From Microscillaceae bacterium (GTDB lineage: Bacteria > Bacteroidota > Bacteroidia > Cytophagales > Microscillaceae), in contig JAABSX010000012.1 in assembly GCA_011390205.1 (NCBI GenBank), positions 1-64,000 on the forward strand: 64,000 bases of DNA. The letters run 5' to 3'. Position 1 is the stretch's first letter; every line of letters starts with the position of its first letter. Shown one piece after another: positions 1-64,000 of the stretch. The notes under the pieces are model-generated. The model was not told where the DNA came from, ran no database searches, and was given only the letters and a program-made list of their open reading frames with translations. The position numbers were made by a program, and so were the translations under genes.

Positions 1-456
1 TGTAGAGAAATCTTGGTGGTATATCTCAGAAAGAGCTTCCAGCATTTTCGCTTTGATGACAGGTCTTCGCTCAAAGATATTAAAGATATTCACTTGCGGA
101 AGCACATACACCTCACTCATTTCGGAAGTAACTACAGCCGTATAGACCCTCTTGGCTTTGTGAAGCAAGGCACTATTGCCTATGACAGCAGGTGCAGGCA
201 CATGGGCTATAGATTCAAAACGCTGCCCTATGTCTAGCTTAAAGGTGATAGTGCCACTTTTGATAAGATATAAGGCTTGCCCAGGGTCATTTCTGAAGAA
301 TAGCACCTCATTTTTGGTATATTTTCTGAGGTATAAAAAGGGTAAAAATAAAAGCAGTTCTTTTTTTGTAAGCTCTTCAAAGAGCCTGTTTTGAGCCAAA
401 AAATCGAAAAAACTCAATTCTGTCTGAGTGTATGTACGTTTGAAGGGGTTTATCAT
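1..456 (-). CDS. Cyclic-nucleotide-binding domain protein, 3' end cut by window edge
   Basis: The minus strand opens with ATG at 456-454 and stays open for 152 codons to the window edge, so the C-terminus is missing. Residues about 25-140 look like a Crp-type cyclic-nucleotide-binding beta-roll: a hydrophobic N-terminal helix, then strands around 'EVLFFRNDPGQALYLIKSGTITFKLD' type spacing (a loop with GQALYLIKSG), an AVIGNSALL segment where Crp proteins carry the phosphate-binding cassette, and the start of the C-helix. The canonical RxA of cAMP binders is not obvious, so ligand binding is uncertain. Whether a helix-turn-helix follows cannot be seen. It lies 43 bases downstream of tilS on the same strand and could be co-transcribed with it. 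It is not interrupted by any stop inside the window. Confidence 0.75.
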   Translation of the reverse strand, partial: MINPFKRTYTQTELSFFDFLAQNRLFEELTKKELLLFLPFLYLRKYTKNEVLFFRNDPGQALYLIKSGTITFKLDIGQRFESIAHVPAPAVIGNSALLHKAKRVYTAVVTSEMSEVYVLPQVNIFNIFERRPVIKAKMLEALSEIYHQDFST

Positions 457-499
457 TTCAGGATATTCGAGTGAGAATCACTTTTGGGTTTAAAATTAT

Positions 500-1831
500 C
501 TAAAAATTTGTCTTTTCTATCAAAAAAACGCTTTTTGTATGCTCAGTGATTTTATATCTGTCATCTAGGCGATGGCCTAGCACGGCTATGATTTCTTGCT
601 CTTGGCAAAGTACCCATACTTTTTCTTTGAGAATCAAAGGCACTTTTAAATCAATCAAAAAATCGCTTACTTTTTTTTTGCCCTGCATCCCCAAAGGATA
701 AAAAGAATCTCCCTGTTGCCAGATTCGTAATTGTAACGGAAACCGAAGTTTATCTGCATCTATGGCCAATATATTGTGATGGCGAGGAATTTTAAAATGT
801 GCATTATATGCCACAAAATTCATATAAAGGCTAAATTCTTTTATATCACAGCTAGGCTGCGTGGCTTCTATGCTGTATTTTGGAGAGGGGTGTATGGGTT
901 TGCTTGTGATTAGAAAGTGTGCTCTATCTTTATTGAGCATAAACTCATTGCTATAAAATACCTTGCCTGCCTCAGCCTGATGTGTTTCCCAGATTTGTTT
1001 TACTTGAGCATAGCCGAAGCCAAAGACTTTGAGCAGGGCATCTAAATAAAACACAGGTGCAGATGTCTGAGCCAAGATACGGATAGAAATCTCTGTGTGT
1101 GTCGGGTGGTATTGGACAGCCTTTCTTTTGATTGATTCAATTTGCTCTTGAAGGATGACATGGGCACCTTGAACCCTCTCCAAAGTATTTAAAAAAGTAT
1201 TTTCTAAATTTGGATTTATTTTTTTTAGGCTTGGAATCACTTCGTGGCGGATAAAATTTCGCTGATATTTAGAAGATTGATTAGAAACATCCTCACGCCA
1301 GGTCAGCTGCTGTGCATGGGCATAATTTTCTATCTCACCTCTAGAAGCAAAACTCAAAGGGCGTATGATATCTCCATTTTTGAGTGGAATCCCTGCCAAA
1401 CCTGCAATGCCCGTACCTTTGCTGAGGTTGAGCAAGACTGTCTCGAGGGAGTCATTGAGGTGATGTGCTGTAGCTATTTTGGAAAAACCCTTGTCTTCTA
1501 GCAATTCTCCAAACCAAATATAACGCAACTCACGGGCTGCCATCTGGGTAGAAATCCCCTGCTTCTCTGCATAGGCAATGGTATCTACTTTTTTGGTAAA
1601 AAAAGAAATGCCGTGCCGCTCACAAAATTCACCTACAAAATCTGCATCTGCATCTGAGGCAGCCCCACGTAACCCAAAATTCATATGTGCCACAGCATAC
1701 AAGAAGCCTGTCTGCTCAAAAAGGTGCATCATCACCACAGAATCTATGCCGCCACTGACGGCAAGCAAGATGCTCTCTGTGGGCTTGAATAAATGCTGAT
1801 ACTTAACAAATTCTTTAAATTGATTCTGCAT
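500..1831 (-). CDS. tilS: tRNA(Ile)-lysidine synthetase TilS
   Basis: Cytoplasmic ATP-dependent enzyme that converts the wobble cytidine of the CAU-anticodon isoleucine tRNA to lysidine, so that AUA is read as isoleucine. The 443 residues match the usual length of the long TilS form. The N-terminal PP-loop ATPase motif SGGIDS lies at residues 26-31, followed by family segments such as HMNFGLRG and ATAHHLNDSLETVLLNL. The C-terminal part (from about residue 370) has the TilS C-terminal domain signature with QQGDSFYPLGMQGKKKVSDF. It is transcribed away from the OstA-like gene, and the 131-base gap holds both start regions. Essential gene in most bacteria; call is firm. Confidence 0.95.
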   Translation of the reverse strand: MQNQFKEFVKYQHLFKPTESILLAVSGGIDSVVMMHLFEQTGFLYAVAHMNFGLRGAASDADADFVGEFCERHGISFFTKKVDTIAYAEKQGISTQMAARELRYIWFGELLEDKGFSKIATAHHLNDSLETVLLNLSKGTGIAGLAGIPLKNGDIIRPLSFASRGEIENYAHAQQLTWREDVSNQSSKYQRNFIRHEVIPSLKKINPNLENTFLNTLERVQGAHVILQEQIESIKRKAVQYHPTHTEISIRILAQTSAPVFYLDALLKVFGFGYAQVKQIWETHQAEAGKVFYSNEFMLNKDRAHFLITSKPIHPSPKYSIEATQPSCDIKEFSLYMNFVAYNAHFKIPRHHNILAIDADKLRFPLQLRIWQQGDSFYPLGMQGKKKVSDFLIDLKVPLILKEKVWVLCQEQEIIAVLGHRLDDRYKITEHTKSVFLIEKTNF

Positions 1832-1962
1832 AAATAGTGGTCAAGGTTTGCTAACTTTGCACCTTGGCTCTGTTAAACTTTGTTAAAGAAATGTGCTGCT
1901 TGCAACCATTTCAAGGCTTTGCTTGTCATTTAGGCAAGTTTAAATATTTTTTTTGAAAAACA

Positions 1963-3525
1963 ATGTCTCAATATTTCTCTAAATTTCTGTGTGTCTTCTT
2001 ACTACTCTCAGGCTATGCCCCAGAGGTAGCCCTTGCCCAGCAAGCAGAGGGCAACGAAAAGATAACTCTAGAGCGTGCAGAAGTATTGCGCAAGACCAAA
2101 AATCAGGCAGATGTGCGCAAGCTCATCAAAGAGGTAATCGTCAGACACAAAGGCTCTATCCTCTACTGTGACTCTGCCTACCTGCACGAAAACAAAAACA
2201 AAGTGGATGCCTTCGGCAATGTACGCCTGATAGGCAGTGATGGCACTCGGCTAAACAGTGATAGCCTCTATTATGATGGAAACACACGCATAGCTAGGGC
2301 GGTAGGCAAGGTTACACTGATAGATGATGACATGCGCCTCAATGCACAAGAGTTAGATTACAATATGGATGAGGGCGTAGCTTATTATTACTCAGGAGGC
2401 AAAATCGTAGATTCGGAGAAGACACTCACCAGCCAAAGTGGCTCTTATGATGTCAATGCCAAAGTGTTTTATTTTACCAAAGATGTAGTATTGATTACAA
2501 AAAGTGACGGACGCAAGGTAGAAACAGACAAGCTCACTTACAATACCATTTCTAGGCTTGCTTTTTTTCAGGGACCTACCTGGATTACCTCTAGCACAGG
2601 CAAGATTTATACAGAATCAGGCAACTTCAATACTGAAACTGAGGAGTCTAACTTTAAAGGACGCTCACGCTTAGAAGATGAAAAATACATCATGGAGGGT
2701 GATTCCCTTCATTTTAGCAATTCACGCAAGGTAGGAGATGTTTTTGGGAATGTATGGATATTTTCTAAAAAAGACAGCATCATCATAGAAGGAGATGCCG
2801 CTTTTTATAGAGGAAATGAAGGGCTTTCTAAAGTCTATGGAAATGCCCTGCTCCGAAGCATCAATGGGCCAGACACGCTTTATCTCAAGGCAGACACCTT
2901 ACTTTCTATAGATAGGCAAGACTCTAGCCAGCGTTATTTATTGGCTTATCCGTATGCAAAGATTTTTAACAAAGATTTTCAGGGCAAATGTGATTCACTG
3001 GTGTATAACCGAACAGACTCTACCATTTACTTTTATCAAGACCCCGTACTCTGGAGCAAAGGCAGCCAACTCACTGCAGATTCTATACAAATTACGATTA
3101 TAGACAATAAAGTCAAGCAAATGAGAATGCGCTGGGATGCCTACATGATTTCAGAAGATACCATCAAAAACTATAATCAACTCAAAGGTAAAAACATGGT
3201 AGCTTACTTCCAAAATAACCAAATCAGGCATTTGGAGGTCAAAGGCAATGGTCAAAATATTTATTTTGCTCTAGAAAGAGACACGATATTGGTGGGGATG
3301 AACAGAGTGGAATGCACCGACATGAATATTTATTTTGGACAAAAAAATAAAGTCGAAAAAATTGCTTACATTACAAGACCTGATGCCGTGTTTGTACCCC
3401 CTCATGAGATTATACAACCACAGACAAGGTTTAAAAATTTTGTATGGAGAATAGACGAAAAACCAATACTAAAGGAGATGCTCAGGCAAAAAGTCTATGC
3501 TTTAGAAAAAAAATGGAGAAAATAA
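1963..3525 (+). CDS. OstA/LptA-like envelope protein
   Basis: Predicted exported protein of 520 residues with a signal peptide ending near residue 25 (ALAQ). The body is a run of short repeats with alternating strands and phrases such as 'GNVRLIGSDGTRLNSDSLYYDG', the pattern of OstA/LptA/LptD N-terminal domains that form a beta-jellyroll conduit for lipopolysaccharide. The C-terminal beta-barrel of full LptD is absent, so this is the stand-alone OstA-like form common in Bacteroidota rather than LptD itself. By inference it acts in periplasmic LPS transport. A TAACTTTG element at 1852-1859 resembles the phylum's -7 box but lacks a well-spaced -33 TTG. Confidence 0.8.
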   Translation: MSQYFSKFLCVFLLLSGYAPEVALAQQAEGNEKITLERAEVLRKTKNQADVRKLIKEVIVRHKGSILYCDSAYLHENKNKVDAFGNVRLIGSDGTRLNSDSLYYDGNTRIARAVGKVTLIDDDMRLNAQELDYNMDEGVAYYYSGGKIVDSEKTLTSQSGSYDVNAKVFYFTKDVVLITKSDGRKVETDKLTYNTISRLAFFQGPTWITSSTGKIYTESGNFNTETEESNFKGRSRLEDEKYIMEGDSLHFSNSRKVGDVFGNVWIFSKKDSIIIEGDAAFYRGNEGLSKVYGNALLRSINGPDTLYLKADTLLSIDRQDSSQRYLLAYPYAKIFNKDFQGKCDSLVYNRTDSTIYFYQDPVLWSKGSQLTADSIQITIIDNKVKQMRMRWDAYMISEDTIKNYNQLKGKNMVAYFQNNQIRHLEVKGNGQNIYFALERDTILVGMNRVECTDMNIYFGQKNKVEKIAYITRPDAVFVPPHEIIQPQTRFKNFVWRIDEKPILKEMLRQKVYALEKKWRK

Positions 3526-3629
3526 ATAATAAAAGTGATTTTTGAAACAATCTTTTAAATTTTAGAGTAAACACTAAGTAAGAGTGTTGTTTAAACATAG
3601 TTAAATCAGCCTTTAAAAATACAACAAAT

Positions 3630-4157
3630 ATGAAGAATTTATTTACAATCATTTTAGCCTGTGCAGTCATCATCGCCAATCATTCTATGATTTTTGCATT
3701 CAATACATTTTATTCCCCCGATAGCCTTGAGCTTACAGAAAGCAAAAGCAGTGCAGAGAGTAATTTTGCAAAGCAGTTATTTAAGCCCAAAGCAGAAATC
3801 TTAAGCCAAGATTTGCACCCACTAGATTTGGATTTTGTGGCAGATAAATACATACTTAAAACTTATATCCCACAAGAAGACTTACTTTTTTCTGACAATA
3901 GTATCAGCATCAGAAAAATATACCCAAATCCTGCAAGCGCTGCTGCTTACTTAGATTATAACCTTCTGCAGAATATCAGGGCTAAAATCACCATTCGAAA
4001 CATTTTAGGAAAAGTCATCAAGGAGTATGACCTCAGCAGAGGAGAAAGAAAAATTAGAATCCCGACTACAGAATTTGATACAGGGATTTATCTATACACA
4101 CTCTCTATCAATGGTCAAGCCAAGAGCTCACGAAAGTTAATTGTGAAGCATGATTGA
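3630..4157 (+). CDS. Secreted protein with type IX secretion (Por) C-terminal sorting domain
   Basis: Predicted 175-residue exported protein. An N-terminal signal peptide (MKNLFTIILACAVIIA then SMIFAF) is followed by about 65 residues of no recognised fold. The last 80 residues are a type A sorting domain: the YPNPAS entry motif near residue 95, then hydrophobic strands (KITIRNILGKVI), a DTGIYLYTLSINGQ segment and a terminal strand ending in KLIVKHD. In Bacteroidota this domain directs export through the type IX system and anchoring or release at the cell surface. The mature cargo is very small, so most of the protein is the sorting domain. Its specific role is unknown. Confidence 0.85.
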   Translation: MKNLFTIILACAVIIANHSMIFAFNTFYSPDSLELTESKSSAESNFAKQLFKPKAEILSQDLHPLDLDFVADKYILKTYIPQEDLLFSDNSISIRKIYPNPASAAAYLDYNLLQNIRAKITIRNILGKVIKEYDLSRGERKIRIPTTEFDTGIYLYTLSINGQAKSSRKLIVKHD

Positions 4158-4175
4158 TAAAGACTCCATATTTGT

Positions 4176-4206
4176 TTGTATTTTTAACCAAGTCCCTCTA
4201 TTTTTG
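4176..4206 (+). promoter_or_regulatory. Bacteroidota-type -33/-7 promoter for bamD
   Basis: TTG at 4176-4178, a 20-base spacer, then TATTTTTG (TAnnTTTG) at 4199-4206. It fits the -33/-7 consensus of the Bacteroidota primary sigma factor. It ends only 4 bases before the preferred bamD start, which would make the transcript leaderless or nearly so. Confidence 0.55.
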
Positions 4207-4210
4207 CAAA

Positions 4211-5014
4211 ATGATGCAAAAACGTTTTCTTATCCTCACACTCTTCATCATACTTTTCTCTTTGATGTCTTCTTGCAAGTTTAACAAAATACGCAAAGGT
4301 GGGCTCAAAGAAAAGTATGATGCTGCCATCGCTTATTATGACAAAGGCGATTACTACAAAGCAGGGCTTTTGCTAGAAGAAATTATTCCACTGATTATAG
4401 GTACGGAAGAATCAGAAAAAGCACAGTTTTACTGGGCTTATTGTAATTATTACCAAAACCAACTGGTAGAAGCAGCGTATTATTTTCAAAGATTTTATCA
4501 GACATACAGACTGAGCAAATTTGCAGAAGAAGCCCGCTACATGCAGGTCCGCTCCTTATATGAAGCCTCACCCCCTTCTAATCTTGACCAAAGCTCTACC
4601 ATAGAAGCCATTAGTGTTACACAAAGCTTTTTGAATGCCTACCCCAACAGTGCCTACTATGAAGAGTGCAGCCTAGTAATGAACCAACTCAGAGAAAAAC
4701 TAGAGAAAAAAGCCTTCGAAAATGCCAAACTTTATCACCGGATTAGTAATTATCAATCGGCAGTGATTTCATTCAAAAATTTTCAAAAGGATTTTCCAGA
4801 CTCAGACTTTAATGAAGAGGGAGCTTTCCTCAGGCTAGACGCACAGTTTAGATATGCAGAGCAAAGCACAGACAGACGCAAAAGAGCGCGCTACGATGAT
4901 GCCATCACTTACTATGAATATATACTAGACAACTACCCCGAGAGTAAGTATCTCAAGGCAGCCCGCAAAATTTATGACAAGTGTCTCAATGAATTGGGAA
5001 AACTAAATAGTTAA
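4211..5014 (+). CDS. bamD: Outer membrane assembly lipoprotein BamD
   Basis: 267-residue lipoprotein of the BAM complex, which inserts beta-barrel proteins in the outer membrane. The reading frame is open further upstream, but the start is placed at the ATG pair 4211/4214 because a hydrophobic signal peptide with lipobox LMSSC follows at once, putting the lipidated Cys about 20 residues in. The rest is TPR-like helical repeats, with phrases such as AIAYYDKGDYYKAGLLLEEI and YPNSAYYEEC typical of the YfiO/BamD family. It heads the bamD / omega-like / coaBC group common in Bacteroidota; the next gene starts 22 bases downstream. Confidence 0.92.
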   Translation: MMQKRFLILTLFIILFSLMSSCKFNKIRKGGLKEKYDAAIAYYDKGDYYKAGLLLEEIIPLIIGTEESEKAQFYWAYCNYYQNQLVEAAYYFQRFYQTYRLSKFAEEARYMQVRSLYEASPPSNLDQSSTIEAISVTQSFLNAYPNSAYYEECSLVMNQLREKLEKKAFENAKLYHRISNYQSAVISFKNFQKDFPDSDFNEEGAFLRLDAQFRYAEQSTDRRKRARYDDAITYYEYILDNYPESKYLKAARKIYDKCLNELGKLNS

Positions 5015-5036
5015 TCAAAAAAAACGTCCTATCAAT

Positions 5037-5366
5037 ATGAGCAGTAAACAAAGAGTACAAAAATCTTCATTAGTTACACGCAATACCCTTGAACTTATCA
5101 AGCCCTCAGGTAATTTGTATAAAACCGTAGCAATCATCTCAAAACGTGCACAGCATATCGCAACACTGACAAAGGAGGAGCTAAATACCAAACTCGCTGA
5201 TTTTGCATCCTCAGTAGATAACCTAGAAGAAGTACACGAAAACAGAGAGCAGATAGAAATCTCTAAATATTATGAAAGGCTTCCTAAACCTACCACTACA
5301 GCCACAGAAGAGTTTTTAGATGGCAGGCTTCTTTTTGACAATGATGCCAACGGAAAAGTATTTTAA
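5037..5366 (+). CDS. RNA polymerase omega subunit-like protein
   Basis: Small cytoplasmic protein of 109 residues. The segment 'LVTRNTLELIKPSGNLYKTVAIISKRAQHI' has the order of conserved positions seen in the RpoZ/omega fold (the xxRAxxI helix), and its place between bamD and coaBC is where Bacteroidota genomes carry their omega-like gene. Omega helps assemble and stabilise beta-prime. The C-terminal 45 residues are acidic and poorly conserved. Spacing of 34 bases to coaBC suggests co-transcription. The assignment relies on both sequence and position. Confidence 0.75.
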   Translation: MSSKQRVQKSSLVTRNTLELIKPSGNLYKTVAIISKRAQHIATLTKEELNTKLADFASSVDNLEEVHENREQIEISKYYERLPKPTTTATEEFLDGRLLFDNDANGKVF

Positions 5367-5400
5367 TCACACTATTTAGTTAGATTAAAAGTTACGACTC

Positions 5401-6630
5401 ATGGCACCGCTCAAAGATAAAAAAATTATCATCGCTGTCAGTGCAAGTATTGCAGCCTACAAAGTGGCCATACTCACAAGGCTTTTTGTCAAAGAAGGTG
5501 CTGAGGTAAGAATCATCATGAGCCCCTCAGCATCTTCCTTTATTACACCACTGACACTCTCCACACTTTCAAAAAACCCTGTACTTATAGACTTCGTAAA
5601 GGACAACACTGGGTTATGGAACAACCACGTGGAGCTAGGATTATGGGCTGATGCACTCCTGATAGCACCCGCTACTGCACATACCATGGCAAAATGTGTA
5701 CACGGAATCGCCGATAATCTTCTCATTGCCACTTATCTCTCTGCAAGATGCCCCGTGTTTTTTGCACCTGCCATGGACTTGGACATGTATCAGCACCCTT
5801 CTACGCAAGAATCTTTCAGACTACTGCAAGCCTACGGAAATCACCTTATACCCGCAGCACACGGCGAGCTCGCAAGTGGACTCTCTGGACAGGGAAGAAT
5901 GGCAGAACCTGAAAATATCCTTGACTTTCTCAAAAAATATTGGGCTAGCCCAAAAGAACTTGACAGAAAAAAAGTGCTCATCACGGCAGGGCCTACCCAA
6001 GAAGCAATAGACCCAGTCAGGTTTATCAGCAACCACTCCACAGGCAAAATGGGCTATGCACTGGCAGAGACAGCCCTAGAAAAAGGAGCAGAGGTAACCC
6101 TGGTCAGTGGCCCTACACAGCTTAACCTACACCACCCAAACCTCAAGATTATCCACGTAAAATCAGCCCAAGAAATGTATGAAGCTACCTCAGCCCATTT
6201 TGAAGATGCACACATCACGATATTCTCGGCAGCAGTAGCAGATTATACACCTATGCATACTGCCACACAAAAAATCAAGAAAAAAGAAGGAGAAGATAAT
6301 CTACAGATTCAGCTCAAAAGAACGATAGACATTGCCCAGACTTTAGGCAAAACTAAAAAAAACTCACAAATACTGGTAGGATTTGCCCTAGAAACCAATA
6401 ATGAGCTGGAAAATGCAAAAGAGAAGTTAAAAAAGAAAAATTTTGACCTGATTGTACTAAATTCTCTGCAAGACAAAGGGGCAGGGTTTGGGCATGACAC
6501 CAACAAGGTGAGTATCTTGAGCCGTTTGGGTGAGTTTGAAGAAATCCCCCTCAAAACCAAAAAAGAAGTAGCATCAGAGATTTGGGTGAAGGTCTATGAC
6601 TTTATGCATAATCCAGAAAATATACAATGA
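5401..6630 (+). CDS. coaBC: Bifunctional phosphopantothenoylcysteine synthetase/decarboxylase CoaBC
   Basis: Cytoplasmic coenzyme A enzyme of 409 residues. The CoaB domain joins 4'-phosphopantothenate to cysteine using CTP, and the CoaC domain decarboxylates the product with FMN. Residues 1-180 are the flavoprotein domain, with the active-site His segment NNHVELGLW, a PAMDLDMY motif standing for the family's PxMNxxMW, and GELASGLSGQGRMAEP. From about residue 190 the synthetase domain begins with KKVLITAGPTQEAIDPVRFI and SNHSTGKMG. Full length and uninterrupted. It ends the bamD-headed operon; a terminator-like hairpin lies 160 bases downstream. Confidence 0.95.
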   Translation: MAPLKDKKIIIAVSASIAAYKVAILTRLFVKEGAEVRIIMSPSASSFITPLTLSTLSKNPVLIDFVKDNTGLWNNHVELGLWADALLIAPATAHTMAKCVHGIADNLLIATYLSARCPVFFAPAMDLDMYQHPSTQESFRLLQAYGNHLIPAAHGELASGLSGQGRMAEPENILDFLKKYWASPKELDRKKVLITAGPTQEAIDPVRFISNHSTGKMGYALAETALEKGAEVTLVSGPTQLNLHHPNLKIIHVKSAQEMYEATSAHFEDAHITIFSAAVADYTPMHTATQKIKKKEGEDNLQIQLKRTIDIAQTLGKTKKNSQILVGFALETNNELENAKEKLKKKNFDLIVLNSLQDKGAGFGHDTNKVSILSRLGEFEEIPLKTKKEVASEIWVKVYDFMHNPENIQ

Positions 6631-7199
6631 TAAAGGCAAATACACAAAAATAATACGGATTGTGTAATAAAACTTGACGCTTACTAGTTATATAAGTGAT
6701 TAAATAATGACGAAAACCTTCCCCTTGTGGCAAAGTAATTTGTTCAAAGTTTAGTTAAGTTTTAGTAAAAGTTTGAAGATAGTTTCTTGAAAGACAGGTT
6801 TTTTTAAAGCCTGTTTTTTTTATGCCTATGCTATTATTGAAAACCCAGAAAATTCCTACTAAACTCTCGCATAAGTAAAATTTTTATAGACACCTTCCAC
6901 AAAGATGAAACCCTTTCTGGGATAATAAGATACACACTAAAAAATGGTTGTGTCTAAAACAAATTGTAGATCAAGGCTTTTCTTGACCTTTTAATACTAT
7001 ATAAAATATAGTGCCAAATAAATAAATTTTTATCAAAATACCAGCCCTTTGTCCTAAATCATTTTATGATATTATCCTGATTTTGTGATGATAATTCTGG
7101 AGAAATGATGGTAACATAGTTTTTTTCTTTAAAAAACAGACCATAGCAACGATTTAGATGACTTTATTTAACTACTTTCGCAAAATTTTTTGACAAACC
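6631..7199. other. Gene-free stretch between coaBC and the oxygenase gene
   Basis: AT-rich, no supported coding region on either strand. Apart from the hairpin at 6794-6821, I see no convincing promoter; TACTTTCG near 7169 is a one-mismatch -7 box that could serve the downstream oxygenase. No tRNA-like T-loop or repeat was found. Confidence 0.5.
6794..6821 (+). terminator. Rho-independent terminator-like hairpin
   Basis: An 8-base-pair stem (ACAGGTTT with AAGCCTGT, one G-U pair) with a 5-base loop is followed by eight T residues. It lies about 160 bases past coaBC and could end that operon or a small RNA. Confidence 0.55.
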
Positions 7200-7823
7200 A
7201 TGAAAGTAGATTACGAAAAAATCACGGAGGCTCTTCGCAAAGATGGCTACGTAATTTGTCCCCATTTTATTTCTGAAGAAAAACTCCAAGCACTTCGCAA
7301 CGATTTACAGGAGCGTTTTGATGAGGGAGATTTTCACAAGGCTGGCATCGGAAAGGGAGATGCATACCAAATCAAACAAGAAATCAGAGGAGACTGGGTC
7401 TCATGGTGGGAGCTCACAAAGCTCCAACCTATTCAGCAAGAAGTCTATCAAGCCCTAGACGAACTCAAGGTGGTTTTTAACAGGCATCTCTTCGTAGGGA
7501 TTAATTACTTGGAAATGCACTATGCTGTCTATCCTTCGGGTAAATTTTACCGAAAACACCTAGATAGTTTTCAAGGCTCTGACCGCAGGCGTATTTCTTT
7601 TGTGCTTTACCTAAACCAAGAATGGCAAGAAGGGCACGGAGGGGAGTTAAGAATGTACCTCCAAGATAGACAAGTCAAAGATATAAAGCCCGAAGGCGGC
7701 ACGCTTGTCTGTTTTATAAGCTCTGAGCTCTACCACGAGGTGCTGCCCACTATCCAGACCCGCTACAGCCTTACGGGCTGGATGCGGCACGACCGCCTAG
7801 AAGACATGCTTTTGAACCATTAA
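7200..7823 (+). CDS. 2-oxoglutarate/Fe(II)-dependent dioxygenase (prolyl 4-hydroxylase type)
   Basis: 207-residue soluble protein. The jellyroll iron site is visible: His120-x-Asp122 (YRKHLDSF), distal His179 (ELYHEVLP) and Arg189 (TRYSLTGW), which would bind 2-oxoglutarate. The order and spacing match the P4Hc/2OG-FeII_Oxy family, bacterial members of which hydroxylate proteins such as EF-Tu or ribosomal proteins; the substrate here is unknown. It stands alone between a long upstream gap and a convergent hemF operon whose end lies 6 bases away. No signal peptide. Confidence 0.85.
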   Translation: MKVDYEKITEALRKDGYVICPHFISEEKLQALRNDLQERFDEGDFHKAGIGKGDAYQIKQEIRGDWVSWWELTKLQPIQQEVYQALDELKVVFNRHLFVGINYLEMHYAVYPSGKFYRKHLDSFQGSDRRRISFVLYLNQEWQEGHGGELRMYLQDRQVKDIKPEGGTLVCFISSELYHEVLPTIQTRYSLTGWMRHDRLEDMLLNH

Positions 7824-7829
7824 GAAAGC

Positions 7830-8726
7830 CTAACCGAGCCAATCAAGCCCTTTTTTGAGATGTGCAAGTGTGTAAGCCTCTGCACTTCCCTCTTCAGCCT
7901 TGATGTCATATTGCCAGCTTGCATACTTAGGTAGGCTCATCAGGATAGATTCTATCCGCCCTGCTGTCTCAAGCCCAAATTTAGTCCCTTGGTCATAGAC
8001 CAAATTAAACTCTACGTAGCGTCCACGCCTAAGAAGTTGCCAGTTTTTTTCTGCTTCCGTGACTTTTTTACTCTTATTCTGAGCCATCAGAGCTGTATAA
8101 ATGGGTGCAAAAGCCTCCCCCACAGATTTTACAAAGTCAAAACACTGTTCCTTAGATTTGCCATTGCCTTCGGAGAGCCTGTCAAAGAAAATCCCACCAA
8201 CGCCACGGGTCTCTTCACGATGTGGGATATAAAAATAATCATCTGCCCATTTTTTATAACTCGGATAATAATCAGGGTGATGGGCATCACAGACATCTTT
8301 GAGGGCTTGGTGAAAAAAAGCCGCTTGTGCTGCCACGATGTAGTGAGGCGTGAGGTCTATCCCCCCCCCAAACCAGTAAGTACCATCTGACATTTCAAAA
8401 TAGCGGATATTCATGTGGATAATCGGCACGTGTGGGTTCTGAGGATGCATGACTATAGAAACCCCTGAGGCAAAGAAATCTTTAGCTTGGGTATTCATTT
8501 TTTGCTGTAAGATAGGCGGCATCGCACCATCCACAGCTGAAAAATTAACGCCCCCCTTCTCTATGACCTTGCCCTCTTGCAAGATGCGTGTATGTCCGCC
8601 ACCTCCGCCAGGGCGTTGCCAGATGTCTTCCTGAAACTTGGCTTTGCCGTCTGCTTGCTCGATGGCTAGGCAGATTCGGTCTTGTAAATCTCTAAAATCA
8701 CTTGCGATTTGATGCTTGTCTATCAT
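7830..8726 (-). CDS. hemF: Oxygen-dependent coproporphyrinogen III oxidase
   Basis: 298-residue cytoplasmic enzyme that oxidatively decarboxylates coproporphyrinogen III to protoporphyrinogen IX with O2, a late haem step. Family blocks are all present: GGGGGHTRIL, VSIVMHPQNPHVPIIHMN, FGGGIDLTPHY, PHREETRGVGGIFFD and GRYVEFNLVYDQGTKFGL. The start codon overlaps the stop of the upstream aminotransferase gene by four bases (ATGA), so the two are translationally coupled. The window also holds the oxygen-independent HemN about 8 kb away, so the organism can make haem with or without oxygen. Confidence 0.96.
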   Translation of the reverse strand: MIDKHQIASDFRDLQDRICLAIEQADGKAKFQEDIWQRPGGGGGHTRILQEGKVIEKGGVNFSAVDGAMPPILQQKMNTQAKDFFASGVSIVMHPQNPHVPIIHMNIRYFEMSDGTYWFGGGIDLTPHYIVAAQAAFFHQALKDVCDAHHPDYYPSYKKWADDYFYIPHREETRGVGGIFFDRLSEGNGKSKEQCFDFVKSVGEAFAPIYTALMAQNKSKKVTEAEKNWQLLRRGRYVEFNLVYDQGTKFGLETAGRIESILMSLPKYASWQYDIKAEEGSAEAYTLAHLKKGLDWLG

Positions 8727-9871
8727 TTTTTGTTACTTTTATATGCTTGGATGATTTCTATCAGTCGGTCTATATCTTCAAAATCATTGTAAAAATGGAC
8801 ACTCAACCTGATGCCTGCCCCTCGCCCTGTGAGCTCTACTGAATTGGCTTGCAGATAATCCGATAGCCCTTGCTCAAAAGGAATCACTACAATGCTAGAC
8901 CTGTGTGCATCTGAGTGGCTTGATAGTAATGTAAATCCTTGATTTTCAAGGCTTTCTGAGAGATGCCTCGAGAGGCTGAGCACACGGTCTTGGATATTTT
9001 GAATACCCATCTCTCGGATATTCTGAATACCGTGTCGGAGCATCAGGATGCCCAGCAGGTGAGGATGCCCGAGTTCAAATACCCGCATAGACAGCGGAAT
9101 TAGGCCTAAATCATCAAAATAATCATAGGTGCTAATCTGACTTGTGCTGATGAGTGGGGGCGGATATTGCTCTAGCCACTTGGGCGACATCGCCAAGATA
9201 CCCATGCCCAGCCCCGCAGTAGCCCATTTGTAGGCACTTGCTACGAAGATGATATGGTCATTTTTTTCTAAATCTGTCTGAAACACACACCAGCCTTGTG
9301 TAGCATCTAACACCAGCAAAATGCCCAAACTTTTGCATATTTGGGCTATTCTTTCTAAATCTATGCGGTAACCTGTCTTAAACTGCACCCAACTTAGGGC
9401 AAGTATTTTTGTATTGCTTTTTAAAAGGCTTTGCTCAATATTCTCTGGGCTTAAATCTTCTTCTTGCTCTAGCCAGATGATGTCATAGCCTAGCTTCTGG
9501 AAGGGCAGATTCAGTGCAGGATAATCTCCTTTATAAAGCATGACTTTTTGGAGAGGTCTTAGCATCTGTGCCACACTGTAGATGCCCTCTGAGAGGTTGG
9601 GGATGAGGGCAAGGAAATCAGACGGACAGCAGACAGAGGCGGCAATTTCTTCTCTGATAATGGACATTTCTTCTAACAAATCAGCCCTAAGTGCGGAGAA
9701 ATTTTGAGTCATTTTGAGCATAGCCTCTTGTATGATGCCCTGCTGAGACTGTGCCACCAAGCCTATAAAAGCAGTATTAAAATAAAGACCCCGATGAATT
9801 TCAGGGTAGTTTTCACGTATTTTTTTCCAATCAATCTCAGGCATAGGGCAAGTTTGGGGTATTATTTGCAT
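8723..9871 (-). CDS. Class V aminotransferase / cysteine desulfurase-like PLP enzyme
   Basis: 382-residue fold-type I PLP enzyme. The Schiff-base lysine is Lys215 in SAYKWATAG, preceded by LVLDATQGW where class V enzymes hold the cofactor-contacting Asp and Gln/His. It lacks the Cys-bearing loop motif that would make a confident IscS/SufS call, so isopenicillin N epimerase-like or kynureninase-like activity is equally possible. It sits upstream of hemF with a 4-base overlap; no functional link to haem is evident from the sequence. An alternative start at Met10 would shorten it slightly. Confidence 0.8.
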   Translation of the reverse strand: MQIIPQTCPMPEIDWKKIRENYPEIHRGLYFNTAFIGLVAQSQQGIIQEAMLKMTQNFSALRADLLEEMSIIREEIAASVCCPSDFLALIPNLSEGIYSVAQMLRPLQKVMLYKGDYPALNLPFQKLGYDIIWLEQEEDLSPENIEQSLLKSNTKILALSWVQFKTGYRIDLERIAQICKSLGILLVLDATQGWCVFQTDLEKNDHIIFVASAYKWATAGLGMGILAMSPKWLEQYPPPLISTSQISTYDYFDDLGLIPLSMRVFELGHPHLLGILMLRHGIQNIREMGIQNIQDRVLSLSRHLSESLENQGFTLLSSHSDAHRSSIVVIPFEQGLSDYLQANSVELTGRGAGIRLSVHFYNDFEDIDRLIEIIQAYKSNKK

Positions 9872-10013
9872 TTTTTAGACTTTACAAAGATGCTAAAAAC
9901 TCTGCTAGTATCTAAATGTAAAATATCTTTTTATTTGAGCCAATCAATAACCAAACAGAAATTATGTCCGTACTAAGTAGATATAAATTTCACCTAAATT
10001 AATAAAGTATCTT

Positions 10014-10487
10014 ATGAAAAAGTTATCAATCTTGCTCATAATCTTGGTAGCCTTGTTGGTGTTCGGCTTTGCTTTTCAAAATCAAGCCGTTTACCAAACA
10101 GAGGAAATCACATGGGAAACAGATTTTGATGAGGCCCTCAAGACAGCCAAAAAGAAAAATAAAAAGCTATTTGTACTCTTTACTGGCTCTGATTGGTGTG
10201 GATGGTGCAAAAAACTAGATGCGGAGGTATTCAAAAAAGATGATTTTTCAAAATATGTCAATGAAAGCTTCATTTGTGTAAAACTAGATTTCCCCCGAAA
10301 ATCTAACCAAACCCAAGCAGAGAAAGCCCGAAACAGTGCCCTTGCTCAGGAGTTTAGAGTGCAGGGGTTTCCCACAGTCTTTGTCCTTAATAAAGACAAG
10401 AAAGTATTGCACCAGACAGGCTACCAAAGAGGAGGCCCCGAAAAATACAAGACAAGCTTAGAACAAGCGCTTGCCAAATCAAAATAG
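10014..10487 (+). CDS. Exported thioredoxin-fold protein with CGWC
   Basis: 157 residues. A hydrophobic N-terminal segment (residues 4-21) acts as signal peptide or membrane anchor. The thioredoxin-like domain has the active site WCGWC, with the Cys pair at 62 and 65, and the cis-proline region GFPTVFVL near residue 119. This matches DUF255/thioredoxin_7-type periplasmic reductants of Bacteroidota, which keep exported or haem-bearing proteins reduced. It is a single-gene unit: a strong terminator follows within 25 bases. Confidence 0.85.
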   Translation: MKKLSILLIILVALLVFGFAFQNQAVYQTEEITWETDFDEALKTAKKKNKKLFVLFTGSDWCGWCKKLDAEVFKKDDFSKYVNESFICVKLDFPRKSNQTQAEKARNSALAQEFRVQGFPTVFVLNKDKKVLHQTGYQRGGPEKYKTSLEQALAKSK

Positions 10488-10510
10488 GAAGTAAATCTTA
10501 TTCAATGAAA

Positions 10511-10541
10511 AAACCCATGCAGCACTTGCATGGGTTTTTTG
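10511..10541 (+). terminator. Rho-independent terminator of the thioredoxin-like gene
   Basis: Perfect 10-base-pair stem (AAACCCATGC with GCATGGGTTT), 7-base loop, then a T-rich tail. It lies 24 bases after the stop codon at 10487. Confidence 0.85.
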
Positions 10542-10563
10542 TTTTCTGAAAATTATTTGGCTT

Positions 10564-10595
10564 TTGTATCTGTCATTTCACATCCATTATATTTG
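10564..10595 (+). promoter_or_regulatory. Bacteroidota -33/-7 promoter for the tricorn-type protease gene
   Basis: TTG at 10564-10566, 21-base spacer, TATATTTG at 10588-10595. It lies 70 bases upstream of the chosen start at 10665 and just after the preceding terminator, so it rules out a translation start further upstream. Confidence 0.75.
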
Positions 10596-10664
10596 TGCGT
10601 GATACCAAATTTTGCTAACTTGGATAACGAAATGAGTAATTATCAAATAAAAGTCATTCATTCT

Positions 10665-13600
10665 ATGAAAAAAATACTACCATTCATCGCTTGGCTTTGC
10701 CTGAGTGTCGGGTCTGTTCTTACACTCACAGCCCAAGAAAATCCTCTCTGGATGCGCTACCCGAGCATCTCACCCGATGGGCAGACCATCGTGTTTAGCT
10801 ACAAAGGTGACCTCTACCGTGTGGCAACTTCAGGCGGAACTGCCGTGCCGCTGACCCTGCACGAAGCCCATGATTATATGCCTGTCTGGTCAAGAGATGG
10901 CAAACAAATTGCCTTTGCCTCTGACCGTTACGGCAATTTTGATGTGTTTGTGATGCCTGCCACAGGCGGAGAAGCGACTCGCCTTACGTATCACTCTGGC
11001 AACGACTTCCCGAGTGATTTTACACCTGATGGCTCGCAAGTTATCTTCACAGCCAACCGCCGCTACCAAGCCGAAAATGCTCAGTTTCCTAGATTATCTC
11101 AGCTTTACCAAGTGCCTATCAAAGGCGGACACGCCAAGATGCTGCTAGACAATCAGGCAGAATATGCCCGATTTAATGCTGACGGCTCTAAAATTATCTT
11201 CCACGATTGGAAAGGCTACGAAGACAACTGGCGGAAGCATCATACCTCCTCCGTAACCCGTGATGTGTGGCTTTATGACCTCAAATCTGAGAAATACACC
11301 CAACTTTCTGACTTTAATGGCGAAGACCGCAACCCTGTATTTGGGCAAAATGATGAAGAGGCTTATTTTTTAAATGAAAAATCAGGGACTTTCAATATCT
11401 GGAAGATGAACCTCAAAAACCCTTCTGCCGCTACACAAATCACCAATTTAGAGAAGCACCCTGTCAGATTCTTATCGAGAGCAAGCAATGGCATACTTTG
11501 TTTTGGCTGGAATGGCGAAATTTACACGCTCAAAGAAGGAAGCCAAGCCCAGAAAGTCAATATTCAGATCTTCTCTGATAGTCGCCTCAATGAGGAAGAA
11601 ATCGTCTCTATCAATGGCGGAGCTACAGAGTTTTCACTCTCACCCAATGGCAAAGAAATCGTGTTTGTGTTTAGAGGTGAGGTGTTCGTTACTGCCGTAG
11701 AAGGAGGCATCACCAAACGCATCACCAATACACCTGAGCAAGAACGCACAGCAAGTTTTAGCCCTGATGGTCGCTCTATCGTCTATGCAGGTGAGCGAGG
11801 CAATAACTGGAATGTCTATCAGACGAGCATTATCAGAAAAGAAGAACCTTATTTTTATGCCTCCACCTTGCTCAAAGAAGAAGCCCTCCTCTCTACGGAT
11901 AAGGAAGAATTTCAGCCCGCCTACTCTCCTGATGGCAAAGAATTAGCTTATCTGGAAGAACGCACTACACTAAAAGTTTATAATCTTGCCAGCAAAGTAT
12001 CACGCACCGTCTTGCCAGGCACTTTTAATTATTCTTATTCTGATGGAGACCAATACTTCACTTGGTCTCCAGATAGCAAGTGGATTTTGGCTACTTACAT
12101 TCCCGAAGGGGGGCAGGTGTTTGTCTCAGAAGCAGGGCTTATCAATGCTGATGGCAAAAGCAAACCCATCAATCTCACCGAAAGTGGCTACTCTGATGAT
12201 GCTCCCAAATGGGCAATGGAGGGTAAAATGATGCTCTGGTTCTCTGACCGTGACGGCATGAAAAACCACGGCTCTTGGGGGGGCGAGGCTGATGTCTATG
12301 GGATGTTCTTCACACAAGAAGCTTTTGACAGGTTCAACCTCAGCAAAGATGAATTTGCATTGCTCAAAGAGCGAGAAGAAAAAGACAAAAAAGAAGAAGA
12401 CAAAACTAAAGATACCGATAAAAAAGACAGCAAAGACGTCAAAAAAGAGGAAGTTAAAAATCTTACTTTTGAGCTAGAAGACATCGCCGACCGCAAAGCA
12501 AGGCTGACCATTCACTCCTCTCGCCTCTCAGATGCGGTGCTTTCTAAAGACGGGGAAAAACTGTTTTATCTCACAAGATTTGAGCAAGGCAAAGACCTCT
12601 GGGTAACAGAACTAAGAACCAAGGAAACCAAACTGCTCAGCAAAAATGCAGGAGATGGATTAGAACTCAGCAAAGATGGTAAATCTCTATTTGTAATCTC
12701 TAATGGCAATATCACCAAAATAGATGCAGAAAGTGGCAAGCGTGAGGGCATCAGCATCGGCGGAGAAATGAACCTCAACTACCAAGCTGAGAAAGCTTAC
12801 ATCTTTGAGCATGCATGGCGACAAGTGGTCAAGAAATTTTATGTAACCAATCTACACGGCGTAGATTGGGATTTTTATTACAAAGAATACAAAAAATTCT
12901 TGCCACACATCAACAACAACCACGACTTTGCAGAGATGCTCTCTGAGATGCTCGGAGAACTCAATGCCTCACATACAGGCTGTCGCTACTCGCCTCAGGC
13001 CAGAAATACTGACAATACTGCCTCACTTGGGATTTTCATAGATGAATCTCACCAGGGAAAAGGGCTGAAAATCAAAGAAATCCTCAACAAAGGCCCTCTG
13101 GACTATGCCAAGTCTAAAGCCAAAGCTGGACTTATTATTGAGAAAATCAATGGGCAAGAAATCAATGGAAATGAAGATTTTTATGCCCTACTCAATCGCA
13201 AAAGTGGTGAATTTACCTTGCTTTCTTTTTTAGACCCTGGCAGCAATACCCGCTTTGAGGAAGTCATCAAGCCCATCAGCAGAGGAGCAGAAAACGAGCT
13301 ACTCTACCAACGCTGGGTAGAAAACCGAAGAAAAGAAACTGAAAAAGTATCAGAGGGCAAAATAGGCTACGTGCACGTGCGAGGAATGAACGACAATAGC
13401 TACCGCAATGTAGTAGAAGAAGTCTTGGGCAAGCACATCAACAAAGAAGCCCTCATTGTAGATACTCGATTCAATGGCGGAGGCTGGCTACATGATGATT
13501 TGGCTACTTTTTTAAGTGGTAAGAAATACATGGATATGGTGCCTCGTGAGCAAAAAATGGGCTTAGAGCCGATGCGTAAATGGACCAAGCCTACCACAGT

Positions 13601-13931
13601 GCTCGTAGGTGAAAGCAATTACTCAGATGCACACCTTTTCCCTGTTACTTTCAAGGCCTATGACATAGGCAAAACCGTAGGAATGCCCGTGCCTGGCACA
13701 GGCACAGCAGTCTGGTGGGAGCGACAAATAGATCCTACGCTTGTATTTGGTATTCCGCAAGTGGGCATGATGGATTTGAAAGGCAATTATATGGAAAACA
13801 CCCAATTTGAGCCTGATTTGAAAGTAAAAAATCAGCCCGAAGTCATCACCAAAGGCAAAGACCAACAAATAGAAAAAGCCGTCAAAGACCTCCTCAAAAC
13901 TGTAGGAGATTTGAACCTAGGGATGAAATAA
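10665..13931 (+). CDS. Tricorn-type S41 protease with WD40/TolB-like beta-propellers
   Basis: Predicted exported serine protease of 1,088 residues. The start at 10665 is preferred over the upstream in-frame codons because it begins a clean signal peptide (MKKILPFIAWLCL... ending TAQ) and lies after the promoter. Residues about 25-600 are repeated SPDGxxIxF/W blades of TolB/PD40 propellers. A very charged Lys/Glu/Asp linker (about 570-615) splits two propeller regions. The C-terminal 330 residues have the tricorn core helices, a PDZ-like part (GLIIEKINGQEING) and the S41 block with VDTRFNGGGW, and SNYSDAHLF carrying the likely nucleophile Ser. Family members degrade peptides in the periplasm or at the surface. 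Flanked by its own promoter and terminator. Confidence 0.9.
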   Translation: MKKILPFIAWLCLSVGSVLTLTAQENPLWMRYPSISPDGQTIVFSYKGDLYRVATSGGTAVPLTLHEAHDYMPVWSRDGKQIAFASDRYGNFDVFVMPATGGEATRLTYHSGNDFPSDFTPDGSQVIFTANRRYQAENAQFPRLSQLYQVPIKGGHAKMLLDNQAEYARFNADGSKIIFHDWKGYEDNWRKHHTSSVTRDVWLYDLKSEKYTQLSDFNGEDRNPVFGQNDEEAYFLNEKSGTFNIWKMNLKNPSAATQITNLEKHPVRFLSRASNGILCFGWNGEIYTLKEGSQAQKVNIQIFSDSRLNEEEIVSINGGATEFSLSPNGKEIVFVFRGEVFVTAVEGGITKRITNTPEQERTASFSPDGRSIVYAGERGNNWNVYQTSIIRKEEPYFYASTLLKEEALLSTDKEEFQPAYSPDGKELAYLEERTTLKVYNLASKVSRTVLPGTFNYSYSDGDQYFTWSPDSKWILATYIPEGGQVFVSEAGLINADGKSKPINLTESGYSDDAPKWAMEGKMMLWFSDRDGMKNHGSWGGEADVYGMFFTQEAFDRFNLSKDEFALLKEREEKDKKEEDKTKDTDKKDSKDVKKEEVKNLTFELEDIADRKARLTIHSSRLSDAVLSKDGEKLFYLTRFEQGKDLWVTELRTKETKLLSKNAGDGLELSKDGKSLFVISNGNITKIDAESGKREGISIGGEMNLNYQAEKAYIFEHAWRQVVKKFYVTNLHGVDWDFYYKEYKKFLPHINNNHDFAEMLSEMLGELNASHTGCRYSPQARNTDNTASLGIFIDESHQGKGLKIKEILNKGPLDYAKSKAKAGLIIEKINGQEINGNEDFYALLNRKSGEFTLLSFLDPGSNTRFEEVIKPISRGAENELLYQRWVENRRKETEKVSEGKIGYVHVRGMNDNSYRNVVEEVLGKHINKEALIVDTRFNGGGWLHDDLATFLSGKKYMDMVPREQKMGLEPMRKWTKPTTVLVGESNYSDAHLFPVTFKAYDIGKTVGMPVPGTGTAVWWERQIDPTLVFGIPQVGMMDLKGNYMENTQFEPDLKVKNQPEVITKGKDQQIEKAVKDLLKTVGDLNLGMK

Positions 13932-13950
13932 CATCCAGACAGCCTTCTCA

Positions 13951-13987
13951 AAAGCCCGCAAACGAAGATTTGCGGGCTTTGTTTTTT
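13951..13987 (+). terminator. Rho-independent terminator of the protease gene
   Basis: 12-base-pair perfect stem (AAAGCCCGCAAA with TTTGCGGGCTTT), 6-base loop, then GTTTTTT. It lies 20 bases after the protease stop. Confidence 0.88.
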
Positions 13988-14007
13988 AAATCTAAAACAC
14001 TAAAATC

Positions 14008-14715
14008 ATGAGTTTTTTGAAAGCAGAATGGCGAAAACTGGCCATCGCCAATTACGAAGTACAGCCTGAAATCCTTAAGCCTCTGCTGCCCTATCAGACG
14101 GAACTAGACTATTGGGAGGGCAAAGCTTATGTGAGTTTGGTGGGTTTTAGGTTTTTGAATACTCGTTTGCTGGGCTTGCCGATACCTTTTCACCAAAATT
14201 TTGAGGAGGTAAATCTGAGATTTTATGTAAAATACAAAGACGGCAATGAATGGAAGCGAGGAGTCGTATTTGTCAAAGAAATAGTGCCTAAGTTTATGAT
14301 TTCATTCGTAGCCAATACCATTTATGGAGAGCACTATGTTACGCTCCCGATGCGGCATCAGTGGGAAATAACTTCTGAGCAGATCACAGTAAACTATGAA
14401 TGGAAATTTGAGAAAGAATGGAATAAATTCAAAGTAAGTGCCTCACCTCAGCCTACAGAAATAAAACCTGACACTGAAGCCCATTTTATCACAGAACATT
14501 ACTGGGGCTACACTCGCATCAATGCCCAAAAAACCTCAGAATACGAAGTAAGACACCCTACTTGGGCACAATACGAGGTGAAAGACTATGACATTCGGCT
14601 AGATTTTGGCAGACTTTATGGGCAGGAGTTTCAAAACCTCAACACCCAAAAACCAGACTCGATCATGCTCGCCGAAGGCTCTGAAATCAGTGTAGAGCCT
14701 AAGAAAAAGGTGTGA
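14008..14715 (+). CDS. DUF2071 (YqjF-like) protein
   Basis: 235-residue soluble protein of unknown biochemical function. The N-terminal 'AEWRKLAIANYEVQPEILKPLL' start, the block YWEGKAYVSLVGFRF, then NFEEVNLRFYV and RGVVFVKEIVP, are the hallmarks of the YqjF/DUF2071 family, which shares a fold related to acetoacetate decarboxylase. No catalytic residue can be assigned. It begins 20 bases past a terminator, so it needs its own promoter, which I could not locate in so short a gap, or relies on read-through. It converges on the methyltransferase-like gene 17 bases away. Confidence 0.8.
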   Translation: MSFLKAEWRKLAIANYEVQPEILKPLLPYQTELDYWEGKAYVSLVGFRFLNTRLLGLPIPFHQNFEEVNLRFYVKYKDGNEWKRGVVFVKEIVPKFMISFVANTIYGEHYVTLPMRHQWEITSEQITVNYEWKFEKEWNKFKVSASPQPTEIKPDTEAHFITEHYWGYTRINAQKTSEYEVRHPTWAQYEVKDYDIRLDFGRLYGQEFQNLNTQKPDSIMLAEGSEISVEPKKKV

Positions 14716-14732
14716 TTCCCTCGTAATCAGAC

Positions 14733-15317
14733 TCACCACACAAACGGAATGATTCTTTTGGTTTTTCTTTGGTATCGGCGGTAGTCTTCTCCGAAGTAGA
14801 TGAGGAGTTTTTGCTCCTCGAGGTAAATTCCTATGAACAGATAAGCCAGCAAGACTGTAGCCGCCAACGCATTTTTGAGGCTTGCCTCCCACAGCAGCAC
14901 AGCCACCAAGCCGAGCAGTACGCCCAGATACAAAGGATGCCTTACCCATTCATTGAGTCCGCTGATAGAAAGCTGGGCAGAAGCTTGTGTTTTTTCTGCT
15001 TTCAGTCCCATAAATTCACGCATAGAATAGCTTTTGAAAGCAAGCCACATAACTGATACCGAAGAAAAAATAAAAACAAGGGCAAGACCCTGAGCCACCA
15101 AAGTCTTCTCTACCAAAAGATACACAGGCAAAGTACCCTGATAATACAATACCCAACCCAGACTGAGCACCGCAAACAGATTATAGAAAAGTCGGTAATT
15201 TGTATCTGTGAATGAGGTGAATTTTTGAATTATTTTCTTTGCCATCAGGCTCGCCAGCAAACTATGAAAGCCATAAAAGGCTGCCCAATAGAGACATAAA
15301 AGTGCATACTCGTTCAT
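14733..15317 (-). CDS. NnrU/isoprenylcysteine methyltransferase-type membrane protein
   Basis: 194-residue integral membrane protein with about five helices. The C-terminal half holds the SAM-binding signature of the ICMT/PEMT/NnrU group: VRHPLYLGVLL, then YLEEQKLLIYFGEDYRRYQRK and a terminal RIIPF. Relatives include MddA, which S-methylates methanethiol; the substrate here cannot be told from sequence. The stop of the upstream glycosyltransferase gene lies 5 bases before its start, so the two form an operon. Confidence 0.7.
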   Translation of the reverse strand: MNEYALLCLYWAAFYGFHSLLASLMAKKIIQKFTSFTDTNYRLFYNLFAVLSLGWVLYYQGTLPVYLLVEKTLVAQGLALVFIFSSVSVMWLAFKSYSMREFMGLKAEKTQASAQLSISGLNEWVRHPLYLGVLLGLVAVLLWEASLKNALAATVLLAYLFIGIYLEEQKLLIYFGEDYRRYQRKTKRIIPFVW

Positions 15318-15322
15318 TTATT

Positions 15323-16645
15323 TTAGTTTTTGGGTAGCTTATTTTGTTTATCTGTCATCAAATCTTGATAAAATTTCACATATTTTTCTTTGATGATTTC
15401 TTCGCTGTATGTTCGTTCTATGATTTCTCTTGCTGCTTCGCAGTAGGCTTCGTAGTCATAGCTTTGGGTATTTTTGTAAGCATCATAGAGCCATTTTAGT
15501 CCCTTGGCAAAATCAATAGAAGATTGATAATCAGCTAGATATCCATTTTTTTGATGCGTAATCATCTCAGGAATCCCCCCTGATTTAAAGGCAATGACAG
15601 GTGTGCCACAGGCAAGCGACTCTAAGATGGTATTGGGCAAGTTATCTTCAAGGGAAGGCATCACAAAGGCAGTTGCAGATTGATAGACTTTGACCAAATC
15701 TTCTAGGTTCATTCTTCCTAGATTTTTAACCTCGAACGGAAGCCCTTCCAAGGTTTCAGGTTTAAATTTGCCAAAGACCATGAGTAAAATATTCTTTCTC
15801 TCTTCTGCTGAGAGGGCTTCGGAGAATTGCTTGAGGGCTTCTATCAGGTATTGAAAGCCTTTGCGAGGGTCATTGATATTGGCAGCTCCAAAAAGGAGGA
15901 TAAAGGCATTTTCGGGCAAGTGTAAGTCTTCTCTTACTTCTTTTCTCGAGGTGGCAGGCTTGAAAAAATGACTGTCTATCGGTGCAGGGATATGCTCCAC
16001 CTGCATCCCTTTGAAGAGGGTACTTTGCTTTGCTTGTTCAGTAAGCCATCTGCTTGTGGGGGTTACTATCCATTGGGCTTGGGGGTAAAAGCTTGCTTTT
16101 TTTTTCCAGACCTGGTGAGATAAATCTTGGGCGTGAGGATTTTTAAGAAAAGGGCAGTTTCCGCAGGCATGTTGGAAGCCTTTACAATCTCCTGCATAGT
16201 GGCAGCCTCCCGTGAATGACCACATGTCTTGCAGTGTCCAGACGAGGGGTTTGCCTAAATTTGCCAGTTTTTCTAGTGATTTCAGTGATAAAAAACCAAA
16301 ATGCACCCAATGCAAATGTATAATGTCTGCCTCTTGCACAAGCGGATGCTGGCTGATATCCACACCTGTATTGGCGGGAGAATAGGCAAATCGTACTTCC
16401 TTACTTTTGGCTTGCGGCCAGTAGCCAAGCCGCTCACGCACAAATCTGAGAAAAGCCATTTTCTTTGCCCAGTAAGTTTGTGCGAGTGCCTGCACGAATG
16501 GACTAGAAGATTTTTTTTCTTGCACAAGCAGATTTACCTCTAGCTCAGCCACCTTACTGACCACACTGACAGCCCTAAAACAAGCAATGGCAGCTCCTCC
16601 AGATATGTCAGAAGTGCTCAGAAACAATACTTTGGTTTTTTTCAT
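15323..16645 (-). CDS. GT4-type glycosyltransferase
   Basis: 440-residue retaining GT-B glycosyltransferase. The N-terminal acceptor domain starts KVLFLSTSDISGGAAIACFRA; a Cys/His-rich patch (GGCHYAGDCKGF, ACGNCPFL) near residue 150-170 occurs in a subset of this family. The C-terminal donor domain carries FGAANINDPRKGFQYL and the E-x7-E block SLEDNLPNTILESLACGTPVIA. Probable role in surface polysaccharide or glycolipid synthesis. No other sugar genes adjoin it, apart from the methyltransferase-like gene directly downstream. Confidence 0.88.
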   Translation of the reverse strand: MKKTKVLFLSTSDISGGAAIACFRAVSVVSKVAELEVNLLVQEKKSSSPFVQALAQTYWAKKMAFLRFVRERLGYWPQAKSKEVRFAYSPANTGVDISQHPLVQEADIIHLHWVHFGFLSLKSLEKLANLGKPLVWTLQDMWSFTGGCHYAGDCKGFQHACGNCPFLKNPHAQDLSHQVWKKKASFYPQAQWIVTPTSRWLTEQAKQSTLFKGMQVEHIPAPIDSHFFKPATSRKEVREDLHLPENAFILLFGAANINDPRKGFQYLIEALKQFSEALSAEERKNILLMVFGKFKPETLEGLPFEVKNLGRMNLEDLVKVYQSATAFVMPSLEDNLPNTILESLACGTPVIAFKSGGIPEMITHQKNGYLADYQSSIDFAKGLKWLYDAYKNTQSYDYEAYCEAAREIIERTYSEEIIKEKYVKFYQDLMTDKQNKLPKN

Positions 16646-16737
16646 TTCGTAAAAGTGTCATAATTCTCACAAAATGACAAACATCCTCTGTTTAATTCTA
16701 TTTATACGGTCGTCTGTGTGAACAGAGGCAAGGGTGT

Positions 16738-18099
16738 TTATACAGTTTTAGAAAAAATCATGGTCTTAGGTTGCTTTGAGAGCATCCTTGCATCAAAGGC
16801 CATACAGATATTTCTAATATATGCCCTGCCTTGTTCTTTTACTTTGAGCTGATAAGGCAGAATCTCTAAAAGTCCGTCTTGCTCCATCTCTGTGAGTTTT
16901 TCTAAGGCTTCGTAGATGGCGGGGAGTTGTGTATCAGGCTCTTGCCAGTTGGTTTCAAAGCGGCACATTAGGTTCAGGATATGCTGCCTAAGGATGAGGT
17001 CTTCTTGGCTGAGTGCATGCCCCCTGTAGATGGGAAATTTTCCTTGTTTGATGGCTTTGGTGTAGCCTTCCACACTTTTGTAGTTTTGCCCCATGGCTGT
17101 CCAAGCATCTCCGATAGAAGATGTACCCAGCCCGATGAGCAGCTTGGTGGAGGTGGTAGTGTAGCCCATAAAATTGCGGTGCATGCTGCCTTCTTGGTAG
17201 GCTTTGCTGAGGGCTTCTTTGGGCAGGGCGAAGTGATCCATGCCTATCTCCAGATAGCCAGCTTGTTCTAAAAGAGATTTGCCTAGCTCATAAAAGTATC
17301 TTTTCATACTATCTTCGGGCAAATACATCTCAAAGCTTTTTTGGGCGGGTCTGAGCCAAGGCACGTGTGCATAGCTATAAAAAGCAATTCTGTCGGGGCG
17401 TAGTGTATTTACTTTCTCAAAGGTGTCTTTGATGGTCTTTTCGCTTTGCTTGGGCAAGCCATAAATGAGGTCAAAATTCACGGAAGTGTAGCCTATTTTT
17501 CTGGCGAGCAGTGTGATTTCTTGAACCTCTTCAAAGCTTTGTAGGCGGTTAATGGCCATCTGGACTTCGGCATCAAAATCTTGGATGCCAAGGCTCAACC
17601 TTCTAAACCCCAGTGCATAGAGTGTCTGTAGGTGTTCGGGGCTTGTGTTGTGGGGGTGTGCCTCAAAACTAAAATTAGCATCTTCACAGATTTCTACCTT
17701 GTCTAAGATGCCTGTCAATAATTTTTGAAGATTTTCGGGCTGGAAGAAGGTAGGTGTTCCTCCACCGAGGTGTAGCTCACGCAGGCGGGGCTTCTCGCCC
17801 AATAAATCAAGGTATAAATCCCACTCTGCGAGCAAGGCTTCTATGTAGGGGTCTTCTACGGCATGATTGACGGTGATGCGTGTGTTGCAGCCGCAGTAAG
17901 TGCATAGTCGCTCACAAAAAGGCAAATGCAAGTACAGACTAATGCCCTCTTTTTGGTTAGAAATATCAAAGGCTTTTTTGACAGCCTTTTTCCAATCATT
18001 GAGCTGAAATTTATCTTCTTCCCAGTAGGGCACAGTAGGGTAGCTGGTGTATCTTGGGCCAGGTACATTGTATTTTTGGAGGAGTGCATGCGTATTCAT
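16738..18099 (-). CDS. hemN: Oxygen-independent coproporphyrinogen III dehydrogenase HemN
   Basis: 453-residue radical SAM enzyme that makes protoporphyrinogen IX without oxygen. The iron-sulfur motif has Cys62, Cys66 and Cys69, plus the HemN-specific Cys71 (CERLCTYCGC). The family N-terminus RYTSYPTVPYW, the SAM-contact block HLGGGTPTFF and a C-terminal HemN domain (from about residue 360) are present, so this is true HemN rather than HemW. It is a separate transcription unit from hemF. The 222-base upstream gap shows no clear promoter match. Confidence 0.95.
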   Translation of the reverse strand: MNTHALLQKYNVPGPRYTSYPTVPYWEEDKFQLNDWKKAVKKAFDISNQKEGISLYLHLPFCERLCTYCGCNTRITVNHAVEDPYIEALLAEWDLYLDLLGEKPRLRELHLGGGTPTFFQPENLQKLLTGILDKVEICEDANFSFEAHPHNTSPEHLQTLYALGFRRLSLGIQDFDAEVQMAINRLQSFEEVQEITLLARKIGYTSVNFDLIYGLPKQSEKTIKDTFEKVNTLRPDRIAFYSYAHVPWLRPAQKSFEMYLPEDSMKRYFYELGKSLLEQAGYLEIGMDHFALPKEALSKAYQEGSMHRNFMGYTTTSTKLLIGLGTSSIGDAWTAMGQNYKSVEGYTKAIKQGKFPIYRGHALSQEDLILRQHILNLMCRFETNWQEPDTQLPAIYEALEKLTEMEQDGLLEILPYQLKVKEQGRAYIRNICMAFDARMLSKQPKTMIFSKTV

Positions 18100-18321
18100 A
18101 GAGTGTAAAACTTAGGTGATGTATATTCTTCAAAGCTAAGTTTATTGCCCAACTCTTCAAATGACATTCATCATCTTAATCTATGAGATAATCAATACTA
18201 TAAATCTGGATTGAGTGCTTATTTAAATACCTCTACTAAAACAGTTTATATTATCATTTTAACCATAAGCATCTGAAAGTCAGCATATTGAGTAATTACT
18301 CATTTTCAATTATCTGTTCAC

Positions 18322-18768
18322 TTATTTCCAGATATCTTTTATGATATATTCAGGTTTGCCAAGAAACCATCTGATGGCTTCTTGCGTATCCGCAAAGTAG
18401 TTTATGGAGAGGTCTTGTTCGCTCGCTCTTGTTTTTTCTTCTACCTCTTCGCCTAGCTGCTCCACGGAGATATTCGCAATGATTTCTTTGGGCATAACAT
18501 ACCCAATTTTCTGCACACCCAATTCAAATATCTTGGGTATGATGTGTGCCGTAATCCAGTCTTGTATGTCAGGGGTAACAGGGGCAAGCAAATTAGTAAG
18601 ATTAATCAGCAGGTAAGTAGGCTTGTGCAGCTCTATACTCCTTACAATGTCCCATTGAGCTTCCTTGATGTCTTCTGCTTCAATCGATGCTGAGGCCTCA
18701 CTGACCAAGGCATTGAGGCAGGATAGCGTTTGATTAAAATGAATTTTTTGAAATTTTTTTACATCCAT
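18322..18768 (-). CDS. STAS/SpoIIAA-like protein (paralogue of 44847-45272)
   Basis: 148-residue soluble protein with alternating beta and alpha segments: a hydrophobic strand TYLLINLTNLL, helix DIQDWITAHIIPKIFELG, strand KIGYVM and a C-terminal FADTQEAIRWFLG. The same layout recurs in the protein at 44847-45272, including the W-x(2)-H helix and the EAIRW end. This resembles the SpoIIAA/STAS-like fold used in partner-switch signalling, but the phospho-acceptor Ser is not obvious, so the role is inferred. The TPR gene upstream ends 28 bases before its start. Confidence 0.5.
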   Translation of the reverse strand: MDVKKFQKIHFNQTLSCLNALVSEASASIEAEDIKEAQWDIVRSIELHKPTYLLINLTNLLAPVTPDIQDWITAHIIPKIFELGVQKIGYVMPKEIIANISVEQLGEEVEEKTRASEQDLSINYFADTQEAIRWFLGKPEYIIKDIWK

Positions 18769-18796
18769 TGTTATTGTGTACTTGTATGTTTAAAAA

Positions 18797-20260
18797 TCAG
18801 TCTTCTTCAAAGTAAGTATCAAAAAGCAGTGTTGCTTCCTCACTTCCTTGGCTCTTTGCATAGTAAAGAGGGTCAAGGGCTTCTTGGATTTTTCCCTCTC
18901 TCAAGAAAAGAGCCGCATAGAGCGTAACTACTTCTAGGTTATTTTGGTTATTTTCTATAGAAGTAATTGTGTATTTTAGTGCTTTTTCAAAGTCTTTATC
19001 TTCATAAGCAATGAGTGCAATGTAGTAAGGTATATCAGCACTTTGGGCAAATTTACTCATTCCTTCGTTTAGGGTCTGATTTCTCATCTCTAAATCATCT
19101 AAACTACTGTATATTTTTGCGAGTGCACAGTAGTCATCTTCTTGTGCGAGATGTTTTATTTTTTTAACCAGCACTTCCTTTGCTTTGTCCATTTTATTTC
19201 GGCTGATATGCACAAATGCCAAATTGTTGTAGTATTCCATTTTATCAGGATTTGCTTGGATACTTTCCTCAAACATTTGGGCGGCTTTGTCAAATTTCTT
19301 TTCTAAGAACTCTACAAATCCGAGGGCATTGTAGAGGAAGCTGTTATCTCCTTTACGTGTTTTGAGTAATTTTTCATAAAACTTTCTGATTTCTACCAGA
19401 CGAGGATATTTGTTGGACTGTGTCGTAAATTCTTTGAGCAGATCTTCACTACTTGAGTCTAAGTTCATGAGGATAGCCATATTTTGGTAAAAAATCTCTA
19501 GCAGTTCCGAAGAGAAAAGCAGGGTCTCTAGGGGCTGTGTTTGGTGTATTTGGAAGGCTTGTTTGGTGTGTAAGTTATCTATTTTGAGTTTAAAAAAATC
19601 TTCTGGTGTGAGTTTGTTCATTTGCTCAAATAAATCTGTGAATAACCGCATCATGTGTGCATAGATGTTTTGTTGGTCTCTTTTGATTGCTTCATCAAAA
19701 AACTCCTTGGCAACAGGGTATTCAGCACCCTGCATAAACAAATAGCCTAAGGATGTCCAAGTTTTTGCACTGTCGGGCATTAGTTCATTGGCTTCGGCGG
19801 CGTGTAAGTGAGCCGTTTCCACATCTCCTAAGAAGAGATAAATCTCTGAGAGTTGAAAATTAGCCTCTCCAGCTTGTTCTTTTTGTTTGATAACCTGCTT
19901 TAGCAATTCTATTCTTTCTTTTGCATAAGTTTTAATCTTTGCGGTATCTAGGGGGAAGGCCTTCTTCATTGTTTCGTGGTAGTGAAGCTGTAGAGTGATG
20001 TCTTGAGGATTTACTTGGAGTTTTTTTTCAGCTTCTTCAAACTCTTTTCTGAGCGTTTGTTCATTTTTGAGGGGCACTCCTTTGAGGTCATTTTCATTGA
20101 ATCCAAAGTTAAATACAGTCTTGCTGGGGGCAGGCAGGCTGTCCACAAATGCATCTATCTCACTGGAGACTATTTCTTTTTTGAGGCTAAAGGTTTGTGC
20201 CTGAAGGGGGTTTTTTGCAACTAGTAAAACCACGAAGAGGTAAAGCATCTGTTTTTTCAT
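18797..20260 (-). CDS. Exported TPR-repeat protein
   Basis: 487 residues with a signal peptide (MKKQMLYLFVVLLVAKNPLQAQ). The body is helical, with clear tetratricopeptide units: NFQLSEIYLFLGDVETAHLHA, TWTSLGYLFMQGAEYPVAKEFF, YNALGFVEFLEKKFDKAAQMFE and YYNNLAFVHISRNKMDKAKEVL. TPR proteins act as periplasmic scaffolds; no partner can be named. It probably leads a two-gene operon with the STAS-like gene, an odd pairing of an exported scaffold with a cytoplasmic-looking protein. Confidence 0.8.
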   Translation of the reverse strand: MKKQMLYLFVVLLVAKNPLQAQTFSLKKEIVSSEIDAFVDSLPAPSKTVFNFGFNENDLKGVPLKNEQTLRKEFEEAEKKLQVNPQDITLQLHYHETMKKAFPLDTAKIKTYAKERIELLKQVIKQKEQAGEANFQLSEIYLFLGDVETAHLHAAEANELMPDSAKTWTSLGYLFMQGAEYPVAKEFFDEAIKRDQQNIYAHMMRLFTDLFEQMNKLTPEDFFKLKIDNLHTKQAFQIHQTQPLETLLFSSELLEIFYQNMAILMNLDSSSEDLLKEFTTQSNKYPRLVEIRKFYEKLLKTRKGDNSFLYNALGFVEFLEKKFDKAAQMFEESIQANPDKMEYYNNLAFVHISRNKMDKAKEVLVKKIKHLAQEDDYCALAKIYSSLDDLEMRNQTLNEGMSKFAQSADIPYYIALIAYEDKDFEKALKYTITSIENNQNNLEVVTLYAALFLREGKIQEALDPLYYAKSQGSEEATLLFDTYFEED

Positions 20261-20454
20261 ACTTCTGGGAGGGTTTTTAAAATTGTTTTGTATGTCTTTT
20301 ATCAGACTAGATTTACGTTAAAGAAGGCAAAAGTGTTGGCTCAGGTCAAAGGTTTAGTTTTGTGGTGGTTTCCTATGCAAGGCAGGGAGGTGTTGTCAAT
20401 TTGCTTTTGCTTTAGTCCAAGTGTTTTTTTGGCCAAGCTTTGTAGAATTTTTTA

Positions 20455-20486
20455 CCCCTCGTGCAAGTAGAGGCTTGCACAAGGGG
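20455..20486. repeat. Strong GC-rich hairpin without a T-run
   Basis: 13-base arms (CCCCTCGTGCAAG and CTTGCACAAGGGG) pair at 12 of 13 positions around a 6-base loop. It lies 16 bases past the phytase stop on the minus strand. Neither strand has a T-run right after the stem, so it is not a classic intrinsic terminator; it may protect the 3' end of the phytase mRNA. Confidence 0.6.
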
Positions 20487-20502
20487 GATAACATTGGTTT
20501 AA

Positions 20503-21639
20503 TTACTTTTCTGTTTTTTCCCCATTCGGAGCTATTTTCAAATCCTCGCCTGCGATGTCTTCCCATTTGTAAAAATGAAAAGTCTTGTTGTCAGACATAG
20601 CTACAAATAATCCATTCTTGAAAGTATCATTAAAAGCCACGTTGCTCACTTCTGAGCCATCACTTTTATTGGCAGAAACTTTGATGATTTTTATCAAATC
20701 GTGCTGATGTGGATTGTCTTTGCTGCCCTCTCTTGGGAAGATATGAAATTGATTTACCTCCTGATCTGATACCAAGATATAGCCTGTGCCATCTTTTATG
20801 GTATAAATTGAGATGCCCTCGTTGTCTCTTGTGAAGCCTTCTGTGCCAAAAAGAGCTAGTTCTTCATTACCTTTTTCGGGTTCGGCATAATATTTACGAA
20901 TGCCTACAGTTTCATCAGAATAATATACATAGCCCAAGGCATCATCTATGGCGATGGCTTCTATTTCTTTTTTGCCACTAAACTTTCCAAATTTGCGTAC
21001 TAGATTGGCTTTTACGTTTCCTGAGCCATCATCTGAGAGTTCGTATTGCCAGAGGTAAGTGCCATCAGTAGGCCCATTTTTACGCCCTGCAATCGCATAT
21101 ATTTTTTCATTTTTTGGATTTTTGTAAAGAGAAATCCCCATCAAATCTCTGAATTCATTGCCTGTTTCGCCTACAAAGATTTCAATACCTCCGCCGTCTA
21201 TTTCTTTCATATCAGGTAGGCTAAAGATACGCAATTTGTGCGTAAACCTTTCGGAAGCTACGGCAATGTCTGTTTTTTTGCCATTCAAGACCAAGCCATA
21301 TTCTATGTCCACGTTGTTGGGGCGTTTTAATCCGCTGATTACTTTGATGATTTTGCCTTGCAAATCATATACATATAAAGCCCCGTCCTTGTCTTTGTCT
21401 GTGCCTACGATGAGGCTTTTGCTAGGGTCTGTGGGGTGTATCCAGATGGCGGGGTCGTCAGTGTCGTGTTGGGCGGTATCAGTGATATAGACAGGCTTCA
21501 GCACTTCAGTATCTTGTGCTGTGGCAGTGCTGTCTTTATTTATTTGTGTACCACTGATTTCTTGGGTTTTGTTGCTGAGGTTTTTACTACAGGCAGCCAA
21601 TGAGCCTATCATTAAGAGTATAAAAATTTGATTTTTCAT
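20503..21639 (-). CDS. Beta-propeller phytase lipoprotein
   Basis: 378-residue lipoprotein (MKNQIFILLMIGSLAACS, lipobox LAAC). The mature part is the six-bladed 3-phytase propeller: DTDDPAIWIHPTDPSKSLIVGTDKD, GLKRPNNVDIEYG, a middle EIEAIAIDDALGYVYYSDE block and NEGISIYTI, all rich in the acidic residues that bind Ca2+ and phytate. It would release phosphate from phytate outside the cytoplasm. It lies downstream of a large TonB receptor on the same strand, a recurrent pairing in Proteobacteria and Bacteroidota, but an intrinsic terminator separates them. Confidence 0.9.
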   Translation of the reverse strand: MKNQIFILLMIGSLAACSKNLSNKTQEISGTQINKDSTATAQDTEVLKPVYITDTAQHDTDDPAIWIHPTDPSKSLIVGTDKDKDGALYVYDLQGKIIKVISGLKRPNNVDIEYGLVLNGKKTDIAVASERFTHKLRIFSLPDMKEIDGGGIEIFVGETGNEFRDLMGISLYKNPKNEKIYAIAGRKNGPTDGTYLWQYELSDDGSGNVKANLVRKFGKFSGKKEIEAIAIDDALGYVYYSDETVGIRKYYAEPEKGNEELALFGTEGFTRDNEGISIYTIKDGTGYILVSDQEVNQFHIFPREGSKDNPHQHDLIKIIKVSANKSDGSEVSNVAFNDTFKNGLFVAMSDNKTFHFYKWEDIAGEDLKIAPNGEKTEK

Positions 21640-21683
21640 TGTTTGTTAGAGATTAAGTGATGAATTAATGAATTAAAGATTGT

Positions 21684-21714
21684 AAAAAAAGCCCTATTTA
21701 TGCAACAGGGCTTT
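21684..21714 (-). terminator. Terminator after the TonB receptor gene
   Basis: On the minus strand an 8-base-pair stem (AAAGCCCT with AGGGCTTT) with an 11-base loop runs into four more T residues. It lies between the receptor stop (21810) and the phytase start (21639), so phytase expression needs read-through or its own promoter. Confidence 0.75.
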
Positions 21715-21809
21715 CAGGATTTCATAAATTAGTAAATGTGATTTTTAGAAATTTGCTTACACTTTGGCAAGATGTTCCACTTTTTGGAAAAGAGGAACAT
21801 CTTATTGCC

Positions 21810-24629
21810 CTATTGCTTGAACAAGTCGAATTTCAAACCGAAGTTAAAGCGTACATTGTAAAACTCTTCTTGCTGTGTGCGTTCTCTGATGCCTTGGTAA
21901 AAGCGCAAAGGCTGATTGGTAAGGTTATTTATCTCAGCAAATATACGGAATTGCTTGGTGAAAGCATAAGAAGCATTTACATCAAGGAAGGTCTGGCGGT
22001 CATAGTATTCATCGGCAAAGCTACTTCCTGCGATGGCGTTGATGTAATCACTGGCATAGTTTAGTGAAACACGTGCCACCAGCTTTTCAGTTTCGAAGGA
22101 GAGGGAAGCATTGAACATGTGCTTGGCAGTACCAGGCAATCTCAAATCATCATTTTCACGTCCTTCTACTCCTGTGGTGCTTGACTCTGTGAAGGTATAA
22201 TTCAGATAAATACCCAAGCCTTTCAAAGCACCAGGTAAGAAATCAAACTGACGCTGGACGGATGTCTCAAAGCCAAATACACTGGCTACACCACCGTTTT
22301 CAGGTCTTTGAAAAAGTGTAACCAATCCGAAATCGGGGTCTGTAAAGTTTTGCTGTGAGCGTGTGTAAATAAAATTGCTGAGGTCTTTGTAGAAAACACC
22401 TCCAGAGACAATCCCTACAGATTTGAAATAATTTTCAAACATCAAATCAAAGTTCATGGCTGTAGTAGGTCTCAGCTCAGGGTTGCCACGCACAAGTTCT
22501 TCATCATCAGGGCTGAATGCTGCAAAAGGCACTAAGTCAAAATAATTAGGTCTAGCAAGGGTATTTGTCCAAGCGAAACGCAAGATGCTATTTTCAGAAA
22601 TATCATACTTGAGGTGTACTCCAGGCATAATGTTCAAATAACTATCCTTCACTACGGGAGTTCTGGTAGCAATTTCATTGTCAATATCATACTCAAAGCC
22701 TTGGTATTCAAGGTTTGTGTTTTCAAGTCTTACCCCGAATACAGCCGCTAATTTGTCGCTGAACTGATAATCTGCCATCACATAGCCCCCTGTGATCATC
22801 TCCTTAGCATTGTAGTTGCTAGTGATGTATTCCTCGAGTAGGTCTTGCTTTTCAAATAAACCTTCATTGCCAAAATTAAGATTTCCTAAAAACTCACGTG
22901 TTACAAAACGACCAGGGGCGTACTGTGGACCGTTCAGAAAGGTACGTTCGTTTTGTATGCTAAAAGGAAGGCTACCCAAGTCATTGCCATTGGGTGATAA
23001 ATCTTGTAATGGCTCATAAGCATCATAAGAGTTAGTACGCTCCTTGTTTTTATTACGCAAACGCCCTCCAAATTTCAATACTCCTTTGTTTTGTGTAATA
23101 GGCAAGGTAAAGTCTAGGCGTGCGTTGAAGTCTTCTTCGAAGGTAGTGTTATTTTCCTCAAAAATTTCATTCAGCCCAATGCTTGCTTCATCATTGGGGT
23201 TTGCGAAAGTTACCAAGCTATTGAAAGGATCTCTGATATCTACTTGCACTGTAGCATTGCCTCTGTGTGTGATATAGCGTTCGTTAGGGCGGTCTTCGGA
23301 AGCACGTGCATAGGTAGTGTTCCAAGTCATTTTTAGTTTATTGAAGAGGTGATTTCCTGAGAGGGTAAAGTTCATCAGGCGTTGGTCTTCTAAGCGGCGT
23401 AGCTGCACACGGTCATTGTTTATGCCTCCTTTAGTCTGGATAGATGCACGTCCTCTTAATTGGTAGAGGTTGTTTTCTATCTCGCTGAAACGTGAAGTCG
23501 GGGTTACATTTCCTTCGTTATCAACATCACGATCTAGTCTGTCTATGCGCAAGCGGTATCTATTTTCCCAGTCGTCACGCCAGTTGTACATACCATTAAA
23601 AGTAATGCTGTGATTGGCATTGATGTCATAATCTAGAGCAAGAGAGATACTGCGGCGAATACGCTGCACATCATACTTACGTAGCTCAAAGCGGTCAATC
23701 ACCACAGGATAATCAGGGTTCGTCGTTTGTACCCAGCGTGCTTCATAGTTGTCAGAGCCAAAGTTGTGGTTGTTGTAAGAAGCAGAAAGGATGACGCCTA
23801 GTTTGTTATTAAAAACTCTATCACCAACTATCAATGCACCTGTCCAGATAGGTTTTTCGGAAAGGAAGTTATAGCCCGAAGCTAAAGTACTTGAGATACG
23901 CAACCCGTCAGGAGCTTTTCGAGTAACAAGGTTTACAGAGCCTCCAATGGCATCAGCATCCATATTTGGCAGCACGGCTTTGTTTACCTCAATGGTCTGA
24001 ATCATATCAGCAGGGATTAAATCCATCTGTAGGCGGCGGTTGTCCCCTTCGGCAGAAGGCATACGCTCGCCATTGATTTGTACAGAGTTTAGCTCAGGTG
24101 ATAGACCACGGATGATAATATCACGGGCTTCGCCTTGGTCATTTTGCATTGTGATACCAGGGATACGCTTCATAGCATCACCGATGTTGGCATCAGGGAA
24201 GCGTCCGATTTGGTCGGCAGCCACGATGTTGGTAACATTGATGTTGGTGCGCTGTTGGTTCAAGGCTTTTGCTTGCCCTTTAAGGCGGTCTCCAAGTACT
24301 AGGATTTCCTCGCCAATCATTACGCCGGGCTTAAGCTCATAACGGAGTGTAGTGGTCTGCCCTTCGGTAACCGTAATTTCTTCCTTGATTTGATTATAGC
24401 CAATAAAAGAAACTTGAAGTGTCTGTGTGCCTGTGGCTACACTGAAAAACGTAAAATCTCCATTTACATCAGAAGCCACTCCTAAGCCAATCGATTGTAT
24501 GATTACACTTGCACCAGGAAGCCCCAATCCATTTTCATCCACAATACGACCTTTGACACTGCCCGTCTGGGCAAATGCCATTGTGCCAAGACTTATGCTC
24601 ACAAATAATAGTAATAATCTCTTCAACAT
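21810..24629 (-). CDS. TonB-dependent outer membrane receptor (phytase-associated type)
   Basis: 939 residues. A signal peptide (to AFAQ, about residue 20) precedes a carboxypeptidase-regulatory-like Ig domain (GSVKGRIVDENGLGLPGASV, about 24-105). The plug domain follows with AADQIGRFPDANIGDAMKRIPG and IIIRGLSPELNSVQINGERMP. The 22-strand barrel fills the rest and ends in the aromatic-terminated NVRFNFGLKFDLFKQ. It belongs to the group called TonB-dependent receptors with the 'RFPDANxxDAL' plug signature, found beside phytases and other hydrolases. It presumably imports a phytate-derived or other phosphorylated ligand; the neighbouring phytase suggests this, nothing proves it. Confidence 0.92.
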   Translation of the reverse strand: MLKRLLLLFVSISLGTMAFAQTGSVKGRIVDENGLGLPGASVIIQSIGLGVASDVNGDFTFFSVATGTQTLQVSFIGYNQIKEEITVTEGQTTTLRYELKPGVMIGEEILVLGDRLKGQAKALNQQRTNINVTNIVAADQIGRFPDANIGDAMKRIPGITMQNDQGEARDIIIRGLSPELNSVQINGERMPSAEGDNRRLQMDLIPADMIQTIEVNKAVLPNMDADAIGGSVNLVTRKAPDGLRISSTLASGYNFLSEKPIWTGALIVGDRVFNNKLGVILSASYNNHNFGSDNYEARWVQTTNPDYPVVIDRFELRKYDVQRIRRSISLALDYDINANHSITFNGMYNWRDDWENRYRLRIDRLDRDVDNEGNVTPTSRFSEIENNLYQLRGRASIQTKGGINNDRVQLRRLEDQRLMNFTLSGNHLFNKLKMTWNTTYARASEDRPNERYITHRGNATVQVDIRDPFNSLVTFANPNDEASIGLNEIFEENNTTFEEDFNARLDFTLPITQNKGVLKFGGRLRNKNKERTNSYDAYEPLQDLSPNGNDLGSLPFSIQNERTFLNGPQYAPGRFVTREFLGNLNFGNEGLFEKQDLLEEYITSNYNAKEMITGGYVMADYQFSDKLAAVFGVRLENTNLEYQGFEYDIDNEIATRTPVVKDSYLNIMPGVHLKYDISENSILRFAWTNTLARPNYFDLVPFAAFSPDDEELVRGNPELRPTTAMNFDLMFENYFKSVGIVSGGVFYKDLSNFIYTRSQQNFTDPDFGLVTLFQRPENGGVASVFGFETSVQRQFDFLPGALKGLGIYLNYTFTESSTTGVEGRENDDLRLPGTAKHMFNASLSFETEKLVARVSLNYASDYINAIAGSSFADEYYDRQTFLDVNASYAFTKQFRIFAEINNLTNQPLRFYQGIRERTQQEEFYNVRFNFGLKFDLFKQ

Positions 24630-24662
24630 ATAAATTATTTTTAATTATAAATAAATAATATG

Positions 24663-24693
24663 CAAGGTTAGCAACAGATAAAGTCTTATTCAA
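24663..24693 (-). promoter_or_regulatory. Promoter of the TonB receptor gene
   Basis: On the minus strand TTG (24693-24691), 20-base spacer, TAACCTTG (24670-24663), a one-mismatch match to TAnnTTTG. It lies 34 bases before the receptor start. Confidence 0.6.
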
Positions 24694-24897
24694 GAGAATG
24701 TAAGAAGCATGATTATTAATTAATCTGATGCCGATAACTGTAACATTTCAGTAATCTTAAATGAAGATTGGCTTAATGTATAGCCTTCTGCCCACAAAAG
24801 TAGCAAGTCTGATGTGAGTCTAAGACTAGACCATGTGTGCGTTTTTTAGAAGTTGAGTGAATACATAAAAGCGAGCATAGCAAGTCTTTATGGGCAT

Positions 24898-24957
24898 AAA
24901 AAAACGCCTTTGCCAGTCTCCCAGACAGCAAGCTGAAGGGGAAAACCAGCAAAGGCG
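24898..24957 (-). terminator. Terminator of the GAF-domain gene, with a long loop
   Basis: Minus-strand stem CGCCTTTGC / GCAAAGGCG (9 base pairs) with a 35-base loop, followed by seven T residues. It lies about 30 bases past the GAF gene stop. The loop can form a smaller GTCT/AGAC stem of its own. Confidence 0.7.
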
Positions 24958-24986
24958 AACTTACCAATACACTCAATCTTGATAGC

Positions 24987-26015
24987 CTATATTTTTACAT
25001 CAATAGAAAAACCTTTGTTTAGATTGTCAGGGATATTGATAGAAGCTCCTAACATCTTGGCATATTTAGCAGCTTCTTGCATATATACAGAGTCTGTGAT
25101 GGTTTTAAAACTTAGGTTGTTTTCTTTGACAATATGCACCCACTGCATCACATATAAATTTTTGATATTGATGATGATATTTCTTGCTTCTTTATGAAAA
25201 GTTATTTGAATCATATTATCTACTTGGGCATTGTTTTGTAACAGCAATAGATTGTAGATTAACAACTCAAATGTAGATTTATCGATTTTAAGTTTTAGAG
25301 AGTCTTGTTGATAGAGTATTTTGTTTTTGTTTTTAACAAATTCACTTAAAACACTGCTCTTGGCAAAGGCAAGGCTCGTCTTTATATCAAATTCAGATTC
25401 TTGAGTAAGACTAGATTCTCCTCCCTTGCTCACTGAGTTTACTGTCTTTTCTTTTTCTTTTATCAGCGTTTTTAGTTCACTGTTGATTAATAAGGTTTCA
25501 TTGATTTGTAGATTAAGTGCTTTGTTCTTTTTCCTTAGTTCTATCAAAGTAACCACATTATTAGACAAAACTTTCAAGAGTTCCTTGTCTTCTTCTGACA
25601 GTTCACGGGGTTTGCTATCAATGGCACACAAAGTCCCGATATTAAAACCATCTTCTGTTTTGAGTTGTGAACCTGCATAAAATTGGATGTTTGGACCAGA
25701 TGTAACCAACGGGTTGTCAAAAAAACGTTCGTCTTCAAGTGTATTATTGACTACAAATACATCTTCATAATTGATGGCATGTGCACAAAAAGACACATCT
25801 CTTGAGGTTTCTGAGGCTTCTAGCCCTACACGAGATTTAAACCATTGCCTGTCATTATCTACCAGACTTATCAGGCAGATAGGTACATCTAAGATTTTGG
25901 CAGCAATTCTTGTGATATTATCATACTCTTGCTCTGAAAGGGTATCAATAATATCAAATTCATTGAGTGCTGCCTGACGCAGTTCTTCATTTTGTGGAAT
26001 TTTTGGAGTAATCAT
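24987..26015 (-). CDS. GAF-domain protein with degenerate histidine-kinase-like C-terminus
   Basis: 342 residues, soluble. A GAF domain spans about 25-160 and has the signature CLISLVDNDRQWFKSRVGL, VSFCAHAI, GFNIGTLCAIDSKPRELSEE. A coiled coil (about 160-200) links it to residues 225-342, whose layout KIDKSTFELLIYNLLLLQNNA, ITFHKEARNIIINIKN, AAKYAKMLGASINI mirrors the N-box, a central strand and the last helix of an HATPase domain, but the ATP-binding G boxes and the Asn/Asp of the N-box are lost. It is likely a signalling protein with a pseudo-kinase tail. It stands alone between two terminators. Confidence 0.75.
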   Translation of the reverse strand: MITPKIPQNEELRQAALNEFDIIDTLSEQEYDNITRIAAKILDVPICLISLVDNDRQWFKSRVGLEASETSRDVSFCAHAINYEDVFVVNNTLEDERFFDNPLVTSGPNIQFYAGSQLKTEDGFNIGTLCAIDSKPRELSEEDKELLKVLSNNVVTLIELRKKNKALNLQINETLLINSELKTLIKEKEKTVNSVSKGGESSLTQESEFDIKTSLAFAKSSVLSEFVKNKNKILYQQDSLKLKIDKSTFELLIYNLLLLQNNAQVDNMIQITFHKEARNIIINIKNLYVMQWVHIVKENNLSFKTITDSVYMQEAAKYAKMLGASINIPDNLNKGFSIDVKI

Positions 26016-26445
26016 AAGTTTGATAGTTTTAGATTCAGAAACGATGTTTTTTAAGGTGTCTTTTGGTCATAAAATTGGAGAAAAACTGTATCATCATCAG
26101 GACAATCATAATACATAACGGTGGGACTTATTATCTCAATAGATAAATTAATTGGCAAAAAATGAGAATGATAATAAGTAGTCTTTTTGAAGAAATCAAG
26201 ATAGAATCAGTATTCAAACTGATTCTGACTGTAAAATTAAGTGATTATTGTAGCAATTCCAAATAGTCATTTGTTTTATAGGTGAGCTACCATCTTGCTT
26301 TATGCTGTTAGAGAAAGACCAGCTAAATTTATTCTATCAAGGGCAGTTATTTGGTCTTTGGGAAGGGAGGGGTACGATAAAACTGCCAATTTAATGTCCA
26401 ATCATCACTTGGCTATTTAAGTAAAAAAGATAGGAGTAAGAATAT
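26016..26445. other. Intergenic stretch upstream of the GAF gene
   Basis: 430 bases without a supported gene. It contains a 9-base perfect inverted repeat (AGAATCAGT / ACTGATTCT, 26203-26226, 6-base loop) with no T-run, possibly an operator. I found no exact promoter match. Confidence 0.4.
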
Positions 26446-26481
26446 AAAAAAAGCCATTTCTAAGAGTTTAGAAATGGCTTT
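26446..26481 (-). terminator. Terminator of nqrF
   Basis: Minus-strand 13-base-pair stem (AAAGCCATTTCTA with TAGAAATGGCTTT), short loop, T-run of seven. It lies 27 bases after the nqrF stop. Confidence 0.85.
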
Positions 26482-26507
26482 GAGATAATTTGTGTCAAAT
26501 GAGCAGC

Positions 26508-27821
26508 TTATCCTCCAAAATCATCAAATCTGATGTTTTCATCGGGAACGCCCATTTCGTCTAGCATTTTCAAGACAGCAGCATTCATCAAAGGAGGGCC
26601 ACAGAGGTAGTACTCTATCTCTTCGGGCTCAGGGTGCTTGTCTAAGTATTGTTTTTGGAGTATTTCGTGGATGAAGCCAATGTAGCCTTCTCCTTTGTCA
26701 TCATTGATGTCTTCTTTGACCTTCCAGTTATCTACCTCTTCTGCCATTTTCTTATCAGAAAGTGCGATGTGGTATTTGAAGTTAGGGAAGTCTTTCTCTA
26801 TATCACGGAAATCTTTGGTGTAGAATAGCTCACGTCTTGAGCGGCCTCCATACCAATAAGATACTTTACGGTCTGTTTTTTCAGTATGGAATAAATGGAA
26901 GATGTGTGAGCGAAGAGGCGCCATTCCTGCACCACCACCGATATAAATCATCTCACGTTGTGTAGGATTGATGTGAAACTCTCCGTAAGGGCCAGAGATG
27001 GTTACCTTATCACCAGGTACACAAGAGAAAACGTAAGAAGAGCAGACTCCAGGGTTTACGCTCATCCATTTGTTATTGGCTCTATCCCAAGGCGGCGTAG
27101 CGATACGGATATTGAGCATAACGATGTTTCCCTCTGCGGGGTGGTTTGCCATTGAGTAAGCTCTGAACTGAGGTTCAGGGTTTTTCATTTTTAGTTCCCA
27201 TAGATTGAAATTATCCCAGTCTTCTTTGAATTTTTCGGGACCATCAGGGTCGTTAGGGCGAGGGGCAATGTCAAACTTTTTAAAATCTACTTCTATTACA
27301 GGCACATCTATTTGAATATATCCACCTGACTCAAAGTGAAGGGATTCTCCTTCGGGAAGTTTTACCACAAATTCTTTGATAAAAGTAGCTACATTGTAGT
27401 TAGAGACCACTTCGCAATCCCATTTTTTAATACCAAAGATTTCTTCGGGGATACGGATGTGCAAATCTTGCTTTACTTTTACTTGGCAAGCTAGGCGTAC
27501 ATTGTCTTTGCGCTCTTGCCGGCTAAGATGCCCTACTTCTGTAGGAAGTACATCCCCAGCACCATCTTCTACGATACATTTGCACATAGCACAAGTGCCA
27601 CCACCACCACAAGCTGAGGGCAAAAACATACTCTCTTGAGCAAGTGTGGTAAGCAAGGTAGAGCCTGCTGCCACTACACGTGGATTTGCTTCATCTCCAT
27701 TGATGATGATTTTAACTGGACCACTCTGCACCAATTTAGATTGGGCAAAAAGCAGCAAAGCAACCAATAATACGATTACTGCTGTAAAGGCTATTATGCC
27801 AGATATTAGGGTAAGTTCCAT
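26508..27821 (-). CDS. nqrF: Na+-translocating NADH:quinone reductase subunit F
   Basis: 437-residue membrane-anchored flavoprotein, the NADH-oxidising entry subunit of Na+-NQR. One transmembrane helix (residues 3-27) is followed by a 2Fe-2S ferredoxin domain with Cys71, Cys77, Cys80 and Cys112. The FAD domain has RAYSMAN and GPYGEF; the NADH domain has [18 protein letters not shown], and the family's terminal RFDDFGG is intact. In most genomes nqrF ends an nqrABCDEF operon. Here the neighbours are unrelated, with a terminator downstream and about 225 bases without a gene upstream, so the other subunits must be encoded elsewhere. Confidence 0.94.
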
Positions 27822-27852
27822 AAATCAGTTTATTTGTCTTAGAAATTCGTTT

Positions 27853-27860
27853 CAAATTTA
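27853..27860 (-). promoter_or_regulatory. Possible -7 element of nqrF
   Basis: TAAATTTG on the minus strand, 31 bases before the nqrF start. It matches TAnnTTTG, but no TTG lies at the expected -33 position. Confidence 0.4.
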
Positions 27861-28046
27861 GTGCATAATCAGAAAATAAAGTGAAAAAACTTTATTTTTA
27901 TGATTATTTTTTCAACTCGGTGTACGTCCAAAAAGTTAGACGAAATGGCGTTTTTTTACATAAATTAGCCTAAATAGTAGATAATCTGGGCTTTTTTCAC
28001 TCTTTTTTGATTATTTGAAAACATATCAGCGTTCTAGGGTGTCTTT

Positions 28047-29228
28047 TCAATGCCTGTCTGAGGTGCTTTCTGTGGCTTTGTTTTTTTTGAATACCTTCCA
28101 AGATAAATGCAGCACAGAGCAAATAAAAGGGAGGTACATCAGGATATACACAGCATTGTGTTTGTCTTCAAGATAAGCTCTATAAGCATAGCTGCTTTTG
28201 TAGCTGTCTTGCATACCTTGCTCATATTTTCGTTCATAATGTGCCTCAGCATATTTTCCTCTAAATTGGCTTTCTTTGATACTTGCTTCAGGGATTGATT
28301 TTTTAAAGAAGAAGAGATGATAAGGAAAAGTAACTAGAAGAAGAAGAACTTTATTCCCAAAATTGACAAGCAGAAAATATTGGCTCAACTGGTGAAAAAG
28401 AAGAATGACAGGCACAAAAACTAACAACAAGGGTCTTCTCCAAGCTCCTATAAAAGCCAAGCACTGCATCAGAATCGTCAAGACTACCAATATTTGAAAT
28501 ACATAACGATACTCAAATGCAAGTGAGGCAGGCGAAATATCCAAGTCTGCTGGATAAAAGTGCATAAAACTCGTCAGCCAAAAAGCATCTACCGAAAGCC
28601 AAGTCAAAAAACCATCTTTCTCAAAATATTGGTTCCAAGGGTGATACAGCAACATAGGGTAGAGCTTCCAGTAGCCCGCCAAAAAATAACTAAATAACAA
28701 ACCCGTAAGCAGCATGTCGTAGCTTTGTGAAGTGCTTCGCCAAGCCGAGGACTTTAGCTTAAGTGAGGGGAAAGCAAAAATCCAAAGAAACAAAAGCAAC
28801 ATCAGAAAACGATCACCATGGCCATGGTAGCCAAAAGACTCCTCAGGGAGCTTGAGCAGTGCCACTCCTACAAACAAAGTAACTCTCAAAACAATACTCC
28901 CCGAATACTTCCAAAGCAATATTGCACTCAGTACTGTGGGTATCAAAAGAGCATACCAGATTTCTTCTCGGAGCATATACTCAAGAAAATAGCGTGCTGT
29001 GAGGCTTTGTGCCGTAAAAAAATCAAGAGAACGACTCGGAAATACAAACACTCGGTAGCTTAGTCTTTTGTAAATCCAAAAAAGAACATATACCAATAGC
29101 AACTTGTCAGCACAATAAAAATTGACCAATTTACGCCAATCTCTTCGGGATTGGTAAGCAGGGCTGAGGCTTACTGCCCAGGCGGGCTGACTACTCAAAA
29201 AGGACAAAATCTTCTCTAGATGTTTCAT
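28047..29228 (-). CDS. Polytopic membrane protein of unknown function, possibly HTTM-like
   Basis: 393 residues with about eight hydrophobic helices after a cytoplasmic N-terminus. Notable conserved-looking features are a short HGHGDRFL segment near residue 140 before a helix, FLAGYWKLYP near 195, and an arrangement of helices (LVVLTILMQCLAFIGAW, PVILLFHQLSQYF) reminiscent of HTTM/vitamin K-dependent-carboxylase-like or DoxX-like membrane proteins. I cannot place it in a family with confidence. Its 5' end overlaps the end of the next upstream gene by 38 bases, so the two are translated as a pair. Confidence 0.6.
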   Translation of the reverse strand: MKHLEKILSFLSSQPAWAVSLSPAYQSRRDWRKLVNFYCADKLLLVYVLFWIYKRLSYRVFVFPSRSLDFFTAQSLTARYFLEYMLREEIWYALLIPTVLSAILLWKYSGSIVLRVTLFVGVALLKLPEESFGYHGHGDRFLMLLLFLWIFAFPSLKLKSSAWRSTSQSYDMLLTGLLFSYFLAGYWKLYPMLLYHPWNQYFEKDGFLTWLSVDAFWLTSFMHFYPADLDISPASLAFEYRYVFQILVVLTILMQCLAFIGAWRRPLLLVFVPVILLFHQLSQYFLLVNFGNKVLLLLVTFPYHLFFFKKSIPEASIKESQFRGKYAEAHYERKYEQGMQDSYKSSYAYRAYLEDKHNAVYILMYLPFICSVLHLSWKVFKKNKATESTSDRH

Positions 29229-29625
29229 GCTGACCTCTGATTATTTTTTGGGGAGAATAAATCTCTCTCACAATTTTAAAATTATGCACTTCGAAAGGAA
29301 AGAATGTAGATATCTCTTCTTTTAACTGAGCAGCAGAATAAACTTTTGACTCGTATTTTTTTAAATATATCTCAAATTGGGTTTGGTATTTCTTCAAGGA
29401 AAACACTTCCCAATTAAGGTTTTTTTGCTTTTTATAAGCCAATAAAAAACGCTCTTTGGGGACATCCATTTCAGGAAAAGGCATCAGCCGCCAGTTATAA
29501 AAAGGGTAAAGCTCTCCCATTTGGGGGTTTTTCTGGCTGTGGTGTGAGCCAAGGTTAAGTAATACACTCAGCAATACGAGTAATGCCGTGCCTATGAATC
29601 GCTGTTGTGCTGAAATCTTTGGCAT
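29191..29625 (-). CDS. Small membrane-anchored protein paired with 28047-29228
   Basis: 144 residues. One N-terminal helix (residues 10-24) anchors it; the remainder is soluble and probably faces the periplasm, with charged and aromatic segments (YPFYNWRLMPFPEMD, FSLKKYQTQFEIYL) and no known motif. The overlap with the polytopic gene downstream implies a functional pair, as seen with HTTM-like proteins and an accessory subunit, but this is inference from arrangement. The MscS gene upstream ends 82 bases away. Confidence 0.55.
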   Translation of the reverse strand: MPKISAQQRFIGTALLVLLSVLLNLGSHHSQKNPQMGELYPFYNWRLMPFPEMDVPKERFLLAYKKQKNLNWEVFSLKKYQTQFEIYLKKYESKVYSAAQLKEEISTFFPFEVHNFKIVREIYSPQKIIRGQHETSREDFVLFE

Positions 29626-29707
29626 AATAAGATTTTTATATTTAATGACTCAATGAATGCTTTTTTGATACTGACAGAATAGCTAAAACCATTTCTAAAA
29701 TCTTTTT

Positions 29708-31366
29708 TTAAGAAGGTGCTTTCTTCTGTGTATCTGTTACGAACAGTGCACCCGTAAATTGATTTATTTTTTGGTTTAAATGTTTCTTGTGAAGCTCGGC
29801 ATCTGGGTATTCAGGGCTCAGACTTTTTTGCCCAGGAAAATCCTCAATGCGCAGACTTTGTGTAGGAAAGGCAAACCTTACGCCCAGTGTCTTGGCAAGC
29901 CTCAACACGGCAAGCATGACTTCTTGCCTAGCTTTGAGCTCTGCCCCCCAGTCTGGCACTTGAAAAAAAATATAAAACAATACATCTAAAGACGCTGCAT
30001 TAAACTGATTCAGGTAAATATGGTAACTGTCTTTGCGTGTATCAGGGTGCTTTTGCACTATCTGGTGAAGCCCCTCTATGAATGCCTCTATCAACTCAGG
30101 AGGCGTGTCATAAGTCAGGGCAAGGCTTGTGCGGTAGCGGCGATAGACCCGCAGACCCATATTGTCTATGGTCATGTCAGCCAAACGCCCATTAGGGATA
30201 TAAATCAATGAATTGTGAAAGGTGCGTACACGGGTAGAGCGAAAGCCCACTTCTTCAATAGAGCCATCTATATCATTGGCTACTATCCAATCTCCCACCT
30301 GAAAAGGACGGTCTAAGAAAATAGTAACAGAGCCAAAAAGATTCTTAATGGTGTCTTGTGCAGCCAACGCAAAGGCAAGCGTGCCTATGGAAAGCCCTGC
30401 TACAAGTGCTGTGATGTTAAACTCTAAATTTTGTAATACATACAAGCTACCTACCAAAAAAACCACAATTTTAAGACTCTTGCGGATGAGAGGTGCAAGC
30501 TGATCATCTAGCGTACTGCTGGTACTCTCTGCATGCCTTTGGATAAAAACACTTATAAAATCGATGATTCTGAAGCCTATCATAATCACATAGATAGGAA
30601 TGGCAGTACGGAAAAATAAGAAAATAACCCAACTCATAGAAGTAGGCAGACTCAGCACAGGGATAAGCCAAGTAAGCACTAAACAGACCAGCAGCAGGCT
30701 CAGAGGGCGGGCAATGGGTTGCAGGAATTTCTTTGCCAATTCGGTACGGATGCGTGAGAAAAACCGCATCAAGACATTGCCCAGCAAAAAACTCAGCAGT
30801 TTGTGTAGCAAAAAAGTAAATATACCCAGAATAAGCAAGCCGATGTATTGCCAAGTGTTAAGCCCTAAGAATTTTTTGTTTGCACCCTTCGGGATGAGGT
30901 TAAGCAGCTTGTCTAGCCCCATCGGATAGACCTGTGCATGCAGTCTGGAGATTGATTTGACTGTTTCGGAAGAGAAAAGCCAGATATTTCCTACTTTTTC
31001 TACATAAATCTCAGGAGTAGAAGCAAAGAGTACATAGCGTTTTTTTTGGCTCAGTGTGTCCCCATAGTCGGGGTCTCTGGGCAGTTCATCCAAATTTACA
31101 AAAAGTCCTTTGCCGTCTAAGATTTGAATCAGCTCAATGGCAAGGTTTTCTTTGTCAGCTTGTGAATGTGTGTCCGTATTCAGTGTGCGTGCAGCCAGAG
31201 AGGGGTTGAAGTTATCAGATTGCAGATTATCTAAGAAAGTAAAAATCGTGTGGTAAGGAGATGTCAGCTGATAAGCTTCTTGGGCAAAAAGTCTGGAGGG
31301 GATAAACCAAAGTATACCAAACCCTAAAATCAACAGTAGCTTTGTGTGTTTTTGTGAAGTGTGCAT
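29708..31366 (-). CDS. MscS-family mechanosensitive channel with exported N-terminal domain
   Basis: 552 residues. A signal peptide (to LFAQ) and about 130 residues of periplasmic domain precede four or five transmembrane helices. The pore and MscS core lie at about 300-460: VAGLSIGTLAFALAAQDTIKNLFGS is the Gly/Ala-packed pore helix, followed by VTIFLDRPFQVGDWIVANDIDGSIEEVGFRSTRVR, the diagnostic beta-domain block. The C-terminal domain follows with YDTPPELIEAFIEGL. It releases osmolytes on hypo-osmotic shock. It has its own promoter at 31419-31449. Confidence 0.9.
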   Translation of the reverse strand: MHTSQKHTKLLLILGFGILWFIPSRLFAQEAYQLTSPYHTIFTFLDNLQSDNFNPSLAARTLNTDTHSQADKENLAIELIQILDGKGLFVNLDELPRDPDYGDTLSQKKRYVLFASTPEIYVEKVGNIWLFSSETVKSISRLHAQVYPMGLDKLLNLIPKGANKKFLGLNTWQYIGLLILGIFTFLLHKLLSFLLGNVLMRFFSRIRTELAKKFLQPIARPLSLLLVCLVLTWLIPVLSLPTSMSWVIFLFFRTAIPIYVIMIGFRIIDFISVFIQRHAESTSSTLDDQLAPLIRKSLKIVVFLVGSLYVLQNLEFNITALVAGLSIGTLAFALAAQDTIKNLFGSVTIFLDRPFQVGDWIVANDIDGSIEEVGFRSTRVRTFHNSLIYIPNGRLADMTIDNMGLRVYRRYRTSLALTYDTPPELIEAFIEGLHQIVQKHPDTRKDSYHIYLNQFNAASLDVLFYIFFQVPDWGAELKARQEVMLAVLRLAKTLGVRFAFPTQSLRIEDFPGQKSLSPEYPDAELHKKHLNQKINQFTGALFVTDTQKKAPS

Positions 31367-31418
31367 GCAGTTTAGGATGTTTTAAGAAGTATGGATAGAC
31401 ACCTTTAAATAGGATGTA

Positions 31419-31449
31419 CAAATATAAAAAAAATGTGTTGTCTATCCAA
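31419..31449 (-). promoter_or_regulatory. Bacteroidota -33/-7 promoter for the MscS gene
   Basis: On the minus strand TTG (31449-31447), a 20-base spacer, TATATTTG (31426-31419). It lies 52 bases upstream of the MscS start at 31366; a perfect match in sequence and spacing. Confidence 0.78.
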
Positions 31450-31503
31450 TCTATGAGGATGACACACATTTTTATTTTCTAGCAAAATACATCTTCTTAC
31501 TCC

Positions 31504-32175
31504 TTAATCTTTGACAGGTGCAGGGCTTATCTCTGCCAGAAGTATCCAAAAAGCAGTAACCCAATAATAGATCACCCAGTTAATGATGCCCAATAATTTA
31601 GAACCATCTTCTAAAAGTGAGCGGAGACCTTGCTGCTCGAGCACTTCGTATTTTACCAAGATAGATTGTGACACATCAGCCAAAACCATAAATGCCAAAA
31701 AACCAACAGAACTTGCTAAGATAAACTTGGCGGGGTTAAGCAAGAAAGCATGAAATTTATAAAAATAAAAAAGTGCAGCGATGCCATAAAAGGCAAATAC
31801 AGCGAACTCAGGCACGCCCAGAAAGCGAGGAATTATTTTTTCGTGTAAGAGAAAAAAATCATCCAAACCCAGCATCAGGCTAAACAGTGCCGAAAAAAAT
31901 AAAAAATAACTGGCTCGCTTTGCTGCCTTTGTGTGATACATCAGGAAAGAGGCAAAAAGCAAGAAAGAACCCGTAGCAATCCATAGAAAAACCCCAATAT
32001 TAGAGAATATCCCAAAATAGACAGGAAAATCACCTTTCGCCATGATATCTCTTGTAAGGATAGAAAAATCAATGTTTTTCTTTTGACAAAGTAAAAATGC
32101 ACCTATTAATATCAGTGGTGCAGCTATATTGCTAAACAATGCAAAATATTTTGCTTTTAGGATTTTCATTTTCAT
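31504..32175 (-). CDS. Unknown seven-helix-like membrane protein
   Basis: 223 residues with about six or seven transmembrane helices. Two polar motifs stand out: LDDFFLLHE near residue 105 and LLEDGSKLLG near 188, both at helix ends. Paired acidic/His motifs in membrane helices are typical of metal-binding hydrolases such as the CREST superfamily, but I see too few matches to assign it. It is minus-strand, separated from the MscS gene by its own promoter region, and likely a single-gene unit. Confidence 0.6.
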   Translation of the reverse strand: MKMKILKAKYFALFSNIAAPLILIGAFLLCQKKNIDFSILTRDIMAKGDFPVYFGIFSNIGVFLWIATGSFLLFASFLMYHTKAAKRASYFLFFSALFSLMLGLDDFFLLHEKIIPRFLGVPEFAVFAFYGIAALFYFYKFHAFLLNPAKFILASSVGFLAFMVLADVSQSILVKYEVLEQQGLRSLLEDGSKLLGIINWVIYYWVTAFWILLAEISPAPVKD

Positions 32176-32540
32176 TTGTGTAATAAGTGTATAGTTTTAA
32201 GTAAAGTTGTTAATACGCTAATTATCGGTAAATTATAAAACATATAGTATAAACCGAATATATTTGGGTATTGATTATTTAGACATATTTGTTTTTAAGA
32301 TATTTACAAATGTTTGACCAAAGTTGAGATATACAAAGTATGCACAAAGAAAAAAACTTCTGTGTGTTTATATGCCTAGACAATCAATATTTATTTAGAA
32401 AATATTCTTGAATAAGAATATACAGAAAAGCTGAAAGAAGGCTACATCAAGGCTAAAAATTTTCAATTCTTTTTGAAAGTTCCATAAAAACACCCTAACT
32501 TTGTACTGGACTATTAAGTATCGAATCAATCGTCTATAAT
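32176..32540. other. AT-rich divergent intergenic region
   Basis: Holds the start regions of the minus-strand membrane gene and of the plus-strand GbsR operon. Apart from the promoter at 32473-32503, I see no other feature. Confidence 0.5.
32473..32503 (+). promoter_or_regulatory. Bacteroidota -33/-7 promoter of the small membrane protein/GbsR operon
   Basis: TTG at 32473-32475, 20-base spacer, TAACTTTG at 32496-32503. It lies 38 bases before the TTG start at 32541; a perfect match. Confidence 0.8.
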
Positions 32541-32813
32541 TTGAACTCTAGAGAAATTTCTTTTTATATTGGGATTGTAATTCCCAACTTTTTAAGCATT
32601 GCATTAATTGCCCTAGTAGCCCTTATACATTCAGAGGTATATTACCTCACGGGCTCTTTGCTTTGGGCAAGTTTTGGCGTAATCTTATCCATCGGGATAG
32701 GCGTTAGTGCTTATCTTTGGCATTCTCTTTCACTGCCTCGCCAAGAGTTTTTCAAATATACGCTACTCAATAGCCTAGTAGCTTTATTTTGGCTGATGCT
32801 TTTAATTCTGTAG
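32541..32813 (+). CDS. Small membrane protein in operon with GbsR regulator
   Basis: 90 residues, three predicted transmembrane helices (about 10-30, 36-57, 70-89). The start is the TTG at 32541, the first in-frame codon after the promoter; no good ATG alternative exists in frame, so the start is a weaker point. No recognised family. It stands 51 bases upstream of the GbsR/MarR gene and shares its promoter, so its expression probably follows that regulator. Confidence 0.55.
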   Translation: MNSREISFYIGIVIPNFLSIALIALVALIHSEVYYLTGSLLWASFGVILSIGIGVSAYLWHSLSLPRQEFFKYTLLNSLVALFWLMLLIL

Positions 32814-32864
32814 TTTTTTTTGATATTTGGGTCAGCATCACCTCTTTTTAGAGATATTTTTAAT

Positions 32865-33371
32865 ATGAATTTAGAAGAAGCAAAAGAACAGTTTATACAG
32901 ACTTGGGGCACTCTAGGCACTAACTGGGGCATTAACCGCACCATGGCACAGATTCACGCTTTGCTCATGATAGCCCCTGAGTCTTTGAGTACAGAGGAAA
33001 TCATGGAGGAGCTAAACATATCAAGAGGCAATACCAATATGAATATCCGAGAGCTTATCTCTTGGGGCTTGGTACACAAAGAACTAAAAGCAGGAGAGCG
33101 GAAAGAGTACTTTGTGGCTGAGAAAGATATATGGGAAGTGGCACAGTGCATCGTCAGAGAGCGTAAAAGGAGAGAACTAGACCCCATGCGCAAAGCCATA
33201 GAAAGCCTTGGGCAAGTAGAAGGAGACCCCAAAGACCCCAAAATCAAGGCCTATCTGGCAGTGGTGCATGACATCCAAGGGCTTTCTACGATGGCAGACA
33301 GTGTATTGAGCAAATTTACGGTGATGGATAAGAATTGGTTTGTCAAAAAAATCCTAAAACTATTTAGTTAG
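32865..33371 (+). CDS. GbsR/MarR-family transcriptional regulator
   Basis: 168 residues from ATG at 32865, chosen because earlier in-frame codons are only TTG. The winged-helix core is clear: FIQTWGTLGTNWGINRTMAQIHALLMIAPESLSTEEIMEELNISRGNTNMNIRELISWGLVHKE by position about 8-75, followed by a helical dimerisation tail. GbsR relatives repress osmoprotectant (choline/betaine) genes in Bacilli; Bacteroidota members have unknown targets. Its stop overlaps the convergent PrkA-like gene by four bases. It could autoregulate from the promoter at 32473-32503. Confidence 0.88.
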   Translation: MNLEEAKEQFIQTWGTLGTNWGINRTMAQIHALLMIAPESLSTEEIMEELNISRGNTNMNIRELISWGLVHKELKAGERKEYFVAEKDIWEVAQCIVRERKRRELDPMRKAIESLGQVEGDPKDPKIKAYLAVVHDIQGLSTMADSVLSKFTVMDKNWFVKKILKLFS

Positions 33372-35632
33372 TATTTGTCTGCTAGGTTTTTATCAATGGC
33401 ATAAATGCTCACTTGTTTTGCTCCTTCCTCATCATATTTGAATTTATTTTGGAGATTCTTGATGAGTGTCTGAACATCCTGCTTGATTCTTTTGTCATAT
33501 TTTTCGAAGCTTTTTTTGCCATAGTCTAAGATAGCCCTTCTAAAGTTTTCATTGCTTAGATAGACAGCCAGCACATTCTCTTTCAGATTTTGGGTATATT
33601 TTTCAAAGAGTTTTTTGAATTGCTGTGATTCTGTAAGGGCTCTCCCCTCGAGCTGTAGCTCTTGGGCAAGTGTCTCGGTGATGTATTCGGTCAAGACATC
33701 CCTTCTGAAAGATATTTGTGTTCTGCGGCTGCTGTCTGCACCCAAAATGATGGTCTCAAACTTTCTGAAATACTCTTCTGTAATCTCTAATATATCTTGG
33801 GTGTAGGGGCTTGTCTTGGTATCACCTATCTCAAAATTAATCGCAAAGAGGTAGTTTTGAATGTCCTTGGAGATATTTTCGTGGTTGTAGGCATAGATAG
33901 ATTCTTTGATTTGCTGCAAAACCTCAAAATCATACAAATCTCTCAAAGACTTGATAAAGCCTTCGGGCAACTCTTCATGTAAGGGATTTTTACTAAAATA
34001 GGCCTCTACCGTGTCCATTGTGATGAGCTTATCTCCTTTGCCATATTTTGTAAAAAAGCTATTGAATATATTGAGAGATTGCCTGCCCGAGAAGCCAAAA
34101 TGCCCTTCAAGCTCAGACTCTTCCATGATTTTCTTTTGGGTGCGCTGGTCAAAACGCTTGAGGTCTTCATCAGAGAGCCAGTTAGGGATATTTCCTGCAT
34201 AGATTTCCATCTTAAGCAAGAGGTAGTTTTCATCTAAATATTTGCTGTATCTTTCAGGGCTTTTAATCCATTTTCGGATGGTCGGGGAGTCTTGGTGGAG
34301 GCGAGAAGACACAATGATTTTGGCGATATTGTCAAGCACTTGGGGCAAAAAAAGCTGGTCTATGTTTTCCCCAAATTTATTGTGGTAGATGCGTACTTCA
34401 GTCTTGTAGTCCAGCACATAAGGCACATTCAGATTAATGATTCTGTCTTTGAAAGAAGGAATGTCTTCATAATGAAATTTATCTTGCGGATTGACCAAGC
34501 CCACAAACAGAGATTTGATACGCTCTTCTATCAGCCCTACCTTGTGCACTCCATCACTGATGATGCCGTGTAGCTTCATAAGTCTTTTCACATTGTGCTC
34601 CTTGATGTCCATCAGTGCCAAGATGCCATTGTTGGTGCGGGCAAGGTTAGAGTGAATATAATTGACCTTGTCAGTCTTGAGCAAGGCATTGAGCATACTC
34701 TGTATGGTGGGGCTGGTGATGTAGCCCTTGTAGATAGGGTCACTGGAGTTAAATACGGTTACCCCTTCACCAAACTGACGGTTATAGACTGCCTTACGAG
34801 CCCCTGCCATCTCCAGAACTGCCAAGGGGTCTGCTAAAATATCCAGTAAATGGGTGTAAAGTGAGGTACAGATGCTACAAGCCGTATCTTTGAGCACCCA
34901 CTCATATTCTTTTTCGTGAAAGAGGGCTTCTTTGAAGGCTTGGTCGGTGATGAGCTCGTCTAAAAAATCAGCCCTGAAAGACTTGGGAATCAGCAAGATA
35001 GGGTGGTCATGGTTGGGGCAAGAAAACTCTACAAACTCTACTGGAAAGCTTTCTGTTTGGATTTTAAAAGGTGTATAACGTGCCTCTGTTTCAGGCTCAT
35101 CATTCTCAATACTGAGGTGCTGCACCAAAGAATCTATGTATTGGTAGCCGCCCAGTTTTGCTACATTGAGTTTCCAATGCACTTCATAACTTGTGCCAGC
35201 TTGGGTGTGGGCATATGCTTCAAATTTTTGGAGTAGGTTATTCAAAAAGGTGCTTTTTCCGCTGCCAGGCGGGCCTTCAAAGAGGAATATATTTTTATTT
35301 TGGACACCTTTTTTAAAGCCATCTGTGAGCTTCATAAACCTGCCTGCAAAGAGCCTGTCCGAAAAAAAAGGATTGTCACAGTCTTTCTCAAACAGATTGG
35401 CATATTGATATTGCTCGAGGTGCATGAGTTGCTCATCGGAGCTTTTTTCATTTTTAGGAGAATCCACATAAAAATGCACCATGTCATAGAAGAGCTGAAA
35501 AATATCTCTAAAAATATGTGTGGGTTGCTCTTTGGCAAGGTCTAAAAACGCCTCAAAATTCATAGAGGGTCTGAGCTCCTTGTTGCGGAGCTTCTCGCCA
35601 AGTTGATGAAGTGCTTTGCGGGTATGTGTCAT
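33368..35632 (-). CDS. PrkA-type serine protein kinase (AAA+)
   Basis: 754 residues, longer than the about 640 of Escherichia coli YeaG. The AAA_PrkA domain has the Walker A motif GPPGSGKST at residues 120-128. Matching blocks across PrkA proteins include ARTNNGILALMDI, FKDRIINLNVPYVLDYKTEVRIY and HFGFSGRQSLNIF, then a long helical C-terminal part. Inserted between Walker A and these blocks are CPNHDH (205-210) and CSIC (252-255), which could bind zinc. PrkA acts in stress and nutrient signalling, usually beside yeaH/SpoVR genes; those are absent here. The kinase assignment rests on the family. Confidence 0.85.
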   Translation of the reverse strand: MTHTRKALHQLGEKLRNKELRPSMNFEAFLDLAKEQPTHIFRDIFQLFYDMVHFYVDSPKNEKSSDEQLMHLEQYQYANLFEKDCDNPFFSDRLFAGRFMKLTDGFKKGVQNKNIFLFEGPPGSGKSTFLNNLLQKFEAYAHTQAGTSYEVHWKLNVAKLGGYQYIDSLVQHLSIENDEPETEARYTPFKIQTESFPVEFVEFSCPNHDHPILLIPKSFRADFLDELITDQAFKEALFHEKEYEWVLKDTACSICTSLYTHLLDILADPLAVLEMAGARKAVYNRQFGEGVTVFNSSDPIYKGYITSPTIQSMLNALLKTDKVNYIHSNLARTNNGILALMDIKEHNVKRLMKLHGIISDGVHKVGLIEERIKSLFVGLVNPQDKFHYEDIPSFKDRIINLNVPYVLDYKTEVRIYHNKFGENIDQLFLPQVLDNIAKIIVSSRLHQDSPTIRKWIKSPERYSKYLDENYLLLKMEIYAGNIPNWLSDEDLKRFDQRTQKKIMEESELEGHFGFSGRQSLNIFNSFFTKYGKGDKLITMDTVEAYFSKNPLHEELPEGFIKSLRDLYDFEVLQQIKESIYAYNHENISKDIQNYLFAINFEIGDTKTSPYTQDILEITEEYFRKFETIILGADSSRRTQISFRRDVLTEYITETLAQELQLEGRALTESQQFKKLFEKYTQNLKENVLAVYLSNENFRRAILDYGKKSFEKYDKRIKQDVQTLIKNLQNKFKYDEEGAKQVSIYAIDKNLADKY

Positions 35633-35873
35633 GGCAGTATAATTTAGGGTAGTGGGCAGGTGTTTTTTCTAAGTTGGCCTGTGCTATTTTTAGGAATAAG
35701 ATTTTGAAAATCAGTAGGTTACAATAAATCCCAACATTCCACCGAAAGCCCAGCCTTGCTCACACAAATATACCTTACGTTAAAGAATAAGACAACTACT
35801 TCTAATTTATACGATATAGCACTGCTTAAAGTATGCGAAAATAATTTTACTGTTTACTTAGGGCTACATCTTG

Positions 35874-36227
35874 CTAAGCAAGGCTACTCCAAAAATCAGG
35901 GTCTTGAGCTATAAATTTCTCAAAAATGGGGACGTGTATCACCAGTTCACCCACATACATCACTTGGAAGAGAACAAAATTTTGCTCTTTTTGTAGGGTG
36001 AGGTAATTGATATTCCCTCCAAACTGAAATTTGGGTGAAGATGAGATGATTTTCTCAAAAATCATCTCATTGTTTTTAATAATGGCATAGGAGCTACCCA
36101 ATACACTTAGTTGCAAAAAAATATTTTCGTCTTCTGCCACTACATCCATTATTTCTACTGCAAAGAAACTTCTTCTTTCTTTGTAAATTCCTTTTGAATG
36201 GATGAGTGGCGTAAGATTATCTAACAT
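35874..36227 (-). CDS. Conserved-looking protein of unknown function
   Basis: 117 residues, soluble, mostly beta-strand pattern (IFLQLSVLGSSYAIIKNNEMIFEKII, NFVLFQVMYVGELVIHVPIF). No signal peptide, membrane segment or recognised motif. It is the last gene of the minus-strand cluster, 47 bases downstream of the DUF5606 gene, so it is probably co-transcribed. Coding is supported by the strong amphipathic pattern and its clean fit between neighbours. Confidence 0.6.
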   Translation of the reverse strand: MLDNLTPLIHSKGIYKERRSFFAVEIMDVVAEDENIFLQLSVLGSSYAIIKNNEMIFEKIISSSPKFQFGGNINYLTLQKEQNFVLFQVMYVGELVIHVPIFEKFIAQDPDFWSSLA

Positions 36228-36274
36228 AATTCAGTTTTTTTAGCACTGATAACTGCTTACCAATTGCTTTGGTT

Positions 36275-36832
36275 TTATTTTGCTTTTGGCTTGGCACTTG
36301 TTTTTGTAGCTTTGGCTGCAGATGGTTTTTCTGCTCTATTGTTTACAGGCTTCTGCCCAGGGTTGTCTGCTTTCTTGCCTTTTTTTACTTCGGTTTCTTT
36401 CTTGCTTTCTTCTTCTTCTTCATCCACTACGAGGAGTGTATCAAAGGTTTCGGGAGAAAACTGAAAAATAATGCCATACCAAGACACGAGTTTTTTCATA
36501 TCTGACATAAACACCCTGTTTCGGTCATATTGGGGGATAATCTCTTCCATAAAGCTGATGAGCTCAGACTCTTCTGATTTTTTGTGTACAGGGATTTCAC
36601 CGTTGTATTTTTGGTGTATGTTGTATAGTGCTTGTTCTAAAAGAATCACTCCCTCCTCGTCAGTGGTGTAGATAGAGATTTCTTTGAGCAGAGAGACACG
36701 GTGGGAGATACCCATAGAGCTGCGTTTTTTTTGCTCGTCTAGTGTCTCCACGATGACTCCTTTGGGTGTAGATTTTAAGATTTTGTAAAGACCAGGCTTG
36801 CCTGATATTGCGGCGATTTCTTTTAATTTCAT
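36275..36832 (-). CDS. DUF5606 protein
   Basis: 185 residues. The N-terminal block 'MKLKEIAAISGKPGLYKILKS' and GVIVETLDEQKKR followed by HRVSLLKEISIYT are the family's hallmarks; residues to about 140 are a compact domain found almost only in Bacteroidota. The last 40 residues are a Lys/Ala/Pro-rich tail, likely disordered. Function unknown; it lies downstream of engB, 77 bases away, within a housekeeping cluster. Confidence 0.82.
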   Translation of the reverse strand: MKLKEIAAISGKPGLYKILKSTPKGVIVETLDEQKKRSSMGISHRVSLLKEISIYTTDEEGVILLEQALYNIHQKYNGEIPVHKKSEESELISFMEEIIPQYDRNRVFMSDMKKLVSWYGIIFQFSPETFDTLLVVDEEEEESKKETEVKKGKKADNPGQKPVNNRAEKPSAAKATKTSAKPKAK

Positions 36833-36909
36833 AGAGTACTTGATACTTTTGGTTTTAACTTTAAGAATTTAGTTTATAAATCTAAGAAAGGTTTTTGGCG
36901 TAATTTATT

Positions 36910-37521
36910 TTATTTTTTGAATAAAACAGAGTGGCTATTGATTTGGTGGATGTATCTTAAAATTTCTTCACAGCCTTCACCTGTAGTGGCAGAGGTAACA
37001 AAAAACTCAGGCAGTTCTTCCCATTCTTGTGACATTACTTCTTGATACTCTGCCACAAACTTTGTTTTCTGGGCATTTTTAAGTTTATCTACCTTCGTGA
37101 AGACCATCACAAAGGGTATGCTTTGCTCACCCAAAAACTGCATAAAATCCAAATCAATGGCTTGTGGCTCTAACCTTGAGTCTATCAGCACAAAGAGTGC
37201 GTGGAGGTTTTCTCTGCCTGTGATATAATCCTGAATCATATCACCAAAGACCACCCTCTTGGTTTTGCTTACTTTGGCATATCCATACCCTGGCAAATCC
37301 ACCAAATTCCAATTACCATTGATGAGATAATGGTTAATGAGCTGCGTCTTGCCTGGAGTCTGTGAAGTCTGGGCAAGATTTTTACGATTGACTAATCCGT
37401 TGATTAAGGAAGACTTGCCCACATTGGATCGGCCAATAAAGGCATACTCAGGTCTGTCTGCGGGGGGGCATTGCTCAGTGTTGGTACTGCTTTTTACAAA
37501 TTCTGCTGAGATAATTTTCAT
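36910..37521 (-). CDS. engB: Ribosome-biogenesis GTPase EngB/YsxC
   Basis: 203-residue TRAFAC GTPase needed for late 50S assembly. G1 is GRSNVGKSS at residues 30-38, G3 is DLPGYG, followed by YAKVSK, a family trademark; G4 is TKVD and G5 is VTSATTGEG. Length is usual. The GTPase sits between the rRNA methyltransferase-like gene upstream (64 bases) and DUF5606 downstream, so translation-related genes are grouped. Confidence 0.95.
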   Translation of the reverse strand: MKIISAEFVKSSTNTEQCPPADRPEYAFIGRSNVGKSSLINGLVNRKNLAQTSQTPGKTQLINHYLINGNWNLVDLPGYGYAKVSKTKRVVFGDMIQDYITGRENLHALFVLIDSRLEPQAIDLDFMQFLGEQSIPFVMVFTKVDKLKNAQKTKFVAEYQEVMSQEWEELPEFFVTSATTGEGCEEILRYIHQINSHSVLFKK

Positions 37522-37585
37522 ACTTCTCTTTTTTCAATTCTTAATCGGCGTGCAATTTACGTATTTTGTACCAAAAAATAATTAT

Positions 37586-38344
37586 TTAGCTAAAATCAGG
37601 GTGCTGTCGGCGTAGATTATCACAAATAATGCCTGTAGCCATTGCTACATTGAGTGATTCAGCAGCACCGAATGAAGGGATTTTTACCTGGGCATCACAC
37701 AGGTTTTGTACTTCTACAGAGAGGCCCTTAGATTCATTGCCCATCAAGATGATTCCTCGTGGGCTAAAATGAAACTGGTGGATGCTTTCTCCTTGAAGTG
37801 TAGCACCGTATTTGGGTAAGTCTTGATTTTGAAGATAGGCTGCAAGCTGCACATAGGCACACTGCACCCTCAAAAAAGAACCCATAGAGGCAGCAATCAC
37901 TTTGGGGTGATAGACATCCACAGTGTCAGTAGAGCAGATAATATGCGTGATGCCATACCAATCGGCTATTCTGAGTATCGTGCCGAGGTTGCCAGGGTCT
38001 TGGATGTGCTCTAGTGCCAGGGCATAGTGTTTGATAGATGCTGAGGCTTGTTTTTGAGGCATTTCGAGGATTGCAAGGCATTGTGTATTGGTGCTAAGGC
38101 TGCCCGCCTTGCTGAGTTCGTTGCCATCTGTGATTTGATAATCTATCCCCTGTGCTTCTAGCAGGCTTTGGTGCTTCTCTACGAATGATTCGGTACAATA
38201 AAAATGAAGTAGTTTCCAGCCTGCCTCTATGCTTTCCAGACAGATTTTTTCTCCTTCTACCAGAAAGGCTTGGTGTAGCTGTCTGTACTTTTTGAGCTGC
38301 AGCGCACCGATAAATTTAAGCTGTGCTTTGGAGAGTTTGCTCAT
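37586..38344 (-). CDS. SpoU/TrmH-family RNA 2'-O-methyltransferase
   Basis: 252 residues. An N-terminal substrate-binding domain (about 1-90) precedes the SPOUT knot: ALEHIQDPGNLGTILRIADWYGI (motif 1, with the catalytic Asn/Arg), ILMGNESKGLS (motif 2) and IPSFGAAESLNVAMATGI (motif 3). Such enzymes methylate ribose in 23S rRNA or tRNA; the target cannot be told from sequence. Its ATG overlaps the stop of the upstream SGNH gene by four bases. Confidence 0.92.
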   Translation of the reverse strand: MSKLSKAQLKFIGALQLKKYRQLHQAFLVEGEKICLESIEAGWKLLHFYCTESFVEKHQSLLEAQGIDYQITDGNELSKAGSLSTNTQCLAILEMPQKQASASIKHYALALEHIQDPGNLGTILRIADWYGITHIICSTDTVDVYHPKVIAASMGSFLRVQCAYVQLAAYLQNQDLPKYGATLQGESIHQFHFSPRGIILMGNESKGLSVEVQNLCDAQVKIPSFGAAESLNVAMATGIICDNLRRQHPDFS

Positions 38345-39105
38345 TGAATTTCGGGTTTTTTGAGCAATATTTTATTTCTACTTTTTTGCATCACCCAAGA
38401 GGCAATGGTATCTGCCCAGACAGCCGAAGACCTCCGAGTAGGGTGTGCACCGTCTCCTTTTCTTTCAAAAGTCAAGTGCCTAGATTCAAAAAATCTATCT
38501 TTGCCCACATTTTTGATAATCAAATCATTGATGCCTGTATCCTTTGCCCAGTTGGGAGGGCCTATCCAGATAAACTTGCTGTTGCCTGCCTGTCGCACGA
38601 TGTCTTGGATGTATTTTTCTCTTTCTTGTATATTTCTGATAAAAAGCTCATTAGAACCTGTGGTAAAGAAAACATAGTCAGGTTCGTATTTTTTGATAAG
38701 TTTTTGGAGACTGTCAGACTCACTCCACCAGAGTGTAGAGGAGCTATACCAGATGACCGTCTTGAGCTCATGTTTGTTATAAGCAGCATAATCTCTGAAC
38801 CTAAACATCAGCTCTTCGCACATAGAATCACCCGTGAGCAAAATGGTATGCGAAGAGGTATCAATCTCTTGAGCCGTAGAATCTATCACTACCAACACCG
38901 AGTCAAGTACTTCTTCAAAATAGGTTTGGTAGTTTTCTGCCAAAAAAGGTCTGCTAGGCGGAGGGCTTATAAAATCTTTCAAGGCAGACTTTTTGACACT
39001 GACCTCAAAGTTTATCTGCTGCTCAGTCACTGAGTACAGCATCAGTGCCCCCAACGCAATGGCGACAATGGCGATGACTTCTAGCAGAGGTTTTACTTCT
39101 TTCAT
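38341..39105 (-). CDS. Membrane-anchored SGNH-hydrolase-like protein
   Basis: 254 residues. One N-terminal transmembrane helix (about 6-24) places the rest in the periplasm. The SGNH blocks are recognisable: TILLTGDSMCEEL (block I, GDSM with the nucleophile Ser), TGSNELF (block III, Asn) and DGAHPTRRSS (block V, Asp-x-x-His). Relatives act as O-acetyl esterases or in surface polymer modification (DUF459-like). The middle Gly block is less clear. It overlaps the SpoU gene by four bases and follows the esterase gene by 28 bases. Confidence 0.75.
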   Translation of the reverse strand: MKEVKPLLEVIAIVAIALGALMLYSVTEQQINFEVSVKKSALKDFISPPPSRPFLAENYQTYFEEVLDSVLVVIDSTAQEIDTSSHTILLTGDSMCEELMFRFRDYAAYNKHELKTVIWYSSSTLWWSESDSLQKLIKKYEPDYVFFTTGSNELFIRNIQEREKYIQDIVRQAGNSKFIWIGPPNWAKDTGINDLIIKNVGKDRFFESRHLTFERKGDGAHPTRRSSAVWADTIASWVMQKSRNKILLKKPEIQ

Positions 39106-39133
39106 AGGTTTTGGTCAGTGTTTGGTTAAAATT

Positions 39134-39940
39134 TTATTGTTTTTTTTGGGCAAAAAGCCATTCACGTAGCTTTGCCTCTTGGTAGGCAGGCTTCCAGCTA
39201 TCATGCCCCACACCTTTATATTCTGTATATTGGGGGCTTCCTCCTAGCTGCCTGAGTGCCTGAATCATATTACGGCTTCGGCTTGGCTTCACGATTCCGT
39301 CCCTATCTCCGTGAAATGCCCAAAGAGGCAAATCTTTAATTTTAAATACCGTCTTTTCATCTCCTCCTCCACAGACAGGAGCCGCTGCCGCAAACAAATC
39401 AGGATAACGTGTGATGACATCCCAAGTAGCAAAGCCCCCCATAGAAAGCCCCGTAACATAAAGCCGAGTACTATCTATCGAGTACATACGCTGGATTTTT
39501 TTAATCAGCTCTATACTCATCTCCAGAGGGCGTGAGGGCTGAGCAGGCTGCGTATGTGCTTGGGCTGCCCAATCTACCTCTACCCAGCGGATACCCTCAG
39601 GGCACTGAGGCACGATGACAAAACAAGGAAAAGAAGCCCTTGCTTCTTCACTCCCCAAAAAATGGGCGAAGTGTGCCAGTGTAATTTCATTGTCAGTGCC
39701 ACGCTCACCAGCCCCATGATAAAATATCACCAACGGGTAGGATCGGCCAGTATCATAGGCTAAAGGCTTTAAAAGCCTGTAAGGAAGTCGGTCTTCGCCA
39801 GATTGGTATTCTTCCACAGAAAAAGCAGGATGTTTAGACTGTGATTGCAGCATCATGGGGTAAAAAACATTGAAAAGTAAAAGACACAAAAGCCATACTG
39901 TCATATTTTTAGGGAGCTTATTGATTTTTTGTAAATCCAT
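39134..39940 (-). CDS. Alpha/beta-hydrolase (dienelactone/phospholipase-carboxylesterase type)
   Basis: 268-residue exported esterase. A hydrophobic N-terminus (about 13-28) is followed by the oxyanion block IFYHGAGERG, the nucleophile elbow GLSMGGFATW (Ser), an Asp in HGDRDGIVKP, and the His in GVGHDSW. The arrangement is that of predicted peptidase/esterase PHB-depolymerase-like proteins. It heads the minus-strand cluster that runs to 35874. Its substrate is unknown; carbohydrate-bound esters are common for close relatives. Confidence 0.85.
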   Translation of the reverse strand: MDLQKINKLPKNMTVWLLCLLLFNVFYPMMLQSQSKHPAFSVEEYQSGEDRLPYRLLKPLAYDTGRSYPLVIFYHGAGERGTDNEITLAHFAHFLGSEEARASFPCFVIVPQCPEGIRWVEVDWAAQAHTQPAQPSRPLEMSIELIKKIQRMYSIDSTRLYVTGLSMGGFATWDVITRYPDLFAAAAPVCGGGDEKTVFKIKDLPLWAFHGDRDGIVKPSRSRNMIQALRQLGGSPQYTEYKGVGHDSWKPAYQEAKLREWLFAQKKQ

Positions 39941-40010
39941 GGGGTTTTATCATTTTAAGCAAAATTATGAATTATCCTTGAATTGATAGAACCATTTATA
40001 AATATTTTCG

Positions 40011-40018
40011 TAACTTTG
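40011..40018 (+). promoter_or_regulatory. Possible -7 element upstream of 40076 gene
   Basis: TAACTTTG matches TAnnTTTG and lies 58 bases before the start at 40076. The nearest TTG is 25 bases upstream, longer than ideal. Confidence 0.4.
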
Positions 40019-40075
40019 TATTGAATAGTATAGGGTAATACACAGTACTAAATTTAACAACAAACAAGAATACAT

Positions 40076-40393
40076 ATGGAAATTTTTCATCTTATTTTCC
40101 GTCCCGAAGTAATGGTTTTCATGATTCCAATCTCTGCCATAGTGGGCGGGGTTTACCTGTCAAGTTTGAAGGTGAAAGCCAAAATGATGACCAGTAGCTT
40201 AAACAATGAAGAGCGTAAAATGCTAGGGCAGGTGATGCAAGAAAACCAAGAACTCAAAGAGAGGCTTGCTAATTTAGAAGACATCGTAACGAGCATAGAC
40301 CAAGAGGCGCTTGATTTTAGCAGAAATGCACCCAGACCTCTGCCTCAGTCAAGGTCTTCTGCTGAGGAGGGTAAAAAACCAATGCCTGATTGA
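40076..40393 (+). CDS. Small membrane protein with coiled coil (PspB-like layout)
   Basis: 105 residues. One transmembrane helix (about 10-30) is followed by a charged coiled coil (NEERKMLGQVMQENQELKERLANLEDIV) and a Pro/Ser-rich tail. This order of helix then coiled coil resembles phage-shock PspB, but no sequence signature proves the relation and no psp genes adjoin it. It has a possible -7 element upstream and an inverted repeat about 50 bases downstream of its stop. Confidence 0.7.
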   Translation: MEIFHLIFRPEVMVFMIPISAIVGGVYLSSLKVKAKMMTSSLNNEERKMLGQVMQENQELKERLANLEDIVTSIDQEALDFSRNAPRPLPQSRSSAEEGKKPMPD

Positions 40394-40441
40394 AATCTTT
40401 CTACAAAAAAACTACAAACAGGCATTTATCAACCACACGCC

Positions 40442-40494
40442 ACAAGAAAGGCTTCGCTGCTGCATACCTTGTAGATTTACCAAGCCTTTCTTGT
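40442..40494. repeat. 13-base perfect inverted repeat with 27-base loop
   Basis: Arms ACAAGAAAGGCTT (40442-40454) and AAGCCTTTCTTGT (40482-40494). No T-run follows on either strand. It lies between the convergent genes at 40076 and 40520 and may serve as a bidirectional mRNA end. Confidence 0.65.
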
Positions 40495-40519
40495 AGTGTC
40501 ATTGTGATTTTTATAGAGG

Positions 40520-40723
40520 CTAGACTGTAGCTATGCTTCCTTTTTTAAGAAATCCGTCTAGCACATTGTCTTGCCAGAGTTTACGCTTAATCTTTAGGTA
40601 ATTATCACCATACAATATCGTAAACAATTCTTCTGTTTCTATCCATTCCAAGGATTTCCCCTTGCACTGTTGGATTGCTTTACGGACAATCTGCTCTATT
40701 TGGGTTTGATTAATATCTTTCAT
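40520..40723 (-). CDS. Hypothetical small protein
   Basis: 67 residues from ATG. The composition is protein-like: an amphipathic helix (TQIEQIVRKAIQQC), then EWIETEELFTILYGDNYLKIKRKLWQDN. No known motif. Coding is likely but not certain, since it has no supported upstream signal and no neighbour to anchor it. Confidence 0.45.
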   Translation of the reverse strand: MKDINQTQIEQIVRKAIQQCKGKSLEWIETEELFTILYGDNYLKIKRKLWQDNVLDGFLKKGSIATV

Positions 40724-41222
40724 AAAAAATGAATTTATTACTGAGATTACTTACTCACAAATCAAGTATGCGAAAAATAGACCAATACTTTTAATTAGCT
40801 TATTATCAAGATTTTAAAAGTATTTTTGAGATGCAAGTTTTCCAAATATGAAACAAACCTTACATCTCTGACACCTCCATATCAGAGGCTGAGACTCTTT
40901 CTACTTTTACTGCGAATGACAGTGTTTTTTGGGAAAGAACGAAAAATCTGCCCAAATCCAGACGATTTGAAGCTTGCCAAAGGAGTGTTCACTTTTTAGG
41001 GATGCACACCATAGGCAGATTAATGTAGTGATTTTTTTTTGAAAAAACTATTTTTTCTTAGAAAATATTTTGTTGCAGCAGTTTTCTCTTTCAAAACAAG
41101 CAGGTCTAAGAGTGATTGATAATGTGGCTTTCCTGATTTCTCATTTTTTTCTTTCCTAAGATTGGCTTTACTTTGCATTATCAAAGCATTGTATTCTACA
41201 ACTTATCCAATCAAATAAATCA
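40724..41222. other. Gene-free stretch upstream of carA
   Basis: About 500 bases without a supported gene. It shows a short CTCTGA/TCAGAG stem near 40870 and runs of T and A near 41030-41070, but no recognised riboswitch core, tRNA or exact promoter. A near-match to a -7 box (TACTTTG, one base short) lies about 50 bases before carA. Confidence 0.4.
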
Positions 41223-42308
41223 ATGGCAGAAGCTTTTTTACTTTTAGAAGATGGCAGCTTATTTAAGGGGAAGTCCCTTGGCAAAATAGGGACTACCAGT
41301 GGTGAGTTATGCTTCAATACGGGCATGACAGGCTATCAAGAAATCTACACTGACCCATCATACTTTGGGCAAATCGTGGTCAATACCAATGCACACATAG
41401 GCAATTATGGCACTATCGGGGCAGACAATGAATCAGCACAAGTAAAAATTAGTGGAATGATTTGTAATGAGTTTTCTGTAACTTATTCAAGACTGACTGC
41501 AGATGCTTCTTTGCAGACTTACTTAGAAAGTGCAGGCACAGTCGGGATTTATGGAATAGATACACGTGCGTTGGTGCAGCACATCCGCAATAAAGGAGCA
41601 ATGAATGCCGTCATTTCTTCTGAAAGTGGAGAGATAGATTTTTTAAGACAAAAACTCAAACAAACCCCCTCTATGGATGGGCTAGAGCTGGCTTCCAAAG
41701 TCAGTACTTCTGAGCCGTATTTCGTGGGCGATGCTGAAAACCCTTTGCGTGTGGCAGTCTTAGACTTAGGCGTAAAACAAAATATTTTGCTCAATCTAGC
41801 CAGTAGAGGTGCGTATTGCAAGGTTTTTCCTGCCAAAACTTCTTTTGAAGAAATGGAGAAATTTAAACCTAATGGCTATTTTATCTCTAATGGCCCTGGT
41901 GACCCCGCAGCCATGGACTATGCTGTCAAGACAGTCAAAGAGGTCTTAAATGCCAACAAAACTCTCTTCGGAATCTGTCTGGGGCATCAGTTATTGGCAC
42001 GCTCCGTAGGAATCTCAACCTACAAAATGCACCATGGACATAGAGGTCTCAATCATCCTATTAAAAATCTAATCACGGGGCAGTGTGAGATTACTTCTCA
42101 GAACCATGGCTTCGGGATTAGCGAATTTGATGTAGCCAAGAGTGATGCAGTTACTCCTACACACGTGAACTTAAATGATAACTCTATCGAGGGAATCAAA
42201 GTGAAAGACAAAAAAGCTTTTTCAGTGCAGTATCACCCTGAATCTTCACCAGGCCCTCATGACTCGAGATATTTATTTGATGATTTTGTAAAAATGATGC
42301 AATCTTAG
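41223..42308 (+). CDS. carA: Carbamoyl-phosphate synthase small subunit
   Basis: 361 residues, cytoplasmic glutamine amidohydrolase that feeds ammonia to CarB for arginine and pyrimidine synthesis. The N-terminal CPSase_sm_chain domain has FNTGMTGYQEIYTDPSYFGQ type blocks; the class I amidotransferase domain has the nucleophile Cys in GICLGHQLLA, and QYHPESSPGPHDSRYLFD at the end supplies His and Glu. Full length. carB is not adjacent, which is usual for several Bacteroidota. Confidence 0.96.
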   Translation: MAEAFLLLEDGSLFKGKSLGKIGTTSGELCFNTGMTGYQEIYTDPSYFGQIVVNTNAHIGNYGTIGADNESAQVKISGMICNEFSVTYSRLTADASLQTYLESAGTVGIYGIDTRALVQHIRNKGAMNAVISSESGEIDFLRQKLKQTPSMDGLELASKVSTSEPYFVGDAENPLRVAVLDLGVKQNILLNLASRGAYCKVFPAKTSFEEMEKFKPNGYFISNGPGDPAAMDYAVKTVKEVLNANKTLFGICLGHQLLARSVGISTYKMHHGHRGLNHPIKNLITGQCEITSQNHGFGISEFDVAKSDAVTPTHVNLNDNSIEGIKVKDKKAFSVQYHPESSPGPHDSRYLFDDFVKMMQS

Positions 42309-42407
42309 GCAAGAACTCAAAACGAACTTAGCTTGCTATTTTAATATAAATTACTGATAGTCAGGGGTTTGCATATTTTTAAATAATCAATCTTAAATTG
42401 TATATTT

Positions 42408-42425
42408 ACTTAAAGTATTTTAAGT
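42408..42425. promoter_or_regulatory. Palindrome upstream of the ABC ATPase gene
   Basis: ACTTAAA (42408-42414) and TTTAAGT (42419-42425) form a perfect 7-base inverted repeat with a 4-base centre, 65 bases before the start at 42490. It could be an operator; this is inference from symmetry only. Confidence 0.3.
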
Positions 42426-42489
42426 GTATATTTATGAAACGGAATGGCATCCACAATAAACAACTCCATATACCAATCAAAAAAACCTT

Positions 42490-43212
42490 ATGCAAAAAGT
42501 AATAGAAACCTCTGACATCGCCCGCACCTACATCATGGGTACAGAAAAAGTGCAAGCACTCAAATCTATCTCTATTCAAATCAACAGAGGAGAATATGTG
42601 GCTTTTATGGGGCCTTCTGGCTCGGGTAAATCTACACTGATGAACATCATAGGGTGCTTAGATACCCCAAGCAATGGTACATACATCCTCAATGGCTCTG
42701 ATGTGAGTGATATGAGTGAAGACGAACTTGCCGAGATTCGTAACAAAGAAATTGGTTTTGTGTTTCAGACTTTTAACCTGCTGCCCCGCAATACTTCTTT
42801 AGACAATGTGGCTTTGCCGCTCATATATGCTGGCTACAATAAATCTGAGCGAACGGAGAAGGCGCTCCAAGTGCTTGAGAGTGTAGGGCTGGGAGACCGA
42901 GCAAAGCATAAACCCAACGAACTTTCAGGAGGGCAAAGGCAGCGGGTAGCCATTGCGAGGGCTTTGGTCAATGACCCAAGTATCATCTTAGCGGATGAGC
43001 CTACAGGTAACCTTGATACCAAGACTTCTTATGAAATCATGGATTTGTTTGATGTGCTGCACAAAAAAGGCAACACCATCATCATGGTTACACATGAAGA
43101 AGACATTGCCAAATATGCACACCGAATCATACGCCTGAGGGACGGACTGATAGAAAGTGATGAAATCAACCAAGAGATTACCAAGCCCATCGTGCCCTCA
43201 AAAGCAGAGTAA
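42490..43212 (+). CDS. ABC transporter ATP-binding protein (LolD/MacB type)
   Basis: 240 residues. Walker [10 protein letters not shown] at 41-49, signature [15 protein letters not shown] and Walker [14 protein letters not shown] are intact, as is the switch His in [12 protein letters not shown]. The N-terminal pattern and the [13 protein letters not shown]-loop block match the LolD/MacB/FtsE branch, which drives extrusion of lipoproteins, peptides or antibiotics with separate MacB-like permeases. No permease gene lies next to it, so it must pair with one encoded elsewhere. Confidence 0.92.
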
Positions 43213-43220
43213 ACCAATGT

Positions 43221-44153
43221 TTAATTGATTTTTCTTTCAGTAAAATGAACCCCTAAGCCCGTAATGACCCAGTCATAGATGCGGTACTTCAAGGCTTTAG
43301 GCAGATATTTGAGCAGATTTTGAGGGCTGTCTATCAGTTTTACCCAATATTGCCGAGCAAAGAAACTATAGACTATATTTTTAGGGAAATCAGGCTTTAT
43401 AGCAGTATATTGTGGGAAATCCTTGTATCGCTCGGGTGCTACTTGGCGCAGTTTAAGGTGAGATTTGCTATACTCTCTTTGTCTTTTGATGTAGCTTTGA
43501 CAAGTGATAAAATCATCATGCCAGGCAATGATGTCAGGTCTGAAATAGATAGGAATATGGGCCTGCACCGCCTTGACAGCCAAGTCAAAATCTTCTGAAT
43601 CTGTCAGTCGCTCATCAAAGCCCTCAAGTTTTTCAAAAAGAGCCTTTGGCATAGAGCAGTGGGCTGCCGTGAGAAAGGGCTGCTTAGGGTCTTGTCTTCC
43701 TTCCGTTTCAGGGTTGGAGGCCTCTTTGCTCCATTTTCTGCTCAAAAAACTTTTATAATATTGAATATCACTGCTCAAAATACGCTCATCTTCTAGGGTT
43801 GTGCCTACCAAAATACTGTCTGGATATTTTTCTGCGTGTGCGAGGTGCTGTGCAAGCACACTGGGTGTTGGCCGCATGTCATCATCAAAAAAGAACAAAT
43901 AATCACCTTTGGCAGCGGCAACACCACGGTTGCGGCTGACAGACCTGCCGCCATTTGCTTGATAAATAATGTGTAGGTTATGAAAACTTTGTTTAATTTT
44001 GGTGAGTACTTCTTGAGTATTGTCAGTAGAGCCATCCACGACTACTATAATTTCGAAATCTTGGATACTTTGTTGTGACAAAGCTTCAAGAATGTGAGGG
44101 ATTTTATTTGCTCCGTTGTAGGTCGGTACGATAATGCTGATGCGGTTTGCCAA
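43221..44153 (-). CDS. GT2-family glycosyltransferase
   Basis: 310 residues from the TTG at 44153, chosen because the family N-terminus ISIIVPTYNG starts four codons later and a -7 box at 44180-44187 lies inside any longer version. GT-A blocks: VVVDGSTDNTQEVL, the metal-binding FFDDDMRP, then TDSEDFDLAVKA where the catalytic base normally sits. A typical surface-polysaccharide inverting transferase; sugar and acceptor unknown. It is convergent with the ABC gene (8 bases apart). Confidence 0.88.
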   Translation of the reverse strand: MANRISIIVPTYNGANKIPHILEALSQQSIQDFEIIVVVDGSTDNTQEVLTKIKQSFHNLHIIYQANGGRSVSRNRGVAAAKGDYLFFFDDDMRPTPSVLAQHLAHAEKYPDSILVGTTLEDERILSSDIQYYKSFLSRKWSKEASNPETEGRQDPKQPFLTAAHCSMPKALFEKLEGFDERLTDSEDFDLAVKAVQAHIPIYFRPDIIAWHDDFITCQSYIKRQREYSKSHLKLRQVAPERYKDFPQYTAIKPDFPKNIVYSFFARQYWVKLIDSPQNLLKYLPKALKYRIYDWVITGLGVHFTERKIN

Positions 44154-44179
44154 GGTAATCTTTAATTTTGATTCAGATT

Positions 44180-44187
44180 CAAAGTTA
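44180..44187 (-). promoter_or_regulatory. -7 element of the GT2 gene
   Basis: TAACTTTG on the minus strand, 26 bases before the TTG start. The nearest upstream TTG is 25 bases away, longer than the 19-21 usual. Confidence 0.5.
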
Positions 44188-44361
44188 GAAAAATTAGATT
44201 TCTTTTTGATAACAAAAGGCGTAAAAATGAGGTAATTAAAGAGGCACTGCCAATGCTGGGCATATTTACTTACAGATTGACAAATGTGTAAGCAAAATGA
44301 ATTGTGATACAGCACCTGCAAGCACAGCTAAAATATAAATATTAAAACAGAAAAGAACAGA

Positions 44362-44811
44362 ATGAGAATCGAGGAAGAAATCAACCAAAAGCAGTTTAGA
44401 GATATACAAGAAAAAGTAATGGTCAATGTGTTATTCACAGGCAATTGGCTACAAAACTACAACAATCAATTTTTAAAAGAGTATGACCTGACAGTGCAGC
44501 AATACAATGTGCTGCGCATCCTCAGAGGGCAGTTTCCTGCCAAGATAATGCTCAACGAAATACAAAGCCGTATGCTAGATCGCATGTCCAATGCTTCTCG
44601 TCTGGTAGATAAGCTAAAAAACAAGGCATTGATAGAAAGAAAATCATGCAAGGATGACCGCCGCAAGGTAGATATATGGATTACTGAGAAAGGGCTGTCT
44701 TTATTGGAGCAGATTGACCAGAACACCCCCCAATTTTATGAAATATTTTCTCGCCTCAGCGAAGAAGAATCTGAACAACTGAGTAATTTGCTAGACAAAC
44801 TCAGAAGCTAA
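44362..44811 (+). CDS. MarR-family transcriptional regulator
   Basis: 149 residues. The winged helix spans about 45-115: LTVQQYNVLRILRGQF, then recognition helix MLDRMSNASRLVDKLKNKALIERKSCKDDRRKVDIWITEKG, with the wing's DRR typical of MarR. Such proteins repress efflux or stress genes and release DNA upon ligand or redox change. Whether the divergent GT2 gene is its target is unknown. A small head-start helix precedes the domain. Confidence 0.9.
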   Translation: MRIEEEINQKQFRDIQEKVMVNVLFTGNWLQNYNNQFLKEYDLTVQQYNVLRILRGQFPAKIMLNEIQSRMLDRMSNASRLVDKLKNKALIERKSCKDDRRKVDIWITEKGLSLLEQIDQNTPQFYEIFSRLSEEESEQLSNLLDKLRS

Positions 44812-44846
44812 GTTTCAATAGATACCTTAATGACAAGCTCAGTTTC

Positions 44847-45272
44847 TTATTTTTTAGGAAGCTGGTGTCCCCAACGAATGGCCTCACTCTCATCCGAAAA
44901 AACACCCAAATCATAGCTAAAGCTTTGTTGCCTTCGGATGATATTCTCCAAATCAATGGCTGCCATGATGTTATGTCCATATGCTACCGAGACTCTCCTT
45001 AGACCTACCTGAGCGACTGCCTCTAAGAAATGACTTTTAAGCCAATCTGCACAGGAGGCAGTAATAGATGCTGCATAATTTTGGATGTTAATCACCACAA
45101 TCTTTGCCTGAGTGGATTGTATGTAGTGTTTAAACTGGATTAATTCTTTTTTGAGTAGATATTCATTGATATATTTAGGAGATGCCTTTATCCAGACGTG
45201 TAGGTAGTCCTTTTCCGAATGATAAAACAGCGTACTGTGTTGTCTTTCTTGGATGCTTTTTTGAAGATTCAT
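44847..45272 (-). CDS. STAS/SpoIIAA-like protein (paralogue of 18322-18768)
   Basis: 141 residues. It shares with the 18322-18768 protein a strand AKIVVINIQNY, helix CADWLKSHFLEAVAQVG, strand RVSVAY and the closing DESEAIRW. Identity is low by eye but the order is the same. The family's phospho-acceptor Ser is not evident. It may be part of a partner-switch regulator in which an RsbW-like kinase (57340-57741) and a SpoIIE-like phosphatase (63760-64000) act. It stands alone, convergent with the MarR gene. Confidence 0.5.
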   Translation of the reverse strand: MNLQKSIQERQHSTLFYHSEKDYLHVWIKASPKYINEYLLKKELIQFKHYIQSTQAKIVVINIQNYAASITASCADWLKSHFLEAVAQVGLRRVSVAYGHNIMAAIDLENIIRRQQSFSYDLGVFSDESEAIRWGHQLPKK

Positions 45273-45746
45273 AGGTTTAACATTTGTTTGCTGTGGGTTT
45301 AATTCAAAGTATCTTGCTCAGTGTTTTGTGTTGATTTTTGTAAAATACAACAAAACATCCGTCATTTTTTTGACAGGGAGCTTATGCTTTCGCTTCCGAA
45401 TGTATATACGGTTTTTACGCTATTAGAAAGTGATGATTGGGCCAAGTACGCTTGATGAGATGTGATATTTTGGATAGATGCACCACAAACTATATTTGAT
45501 GGCACCACAAAATATGTATGGATTTATCATAAAAAATAACCGAAAATGTTTGATTTACTTAGGAGAGTGCCTAGAATCTATGATAAAGTTGGATTGCATG
45601 GACATAGTTCTTTTATTATATACAAATATACTATGACACAAGCTTTTGTATATTTAGTATAAATATAAATGTGATTTGTCGATGTATTTTGTTTGTTTAT
45701 AGAATTAAAATGTACTGGAACATTGATTCATTCATTATTCTAATGC

Positions 45747-45801
45747 CAATAAAGCAAAAAAAAGCACTTTGTAAGAGAATGCTTTTTTTTGCTTGGTATT
45801 G
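45747..45801. terminator. Long A/T-rich hairpin, likely bidirectional terminator
   Basis: 15-base perfect arms (AAGCAAAAAAAAGCA at 45752-45766 and TGCTTTTTTTTGCTT at 45780-45794) around a 13-base loop, extended by CAATA/TATTG past a two-base bulge. It carries T-tracts inside the stem rather than after it. Confidence 0.55.
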
Positions 45802-45835
45802 TCCCAAAAAAATAAGATTTATCTAATTGGGACAA
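45799..45835. repeat. Second hairpin abutting the first
   Basis: Perfect 9-base arms TTGTCCCAA (45799-45807) and TTGGGACAA (45827-45835) with a 19-base loop, starting where the preceding hairpin ends. It lies about 50 bases past the ppk2 stop and may end the lepB-ppk2 transcript. Confidence 0.55.
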
Positions 45836-45888
45836 AGTCTATTTTGTAGAAAAATAATAAAAGCTGCCTAAGATAGTTTTTTGTACTT

Positions 45889-46734
45889 TTAGTCTAGCTG
45901 TGAAGCCAAGTGATGATAAGGCTTCACGATATTGGGGTCATAAAGCAGAGAAGGCTTGGCATCTGCTTTATCGGGGTAGTTTATCCTAGACAATACATAC
46001 CTGATACTTTCCAGCCTTGCTTGTCGCTTGTCATTTGCCTCCACAATGACCCAAGGGCAGTGATGTGTGTGTGTTTGTGTCAGCATTTGATTTTTGTATC
46101 TAGTAAAATCATCCCACTTTCGCTGTGCTTTTTCATCTACGGGGCTTAGTTTCCAGTGTTTGAGTGCATTTTTTCTTCTATCTTCAAATCTTTTTGCTTG
46201 TTCTTCTCTGCTGATAGCAAACCAAAACTTAATCAAGACAAGCCCCTCATCGTGGAGCATTTGCTCAAAATCATTGACTTGCCCCATAAACCTGTGGTAC
46301 TGCTCATCATCACAAAAGCCCATCACAGGCTCTACTACGGCACGGTTATACCAGCTACGGTCAAAAAATACAATTTCTCCAGGGTTGGGCAATTGGCTCA
46401 CATAGCGGCGAAAATACCACTGCCCTCTCTCTGTTTCTGTGGGTTTTGGGAGTGCCACCACACGGCTCTCCCTTGGGCGGAGGTGCTGTGTAAAGCGAGA
46501 AATCGTACCCCCCTTGCCTGCTGCATCACGCCCTTCAAAAAAAATAGCAACTTTCTTTTGCTCATCAATCACCCATTTTTGCATTTTGAGGAGTTCTTCT
46601 TGCAGGGCTTCGAGTTCTTCTTCATAAGCGATTTCTTTGAGGGTTTTTTTGATAGAAATTTTTTTACTAGAGAGCATTTTTTTGAGTGCCTTTCTAGAGT
46701 TGAGTGTCTTTAAATCTTCTTCGGTGAGTTTCAT
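45889..46734 (-). CDS. Polyphosphate kinase 2
   Basis: 281-residue single-domain PPK2. Walker A GRDAAGKGG at 68-76 and Walker B FFDRSWYNRA are intact, with ALPKPTETERGQWYFRRY between them, the lid-side signature. Such enzymes phosphorylate NDP or NMP using polyphosphate; class cannot be fixed by eye. It is the last gene of the lepB / permease / ppk2 operon, 19 bases after the permease stop, and two hairpins follow. Confidence 0.93.
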   Translation of the reverse strand: MKLTEEDLKTLNSRKALKKMLSSKKISIKKTLKEIAYEEELEALQEELLKMQKWVIDEQKKVAIFFEGRDAAGKGGTISRFTQHLRPRESRVVALPKPTETERGQWYFRRYVSQLPNPGEIVFFDRSWYNRAVVEPVMGFCDDEQYHRFMGQVNDFEQMLHDEGLVLIKFWFAISREEQAKRFEDRRKNALKHWKLSPVDEKAQRKWDDFTRYKNQMLTQTHTHHCPWVIVEANDKRQARLESIRYVLSRINYPDKADAKPSLLYDPNIVKPYHHLASQLD

Positions 46735-46753
46735 AAATTCTTTTTTTTGATTT

Positions 46754-48091
46754 TCAAATAGAGGGTTTTGATTGAGTACGGATGATGAAAAATGCAGGAA
46801 CTGTCAGCACACAAACCAACACAAACCAAGCAGCAATCATGAAATTATTATACAGAAAGCCAGCTAAAAAGCCAATAGACACAAAAATCATCAATAGAGG
46901 TACCCACGGGTAGCCCCAAGCACGGTGGGGGCGGGGTAGCTCAGGGGCAGTCATTCTGAGTCTAATCACAGAGGCAAAAAGAGAAAGTGTAACCAAAATC
47001 TCTATCAATGCCGAGAAATTATAAAGCTGCTCAAAAGAGCCCACATAAATAAACACCAGCCCCAGCAAGCAGGTAAAAACCAAAACCACTGAAGGCGTGC
47101 CTTTTTGATTGACCTGAAGACCACGGGCACTAAAAAAACCCGCTCTGCTCAGCCCATACAGAATACGAGGGGCAATCATCAGATAAGCATTCAAGATACT
47201 TAGCAAAGAGAGCAAAGCAATGAATGTAATCAGGCTTGCCCCCCAGCTGCCAAGCACTACGGCTGCTACATCTGCCAGTGCAAGTTTAGAATCTTGCAAT
47301 ACATGGACGGGCAAGACGTACAGCACAGCCAAATTAATCAGTAAATAGACAACCATCACAATCAATGCCCCACCATACAATGATTTGGGGATGTTCTGAC
47401 TTGGTTTTTTGTCTTCTTCGGCAAAGAGCACAGGGGCAGCAAAGCCATTGTAAGTACCACTTACAAGCTGAAAAGCAGGAAAAAATGCTACCCAAAGGCT
47501 GTTTTCTAGAGTATGGCTGAGGTTTGCAGGGCTTTCACTTGCAAGTTGGTTTTCTGAAAAAAAACAAAATCCAATCAATATGAGCAGTGCCAGCACTTTT
47601 AGAAGGCTTGTAACTTGCTGTGCCAAACTGCCATTGTGCACACCTGTGAGGTGAAACAGTGTAAAACATACCAAAACCCCCATCGAGAGGAGCATCTGAT
47701 AGGCAGCAAGGCTTGGCAACAGAAGCACAATGTACTCCCCAATCACAATAGAAAAAAAGGCGGGTGCTACAGTATTAGAAAAAAAAGACAACCAGCCAAT
47801 TGCAAAGCCTGCATACGCCCCAAAAGCACGTTGTGCATAAATAAATATACCTCCAGTCTGTGGTATCATCGTGGCGAGCTCAGCCAGTGAGCCAATCGCC
47901 AAGAGTACATATACCCCTCCCAAAGTCCAGACAGCCATAATTAGCCAAGGATATTGCAACATCCCAGCCACCGTACCTGGAGTACGCAGGATACCTACAC
48001 CGATGATGCTGCCCACCATGACGGCAAGCCCGAAGCCAAGTCCCAGTGTTTTTTTTAGGGGGGATAATGATGTATCCAAATGTTGATTCAT
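46754..48091 (-). CDS. APC-family amino acid permease
   Basis: 445 residues from ATG at 48091; an upstream TTG in frame would overlap lepB and is less likely. About twelve transmembrane helices. The first helix carries GSIIGVGILRTPG, the substrate-backbone motif of APC transporters. It is of the LAT/basic-neutral amino acid type; substrate unknown. It sits 11 bases after lepB and ahead of ppk2, an operon without an obvious common theme. Confidence 0.9.
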   Translation of the reverse strand: MNQHLDTSLSPLKKTLGLGFGLAVMVGSIIGVGILRTPGTVAGMLQYPWLIMAVWTLGGVYVLLAIGSLAELATMIPQTGGIFIYAQRAFGAYAGFAIGWLSFFSNTVAPAFFSIVIGEYIVLLLPSLAAYQMLLSMGVLVCFTLFHLTGVHNGSLAQQVTSLLKVLALLILIGFCFFSENQLASESPANLSHTLENSLWVAFFPAFQLVSGTYNGFAAPVLFAEEDKKPSQNIPKSLYGGALIVMVVYLLINLAVLYVLPVHVLQDSKLALADVAAVVLGSWGASLITFIALLSLLSILNAYLMIAPRILYGLSRAGFFSARGLQVNQKGTPSVVLVFTCLLGLVFIYVGSFEQLYNFSALIEILVTLSLFASVIRLRMTAPELPRPHRAWGYPWVPLLMIFVSIGFLAGFLYNNFMIAAWFVLVCVLTVPAFFIIRTQSKPSI

Positions 48092-48102
48092 ATCAATTTT
48101 GC

Positions 48103-49260
48103 TCAATCTACCCAACCCATCCTAGACCAGCGAATCTTGCCCGAAAACCAAGGCTTCTCTGTATCTAATGACATCCAGACCATCACAGCCTTGCCTATCA
48201 AGTGGTCTGCAGGCACAAAACCCCAGTATCTTGAGTCAAGAGAAGCATGAAAATTATCCCCCATCATAAAATAGTAATCCTTCCGAAAAGTGTATTGCTT
48301 TTGTACCTTGCCATTGAGCAGGAGTTGCTCGTCTTTGAGGCTAATTTGGCGGTTTTTGCCCGACTCAAAAGTTTTAATCAATCTGCCATACAGTTTTACA
48401 TTCTGTGGCGACATAGGCATCCGTAGCCCTTGCCGAGGCACAAGCACAGGCCCATAAAAATCTGGATTCCAGGCCAAGCTTTCGTCTTTGGGGAAGAGTG
48501 CAGGGTCATGCTGTCCAGCCTTGCTTTCTTGGCGAATGATGCCTTTAATCATCCCTACCTCTTGCAAAGGACTCAACAAACGTACTTGAAGCGGAGTAGC
48601 CTGCAATACATATATATAGCCCGTATCTTTGCGGTGACGAGAATATTCTGAAATTCCTACTTTCTCAAAAAACTTGGGATTGATGCCATGGCTTGTGCTT
48701 ATAAAGTAACGAAACTGCTGAGGATACGTGATAGGTAGCAACCTTTGATTGGCATATATTTTAGATTGTTTGATTTCTAAGGTATCTCCGGGCAGCCCCA
48801 CACAGCGTTTTACATAAGGTGTTTTTAGTTCGGTAGGGAATGAATCAAGCGGATAGTTAAAAACCACCACATCATTGTGCTGCACATCCCAAGTAGCAAG
48901 ACGGTAGCTAGGAAGTCGTATCTGTGGGATATCAAGGTAAGCATTATAATCTGTCCCCCATATTTTACGGTGTGTGAGGGGCAAGTGCAGCAATGTGCTA
49001 GGCGTGCGAGGGCCATAATGCAGTTTGCTGACCAGTATAAAATCTCCAGGCTGTAGTGTGCCAGCCATAGACACAGAAGGAATGGTATAAGCCTCTAAAA
49101 GCAGCCACCTAAACAGAATGGCACACAGAATCAGGGCAAAGAAGAAACGAATCTGCCGAACAAGCCAAGGTCTTTTGCGGTGAATTTTGGTTTTCTTTTG
49201 TGAAGAAGAACTATCCGAACTCTCCATAGGTGAAGATTCTTGAGGAAGATTCGTATCCAT
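48103..49260 (-). CDS. lepB: Signal peptidase I
   Basis: 385-residue inner-membrane Ser/Lys protease that removes signal peptides. A cytoplasmic, Ser-rich N-terminus precedes one transmembrane helix (about 36-54). Box B has the catalytic Ser64 (PSVSMAGTL), box D has Lys151 (TPYVKRCVGLPGD), and box E is GDNFHASLDSRYWGFV. Longer than typical Gram-negative forms because of a large insert between boxes D and E, as in other Bacteroidota LepB. First gene of a three-gene operon. Confidence 0.95.
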   Translation of the reverse strand: MDTNLPQESSPMESSDSSSSQKKTKIHRKRPWLVRQIRFFFALILCAILFRWLLLEAYTIPSVSMAGTLQPGDFILVSKLHYGPRTPSTLLHLPLTHRKIWGTDYNAYLDIPQIRLPSYRLATWDVQHNDVVVFNYPLDSFPTELKTPYVKRCVGLPGDTLEIKQSKIYANQRLLPITYPQQFRYFISTSHGINPKFFEKVGISEYSRHRKDTGYIYVLQATPLQVRLLSPLQEVGMIKGIIRQESKAGQHDPALFPKDESLAWNPDFYGPVLVPRQGLRMPMSPQNVKLYGRLIKTFESGKNRQISLKDEQLLLNGKVQKQYTFRKDYYFMMGDNFHASLDSRYWGFVPADHLIGKAVMVWMSLDTEKPWFSGKIRWSRMGWVD

Positions 49261-49507
49261 AATTATTTGTTTATCCTTAGTTTTAGGAAGTAATGTTAAA
49301 GCTAAAATAAGAAAATTCCTAATGCAAGCTATAATTTTTGAATACCAAGCAATGATTCAGTCTAAAAAAGTAGCATATTCAATAAAATCTCAACAAAAGA
49401 TGAAAAATAGAGGTTTGTAGTATAAGCGATTACTTGGCAAAAATATTGTTTACCTAAAAGATATGCCCTAAATTGCTGAACCAAATCCAAACTTAGAGAG
49501 AGCCATT

Positions 49508-51019
49508 ATGATAGATCGTGAAAGAAAAGTATATAGTGCCCGAGAAAAAGCCCGCCGTATCAACCTAGATACCAATACTTATGGAGCATTTGCTGAAATC
49601 GGTGCGGGTCAAGAGGTTGCAGCCGTGTTTTTCAAGGCAGGTGGAGCTTCTAACACCATCGCCAAGACCATGTCTGCTTATGATATGACCTTTAGCAATG
49701 CCATCTATGGTGTAGAAGAAAGCGGACGCTATGTCTGCCAATCTAGGCTGATGAAAATGCTTGACAAAGAATACCGCTTGCTAGAGCAAAGGCTCGGTAT
49801 CAAAATGGGTTTTGACCGTTGCTTCTTTGCTTTTGCAGATACCGTAACTACCATTAATTTTCAAAAGACCAACCAAGGGCACGGCTGGTGTGGCGTTCGG
49901 TTTCAGCTCCGCCCACAAACCCCCCCGAATGACCTCATCATCCACGTAAAAATGCTTGACAATGATGCACTCGCACAGCAGCAAGCACTCGGCACTATCG
50001 GGGTAAATATGATTTATGCCTGCTATCATTACCAGCAAAACCCTGAGCAAATGTTGGTATCTCTGATAGACAATCTATCCAGAGAAGCCATTGAGATAGA
50101 CATGTGTAGCCTGAGCGGCCCCGATTTTACAGGAATAGATAACCGACTCCTGAGCCTACAGCTGGTCAAAAACGGACTCACACACGCAGCCATCTTTGGC
50201 CCTGATGGCAATGTAATACAACCCTCAGACCTGCTATACAAAAAAAATATACTCGCCCTCAGAGGCAGATTCAGACCTCTCACACACGTAAACCTAGACA
50301 TGCTCAAGCGTGGCTATGACCAATTTAGCCAAGAAGAAGACGTGCGAAAAGATAAAATAGAAATCCTTACGGAGCTCACCCTCAAAGACTTGCGTGTGGA
50401 TGAAGAGAATGAGGTCGATTATGAAGACTTCTTAGACAGGGTGGATATTCTTAGCTCACTGGGCTGCACTGTGATGATTTCGGATTATCAAGAGTATTAC
50501 CGCTTGGTAACTTACTTCTCAGAGTTTACAAAGGCTAAAATCGGAATCGTGCTAGGGGTGTATGCCTTGCAGATGATTTTTGATGAAAAATATTATGAAA
50601 GACTGCAAGGAGGCATTTTAGAGTCATTCAGTACCTTGTTTAGCCGAAATGTAAAACTTTATGTCTATCCTGCCCACCAAAGAGATAACCCCAAAGAGAT
50701 TTATTCTTGTCGTAATTTTGAGCTGCCCGAGCATCTGATAGACCTCTACCAGTACTTGCTTGCCAATGATAAAATCGAGAATATCCGTGATTTTGACCCT
50801 GATATTCTGCATATCATCTCTGACCAAGTACTACAAAAAATAAAAGACAATGATGATAGCTGGGAAACCATGGTGCCAGGAGGAGTAGCCAATACCATCA
50901 AAGAAAGGGCACTGTTTGGGTATGAAAAAGTAGTAATACAACAAGCAAAAGAAGAACTGAACCTATCCCGGCCCGATGTCATCAAAGAAGTCTGGGAGAA
51001 ACTAAAATCCAACAACTAA
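49508..51019 (+). CDS. Large conserved-looking protein of unknown function
   Basis: 503 residues, soluble, no signal peptide. The N-terminus is strongly patterned: DRERKVYSAREKARRINLDT, GAFAEIGAGQEVAAVFFKAGGASNTIAKTMSAYD, AIYGVEESGRYVCQSRLMKML, then FFAFADTVTTINFQKTNQGHGWCGVRFQL. The same phrases occur in a Bacteroidota-wide family that databases have labelled inconsistently (TonB receptor or nucleotide adenylyltransferase); I see neither a beta-barrel nor an adenylyltransferase HxGH motif here. Function open. Its own terminator follows 24 bases past the stop, so it is a single-gene unit. Confidence 0.8.
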   Translation: MIDRERKVYSAREKARRINLDTNTYGAFAEIGAGQEVAAVFFKAGGASNTIAKTMSAYDMTFSNAIYGVEESGRYVCQSRLMKMLDKEYRLLEQRLGIKMGFDRCFFAFADTVTTINFQKTNQGHGWCGVRFQLRPQTPPNDLIIHVKMLDNDALAQQQALGTIGVNMIYACYHYQQNPEQMLVSLIDNLSREAIEIDMCSLSGPDFTGIDNRLLSLQLVKNGLTHAAIFGPDGNVIQPSDLLYKKNILALRGRFRPLTHVNLDMLKRGYDQFSQEEDVRKDKIEILTELTLKDLRVDEENEVDYEDFLDRVDILSSLGCTVMISDYQEYYRLVTYFSEFTKAKIGIVLGVYALQMIFDEKYYERLQGGILESFSTLFSRNVKLYVYPAHQRDNPKEIYSCRNFELPEHLIDLYQYLLANDKIENIRDFDPDILHIISDQVLQKIKDNDDSWETMVPGGVANTIKERALFGYEKVVIQQAKEELNLSRPDVIKEVWEKLKSNN

Positions 51020-51042
51020 CCCGAGCACCACATTCGTGTACA

Positions 51043-51092
51043 TTAAAAAAGGCTTGTTTAGGTATTTTCAACCAAAAGAGCAAGCCTTTTTT
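51043..51092 (+). terminator. Terminator of the 49508-51019 gene
   Basis: 10-base-pair stem (AAAAGGCTTG with CAAGCCTTTT), 24-base loop, then TTCT. Confidence 0.75.
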
Positions 51093-51148
51093 CTAGTGAT
51101 GCATAGCAGCACACACGGGTTTAAATCATACATTCTACGAAACTTCCT

Positions 51149-51156
51149 TATCTTTG
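51149..51156 (+). promoter_or_regulatory. Possible -7 element of gpmI
   Basis: TATCTTTG matches TAnnTTTG and lies 120 bases before the gpmI start. No TTG sits at the right distance upstream. Confidence 0.35.
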
Positions 51157-51276
51157 TAAGTGATTGAATATATTTATTAATTGATACTATGCCTCGTATA
51201 ATCTGCTGATAATTAGACATTTACTTAAATATTGATTTACGGACAACCGAATGATTACTCAAAACAATAAAAACAC

Positions 51277-52803
51277 ATGAAAACCACCAAAAAAGTAGTC
51301 TTGATGATATTAGATGGATGGGGATTGGGCACAAACGCCAGAGTATCTGCTGTAGAGCAAGCAAATACACCTTTCATGGATTATCTCTTCCAAAATTATC
51401 CACACTCTACGCTAGAAGCCTCAGGGCTTGCCGTGGGGCTTCCTAAAGGGCAAATGGGCAACTCCGAAGTAGGACATATGAACATAGGTGCTGGTAGAGT
51501 AGTCTATCAAGATTTGACCAAAATCAACCTCGCCGTAGAAGAAAACACCCTTGCCGATAACCCTACACTCAAAGAAACCTTTCAAAGAGCCAAAGAAACC
51601 CAAAAAAAAGTACACCTCATGGGGCTAGTCTCCGATGGAGGCGTACACGCACACATCGAGCAGTTAAAAGCCTTCTGCAGCATCGCTCATCAGATGGGCT
51701 TGGAGAATGTATTTGTGCATGCCTTCACCGATGGTAGAGATACTGCCCCACAAGGCGGAAAGGCTTACCTTGCAGACCTACAGGCACACCTACAGCAAAG
51801 CACAGGAAAAATAGCCTCTGTCATAGGGCGTTACTATGCCATGGACAGAGACCAGCGCTGGGAGCGTGTCCAGAAAGCCTATGACCTCCTCGTGAGGGGC
51901 ATAGGAGAAGCAACTCAAGACCCCATCGCAGCATTAGAAAAATCTTATGAAGAGGGCATTACAGATGAATTTATCTTGCCCATCGTTTGCACAGATGCAC
52001 AAGGCAAGCCTCTTGCCAAGATAGAAGAAGAGGATATTGTACTCTTTTTTAATTTTAGGAATGACCGAGCAAGACAGCTTACTAGAGTGCTTACCCAAGA
52101 AGATTTTCCTGAATATGGCATGGAAAAAATGATGCTAGAATACCTCACACTCACACGCTATGATGACAGCTTCAAAAACGTGAAAATACTGTTTGACAAA
52201 GACAACCTCAGCAACACACTCGGGGAGATTATCTCAAAAGCAGGCAAAAAGCAAATCCGAATCGCAGAAACTGAAAAATACCCACACGTTACTTTTTTCT
52301 TTTCAGGCGGAAGAGAAGAAGCCTTTGAGGGCGAAAAAAGAATACTCTGCCCTTCTCCCAAAGTAGCTACCTATGACCTACAGCCCCAAATGAGTGCTTA
52401 TGACATCAAAGAGGCCATCATCAAAGAACTCCAAACTAAAGAAACAGACTTTGTCTGCCTTAACTTTGCCAACCCTGACATGGTGGGGCACACGGGTGTC
52501 TTTGAGGCTGCTGTCAAAGCCTGTGAAACCGTAGATACTTGCACCAAAGAAGTGGTAGAAACTGCCCTTGCAAATGATTATACTTGCATCATCATCGCTG
52601 ACCACGGCAATGCCGACATCATGGTCAAAGAAGACGGAAGCCCTCATACAGCACATACCACCAACCTCGTGCCTTGTATCTTGGTAGATTCTGAAGAAAA
52701 ACCCAACATCCGTGATGGCAAATTAGGTGATTTAGCACCTACCATTCTTCAAATGATGGGAATTCAGATTCCAGAGGAGATGACTGGCAAGGTGTTATTA
52801 TAG
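51277..52803 (+). CDS. gpmI: 2,3-bisphosphoglycerate-independent phosphoglycerate mutase
   Basis: 508-residue glycolytic enzyme interconverting 3- and 2-phosphoglycerate with two Mn ions. The phosphatase domain begins MILDGWGLG with metal ligand Asp13; Ser63 in GQMGNSEVGHMN is the phospho-accepting residue. The transferase domain follows (about 80-310) with GRDTAPQGG and GRYYAMDRDQRWERV; the phosphatase half returns with NFANPDMVGHTG, IADHGNADIM and HTAHTTNLVP. Full length. Confidence 0.96.
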   Translation: MKTTKKVVLMILDGWGLGTNARVSAVEQANTPFMDYLFQNYPHSTLEASGLAVGLPKGQMGNSEVGHMNIGAGRVVYQDLTKINLAVEENTLADNPTLKETFQRAKETQKKVHLMGLVSDGGVHAHIEQLKAFCSIAHQMGLENVFVHAFTDGRDTAPQGGKAYLADLQAHLQQSTGKIASVIGRYYAMDRDQRWERVQKAYDLLVRGIGEATQDPIAALEKSYEEGITDEFILPIVCTDAQGKPLAKIEEEDIVLFFNFRNDRARQLTRVLTQEDFPEYGMEKMMLEYLTLTRYDDSFKNVKILFDKDNLSNTLGEIISKAGKKQIRIAETEKYPHVTFFFSGGREEAFEGEKRILCPSPKVATYDLQPQMSAYDIKEAIIKELQTKETDFVCLNFANPDMVGHTGVFEAAVKACETVDTCTKEVVETALANDYTCIIIADHGNADIMVKEDGSPHTAHTTNLVPCILVDSEEKPNIRDGKLGDLAPTILQMMGIQIPEEMTGKVLL

Positions 52804-52965
52804 CCAAACTTCTTTCTTGAAAATCAACTAAAAAGGGTCTGCCAGCTACTTTTGTGGGGAAGCAGCCCAACCTTTACTTGTTAATTGATGTTATTACAAT
52901 TTATTTAGGAACATTTTGTGAGCAAAGAGATTTCATCTTTGTAAAACAAAAATTATCAAAAAAAC

Positions 52966-53466
52966 ATGGGATTCACTCCAATTATATTAGCCCTTCTGGG
53001 ATTCATTTTTCTTTGGGTCATCGTCAATTACAATACCTTCAAACGCATAAAATCAAGCATGAAATCTTGCTATGAAGGACTTGTGCAGCTGTATGCACAA
53101 AAAAAACAAGCAGCCCAGACCCTCAATACTTACCTCCAAAAAGAAGCACTTTCTAGTGAAAAGATAGAAATCACGTTGGGTGAGCTTTCAAACCAAGTAG
53201 ATGAACAAACAGTATTGTCTGCAGATAAAGACCTCAATCACTGGCTACAAGACTGCCTACAGCGGGCTTATGCCAATGACAACTTGGTAAAGGGAGAAGA
53301 TTTTCAGACATTAAAAGACGAAATCATCAACATACAGGCTCAAATGATGCAATACAAGAAAAAACTCAAATCTTCTATGAATGATTACAATGCACTGAGC
53401 CAAAATATGCCCTCATCTGTGATTGCCTTTGTTTTTCGGTTCAGGCCCATTGAGCTAAGTCTCTGA
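52966..53466 (+). CDS. LemA-like membrane protein
   Basis: 166 residues. An N-terminal helix (about 5-24) leads into YNTFKRIKSSMKSCYEGL, matching the family's YNxLV block, then helices and a terminal SMNDYNALSQNMPSSVIAFVFRF, close to the LemA end YNxxxxxxPxxxxAxxF. LemA proteins are membrane-anchored helical bundles of unknown role, often beside HtpX or TPM genes; those are absent here. A start at 52966 matches the helix onset. Confidence 0.75.
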   Translation: MGFTPIILALLGFIFLWVIVNYNTFKRIKSSMKSCYEGLVQLYAQKKQAAQTLNTYLQKEALSSEKIEITLGELSNQVDEQTVLSADKDLNHWLQDCLQRAYANDNLVKGEDFQTLKDEIINIQAQMMQYKKKLKSSMNDYNALSQNMPSSVIAFVFRFRPIELSL

Positions 53467-53473
53467 GAGGAGT

Positions 53474-53875
53474 TTATTTGGGAGGTTTAATAAAACTAAG
53501 TGCAGCCCAAAACTTCCTTTTTTTGAGGTAGTCTAAATCACCTTCATGCAGATAGGCTTCTTTCTCAAAAAAAATATTCAGGTAGGCTTTGTAGTGCTCA
53601 CCATATTTTAGAAGGTTGAATAGGTAATTTATCAAATATAAAATATAAAAAGGCAGAATAAAAAATTCTAATTGCTGCACCAAATGGATAGATTCATGGT
53701 TCATAAGCACTTCATCATGGCGGTAGCGCTTTTCTTTTATTAAGATAAAAGGAAACAGAGCCATGCCTGCTACGTTAAGAAAAGGGACATAAATGATAAA
53801 CTTAGGCATAAGTGTTTGGTCTAAATGATTCATCATTAAAAATCCATAAACATTTACTGGATCTTTATTTAACAT
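53474..53875 (-). CDS. Small membrane protein with HExxH motif
   Basis: 133 residues from ATG at 53875; the upstream in-frame codon is TTG, and later ATGs are possible. Two or three hydrophobic segments. NHESIHLVQQLEFF holds a zinc-type HExxH, and an acidic EKEAY follows about 40 residues on, where a third ligand of a gluzincin could be. This could make it a tiny membrane metalloprotease, but the size is below known families. Convergent with the LemA-like gene. Confidence 0.6.
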   Translation of the reverse strand: MLNKDPVNVYGFLMMNHLDQTLMPKFIIYVPFLNVAGMALFPFILIKEKRYRHDEVLMNHESIHLVQQLEFFILPFYILYLINYLFNLLKYGEHYKAYLNIFFEKEAYLHEGDLDYLKKRKFWAALSFIKPPK

Positions 53876-53939
53876 AAAGACGCACAAAATATATCAAGGT
53901 TGCAGGCTTATTTTTCTTTTAAAATTCGGTTAAATAAGA

Positions 53940-53947
53940 TATATTTG
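53940..53947 (+). promoter_or_regulatory. -7 element of the DUF4175 operon
   Basis: TATATTTG matches TAnnTTTG and lies 26 bases before the DUF4175 start. The -33 region reads TTT instead of TTG. Confidence 0.5.
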
Positions 53948-53973
53948 GGGCAGCCTCTAACAATACATTTGAT

Positions 53974-56900
53974 ATGGAAGCAAATAAACATTCTCTCACG
54001 ATTTTTCAAGAACTACAACAGTACAAAAAAAAGTACTACACCAATCAATTACTCAAAGGAGTTTTGGTATCCGTAGGTATTTTATTGGGTGCTTTCATTT
54101 TGCTTAACACCTTCGAGTATCTTGGCAGATTCAACTCTACGGTGCGTACTGTGCTGTTTTTCAGTTTTTTATTGGTGAGTGCCTTGGTGCTTGTCTTCTG
54201 GATTTTGCGCCCTATCAACAAGCTAATAGGTTTACAAAATCAAATCAGCAATGAAGATGCAGCCCGACAAATAGGGAAATATTTTCCAGAGATAGACGAC
54301 AAACTTCTTAATACCCTACAGCTACACCAAAGAAGTGATGCCCAAAACGCACTTGTGAAAGCAAGCATTGCCCAAAAAACTAAAGAACTGACGCTTGTTA
54401 AATTTACCGATGCTGTGCATTTTGATGAGAATAAAAAATACCTCAAGTATGTATTGCTGCCTCTAGTGCTTTTATTGCTTGTGTTTATCTCTTCCCCTAG
54501 CTTATTTTCGGAGTTATTTACCAAAAGCTCTGCCCGCATCATTAATTTTAACAAAGATTTTGTAGAGCCAGCTCCTTTTCAGTTTTTCTTAGAAAACAAA
54601 AATCTCAAGGCATTCAAAAACGAAGATTATACCATCAGCCTAGATTTAAAAGGGCGTGCCATCCCTAGCGAGGTCTTTATTATCTCAGGAGGGCGAAAAT
54701 ACAAAATGACCTCAGGCGAAGAAGTGGGGAAATTCACCTATAAATTTCCTAAACTACAAAAACCTGTCGGTTTTTATTTTGATGCAGCAGGTTTTAGCTC
54801 TTCTTCACACCAAGTAGAAATCATTGAGCGCCCTAGCTTGCTTGCTTTTAATGCCTTCGTGCAGTATCCCGCCTACCTCGGCAAAGCCAATGAAAGATGG
54901 GACAATATAGGCAACCTTGTAGTGCCAGAAGGCACACAAATACAATGGCAATTCAAAGCAAAAAAATCTGATAAACTGCAGCTTATCTTCAATGAAGGAA
55001 AAGATACCATCAATGCACGAAAAAGTGATGCACAAACCTTTGATTATAAAAGACAAGCACGCCGCCCAGAAGGCTACCAAGTGCGCCTACAGAACCAGTA
55101 CAGCAGCAATAAGGAGGAAATTAACTATTACATCAATGTAATCCCTGACCAGTTTCCGAAGATTACAATGCAAGAATACCAAGACACACTGACCTATAAT
55201 TTTCTGAGCATAGGGGGCAGTGTCTCGGATGATTACGGAATCTCTCAGCTCAAAATGTTTTACCGAATCACCCGTGAGGGCAAGCCTGGACAGCTCCAGA
55301 GCATCGCCATTCCTGTAAATACTGAACAGTCTATCCAGAATTTTTATTACCAACTTCCTATGGAGCAAATGAACCTAAAGCCTGGAGATAGGCTAGAGTA
55401 TTTTGCACAAGTCTGGGACAATGACGGTGTAAACGGAGCGAAAAGTGCCAAAACAGGGACACTCTTGTTCCAAATCCCTGATAAATCTGAACTCAAAGAA
55501 GAACTCAACAAAACCGTGGCACAGACTGAAAGCCAAATAGATAAGGCTATCAAAAAGGCAGAAAAACTACAAGAGGACATCAAAAGCTTAGAAGATAAGC
55601 TCAGAAATAAAAATAAGCTCGAATACCAAGACAAAAAACTTGCAGAGGAGATTATCAAAAAAAGACAGGAACTTGCCGAAGAAATCAAAAAACTCCAAGA
55701 GCAAAACGAAAACATCAACCAAAAACAAGAGCAACTCTCAGAAAAAAGCCCTGAGCTCAAAGAAAAAATGGACAAACTCAAAGAGTTAATGAATGAACTC
55801 TTGGACGAAGAAACCAAAAAACTCTACGAAGAACTGCAAAAACTACTGGAGCAAAACCGTGAAAATGATGCTGTACTTGACAAACTTGAAGAAATCAAAA
55901 ACAAAGAAGGCAGCCTAGAAAAAGAACTAGAAAGAGCCTTAGAAATGTTTAAGCAGCTGCAGTTTGAGCAAAAACTAGAGCAAACCGTAGAAGACCTCAA
56001 AGAACTTAGCCAAGAACAAAAAGAACTTGCCGAACAGACTGAGCAAAACGAAAAAGGAAAAGACCTTCAAAAACAAGAGGAAATCAAAGAAAAACAACAA
56101 GACATCAAAGAGAAATTTGAAGAAATTAAAAAAGACCTAGAAAACCTCGAGAAAATGGACAAAGACCTCGAGAATCCTAACGGAATGGAAGAAAATAACG
56201 AAAACCTCGAAGATGAAAAACAAGAAATCTCTGAGGAAATGGAAAATAGTGAACAACAACTAGATAAAAAACAAAACAAAAAAGCAGGAGAATCTCAGAA
56301 AAAATCAGGCGAAAAAATGCAAAAAATGGCAGAACAACTTGACCAAATGCAGTCTGATATGGAAATGGAGAAAATGAGCGAAGACATGGAAGACCTTAGA
56401 GCCATCCTAGAGAATCTAGTCAAATTATCTTTTGACCAAGAAGAACTCATGAAAGAGTTTAGAACCCCCATCAATACCTCTGACCCCAGATTTATTCAGC
56501 TTGCACAGCAGCAGCTTAAACTCCGTGATGACTCCAAAATCATAGAAGACAGCCTCACAGCACTCGCCAAAAGAGTCTTTCAGATTCAATCTTTCGTAAC
56601 ACGTGAGTTAGAAGATATGAACCAATACATGGACGAAAGCTCAGGGCTTATCAAAGAAAGAAAGCTTGCCAATGCCACTTCTAAACAGCAATTTGCGATG
56701 ACTTCCATGAACAACCTCGCACTCATGCTCAGTGAAGTGCTAAATCAAATGCAAGAAGCCATGCAAAATGCCGCATCTATGCCACAAAAAGGAAAAGGAA
56801 AACCACAAAAGTCTCCAAGCCTCGGCAAAATGCAGCAACAGCTCAACCAGCAAATACAAGAACTACAAAAAAGTGGAAAGTCGGGCAGACAACTCTCAGA

Positions 56901-57330
56901 AGAACTTGCAAAACTAGCCGCCGAGCAAGAAAGACTCAGAAGAGCCCTCAAAGAATTAGAAAAAATGGCAGGACAAGATAATCCACAAGGAAAAGAACAA
57001 CTCAGTAAGCAAATCAAAGAGCTGATGAAAGAAATGGAGGAAAACGAAAAAGACCTCGTCAATAAAAGATTGGATAAAATCACCAAAGAAAGACAAAAAG
57101 ACATAGAAACCAGACTCCTCGAATCTGAAAAAGCACTCCGTGAAAGAGGTGAAGAAGAAGAAAGAAAGGCAGAACAAGCCAAGAAAAAACAAAAAACTGT
57201 TCCGCCTAGCTTGCAGCAATACTTTAAAAGCAAAGAAAAACAAATAGAATTACTCAAAACAGTACCCCCAGCACTTTCTCCTTATTACAAAAAGAAAGTA
57301 GATGAGTACTTTGAAAAGTTGGATAAATAA
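53974..57330 (+). CDS. DUF4175-family coiled-coil membrane protein
   Basis: 1,118 residues. Two N-terminal transmembrane helices (about 28-50 and 57-77) and a third at about 162-180 precede a beta-rich periplasmic portion (to about 500). From about 505 to 770 the chain is a very long Lys/Glu-rich coiled coil; a second coiled-coil stretch runs about 980-1070. The family is common in Bacteroidota and alpha-proteobacteria, with no proven role; the shape suggests a scaffold at the inner membrane. It heads a tight operon with the RsbW-like kinase (9 bases) and ybeY. Confidence 0.85.
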   Translation: MEANKHSLTIFQELQQYKKKYYTNQLLKGVLVSVGILLGAFILLNTFEYLGRFNSTVRTVLFFSFLLVSALVLVFWILRPINKLIGLQNQISNEDAARQIGKYFPEIDDKLLNTLQLHQRSDAQNALVKASIAQKTKELTLVKFTDAVHFDENKKYLKYVLLPLVLLLLVFISSPSLFSELFTKSSARIINFNKDFVEPAPFQFFLENKNLKAFKNEDYTISLDLKGRAIPSEVFIISGGRKYKMTSGEEVGKFTYKFPKLQKPVGFYFDAAGFSSSSHQVEIIERPSLLAFNAFVQYPAYLGKANERWDNIGNLVVPEGTQIQWQFKAKKSDKLQLIFNEGKDTINARKSDAQTFDYKRQARRPEGYQVRLQNQYSSNKEEINYYINVIPDQFPKITMQEYQDTLTYNFLSIGGSVSDDYGISQLKMFYRITREGKPGQLQSIAIPVNTEQSIQNFYYQLPMEQMNLKPGDRLEYFAQVWDNDGVNGAKSAKTGTLLFQIPDKSELKEELNKTVAQTESQIDKAIKKAEKLQEDIKSLEDKLRNKNKLEYQDKKLAEEIIKKRQELAEEIKKLQEQNENINQKQEQLSEKSPELKEKMDKLKELMNELLDEETKKLYEELQKLLEQNRENDAVLDKLEEIKNKEGSLEKELERALEMFKQLQFEQKLEQTVEDLKELSQEQKELAEQTEQNEKGKDLQKQEEIKEKQQDIKEKFEEIKKDLENLEKMDKDLENPNGMEENNENLEDEKQEISEEMENSEQQLDKKQNKKAGESQKKSGEKMQKMAEQLDQMQSDMEMEKMSEDMEDLRAILENLVKLSFDQEELMKEFRTPINTSDPRFIQLAQQQLKLRDDSKIIEDSLTALAKRVFQIQSFVTRELEDMNQYMDESSGLIKERKLANATSKQQFAMTSMNNLALMLSEVLNQMQEAMQNAASMPQKGKGKPQKSPSLGKMQQQLNQQIQELQKSGKSGRQLSEELAKLAAEQERLRRALKELEKMAGQDNPQGKEQLSKQIKELMKEMEENEKDLVNKRLDKITKERQKDIETRLLESEKALRERGEEEERKAEQAKKKQKTVPPSLQQYFKSKEKQIELLKTVPPALSPYYKKKVDEYFEKLDK

Positions 57331-57339
57331 AAAAGGCAC

Positions 57340-57741
57340 ATGAAATCTCTCAAAATTCAAATCCCATCTCTGATGGAAAACATTCGGATTATAGAAAGCT
57401 TCATAGACAATGCTAAAGACAAGCATGAAATCAATGAAGACATCTATGGCAACATCATGATTGCCGTCACGGAGTCCGTCAATAATGCCATCAAACACGG
57501 CAACCAAGAAAACGAAAAGAAAAACGTGAACCTCACCATGGAAATGGATGATACACTTATCAGATTTCGGGTAGAAGATGAAGGAAAAGGCTTTGACCCC
57601 AAGACCCTTGCTGACCCTACCGCACCCGAAAACCTAGACAAGCCAGGGGGAAGGGGCATCTTCTTGATGAAACACCTCTCAGATGAGGTGAAGTTTGCCG
57701 AAAATGGGCGAATCGTAGAACTTATCTTTTATGTAGCATAG
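57340..57741 (+). CDS. RsbW-like anti-sigma-type ATP-binding kinase
   Basis: 133-residue GHKL ATPase. The N-box is TESVNNAIKHGNQ, G1 is DEGKGFDP and G2 is GGRGIFLMKHL; this is the serine-kinase/anti-sigma layout of RsbW and SpoIIAB. Partner-switch systems pair this with a STAS protein and a PP2C phosphatase; two STAS-like genes and a SpoIIE-type phosphatase lie elsewhere in the window. It is co-transcribed with DUF4175 and ybeY, an unusual setting. No HisKA domain is present, so it is not a two-component kinase. Confidence 0.88.
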   Translation: MKSLKIQIPSLMENIRIIESFIDNAKDKHEINEDIYGNIMIAVTESVNNAIKHGNQENEKKNVNLTMEMDDTLIRFRVEDEGKGFDPKTLADPTAPENLDKPGGRGIFLMKHLSDEVKFAENGRIVELIFYVA

Positions 57742-57742
57742 C

Positions 57743-58183
57743 ATGGGAGAGATTTATTTTTTCTACGAAAACTTGGATGAAATATTCAAAGAACCCGAGC
57801 CCGTCAAACAATGGATAGAAAGCGTAATTCAGGCAGAAAAAAGCCACCTGATTGCGCTTAATTTTATATTTTGTGATGATGAGTTTTTGTTGCAAATGAA
57901 CCAAGAGTATCTTCAGCACGATACCTACACAGACATTATTACCTTTGACCAATCAGAAAACGGACTCGAGATAGAAGGTGATGTCTTCATCAGTGTAGAG
58001 CGTGTAAAAGAAAACGCCCTACAGCTCAATGAAGATTTTTCTGAAGAGCTCAAGCGGGTCATCATTCACGGAGTGCTGCACCTGCTAGGCTATAGTGATA
58101 AGACCAGCACCGAAAAAGCTGAAATGAGGGCAAAAGAAGATGCTTATATACAAGGCTTGCCTTACTTCGTTTCGGAGTCTTAA
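57743..58183 (+). CDS. ybeY: Endoribonuclease YbeY
   Basis: 146 residues, the metal-dependent rRNA maturation and quality-control nuclease. The motif HGVLHLLGYSDK gives His109 and His113; the third metal position is Asp119 instead of the usual His, a substitution seen in many Bacteroidota. DTYTDIITFD, the family strand, is intact. It starts 1 base after the kinase stop, so translation is likely coupled. Confidence 0.93.
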   Translation: MGEIYFFYENLDEIFKEPEPVKQWIESVIQAEKSHLIALNFIFCDDEFLLQMNQEYLQHDTYTDIITFDQSENGLEIEGDVFISVERVKENALQLNEDFSEELKRVIIHGVLHLLGYSDKTSTEKAEMRAKEDAYIQGLPYFVSES

Positions 58184-58184
58184 A

Positions 58185-59174
58185 TTACATCTTCCTAGAA
58201 AAACCCATATACTTGCGCACACGCTCAAGCACTTCCATAGCCACGAAGCGAGCTTTCGCCTCTCCTTTTTCTAGGCGTTTGTTAAGCTCACCAAGATTAC
58301 TCATATAAAAATCAAATGCTTTGCGTGGCTCGGCATATTGGTCCAGGATAAGTCCAAGCAGTTCTTTCTTGGCATGTCCGTAGCCATAGTTTCCGCCCTC
58401 GTAGTTTTTACGCATCTGTGCCGTATCTTCTGGGCTCGCAAGGAGTGCATACAGTCTGAACACATTACAAGTATCAGGGTTTTTGGGTTCTTCAAGTGCC
58501 GTACTGTCTGTTATGATGCTCATAACCTGTTTCTTAAGTTCTTTCTCTGGCAAAAAAGTATCAATGATATTGCCATAAGATTTACTCATCTTCTGTCCGT
58601 CTGTGCCAGGGATTGTTTTTACATCTTCATTGATTTTAGCCTCAGGCAGCACAAATATCTCTGCATCATAATGTGTATTGATTCGCTGGGCTATGTCACG
58701 GGTAATCTCCAGATGCTGCTCTTGGTCTTTGCCCACAGGCACAAAATGAGCATCATAAAGCAGAATATCAGCCGCCATTAGGATAGGGTAATTTAGCAAG
58801 CCTGCATTGATGCTATCCTCCCCGAGTTTTTCAGATTTATCTTTAAAAGAATGGGCTAATTTAAGGCGGCTATAAGGCATAAAACAAGACAAATACCAAG
58901 TAAGCTCTGTTACCTCGGGGATGTGTGATTGTCTGTAAAATGTATTCGCCTCCGTATCAAAGCCACAAGCAAGCCACGCCGCAGCCACTGCCATTGTATT
59001 GGATTGTCTTTGTTTGGCATCTCTGATGCTAGTGAGGGAGTGAAAATCAGCAATAAAAAAGAAAGAATCATTTTTGGGATTCTCTGACAAAGCAATAGCG
59101 GGCTGAATTGCCCCAAGTAGATTTCCTAAGTGAGGGCGACCAGAGCTTTGTATTCCTGTAAGTATTCGTGCCAT
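58185..59174 (-). CDS. trpS: Tryptophanyl-tRNA synthetase
   Basis: 329 residues, class I aminoacyl-tRNA synthetase. The HIGH-like motif is HLGN at 15-18 (SGRPHLGNLLGAI); KMSKSYGN lies near 200. The Trp-specific blocks GKDQEQHLEITRDIAQRIN are present. Convergent with ybeY, 1 base apart; divergent from sucD. Confidence 0.96.
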   Translation of the reverse strand: MARILTGIQSSGRPHLGNLLGAIQPAIALSENPKNDSFFFIADFHSLTSIRDAKQRQSNTMAVAAAWLACGFDTEANTFYRQSHIPEVTELTWYLSCFMPYSRLKLAHSFKDKSEKLGEDSINAGLLNYPILMAADILLYDAHFVPVGKDQEQHLEITRDIAQRINTHYDAEIFVLPEAKINEDVKTIPGTDGQKMSKSYGNIIDTFLPEKELKKQVMSIITDSTALEEPKNPDTCNVFRLYALLASPEDTAQMRKNYEGGNYGYGHAKKELLGLILDQYAEPRKAFDFYMSNLGELNKRLEKGEAKARFVAMEVLERVRKYMGFSRKM

Positions 59175-59403
59175 ATCTTGAATTTTTTTTCAAAAGTAAT
59201 AAAAAACCTGATAACTCAAGCTCTGCCAGTCATATTAGCAACAGCCTGAAGGATTTTAAAAGGTTAATTTTCAGTTAGAAAGCGTTTTTTCTTGCTTCTC
59301 TATCAGTACTTTCAAAGCAATTGTTTAATTTAGGGTCAAAATTTGGTTTTCAAACCATAAAGAATAATTTTTGTAAAAATCATCACTTAAAATTTTTGAA
59401 TAC

Positions 59404-60276
59404 ATGAGTGTTTTAGTTGATAATAATTCCCGAATCATCGTCCAGGGTTTTACTGGCTCTGAAGGAAGTTTTCATGCCAGCCAGATGATAGAATATGGTA
59501 CAAACGTAGTCGGAGGGGTCACCCCAGGCAAAGGCGGTCAAAGCCACCTAGACAAGCCTGTATTTAATACCGTAAAAGAAGCAGTAGAGCAAGCAAAAGC
59601 GAATGTATCGGCTATTTTTGTGCCGCCTCCATTTGCTGCTGATGCCATCATGGAAGCTGCTGATGCTGGTATTGAGCTGATTATCTGTATCACGGAGGGC
59701 ATCCCTACCAAAGATATGATCTCTGTCAAAGAATATTTAAAAGGAAAAAATACCCGACTCATAGGGCCTAACTGCCCTGGAGTAATCTCCCCAGGTAAGG
59801 CAAAAGTAGGGATAATGCCCGCATTTATCCATAATCCTGGCAAAATAGGCATCGTATCTCGCTCAGGTACACTTACTTATGAAGCCGTAGATCAAATCAC
59901 TAAAGCAGGCTTAGGTCAATCTACTTGTATCGGAATCGGAGGAGACCCCATCATAGGCACTTCTACCAAAGAAGCTGTAGAACTACTGATGAATGACCCC
60001 GAAACAGAAGGAATCATCATGATAGGTGAGATAGGTGGAGGCATGGAAGCAGAAGCCGCCCGCTGGATTAAAGCCCACGGCACGAAGCCTGTAGTAGGCT
60101 TTATCGCAGGACAAACTGCCCCCAAAGGACGTAGAATGGGGCATGCAGGAGCTATAGTAGGTGGAGATGATGACACGGCTGCCGCCAAAATGGCGATTAT
60201 GGAAGAGTGTGGAATACACGTGGTAGAATCACCTGCTGATATAGGTGCTACAATGGTAGAAGCTTTAAAAAAATAA
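59404..60276 (+). CDS. sucD: Succinyl-CoA synthetase alpha subunit
   Basis: 290 residues; with SucC it makes succinate plus ATP or GTP in the TCA cycle. The N-terminal CoA-binding Rossmann domain has [11 protein letters not shown] and [10 protein letters not shown]; the phosphohistidine is His247 in [12 protein letters not shown]. The beta subunit sucC is not adjacent, unlike in proteobacteria. Full length. Confidence 0.96.
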
Positions 60277-60283
60277 CGCAACA

Positions 60284-60676
60284 GTGCATATATTAACCGT
60301 TTTGTATCTTTTATTCCACAAAATTAACTTGTCGAGCCCAAGATGCAAAACGGTTTTTTTGTGTATTATCTTCTTGATTCTATTGAGCCTAAACCCTCAG
60401 GCCACTAGCCATGCTCAAGAAGAAAACACACCCGATTATAAAATCTCCCCAAAAGCACAGCTGACGCTTGACTCTAACTATTTAGAAAAAAGGGAAAGAG
60501 AGCTTACCATTAAGCAAGGAGAAAACCAAGTAATCAAAAAACAACTCTACGAAAGTGTACGAAAACAACGACGACTAAGGGCTATGTTGGTCTATACTGC
60601 CATCACTTTGTCTGTATTGTTGCTTGGGGGTGTCATTTTCTTAAACTACTGGCAAGGACGAAGAAAAACTAAATAA
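60284..60676 (+). CDS. Exported protein with a C-terminal membrane helix, unknown
   Basis: Up to 130 residues from GTG at 60284; a TTG at about 60329 would give a cleaner signal peptide (start before VFLCIIFLILLSL) ending near TSHAQ. A charged helical middle (LEKRERELTIKQGENQVIKKQLYESVRKQRR) precedes one transmembrane helix (TAITLSVLLLGGVIFL) near the C-terminus. No family recognised. It starts 7 bases after sucD and overlaps the murF stop by eight bases. Confidence 0.6.
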   Translation: MHILTVLYLLFHKINLSSPRCKTVFLCIIFLILLSLNPQATSHAQEENTPDYKISPKAQLTLDSNYLEKRERELTIKQGENQVIKKQLYESVRKQRRLRAMLVYTAITLSVLLLGGVIFLNYWQGRRKTK

Positions 60677-61958
60677 AGTCTAAAACACTTTCTAATTTTA
60701 CGCCTCTTGAACCCTTGATAAGAAAGTAACTGTGCGCTGATTGTCGGTCTTGTAGCCAATTATGCAGTGAAAACTTATCTGAAAAATAGTATGCTTTAGG
60801 ATTGCTAGGCAAGGCCGCACGAATCAATTCTCCAAAAAATACCACTGTTTCAAAATTATAACCCGCAATGACTTCTCCTAACTCTCTATGCTCTGCTTCA
60901 CTTCTCTCACCAAGCTCATACATATCCCCAAGTATCAGTATTTTGGGAGATTGCTCTAGCTTTCCAAAGTTATGAACAGCAAGCTGCATAGAGCTCGGGT
61001 TGGCATTGTAGGCATCCAAAAGTACCGTATTGCTTCGTTTTTTGATGACCTGAGAGCGGTTGTTGCGTGGAGCATAGGCTGCTACGGCATTGTTTGCCAG
61101 TGCTGGAGGCACTCCAAAATACTGCCCGATACAAAGTGCAGTGGCGATATTGCTAAAATTATAAGACCCAAAAAGCTGCGTATCTATTATCTCTTCATTC
61201 GCTGTCTGAAAACGCACGAAAAACCCACCCTCTAAAAGTGCTGCCTCAAAAAAATCTCCTGTCTGTGGATACGTAATCGGAGCATCAAATCTGGATGCCA
61301 TCCTTGAAAGATGTGCTTCTAGGGTATTGACGAATACTTTTCCTTCATTTTTTAATAAGTAATAAAAAAGCTCACTATTGGCACGGGCTACCCCCTCTAT
61401 GCTTCCGAAGCCTTCAAGGTGGTCTTTGCCTATATTGGTGATGATGCCATAGTTGGGCTCGGCGATTTGGCAGAGTTCAGCTATTTCTCCCTCGTGGTTT
61501 GCACCTAACTCTATTACAGCAATCTCTGTCTCAGGGCTTATTTGTAACAGACTAAGCGGCACACCGATATGGTTGTTAAGATTGCCAGGGGTAGCAAAGG
61601 TGTTGTATTTTTGAGACAATACATCTCTGGTCAGTTCTTTGGTAGTCGTTTTGCCATTAGAGCCGCCAATGCCTATGATGGGCAGCCCTAGCTTGCGGCG
61701 GTGATGCTGGGCAAGGGCTTGCAAGGTTTTTAAGACATCTTCTACCAAAAAAAACGTACCTTCGGGCAGAGCCGTATCAGGGATTTCGTCTATTACTACA
61801 TATTTAGCCCCTTTTTCTAGGGCAGAGGCTGCGTATAGATTTCCGTTAAAATTTTCTCCTTTGAGGGCAAAAAACAAAGCATTGGGTGTAATCCTACGGC
61901 TATCCGTAGATACCTCTGAGGCCGACAAATAGGCTTGGTAGAGTAGGTCTAGGTTCAT
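60669..61958 (-). CDS. murF: UDP-MurNAc-tripeptide-D-Ala-D-Ala ligase MurF
   Basis: 429 residues from ATG at 61958, preferred over an in-frame TTG at 61994 that overlaps a -7 box. The last cytoplasmic step of murein precursor synthesis: adds D-Ala-D-Ala. The N-terminal domain has VSTDSRRITPNALFFAL; the ATP motif is GSNGKTTT; the central DAYNANPSSM and the C-terminal ILGDMYELG blocks match MurF. It is not in a dcw cluster, as neighbours are unrelated. Confidence 0.95.
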   Translation of the reverse strand: MNLDLLYQAYLSASEVSTDSRRITPNALFFALKGENFNGNLYAASALEKGAKYVVIDEIPDTALPEGTFFLVEDVLKTLQALAQHHRRKLGLPIIGIGGSNGKTTTKELTRDVLSQKYNTFATPGNLNNHIGVPLSLLQISPETEIAVIELGANHEGEIAELCQIAEPNYGIITNIGKDHLEGFGSIEGVARANSELFYYLLKNEGKVFVNTLEAHLSRMASRFDAPITYPQTGDFFEAALLEGGFFVRFQTANEEIIDTQLFGSYNFSNIATALCIGQYFGVPPALANNAVAAYAPRNNRSQVIKKRSNTVLLDAYNANPSSMQLAVHNFGKLEQSPKILILGDMYELGERSEAEHRELGEVIAGYNFETVVFFGELIRAALPSNPKAYYFSDKFSLHNWLQDRQSAHSYFLIKGSRGVKLESVLDFI

Positions 61959-61991
61959 AAATGTGTATTGTGTAGATAAAAACTTGCTTTG

Positions 61992-61999
61992 CAAAATTA
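61992..61999 (-). promoter_or_regulatory. -7 element of murF
   Basis: TAATTTTG on the minus strand, 33 bases before the preferred murF start. No clear -33 TTG. Confidence 0.4.
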
Positions 62000-62138
62000 A
62001 TTTTTTTTGAGAGATTTAAGATGTTTTGACAAAAATCTGTGTGTTTACTAGGTAGATTTGAAGCAGTAAAGGTTATCTAAGTAGAGAAAAACAACTATTT
62101 GGCTTCATTGTGGGGCATTTTATAAAGGATTGACAGAT

Positions 62139-63449
62139 TTGAAAAATATCATTCGTTTTGAATACGGTGCGCCTGTGGAGCTTCCTTTACAGGCCGCAGA
62201 GCTAGATGAGCTGAAAGAATACTTACAAAGCATGTGGCGAAATCGCCGTTTTTTGCAAGATTTTGAAGTGCCTGATGCTGAAAATCCTCCTTTTTTTCAT
62301 TGGGAGGGGGCAGCATTCTTTCCTAGAAATTATGTGGGTTTTATTAAATTTAAGGATTGGATTATAGAGATTTATCCCAAAATATTCTCTGCCCAGCCAC
62401 TCGCACCTACTAAAATGCTGCATCATTTGCTTTATTATTTGAGCTATGCAGCCCCTCAGCACTATGCTTGGCAAAGCCAAGAAGGGACACAAGACAAGAC
62501 TCCATGTGCTTGGGGTTTTTATCAAAAAATGATATTGGCACAAATAAAAACGTACCTCACAAGGCATCTTTACCAATCGTATGAAAAACAAACCGATTTA
62601 CTGCCTTATCTGCGGGGCAAAATAGCATTTGAGTCTTATTTTAAGGATGTGTTGTCGAGTGCCAAGTGGCATCAAACGCCCTCTACATTTGAAAAAATCC
62701 AAATCAATAATCCACTCAACCAACTGCTCAAATATGTGCTCAGGCAGTGGCAAAGTGAGGATACATCATTTCAAGGCATTATTTTGGATTTACTTTCTTT
62801 TTTGAGCGAGGTAGAGGAGGTATATTTTACATTCCGAGAGGCTCAAGGCATTTCCCTGCCTGCAGCTGCAAGAGAAGCCCATCAAATATTAGATTTTTGT
62901 CTTTATTTTTTAGAAAATCAGGCAGCAAGTCTGGGCAAGCAGTCTTTCCAAAATTTTGTGTGGCTACTGCCCATGGAGCGGATTTATGAGCAGTTTGTGG
63001 TGGGTTTTATCAAGGAGCACTTCCCTGAGGCACTGCTCGTTTTGCAAAAATCTACTTATTTGGCCACTACTAAAAAGGATGAAAAACCTGTATTCAGGAT
63101 ACAGCCCGATATATATCTGCCACAGCAGCATAAAATCATAGATACCAAATACAAGCTCAGAAACGGCACACAGCACCAAGCAAACGGGGGCATAAGCTCG
63201 GGAGATATGTATCAGATTTTGAGCTATGCCCTAGGCAGGCAGTGCCAAGATATGTTGCTTTTATATCCAGCACGGCACGGAGCCGAAGCTACAGAAGTGC
63301 AAGATTTTGAGGTGAAAGAAGGGGTTTTGGCACACAAGCCCATCTCTGTCAGGGCTTTGGATATGAGGATAAGCACAGAGGCAGTGCAAGACTGGCGGTC
63401 TGAGCTAGACAAATTGCTCATCTCACAATTTCGGGAGTTTGTTTTTTAA
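62139..63449 (+). CDS. McrC-type 5-methylcytosine restriction subunit, no McrB nearby
   Basis: 436 residues from a TTG at 62139, chosen because an AAAGGA ribosome-binding-like sequence at 62124-62129 is well spaced from it; another TTG lies three codons upstream. The N-terminal McrBC domain is followed by a PD-(D/E)xK nuclease: Pro-Asp near residue 323 (IQPDIYL), Asp-Thr-Lys 11 residues on (IIDTKYK), and the Gln of SGDMYQILSYA. All core residues are intact, so cleavage should be possible. In McrBC, McrC is driven by the AAA+ GTPase McrB; no such gene exists in the flanks. It converges on the small gene at 63446, sharing a TTAA. Confidence 0.85.
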   Translation: MKNIIRFEYGAPVELPLQAAELDELKEYLQSMWRNRRFLQDFEVPDAENPPFFHWEGAAFFPRNYVGFIKFKDWIIEIYPKIFSAQPLAPTKMLHHLLYYLSYAAPQHYAWQSQEGTQDKTPCAWGFYQKMILAQIKTYLTRHLYQSYEKQTDLLPYLRGKIAFESYFKDVLSSAKWHQTPSTFEKIQINNPLNQLLKYVLRQWQSEDTSFQGIILDLLSFLSEVEEVYFTFREAQGISLPAAAREAHQILDFCLYFLENQAASLGKQSFQNFVWLLPMERIYEQFVVGFIKEHFPEALLVLQKSTYLATTKKDEKPVFRIQPDIYLPQQHKIIDTKYKLRNGTQHQANGGISSGDMYQILSYALGRQCQDMLLLYPARHGAEATEVQDFEVKEGVLAHKPISVRALDMRISTEAVQDWRSELDKLLISQFREFVF

Positions 63450-63718
63450 AAATTACCTGTGGCTTCACGCCATTGCATGATTAGCTCAAATGTATTGCCT
63501 GAGCGAATATAATCCATATAACCCGAGACACCTTCTGTGCCTATGAGTGTTTGTAGGGCTTTTCTTTCGGTGGGGCTGGGCTGTATGGGAAGGTATCGGA
63601 TGAGCTCTTCTACTTCATAAAGCTGCACTATTTTTTGTGGGTCAGTCAGCCCGTATCGCTCACAGAATAAATTTACTAATTTTTCTTCGTTTTGCATATT
63701 TTGAAAATTAACTGACAA
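63446..63718 (-). CDS. Hypothetical protein
   Basis: 90 residues, soluble and helical with no motif. Its stop overlaps that of the McrC gene (TTAA). An internal start at Met8 is possible. It is separated by 41 bases from the SpoIIE-like gene upstream, so the two may be co-transcribed. Confidence 0.55.
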   Translation of the reverse strand: MSVNFQNMQNEEKLVNLFCERYGLTDPQKIVQLYEVEELIRYLPIQPSPTERKALQTLIGTEGVSGYMDYIRSGNTFELIMQWREATGNF

Positions 63719-63759
63719 GATAACCCACAGAACTGCAAAGATGTTTTACGGAATGGCCG

Positions 63760-64000
63760 TCAGAGTTTGTCTGGATTAATCTTAAGCCCTAAGACCAGAA
63801 TGTCATCTATTTGATTTTCATCACTGGCTTTTTTCCAGTCTTCTATGGTTTGGTTCAAGATGTTTTTTTGAGTTGGGAGGTCTTCTTGATAAATATTTAG
63901 CAGAAGTTCTTTTAACTGCTTAATCATAAATTTTTTCCTGTGAGGCCCCCCGAATTGGTCTTGATACCCATCCGAAAACATATAAAAGCAGCTCACTTGG
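63760..64000 (-). CDS. SpoIIE/RsbU-type PP2C phosphatase, C-terminal end only
   Basis: The reading frame enters from the right edge and ends at 63760, giving about 79 residues of a C-terminus. FYMFSDGYQDQFGG is the SpoIIE/PP2C metal-binding block (Asp, Gly), and the end carries the DDILVLGLKI strand with its metal-binding Asp pair. Such phosphatases dephosphorylate STAS proteins in partner-switch systems. N-terminal sensor domains lie outside the window. Confidence 0.85.
   Translation of the reverse strand, partial: QVSCFYMFSDGYQDQFGGPHRKKFMIKQLKELLLNIYQEDLPTQKNILNQTIEDWKKASDENQIDDILVLGLKINPDKL

Follow-up and report, generated by a model that had tools for sequence, protein, structure and literature searches.

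How does an McrC nuclease subunit work when no gene for its motor, McrB, lies beside it? In Escherichia coli, mcrB and mcrC stand side by side. The window analysed here, a stretch of 64,000 nucleotides from a Microscillaceae bacterium, carries an mcrC among genes of other kinds, and a sequence-only reading described it as solitary, leaving three options: that McrC uses another motor, that mcrB is unlinked or that the protein does a different job. As described in PMC7680126 and PMC6624300, the finger of McrC plugs the McrB hexamer, a basic residue that McrC inserts at the active site stimulates GTP hydrolysis, and McrC bridges the two half-complexes. The analysis favours the second option: comparison of sequences across the order indicates that the window's McrC very probably works with a distant McrB, encoded on another contig of the same genome, as a split McrBC complex.

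The mcrC gene of the window

The gene and the codons discussed below, with residues numbered in the 439-residue form, are as follows.

62130..63449, + strand: mcrC, encoding a PF10117 protein; a single open frame of 439 amino acids from TTG 62130
62862..62864, + strand: Ala245 codon, at the position of Arg263 (T. gammatolerans) and Lys157 (E. coli); profile position 244
62988..62990, + strand: Glu287 codon, invariant in the 13-protein alignment and in 73 of 73 McrC proteins
63108..63110, + strand: Asp327 codon, the D of 'PD', invariant in the 13-protein alignment and in 73 of 73 McrC proteins
63141..63149, + strand: Asp338-Thr339-Lys340 codons (DxK); Asp and Lys invariant in the 13, Lys in 73 of 73 and Asp in 72 of 73
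63213..63215, + strand: Gln362 codon, invariant in the 13-protein alignment and in 73 of 73 McrC proteins

An alternative start at TTG 62139 gives 436 residues, and the match to the clade profile begins at that position. The protein matches the Pfam family PF10117 (McrBC) with an E-value of 7.5e-46 and 157 bits over profile positions 4-318 of 318, exceeding the curated cut-off of 23.9. The PD-(D/E)xK catalytic residues are all present in the window's McrC, and the single exception in the alignments of 13 and 73 McrC proteins, one of the 73, has Glu at the position of Asp338. The window gene is a real, intact McrC of the ordinary type, and the earlier observation that it keeps the PD...DxK and Gln motif is borne out by Glu287, Asp327, Asp338, Lys340 and Gln362.

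An AlphaFold model of the protein (pLDDT 79.8, pTM 0.76) superposes on Thermococcus gammatolerans McrC (6ut7_G) over residues 5-439, with 393 residues aligned, an rmsd of 4.7 and a Z score of 27.2; Foldseek gives an E-value of 3.5e-17 for the same comparison. By this comparison, the window's McrC is predicted to consist of a scaffold, a finger and a PD-(D/E)xK nuclease. Since the alignment extends over 5-439, the N-terminal scaffold that is missing in E. coli McrC is present here. E. coli McrC, as described in PMC7680126, lacks that scaffold and has Lys157 at the stimulating position, while the window's McrC has the scaffold and Ala245.

The surroundings are as the sequence-only reading described them. 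On one side lies murF, on the opposite strand and with three Mur ligase domains; the 90-residue protein has no match in Pfam or NCBIfam; and the gene read as a phosphatase encodes a 7TMR-DISM/SpoIIE protein. At 0.421, the G+C content of mcrC differs little from the 0.406 of the whole window and so gives no sign of recent import.

An McrB on another contig

The genome of the window (G000; 4.5 Mb, 124 contigs) contains only one PF10117 match. AAA_5 matches number 51 at E up to 1; 20 of these loci were inspected, and a P-loop and an MNTAD motif occur together in one of the 20:

G000:C76:15373-16638 (= L022:9874-11142): mcrB, encoding an AAA+ protein of 422 amino acids with GPPGTGKT, DEINR, MNTAD and RRR

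Walker A, Walker B, NxxD and the paired arginines are all intact in this protein, and the residue after Walker A is a Tyr, one of the residues able to stack on the base. A search of the genome with the C76 McrB as query found no second McrB. The gene lies between a divergent secA on one side and a SpoIIE-domain gene on the other; the neighbourhoods examined contain no mcrC near this mcrB and no mcrB near the window's mcrC. Both genes stand in the middle of their contigs, with other genes on both sides, so their separation is not a contig break. The claim that McrB is missing therefore holds for the neighbourhood of mcrC and fails for the genome, where a search for an MNTAD-type McrB returns a single protein whose phylogeny matches that of McrC; this is one of the outcomes that the sequence-only reading had named as refuting its view.

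SpoIIE-domain genes are found beside both mcrC and mcrB in this genome (L023:8761-10914, L022:11115-13373 and L022:13580-15448, all on the minus strand), and the mcrC of G012 and G003 (L040 and L041) adjoins a gene of the same cluster as the SpoIIE neighbour in G000. SpoIIE matches number 45 in G000 and 151 in G012, which makes chance adjacency quite possible, and the case for a functional link between SpoIIE and McrBC is weak.

The P-loop of the C76 McrB begins at residue 32, leaving 31 residues ahead of it, and the open frame extends at most 9 codons upstream of the start used; the protein thus has no N-terminal reader. Both subunits score far under the cut-offs of their NCBIfam models, with 81.9 bits against 338 for PRK09736 (McrC) and 111.7 bits against 637 for PRK11331 (McrB). 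No PADLOC model matches the window's McrC, and the C76 McrB gives partial AAA matches only (the best to the REase_II model, E 1.7e-10, residues 249-341), so the system may well escape a PADLOC scan.

McrC might instead act alone or with another AAA+ motor, the C76 McrB being unrelated to it. No motor gene adjoins mcrC, and the 51 AAA_5 matches would offer many other candidates, yet MNTAD and a P-loop coincide in just one of the inspected loci, and the model includes the parts, scaffold and finger, with which T. gammatolerans McrC contacts the McrB ring. This explanation, which is improbable, also has against it that McrC and the unlinked McrB co-occur and have parallel trees, as described below; with an unlinked MNTAD-type McrB in the genome, another motor is not needed.

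Linked and split genes among relatives

The window protein as a single query found no relative in genome contigs, while an alignment of eight relatives did. In a search of 57 genomes, a close McrC (E below 1e-45) and a close McrB (E below 1e-97) turned up in the same eight and in no others, and in all eight the two genes lie at different places. G018, assembled as one contig, has mcrC at 8.25 Mb and mcrB at 4.55 Mb, 3.7 Mb apart. A wider sample of 390 genomes, drawn evenly from the larger groups of the order, contains McrC of the window's clade (at least 270 bits) at 29 places or more, 16 of them linked and 13 split. At the linked loci mcrB lies directly upstream of mcrC on the same strand. 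Among the split genomes, five belong to the window's family (f1), seven to family f5 and one to family f22; in G066 the two genes are 28 kb apart on opposite strands. Relatives of this McrC are therefore solitary in part: the eight closest genomes are all split, but the 16 remoter clade members are linked.

Scans for the missing neighbour agree with this division. MNTAD occurs within 1.5 kb of mcrC at 16 of 16 linked loci versus none of the 12 split loci scanned (G004 was left out; its locus L039 shows no McrB-cluster gene. For G003, locus L092 covers only about 250 bases upstream of mcrC). Conversely, an McrC frame lies within 1.5 kb of mcrB at 14 of 14 linked loci versus 0 of 14 split loci, a control that covers 14 of the 16 linked genomes (G126 and G213 left out) and includes G117 on the split side. 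In G117 mcrB ends at the contig end with nothing downstream, and a fragment of mcrC lies at the edge of another contig.

Across the class, a search of 335 genomes found at least seven besides the window's with such an McrC at E up to 1e-40. MNTAD lies within 1.5 kb of mcrC in six of these seven; in the seventh, G449, both genes are at contig edges. In Rhodocytophaga aerolata, too, mcrC stands without an McrB motif in the roughly 6 kb to each side. In the order- and class-wide searches at most 3 to 5 first-look candidates were scored per genome, so that further copies are possible, and many of the order's mcrC loci that score under 120 bits were not sorted individually into linked and split.

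Several further arrangements came to light. In G002 (genus g3; L049:7653-8894 and L091:2461-4602) and G065 (genus g50; C33:7858-8910 and C67:29514-30650), additional mcrC and mcrB genes lie apart and may represent extra split lineages. At G584:C180:5923-8283 (L239, L243) the McrB and McrC matches overlap slightly and both report one frame of 800 amino acids, a possible mcrB-mcrC fusion and so the reverse of a split. Internal stops suspected in the G066 McrB and the G105 McrC were rejected: the extracted frames (570 and 423 amino acids) are full length, and the stops seem to fall where the match ends.

A second split lineage is found in family f11. McrB of the f11 type reaches at least 520 bits in at least 37 of the 390 genomes, and all 37 also have an f11-type McrC (82-147 bits). 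By coordinates, the two genes are directly adjacent in none of the 37; distances range from about 4 kb on the same strand in G384, through 16 kb in G307 and 18 kb in G121, to megabases in G042 and G334. No McrC frame lies within 1.5 kb of mcrB at any of the 30 f11 loci scanned. The f11 and window McrCs occupy different parts of the McrC tree, so the separation seems to have arisen at least twice.

At 28 of the 37 f11 loci, mcrC has beside or near it a gene from a single sequence cluster, whose tested member is a GntP permease; the conserved synteny is possibly incidental. Genes read as lpd, rimP, nusA and infB lie near mcrC at six other loci. Beside f11 mcrB lies either a VWA_CoxE gene or a gene identified by eye as dehydrogenase-like, and these neighbours are conserved within genera. 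For G384, frame picking chose a longer frame on the opposite strand over the true McrB frame. In six f11 genomes (L164-L166, L178, L186, L187) the solitary mcrB is followed immediately downstream by a VWA_CoxE-like gene, a kind of gene more familiar as a neighbour of MoxR-type AAA+ proteins.

Fragmented assemblies could in principle separate genes that are truly neighbours, and both the 124 contigs of the window's genome and the contig-edge genes of G117 fit such an artefact. This explanation is nevertheless refuted for the window's genome and for G018, and four f11 genomes (G042, G271, G313 and G381) carry both genes on one contig, 0.8 to 3.7 Mb apart; as an account of the split it is practically untenable.

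Although apart, the two genes tend to occur together. Among 374 genomes of the order-wide sample, the 16 linked ones being left out, 14 have both proteins, none has McrC alone, 2 have McrB alone and 358 have neither (Fisher p 1.3e-23, a value that ignores kinship); the 14 include G117, and separation can be judged in 13 of them. A kinship-aware count on a SecA tree of 29 genomes, out of 30 of which one gave no SecA match, shows five changes of presence, 4 of them independent on well-supported branches. McrB goes with McrC in 3.7 of these 4 independent pairs on average and never in the opposite direction (sign test p 0.125), four changes being too few for significance; without the f11 genomes it follows McrC in 2.6 of 3 changes on average.

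The trees of the two subunits also run in parallel. For the correlation between McrB and McrC tree distances, r is 0.922 among the 13 split pairs, 0.861 among 14 linked ones and 0.840 among 31 of the second lineage, and in each case 0 of 2000 shuffles is as high. The window's genome and G009 are sisters in the McrB, McrC and SecA trees (SecA support 100/100); their join in the McrB tree unites long branches and drew a program warning, but it recurs in the SecA tree. Within f5, the McrB and McrC trees show the same small groups. In the McrB tree, f1, f5 and two degenerate rows group together to the exclusion of G105 of f22 (support 92); the McrC tree does not unite the f1 rows in a single clade, and several of them sit on long branches. 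Such parallel trees are evidence that the pair shares its descent, not that the proteins bind, as plain vertical inheritance also gives them.

Selection was estimated on relatives of the window genes: dN/dS is 0.08-0.16 for McrC in 10 pairs (two of the window's clade, eight of the second lineage) and 0.05-0.11 for McrB in 8 pairs (two and six, respectively). Such low values indicate purifying selection, that is, both genes are maintained in the species compared.

The two genomes with McrB alone, G002 and G011, belong to one genus, and in neither was an McrC of the window type found (G011 is 82% complete). Their McrB genes, L089:4732-5919 and L090:1965-3137, both on the minus strand, are degenerate, with DEMQS or DEMQR, WNTSD, an altered arginine pair and a long branch. 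The partner appears to be missing and the motor to have decayed here, and the two genomes of one genus count as one event.

A probable split complex and its possible role

The closest solved structure of both subunits comes from one and the same system, which counts in favour of pairing: the best solved sequence match is T. gammatolerans McrBC (PDB 6UT3-6UT8), with E 4e-13 for McrC (6ut5_G) and 1.7e-70 for McrB (6ut3_A). Unlike that system, the window's has unlinked genes; Walker A has its Lys at residue 221 in T. gammatolerans McrB while the P-loop lies at residue 32 in the C76 protein, and McrC has Ala in place of Arg263. E. coli McrBC likewise shares the PD-(D/E)xK nuclease and the McrB motifs (6hz4_M, E 1.2e-9 for McrC; 6hz4_A, E 1.3e-49 for McrB), but its McrB has an N-terminal modified-cytosine reader, described in PMC12707154, that the C76 protein lacks. 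Counted against pairing are Ala245 in McrC and an McrB without an N-terminal reader, as in McrBS. Measured against Type IV McrBC, the genome does contain an McrB, while adjacency of mcrB and mcrC, an N-terminal reader and a basic McrC residue are absent.

The first of these points concerns the residue that stimulates GTP hydrolysis, identified in PMC7680126 as Arg263 in T. gammatolerans McrC and Lys157 in E. coli McrC. Ala245 stands at this position, an assignment that depends on the alignment. A basic residue is absent there in all five window-type McrCs of the window's family and in 14 of 16 linked relatives, while Arg occupies it in 29 of the 37 second-lineage McrCs. Loss of the stimulating residue was therefore rejected as a mark of the split, and Ala245 is no such mark.

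The second point concerns the reader. The P-loop is preceded by 29-39 residues in McrBs of the window's family, by 161-517 in 14 linked clade members and by 175-188 in f5; McrB of the window's family is thus without an N-terminal DNA reader domain. E. coli McrBS, as described in PMC12707154, is likewise an AAA+ domain without the N-terminal DNA-binding domain; when overproduced it withdraws McrC from the active complex and suppresses restriction. McrBS, however, is a second product of the full-length gene, whereas in the window's genome no McrB other than the short form was found.

The stretch between Walker A and Walker B spans 214 residues in the C76 McrB and about 90 in f11. As a mark of the split it was rejected, its length being 197-233 in 14 linked members and 210-218 in the split clade. 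PMC11090510 proposes insertions into McrB GTPase domains as likely specificity domains. The CoCoNuT systems treated there (Bell et al. 2024) are McrBC relatives that carry such insertions too; they differ in having NxD and a long coiled-coil part in McrB, where the C76 McrB has NxxD (MNTAD) and only 31 residues before the P-loop.

In the split complex proposed here, the window gene would supply the nuclease subunit and contig C76 the partner, as the only McrB found in the genome. The McrB hexamer would hydrolyse GTP, and McrC would plug its ring by the finger domain, dimerise and cut DNA by the PD-(D/E)xK domain; once both proteins are expressed, gene position need not matter for assembly, and unlinked genes could still make one complex. 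The genes may have come apart in ancestors of the window's family and a related one, and since then have been kept together or lost together. Because McrB of the window's family has no N-terminal reader, the choice of DNA would have to come from elsewhere: from the Walker A-Walker B stretch, from McrC or from another protein. The candidate reader left in the C76 McrB would be that long stretch, common to the linked relatives. Complex formation, GTP use, DNA cleavage and a role against foreign DNA are what we infer for the pair, whose genes themselves are intact, lie apart and co-occur with parallel trees, with purifying selection in the related pairs tested.

The same two proteins might still form a pair that has left restriction for a cellular role, such as processing of the cell's own DNA, with vertical inheritance outside defence islands and loss of the reader. 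The genes closest to the pair serve housekeeping or signalling (murF, secA, SpoIIE-domain genes), the McrB of the window's family is without its reader, purifying selection acts in the relatives tested, and the second-lineage neighbourhoods (the GntP cluster gene; the dehydrogenase-like or VWA_CoxE gene) are conserved within genera. There is also a precedent in Staphylococcus, where PMC10602043 describes an McrB converted to cell division, PcdA. Against this, of the family's 15 genomes 8 lack both genes of this type and 2 others have just a degenerate McrB, and such patchy presence implies that McrB and McrC of this type are not essential there; moreover, the catalytic motifs of both subunits are intact, unlike those of PcdA, and no positive sign of a cellular substrate was found. 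A departure from restriction is thus possible but doubtful.

PcdA of Staphylococcus aureus resembles the C76 protein in being an McrB-family protein without a linked McrC (PMC10602043), but its motifs are degraded, while the window's genome has an intact McrB and an McrC. The degenerate McrB of G002 and G011 is closer to PcdA in this respect and is possibly, by analogy, a coopted McrB of the same kind.

A broader speculation, and an unlikely one, is that the split has become stable and is inherited vertically in two or more Cytophagales lineages, with the reader lost in the window's family, and that the pair has become a domesticated GTP-driven nuclease, directed at a cellular DNA structure or recruited by another protein, rather than an agent of classical modification-dependent restriction.

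What is new at this locus, if the split complex is taken as the preferred reading, is the combination of unlinked genes and an McrB without an N-terminal reader; the McrC itself is ordinary. No report of conserved split McrB/McrC pairs was found in listings of the open-access literature. As its methods are given in PMC11090510, the 2024 McrBC census paired mcrB and mcrC within neighbourhoods of ten genes on each side and added orphans by manual annotation only. Pairing by gene neighbourhood could miss split pairs, so that the census may undercount stable ones or list them as single subunits presumed useless. Split pairs also offer a natural experiment: one genus has a decayed McrB and yielded no matching McrC, and the window's family has an McrB that lacks its N-terminal reader yet keeps an intact ring and an intact nuclease partner.
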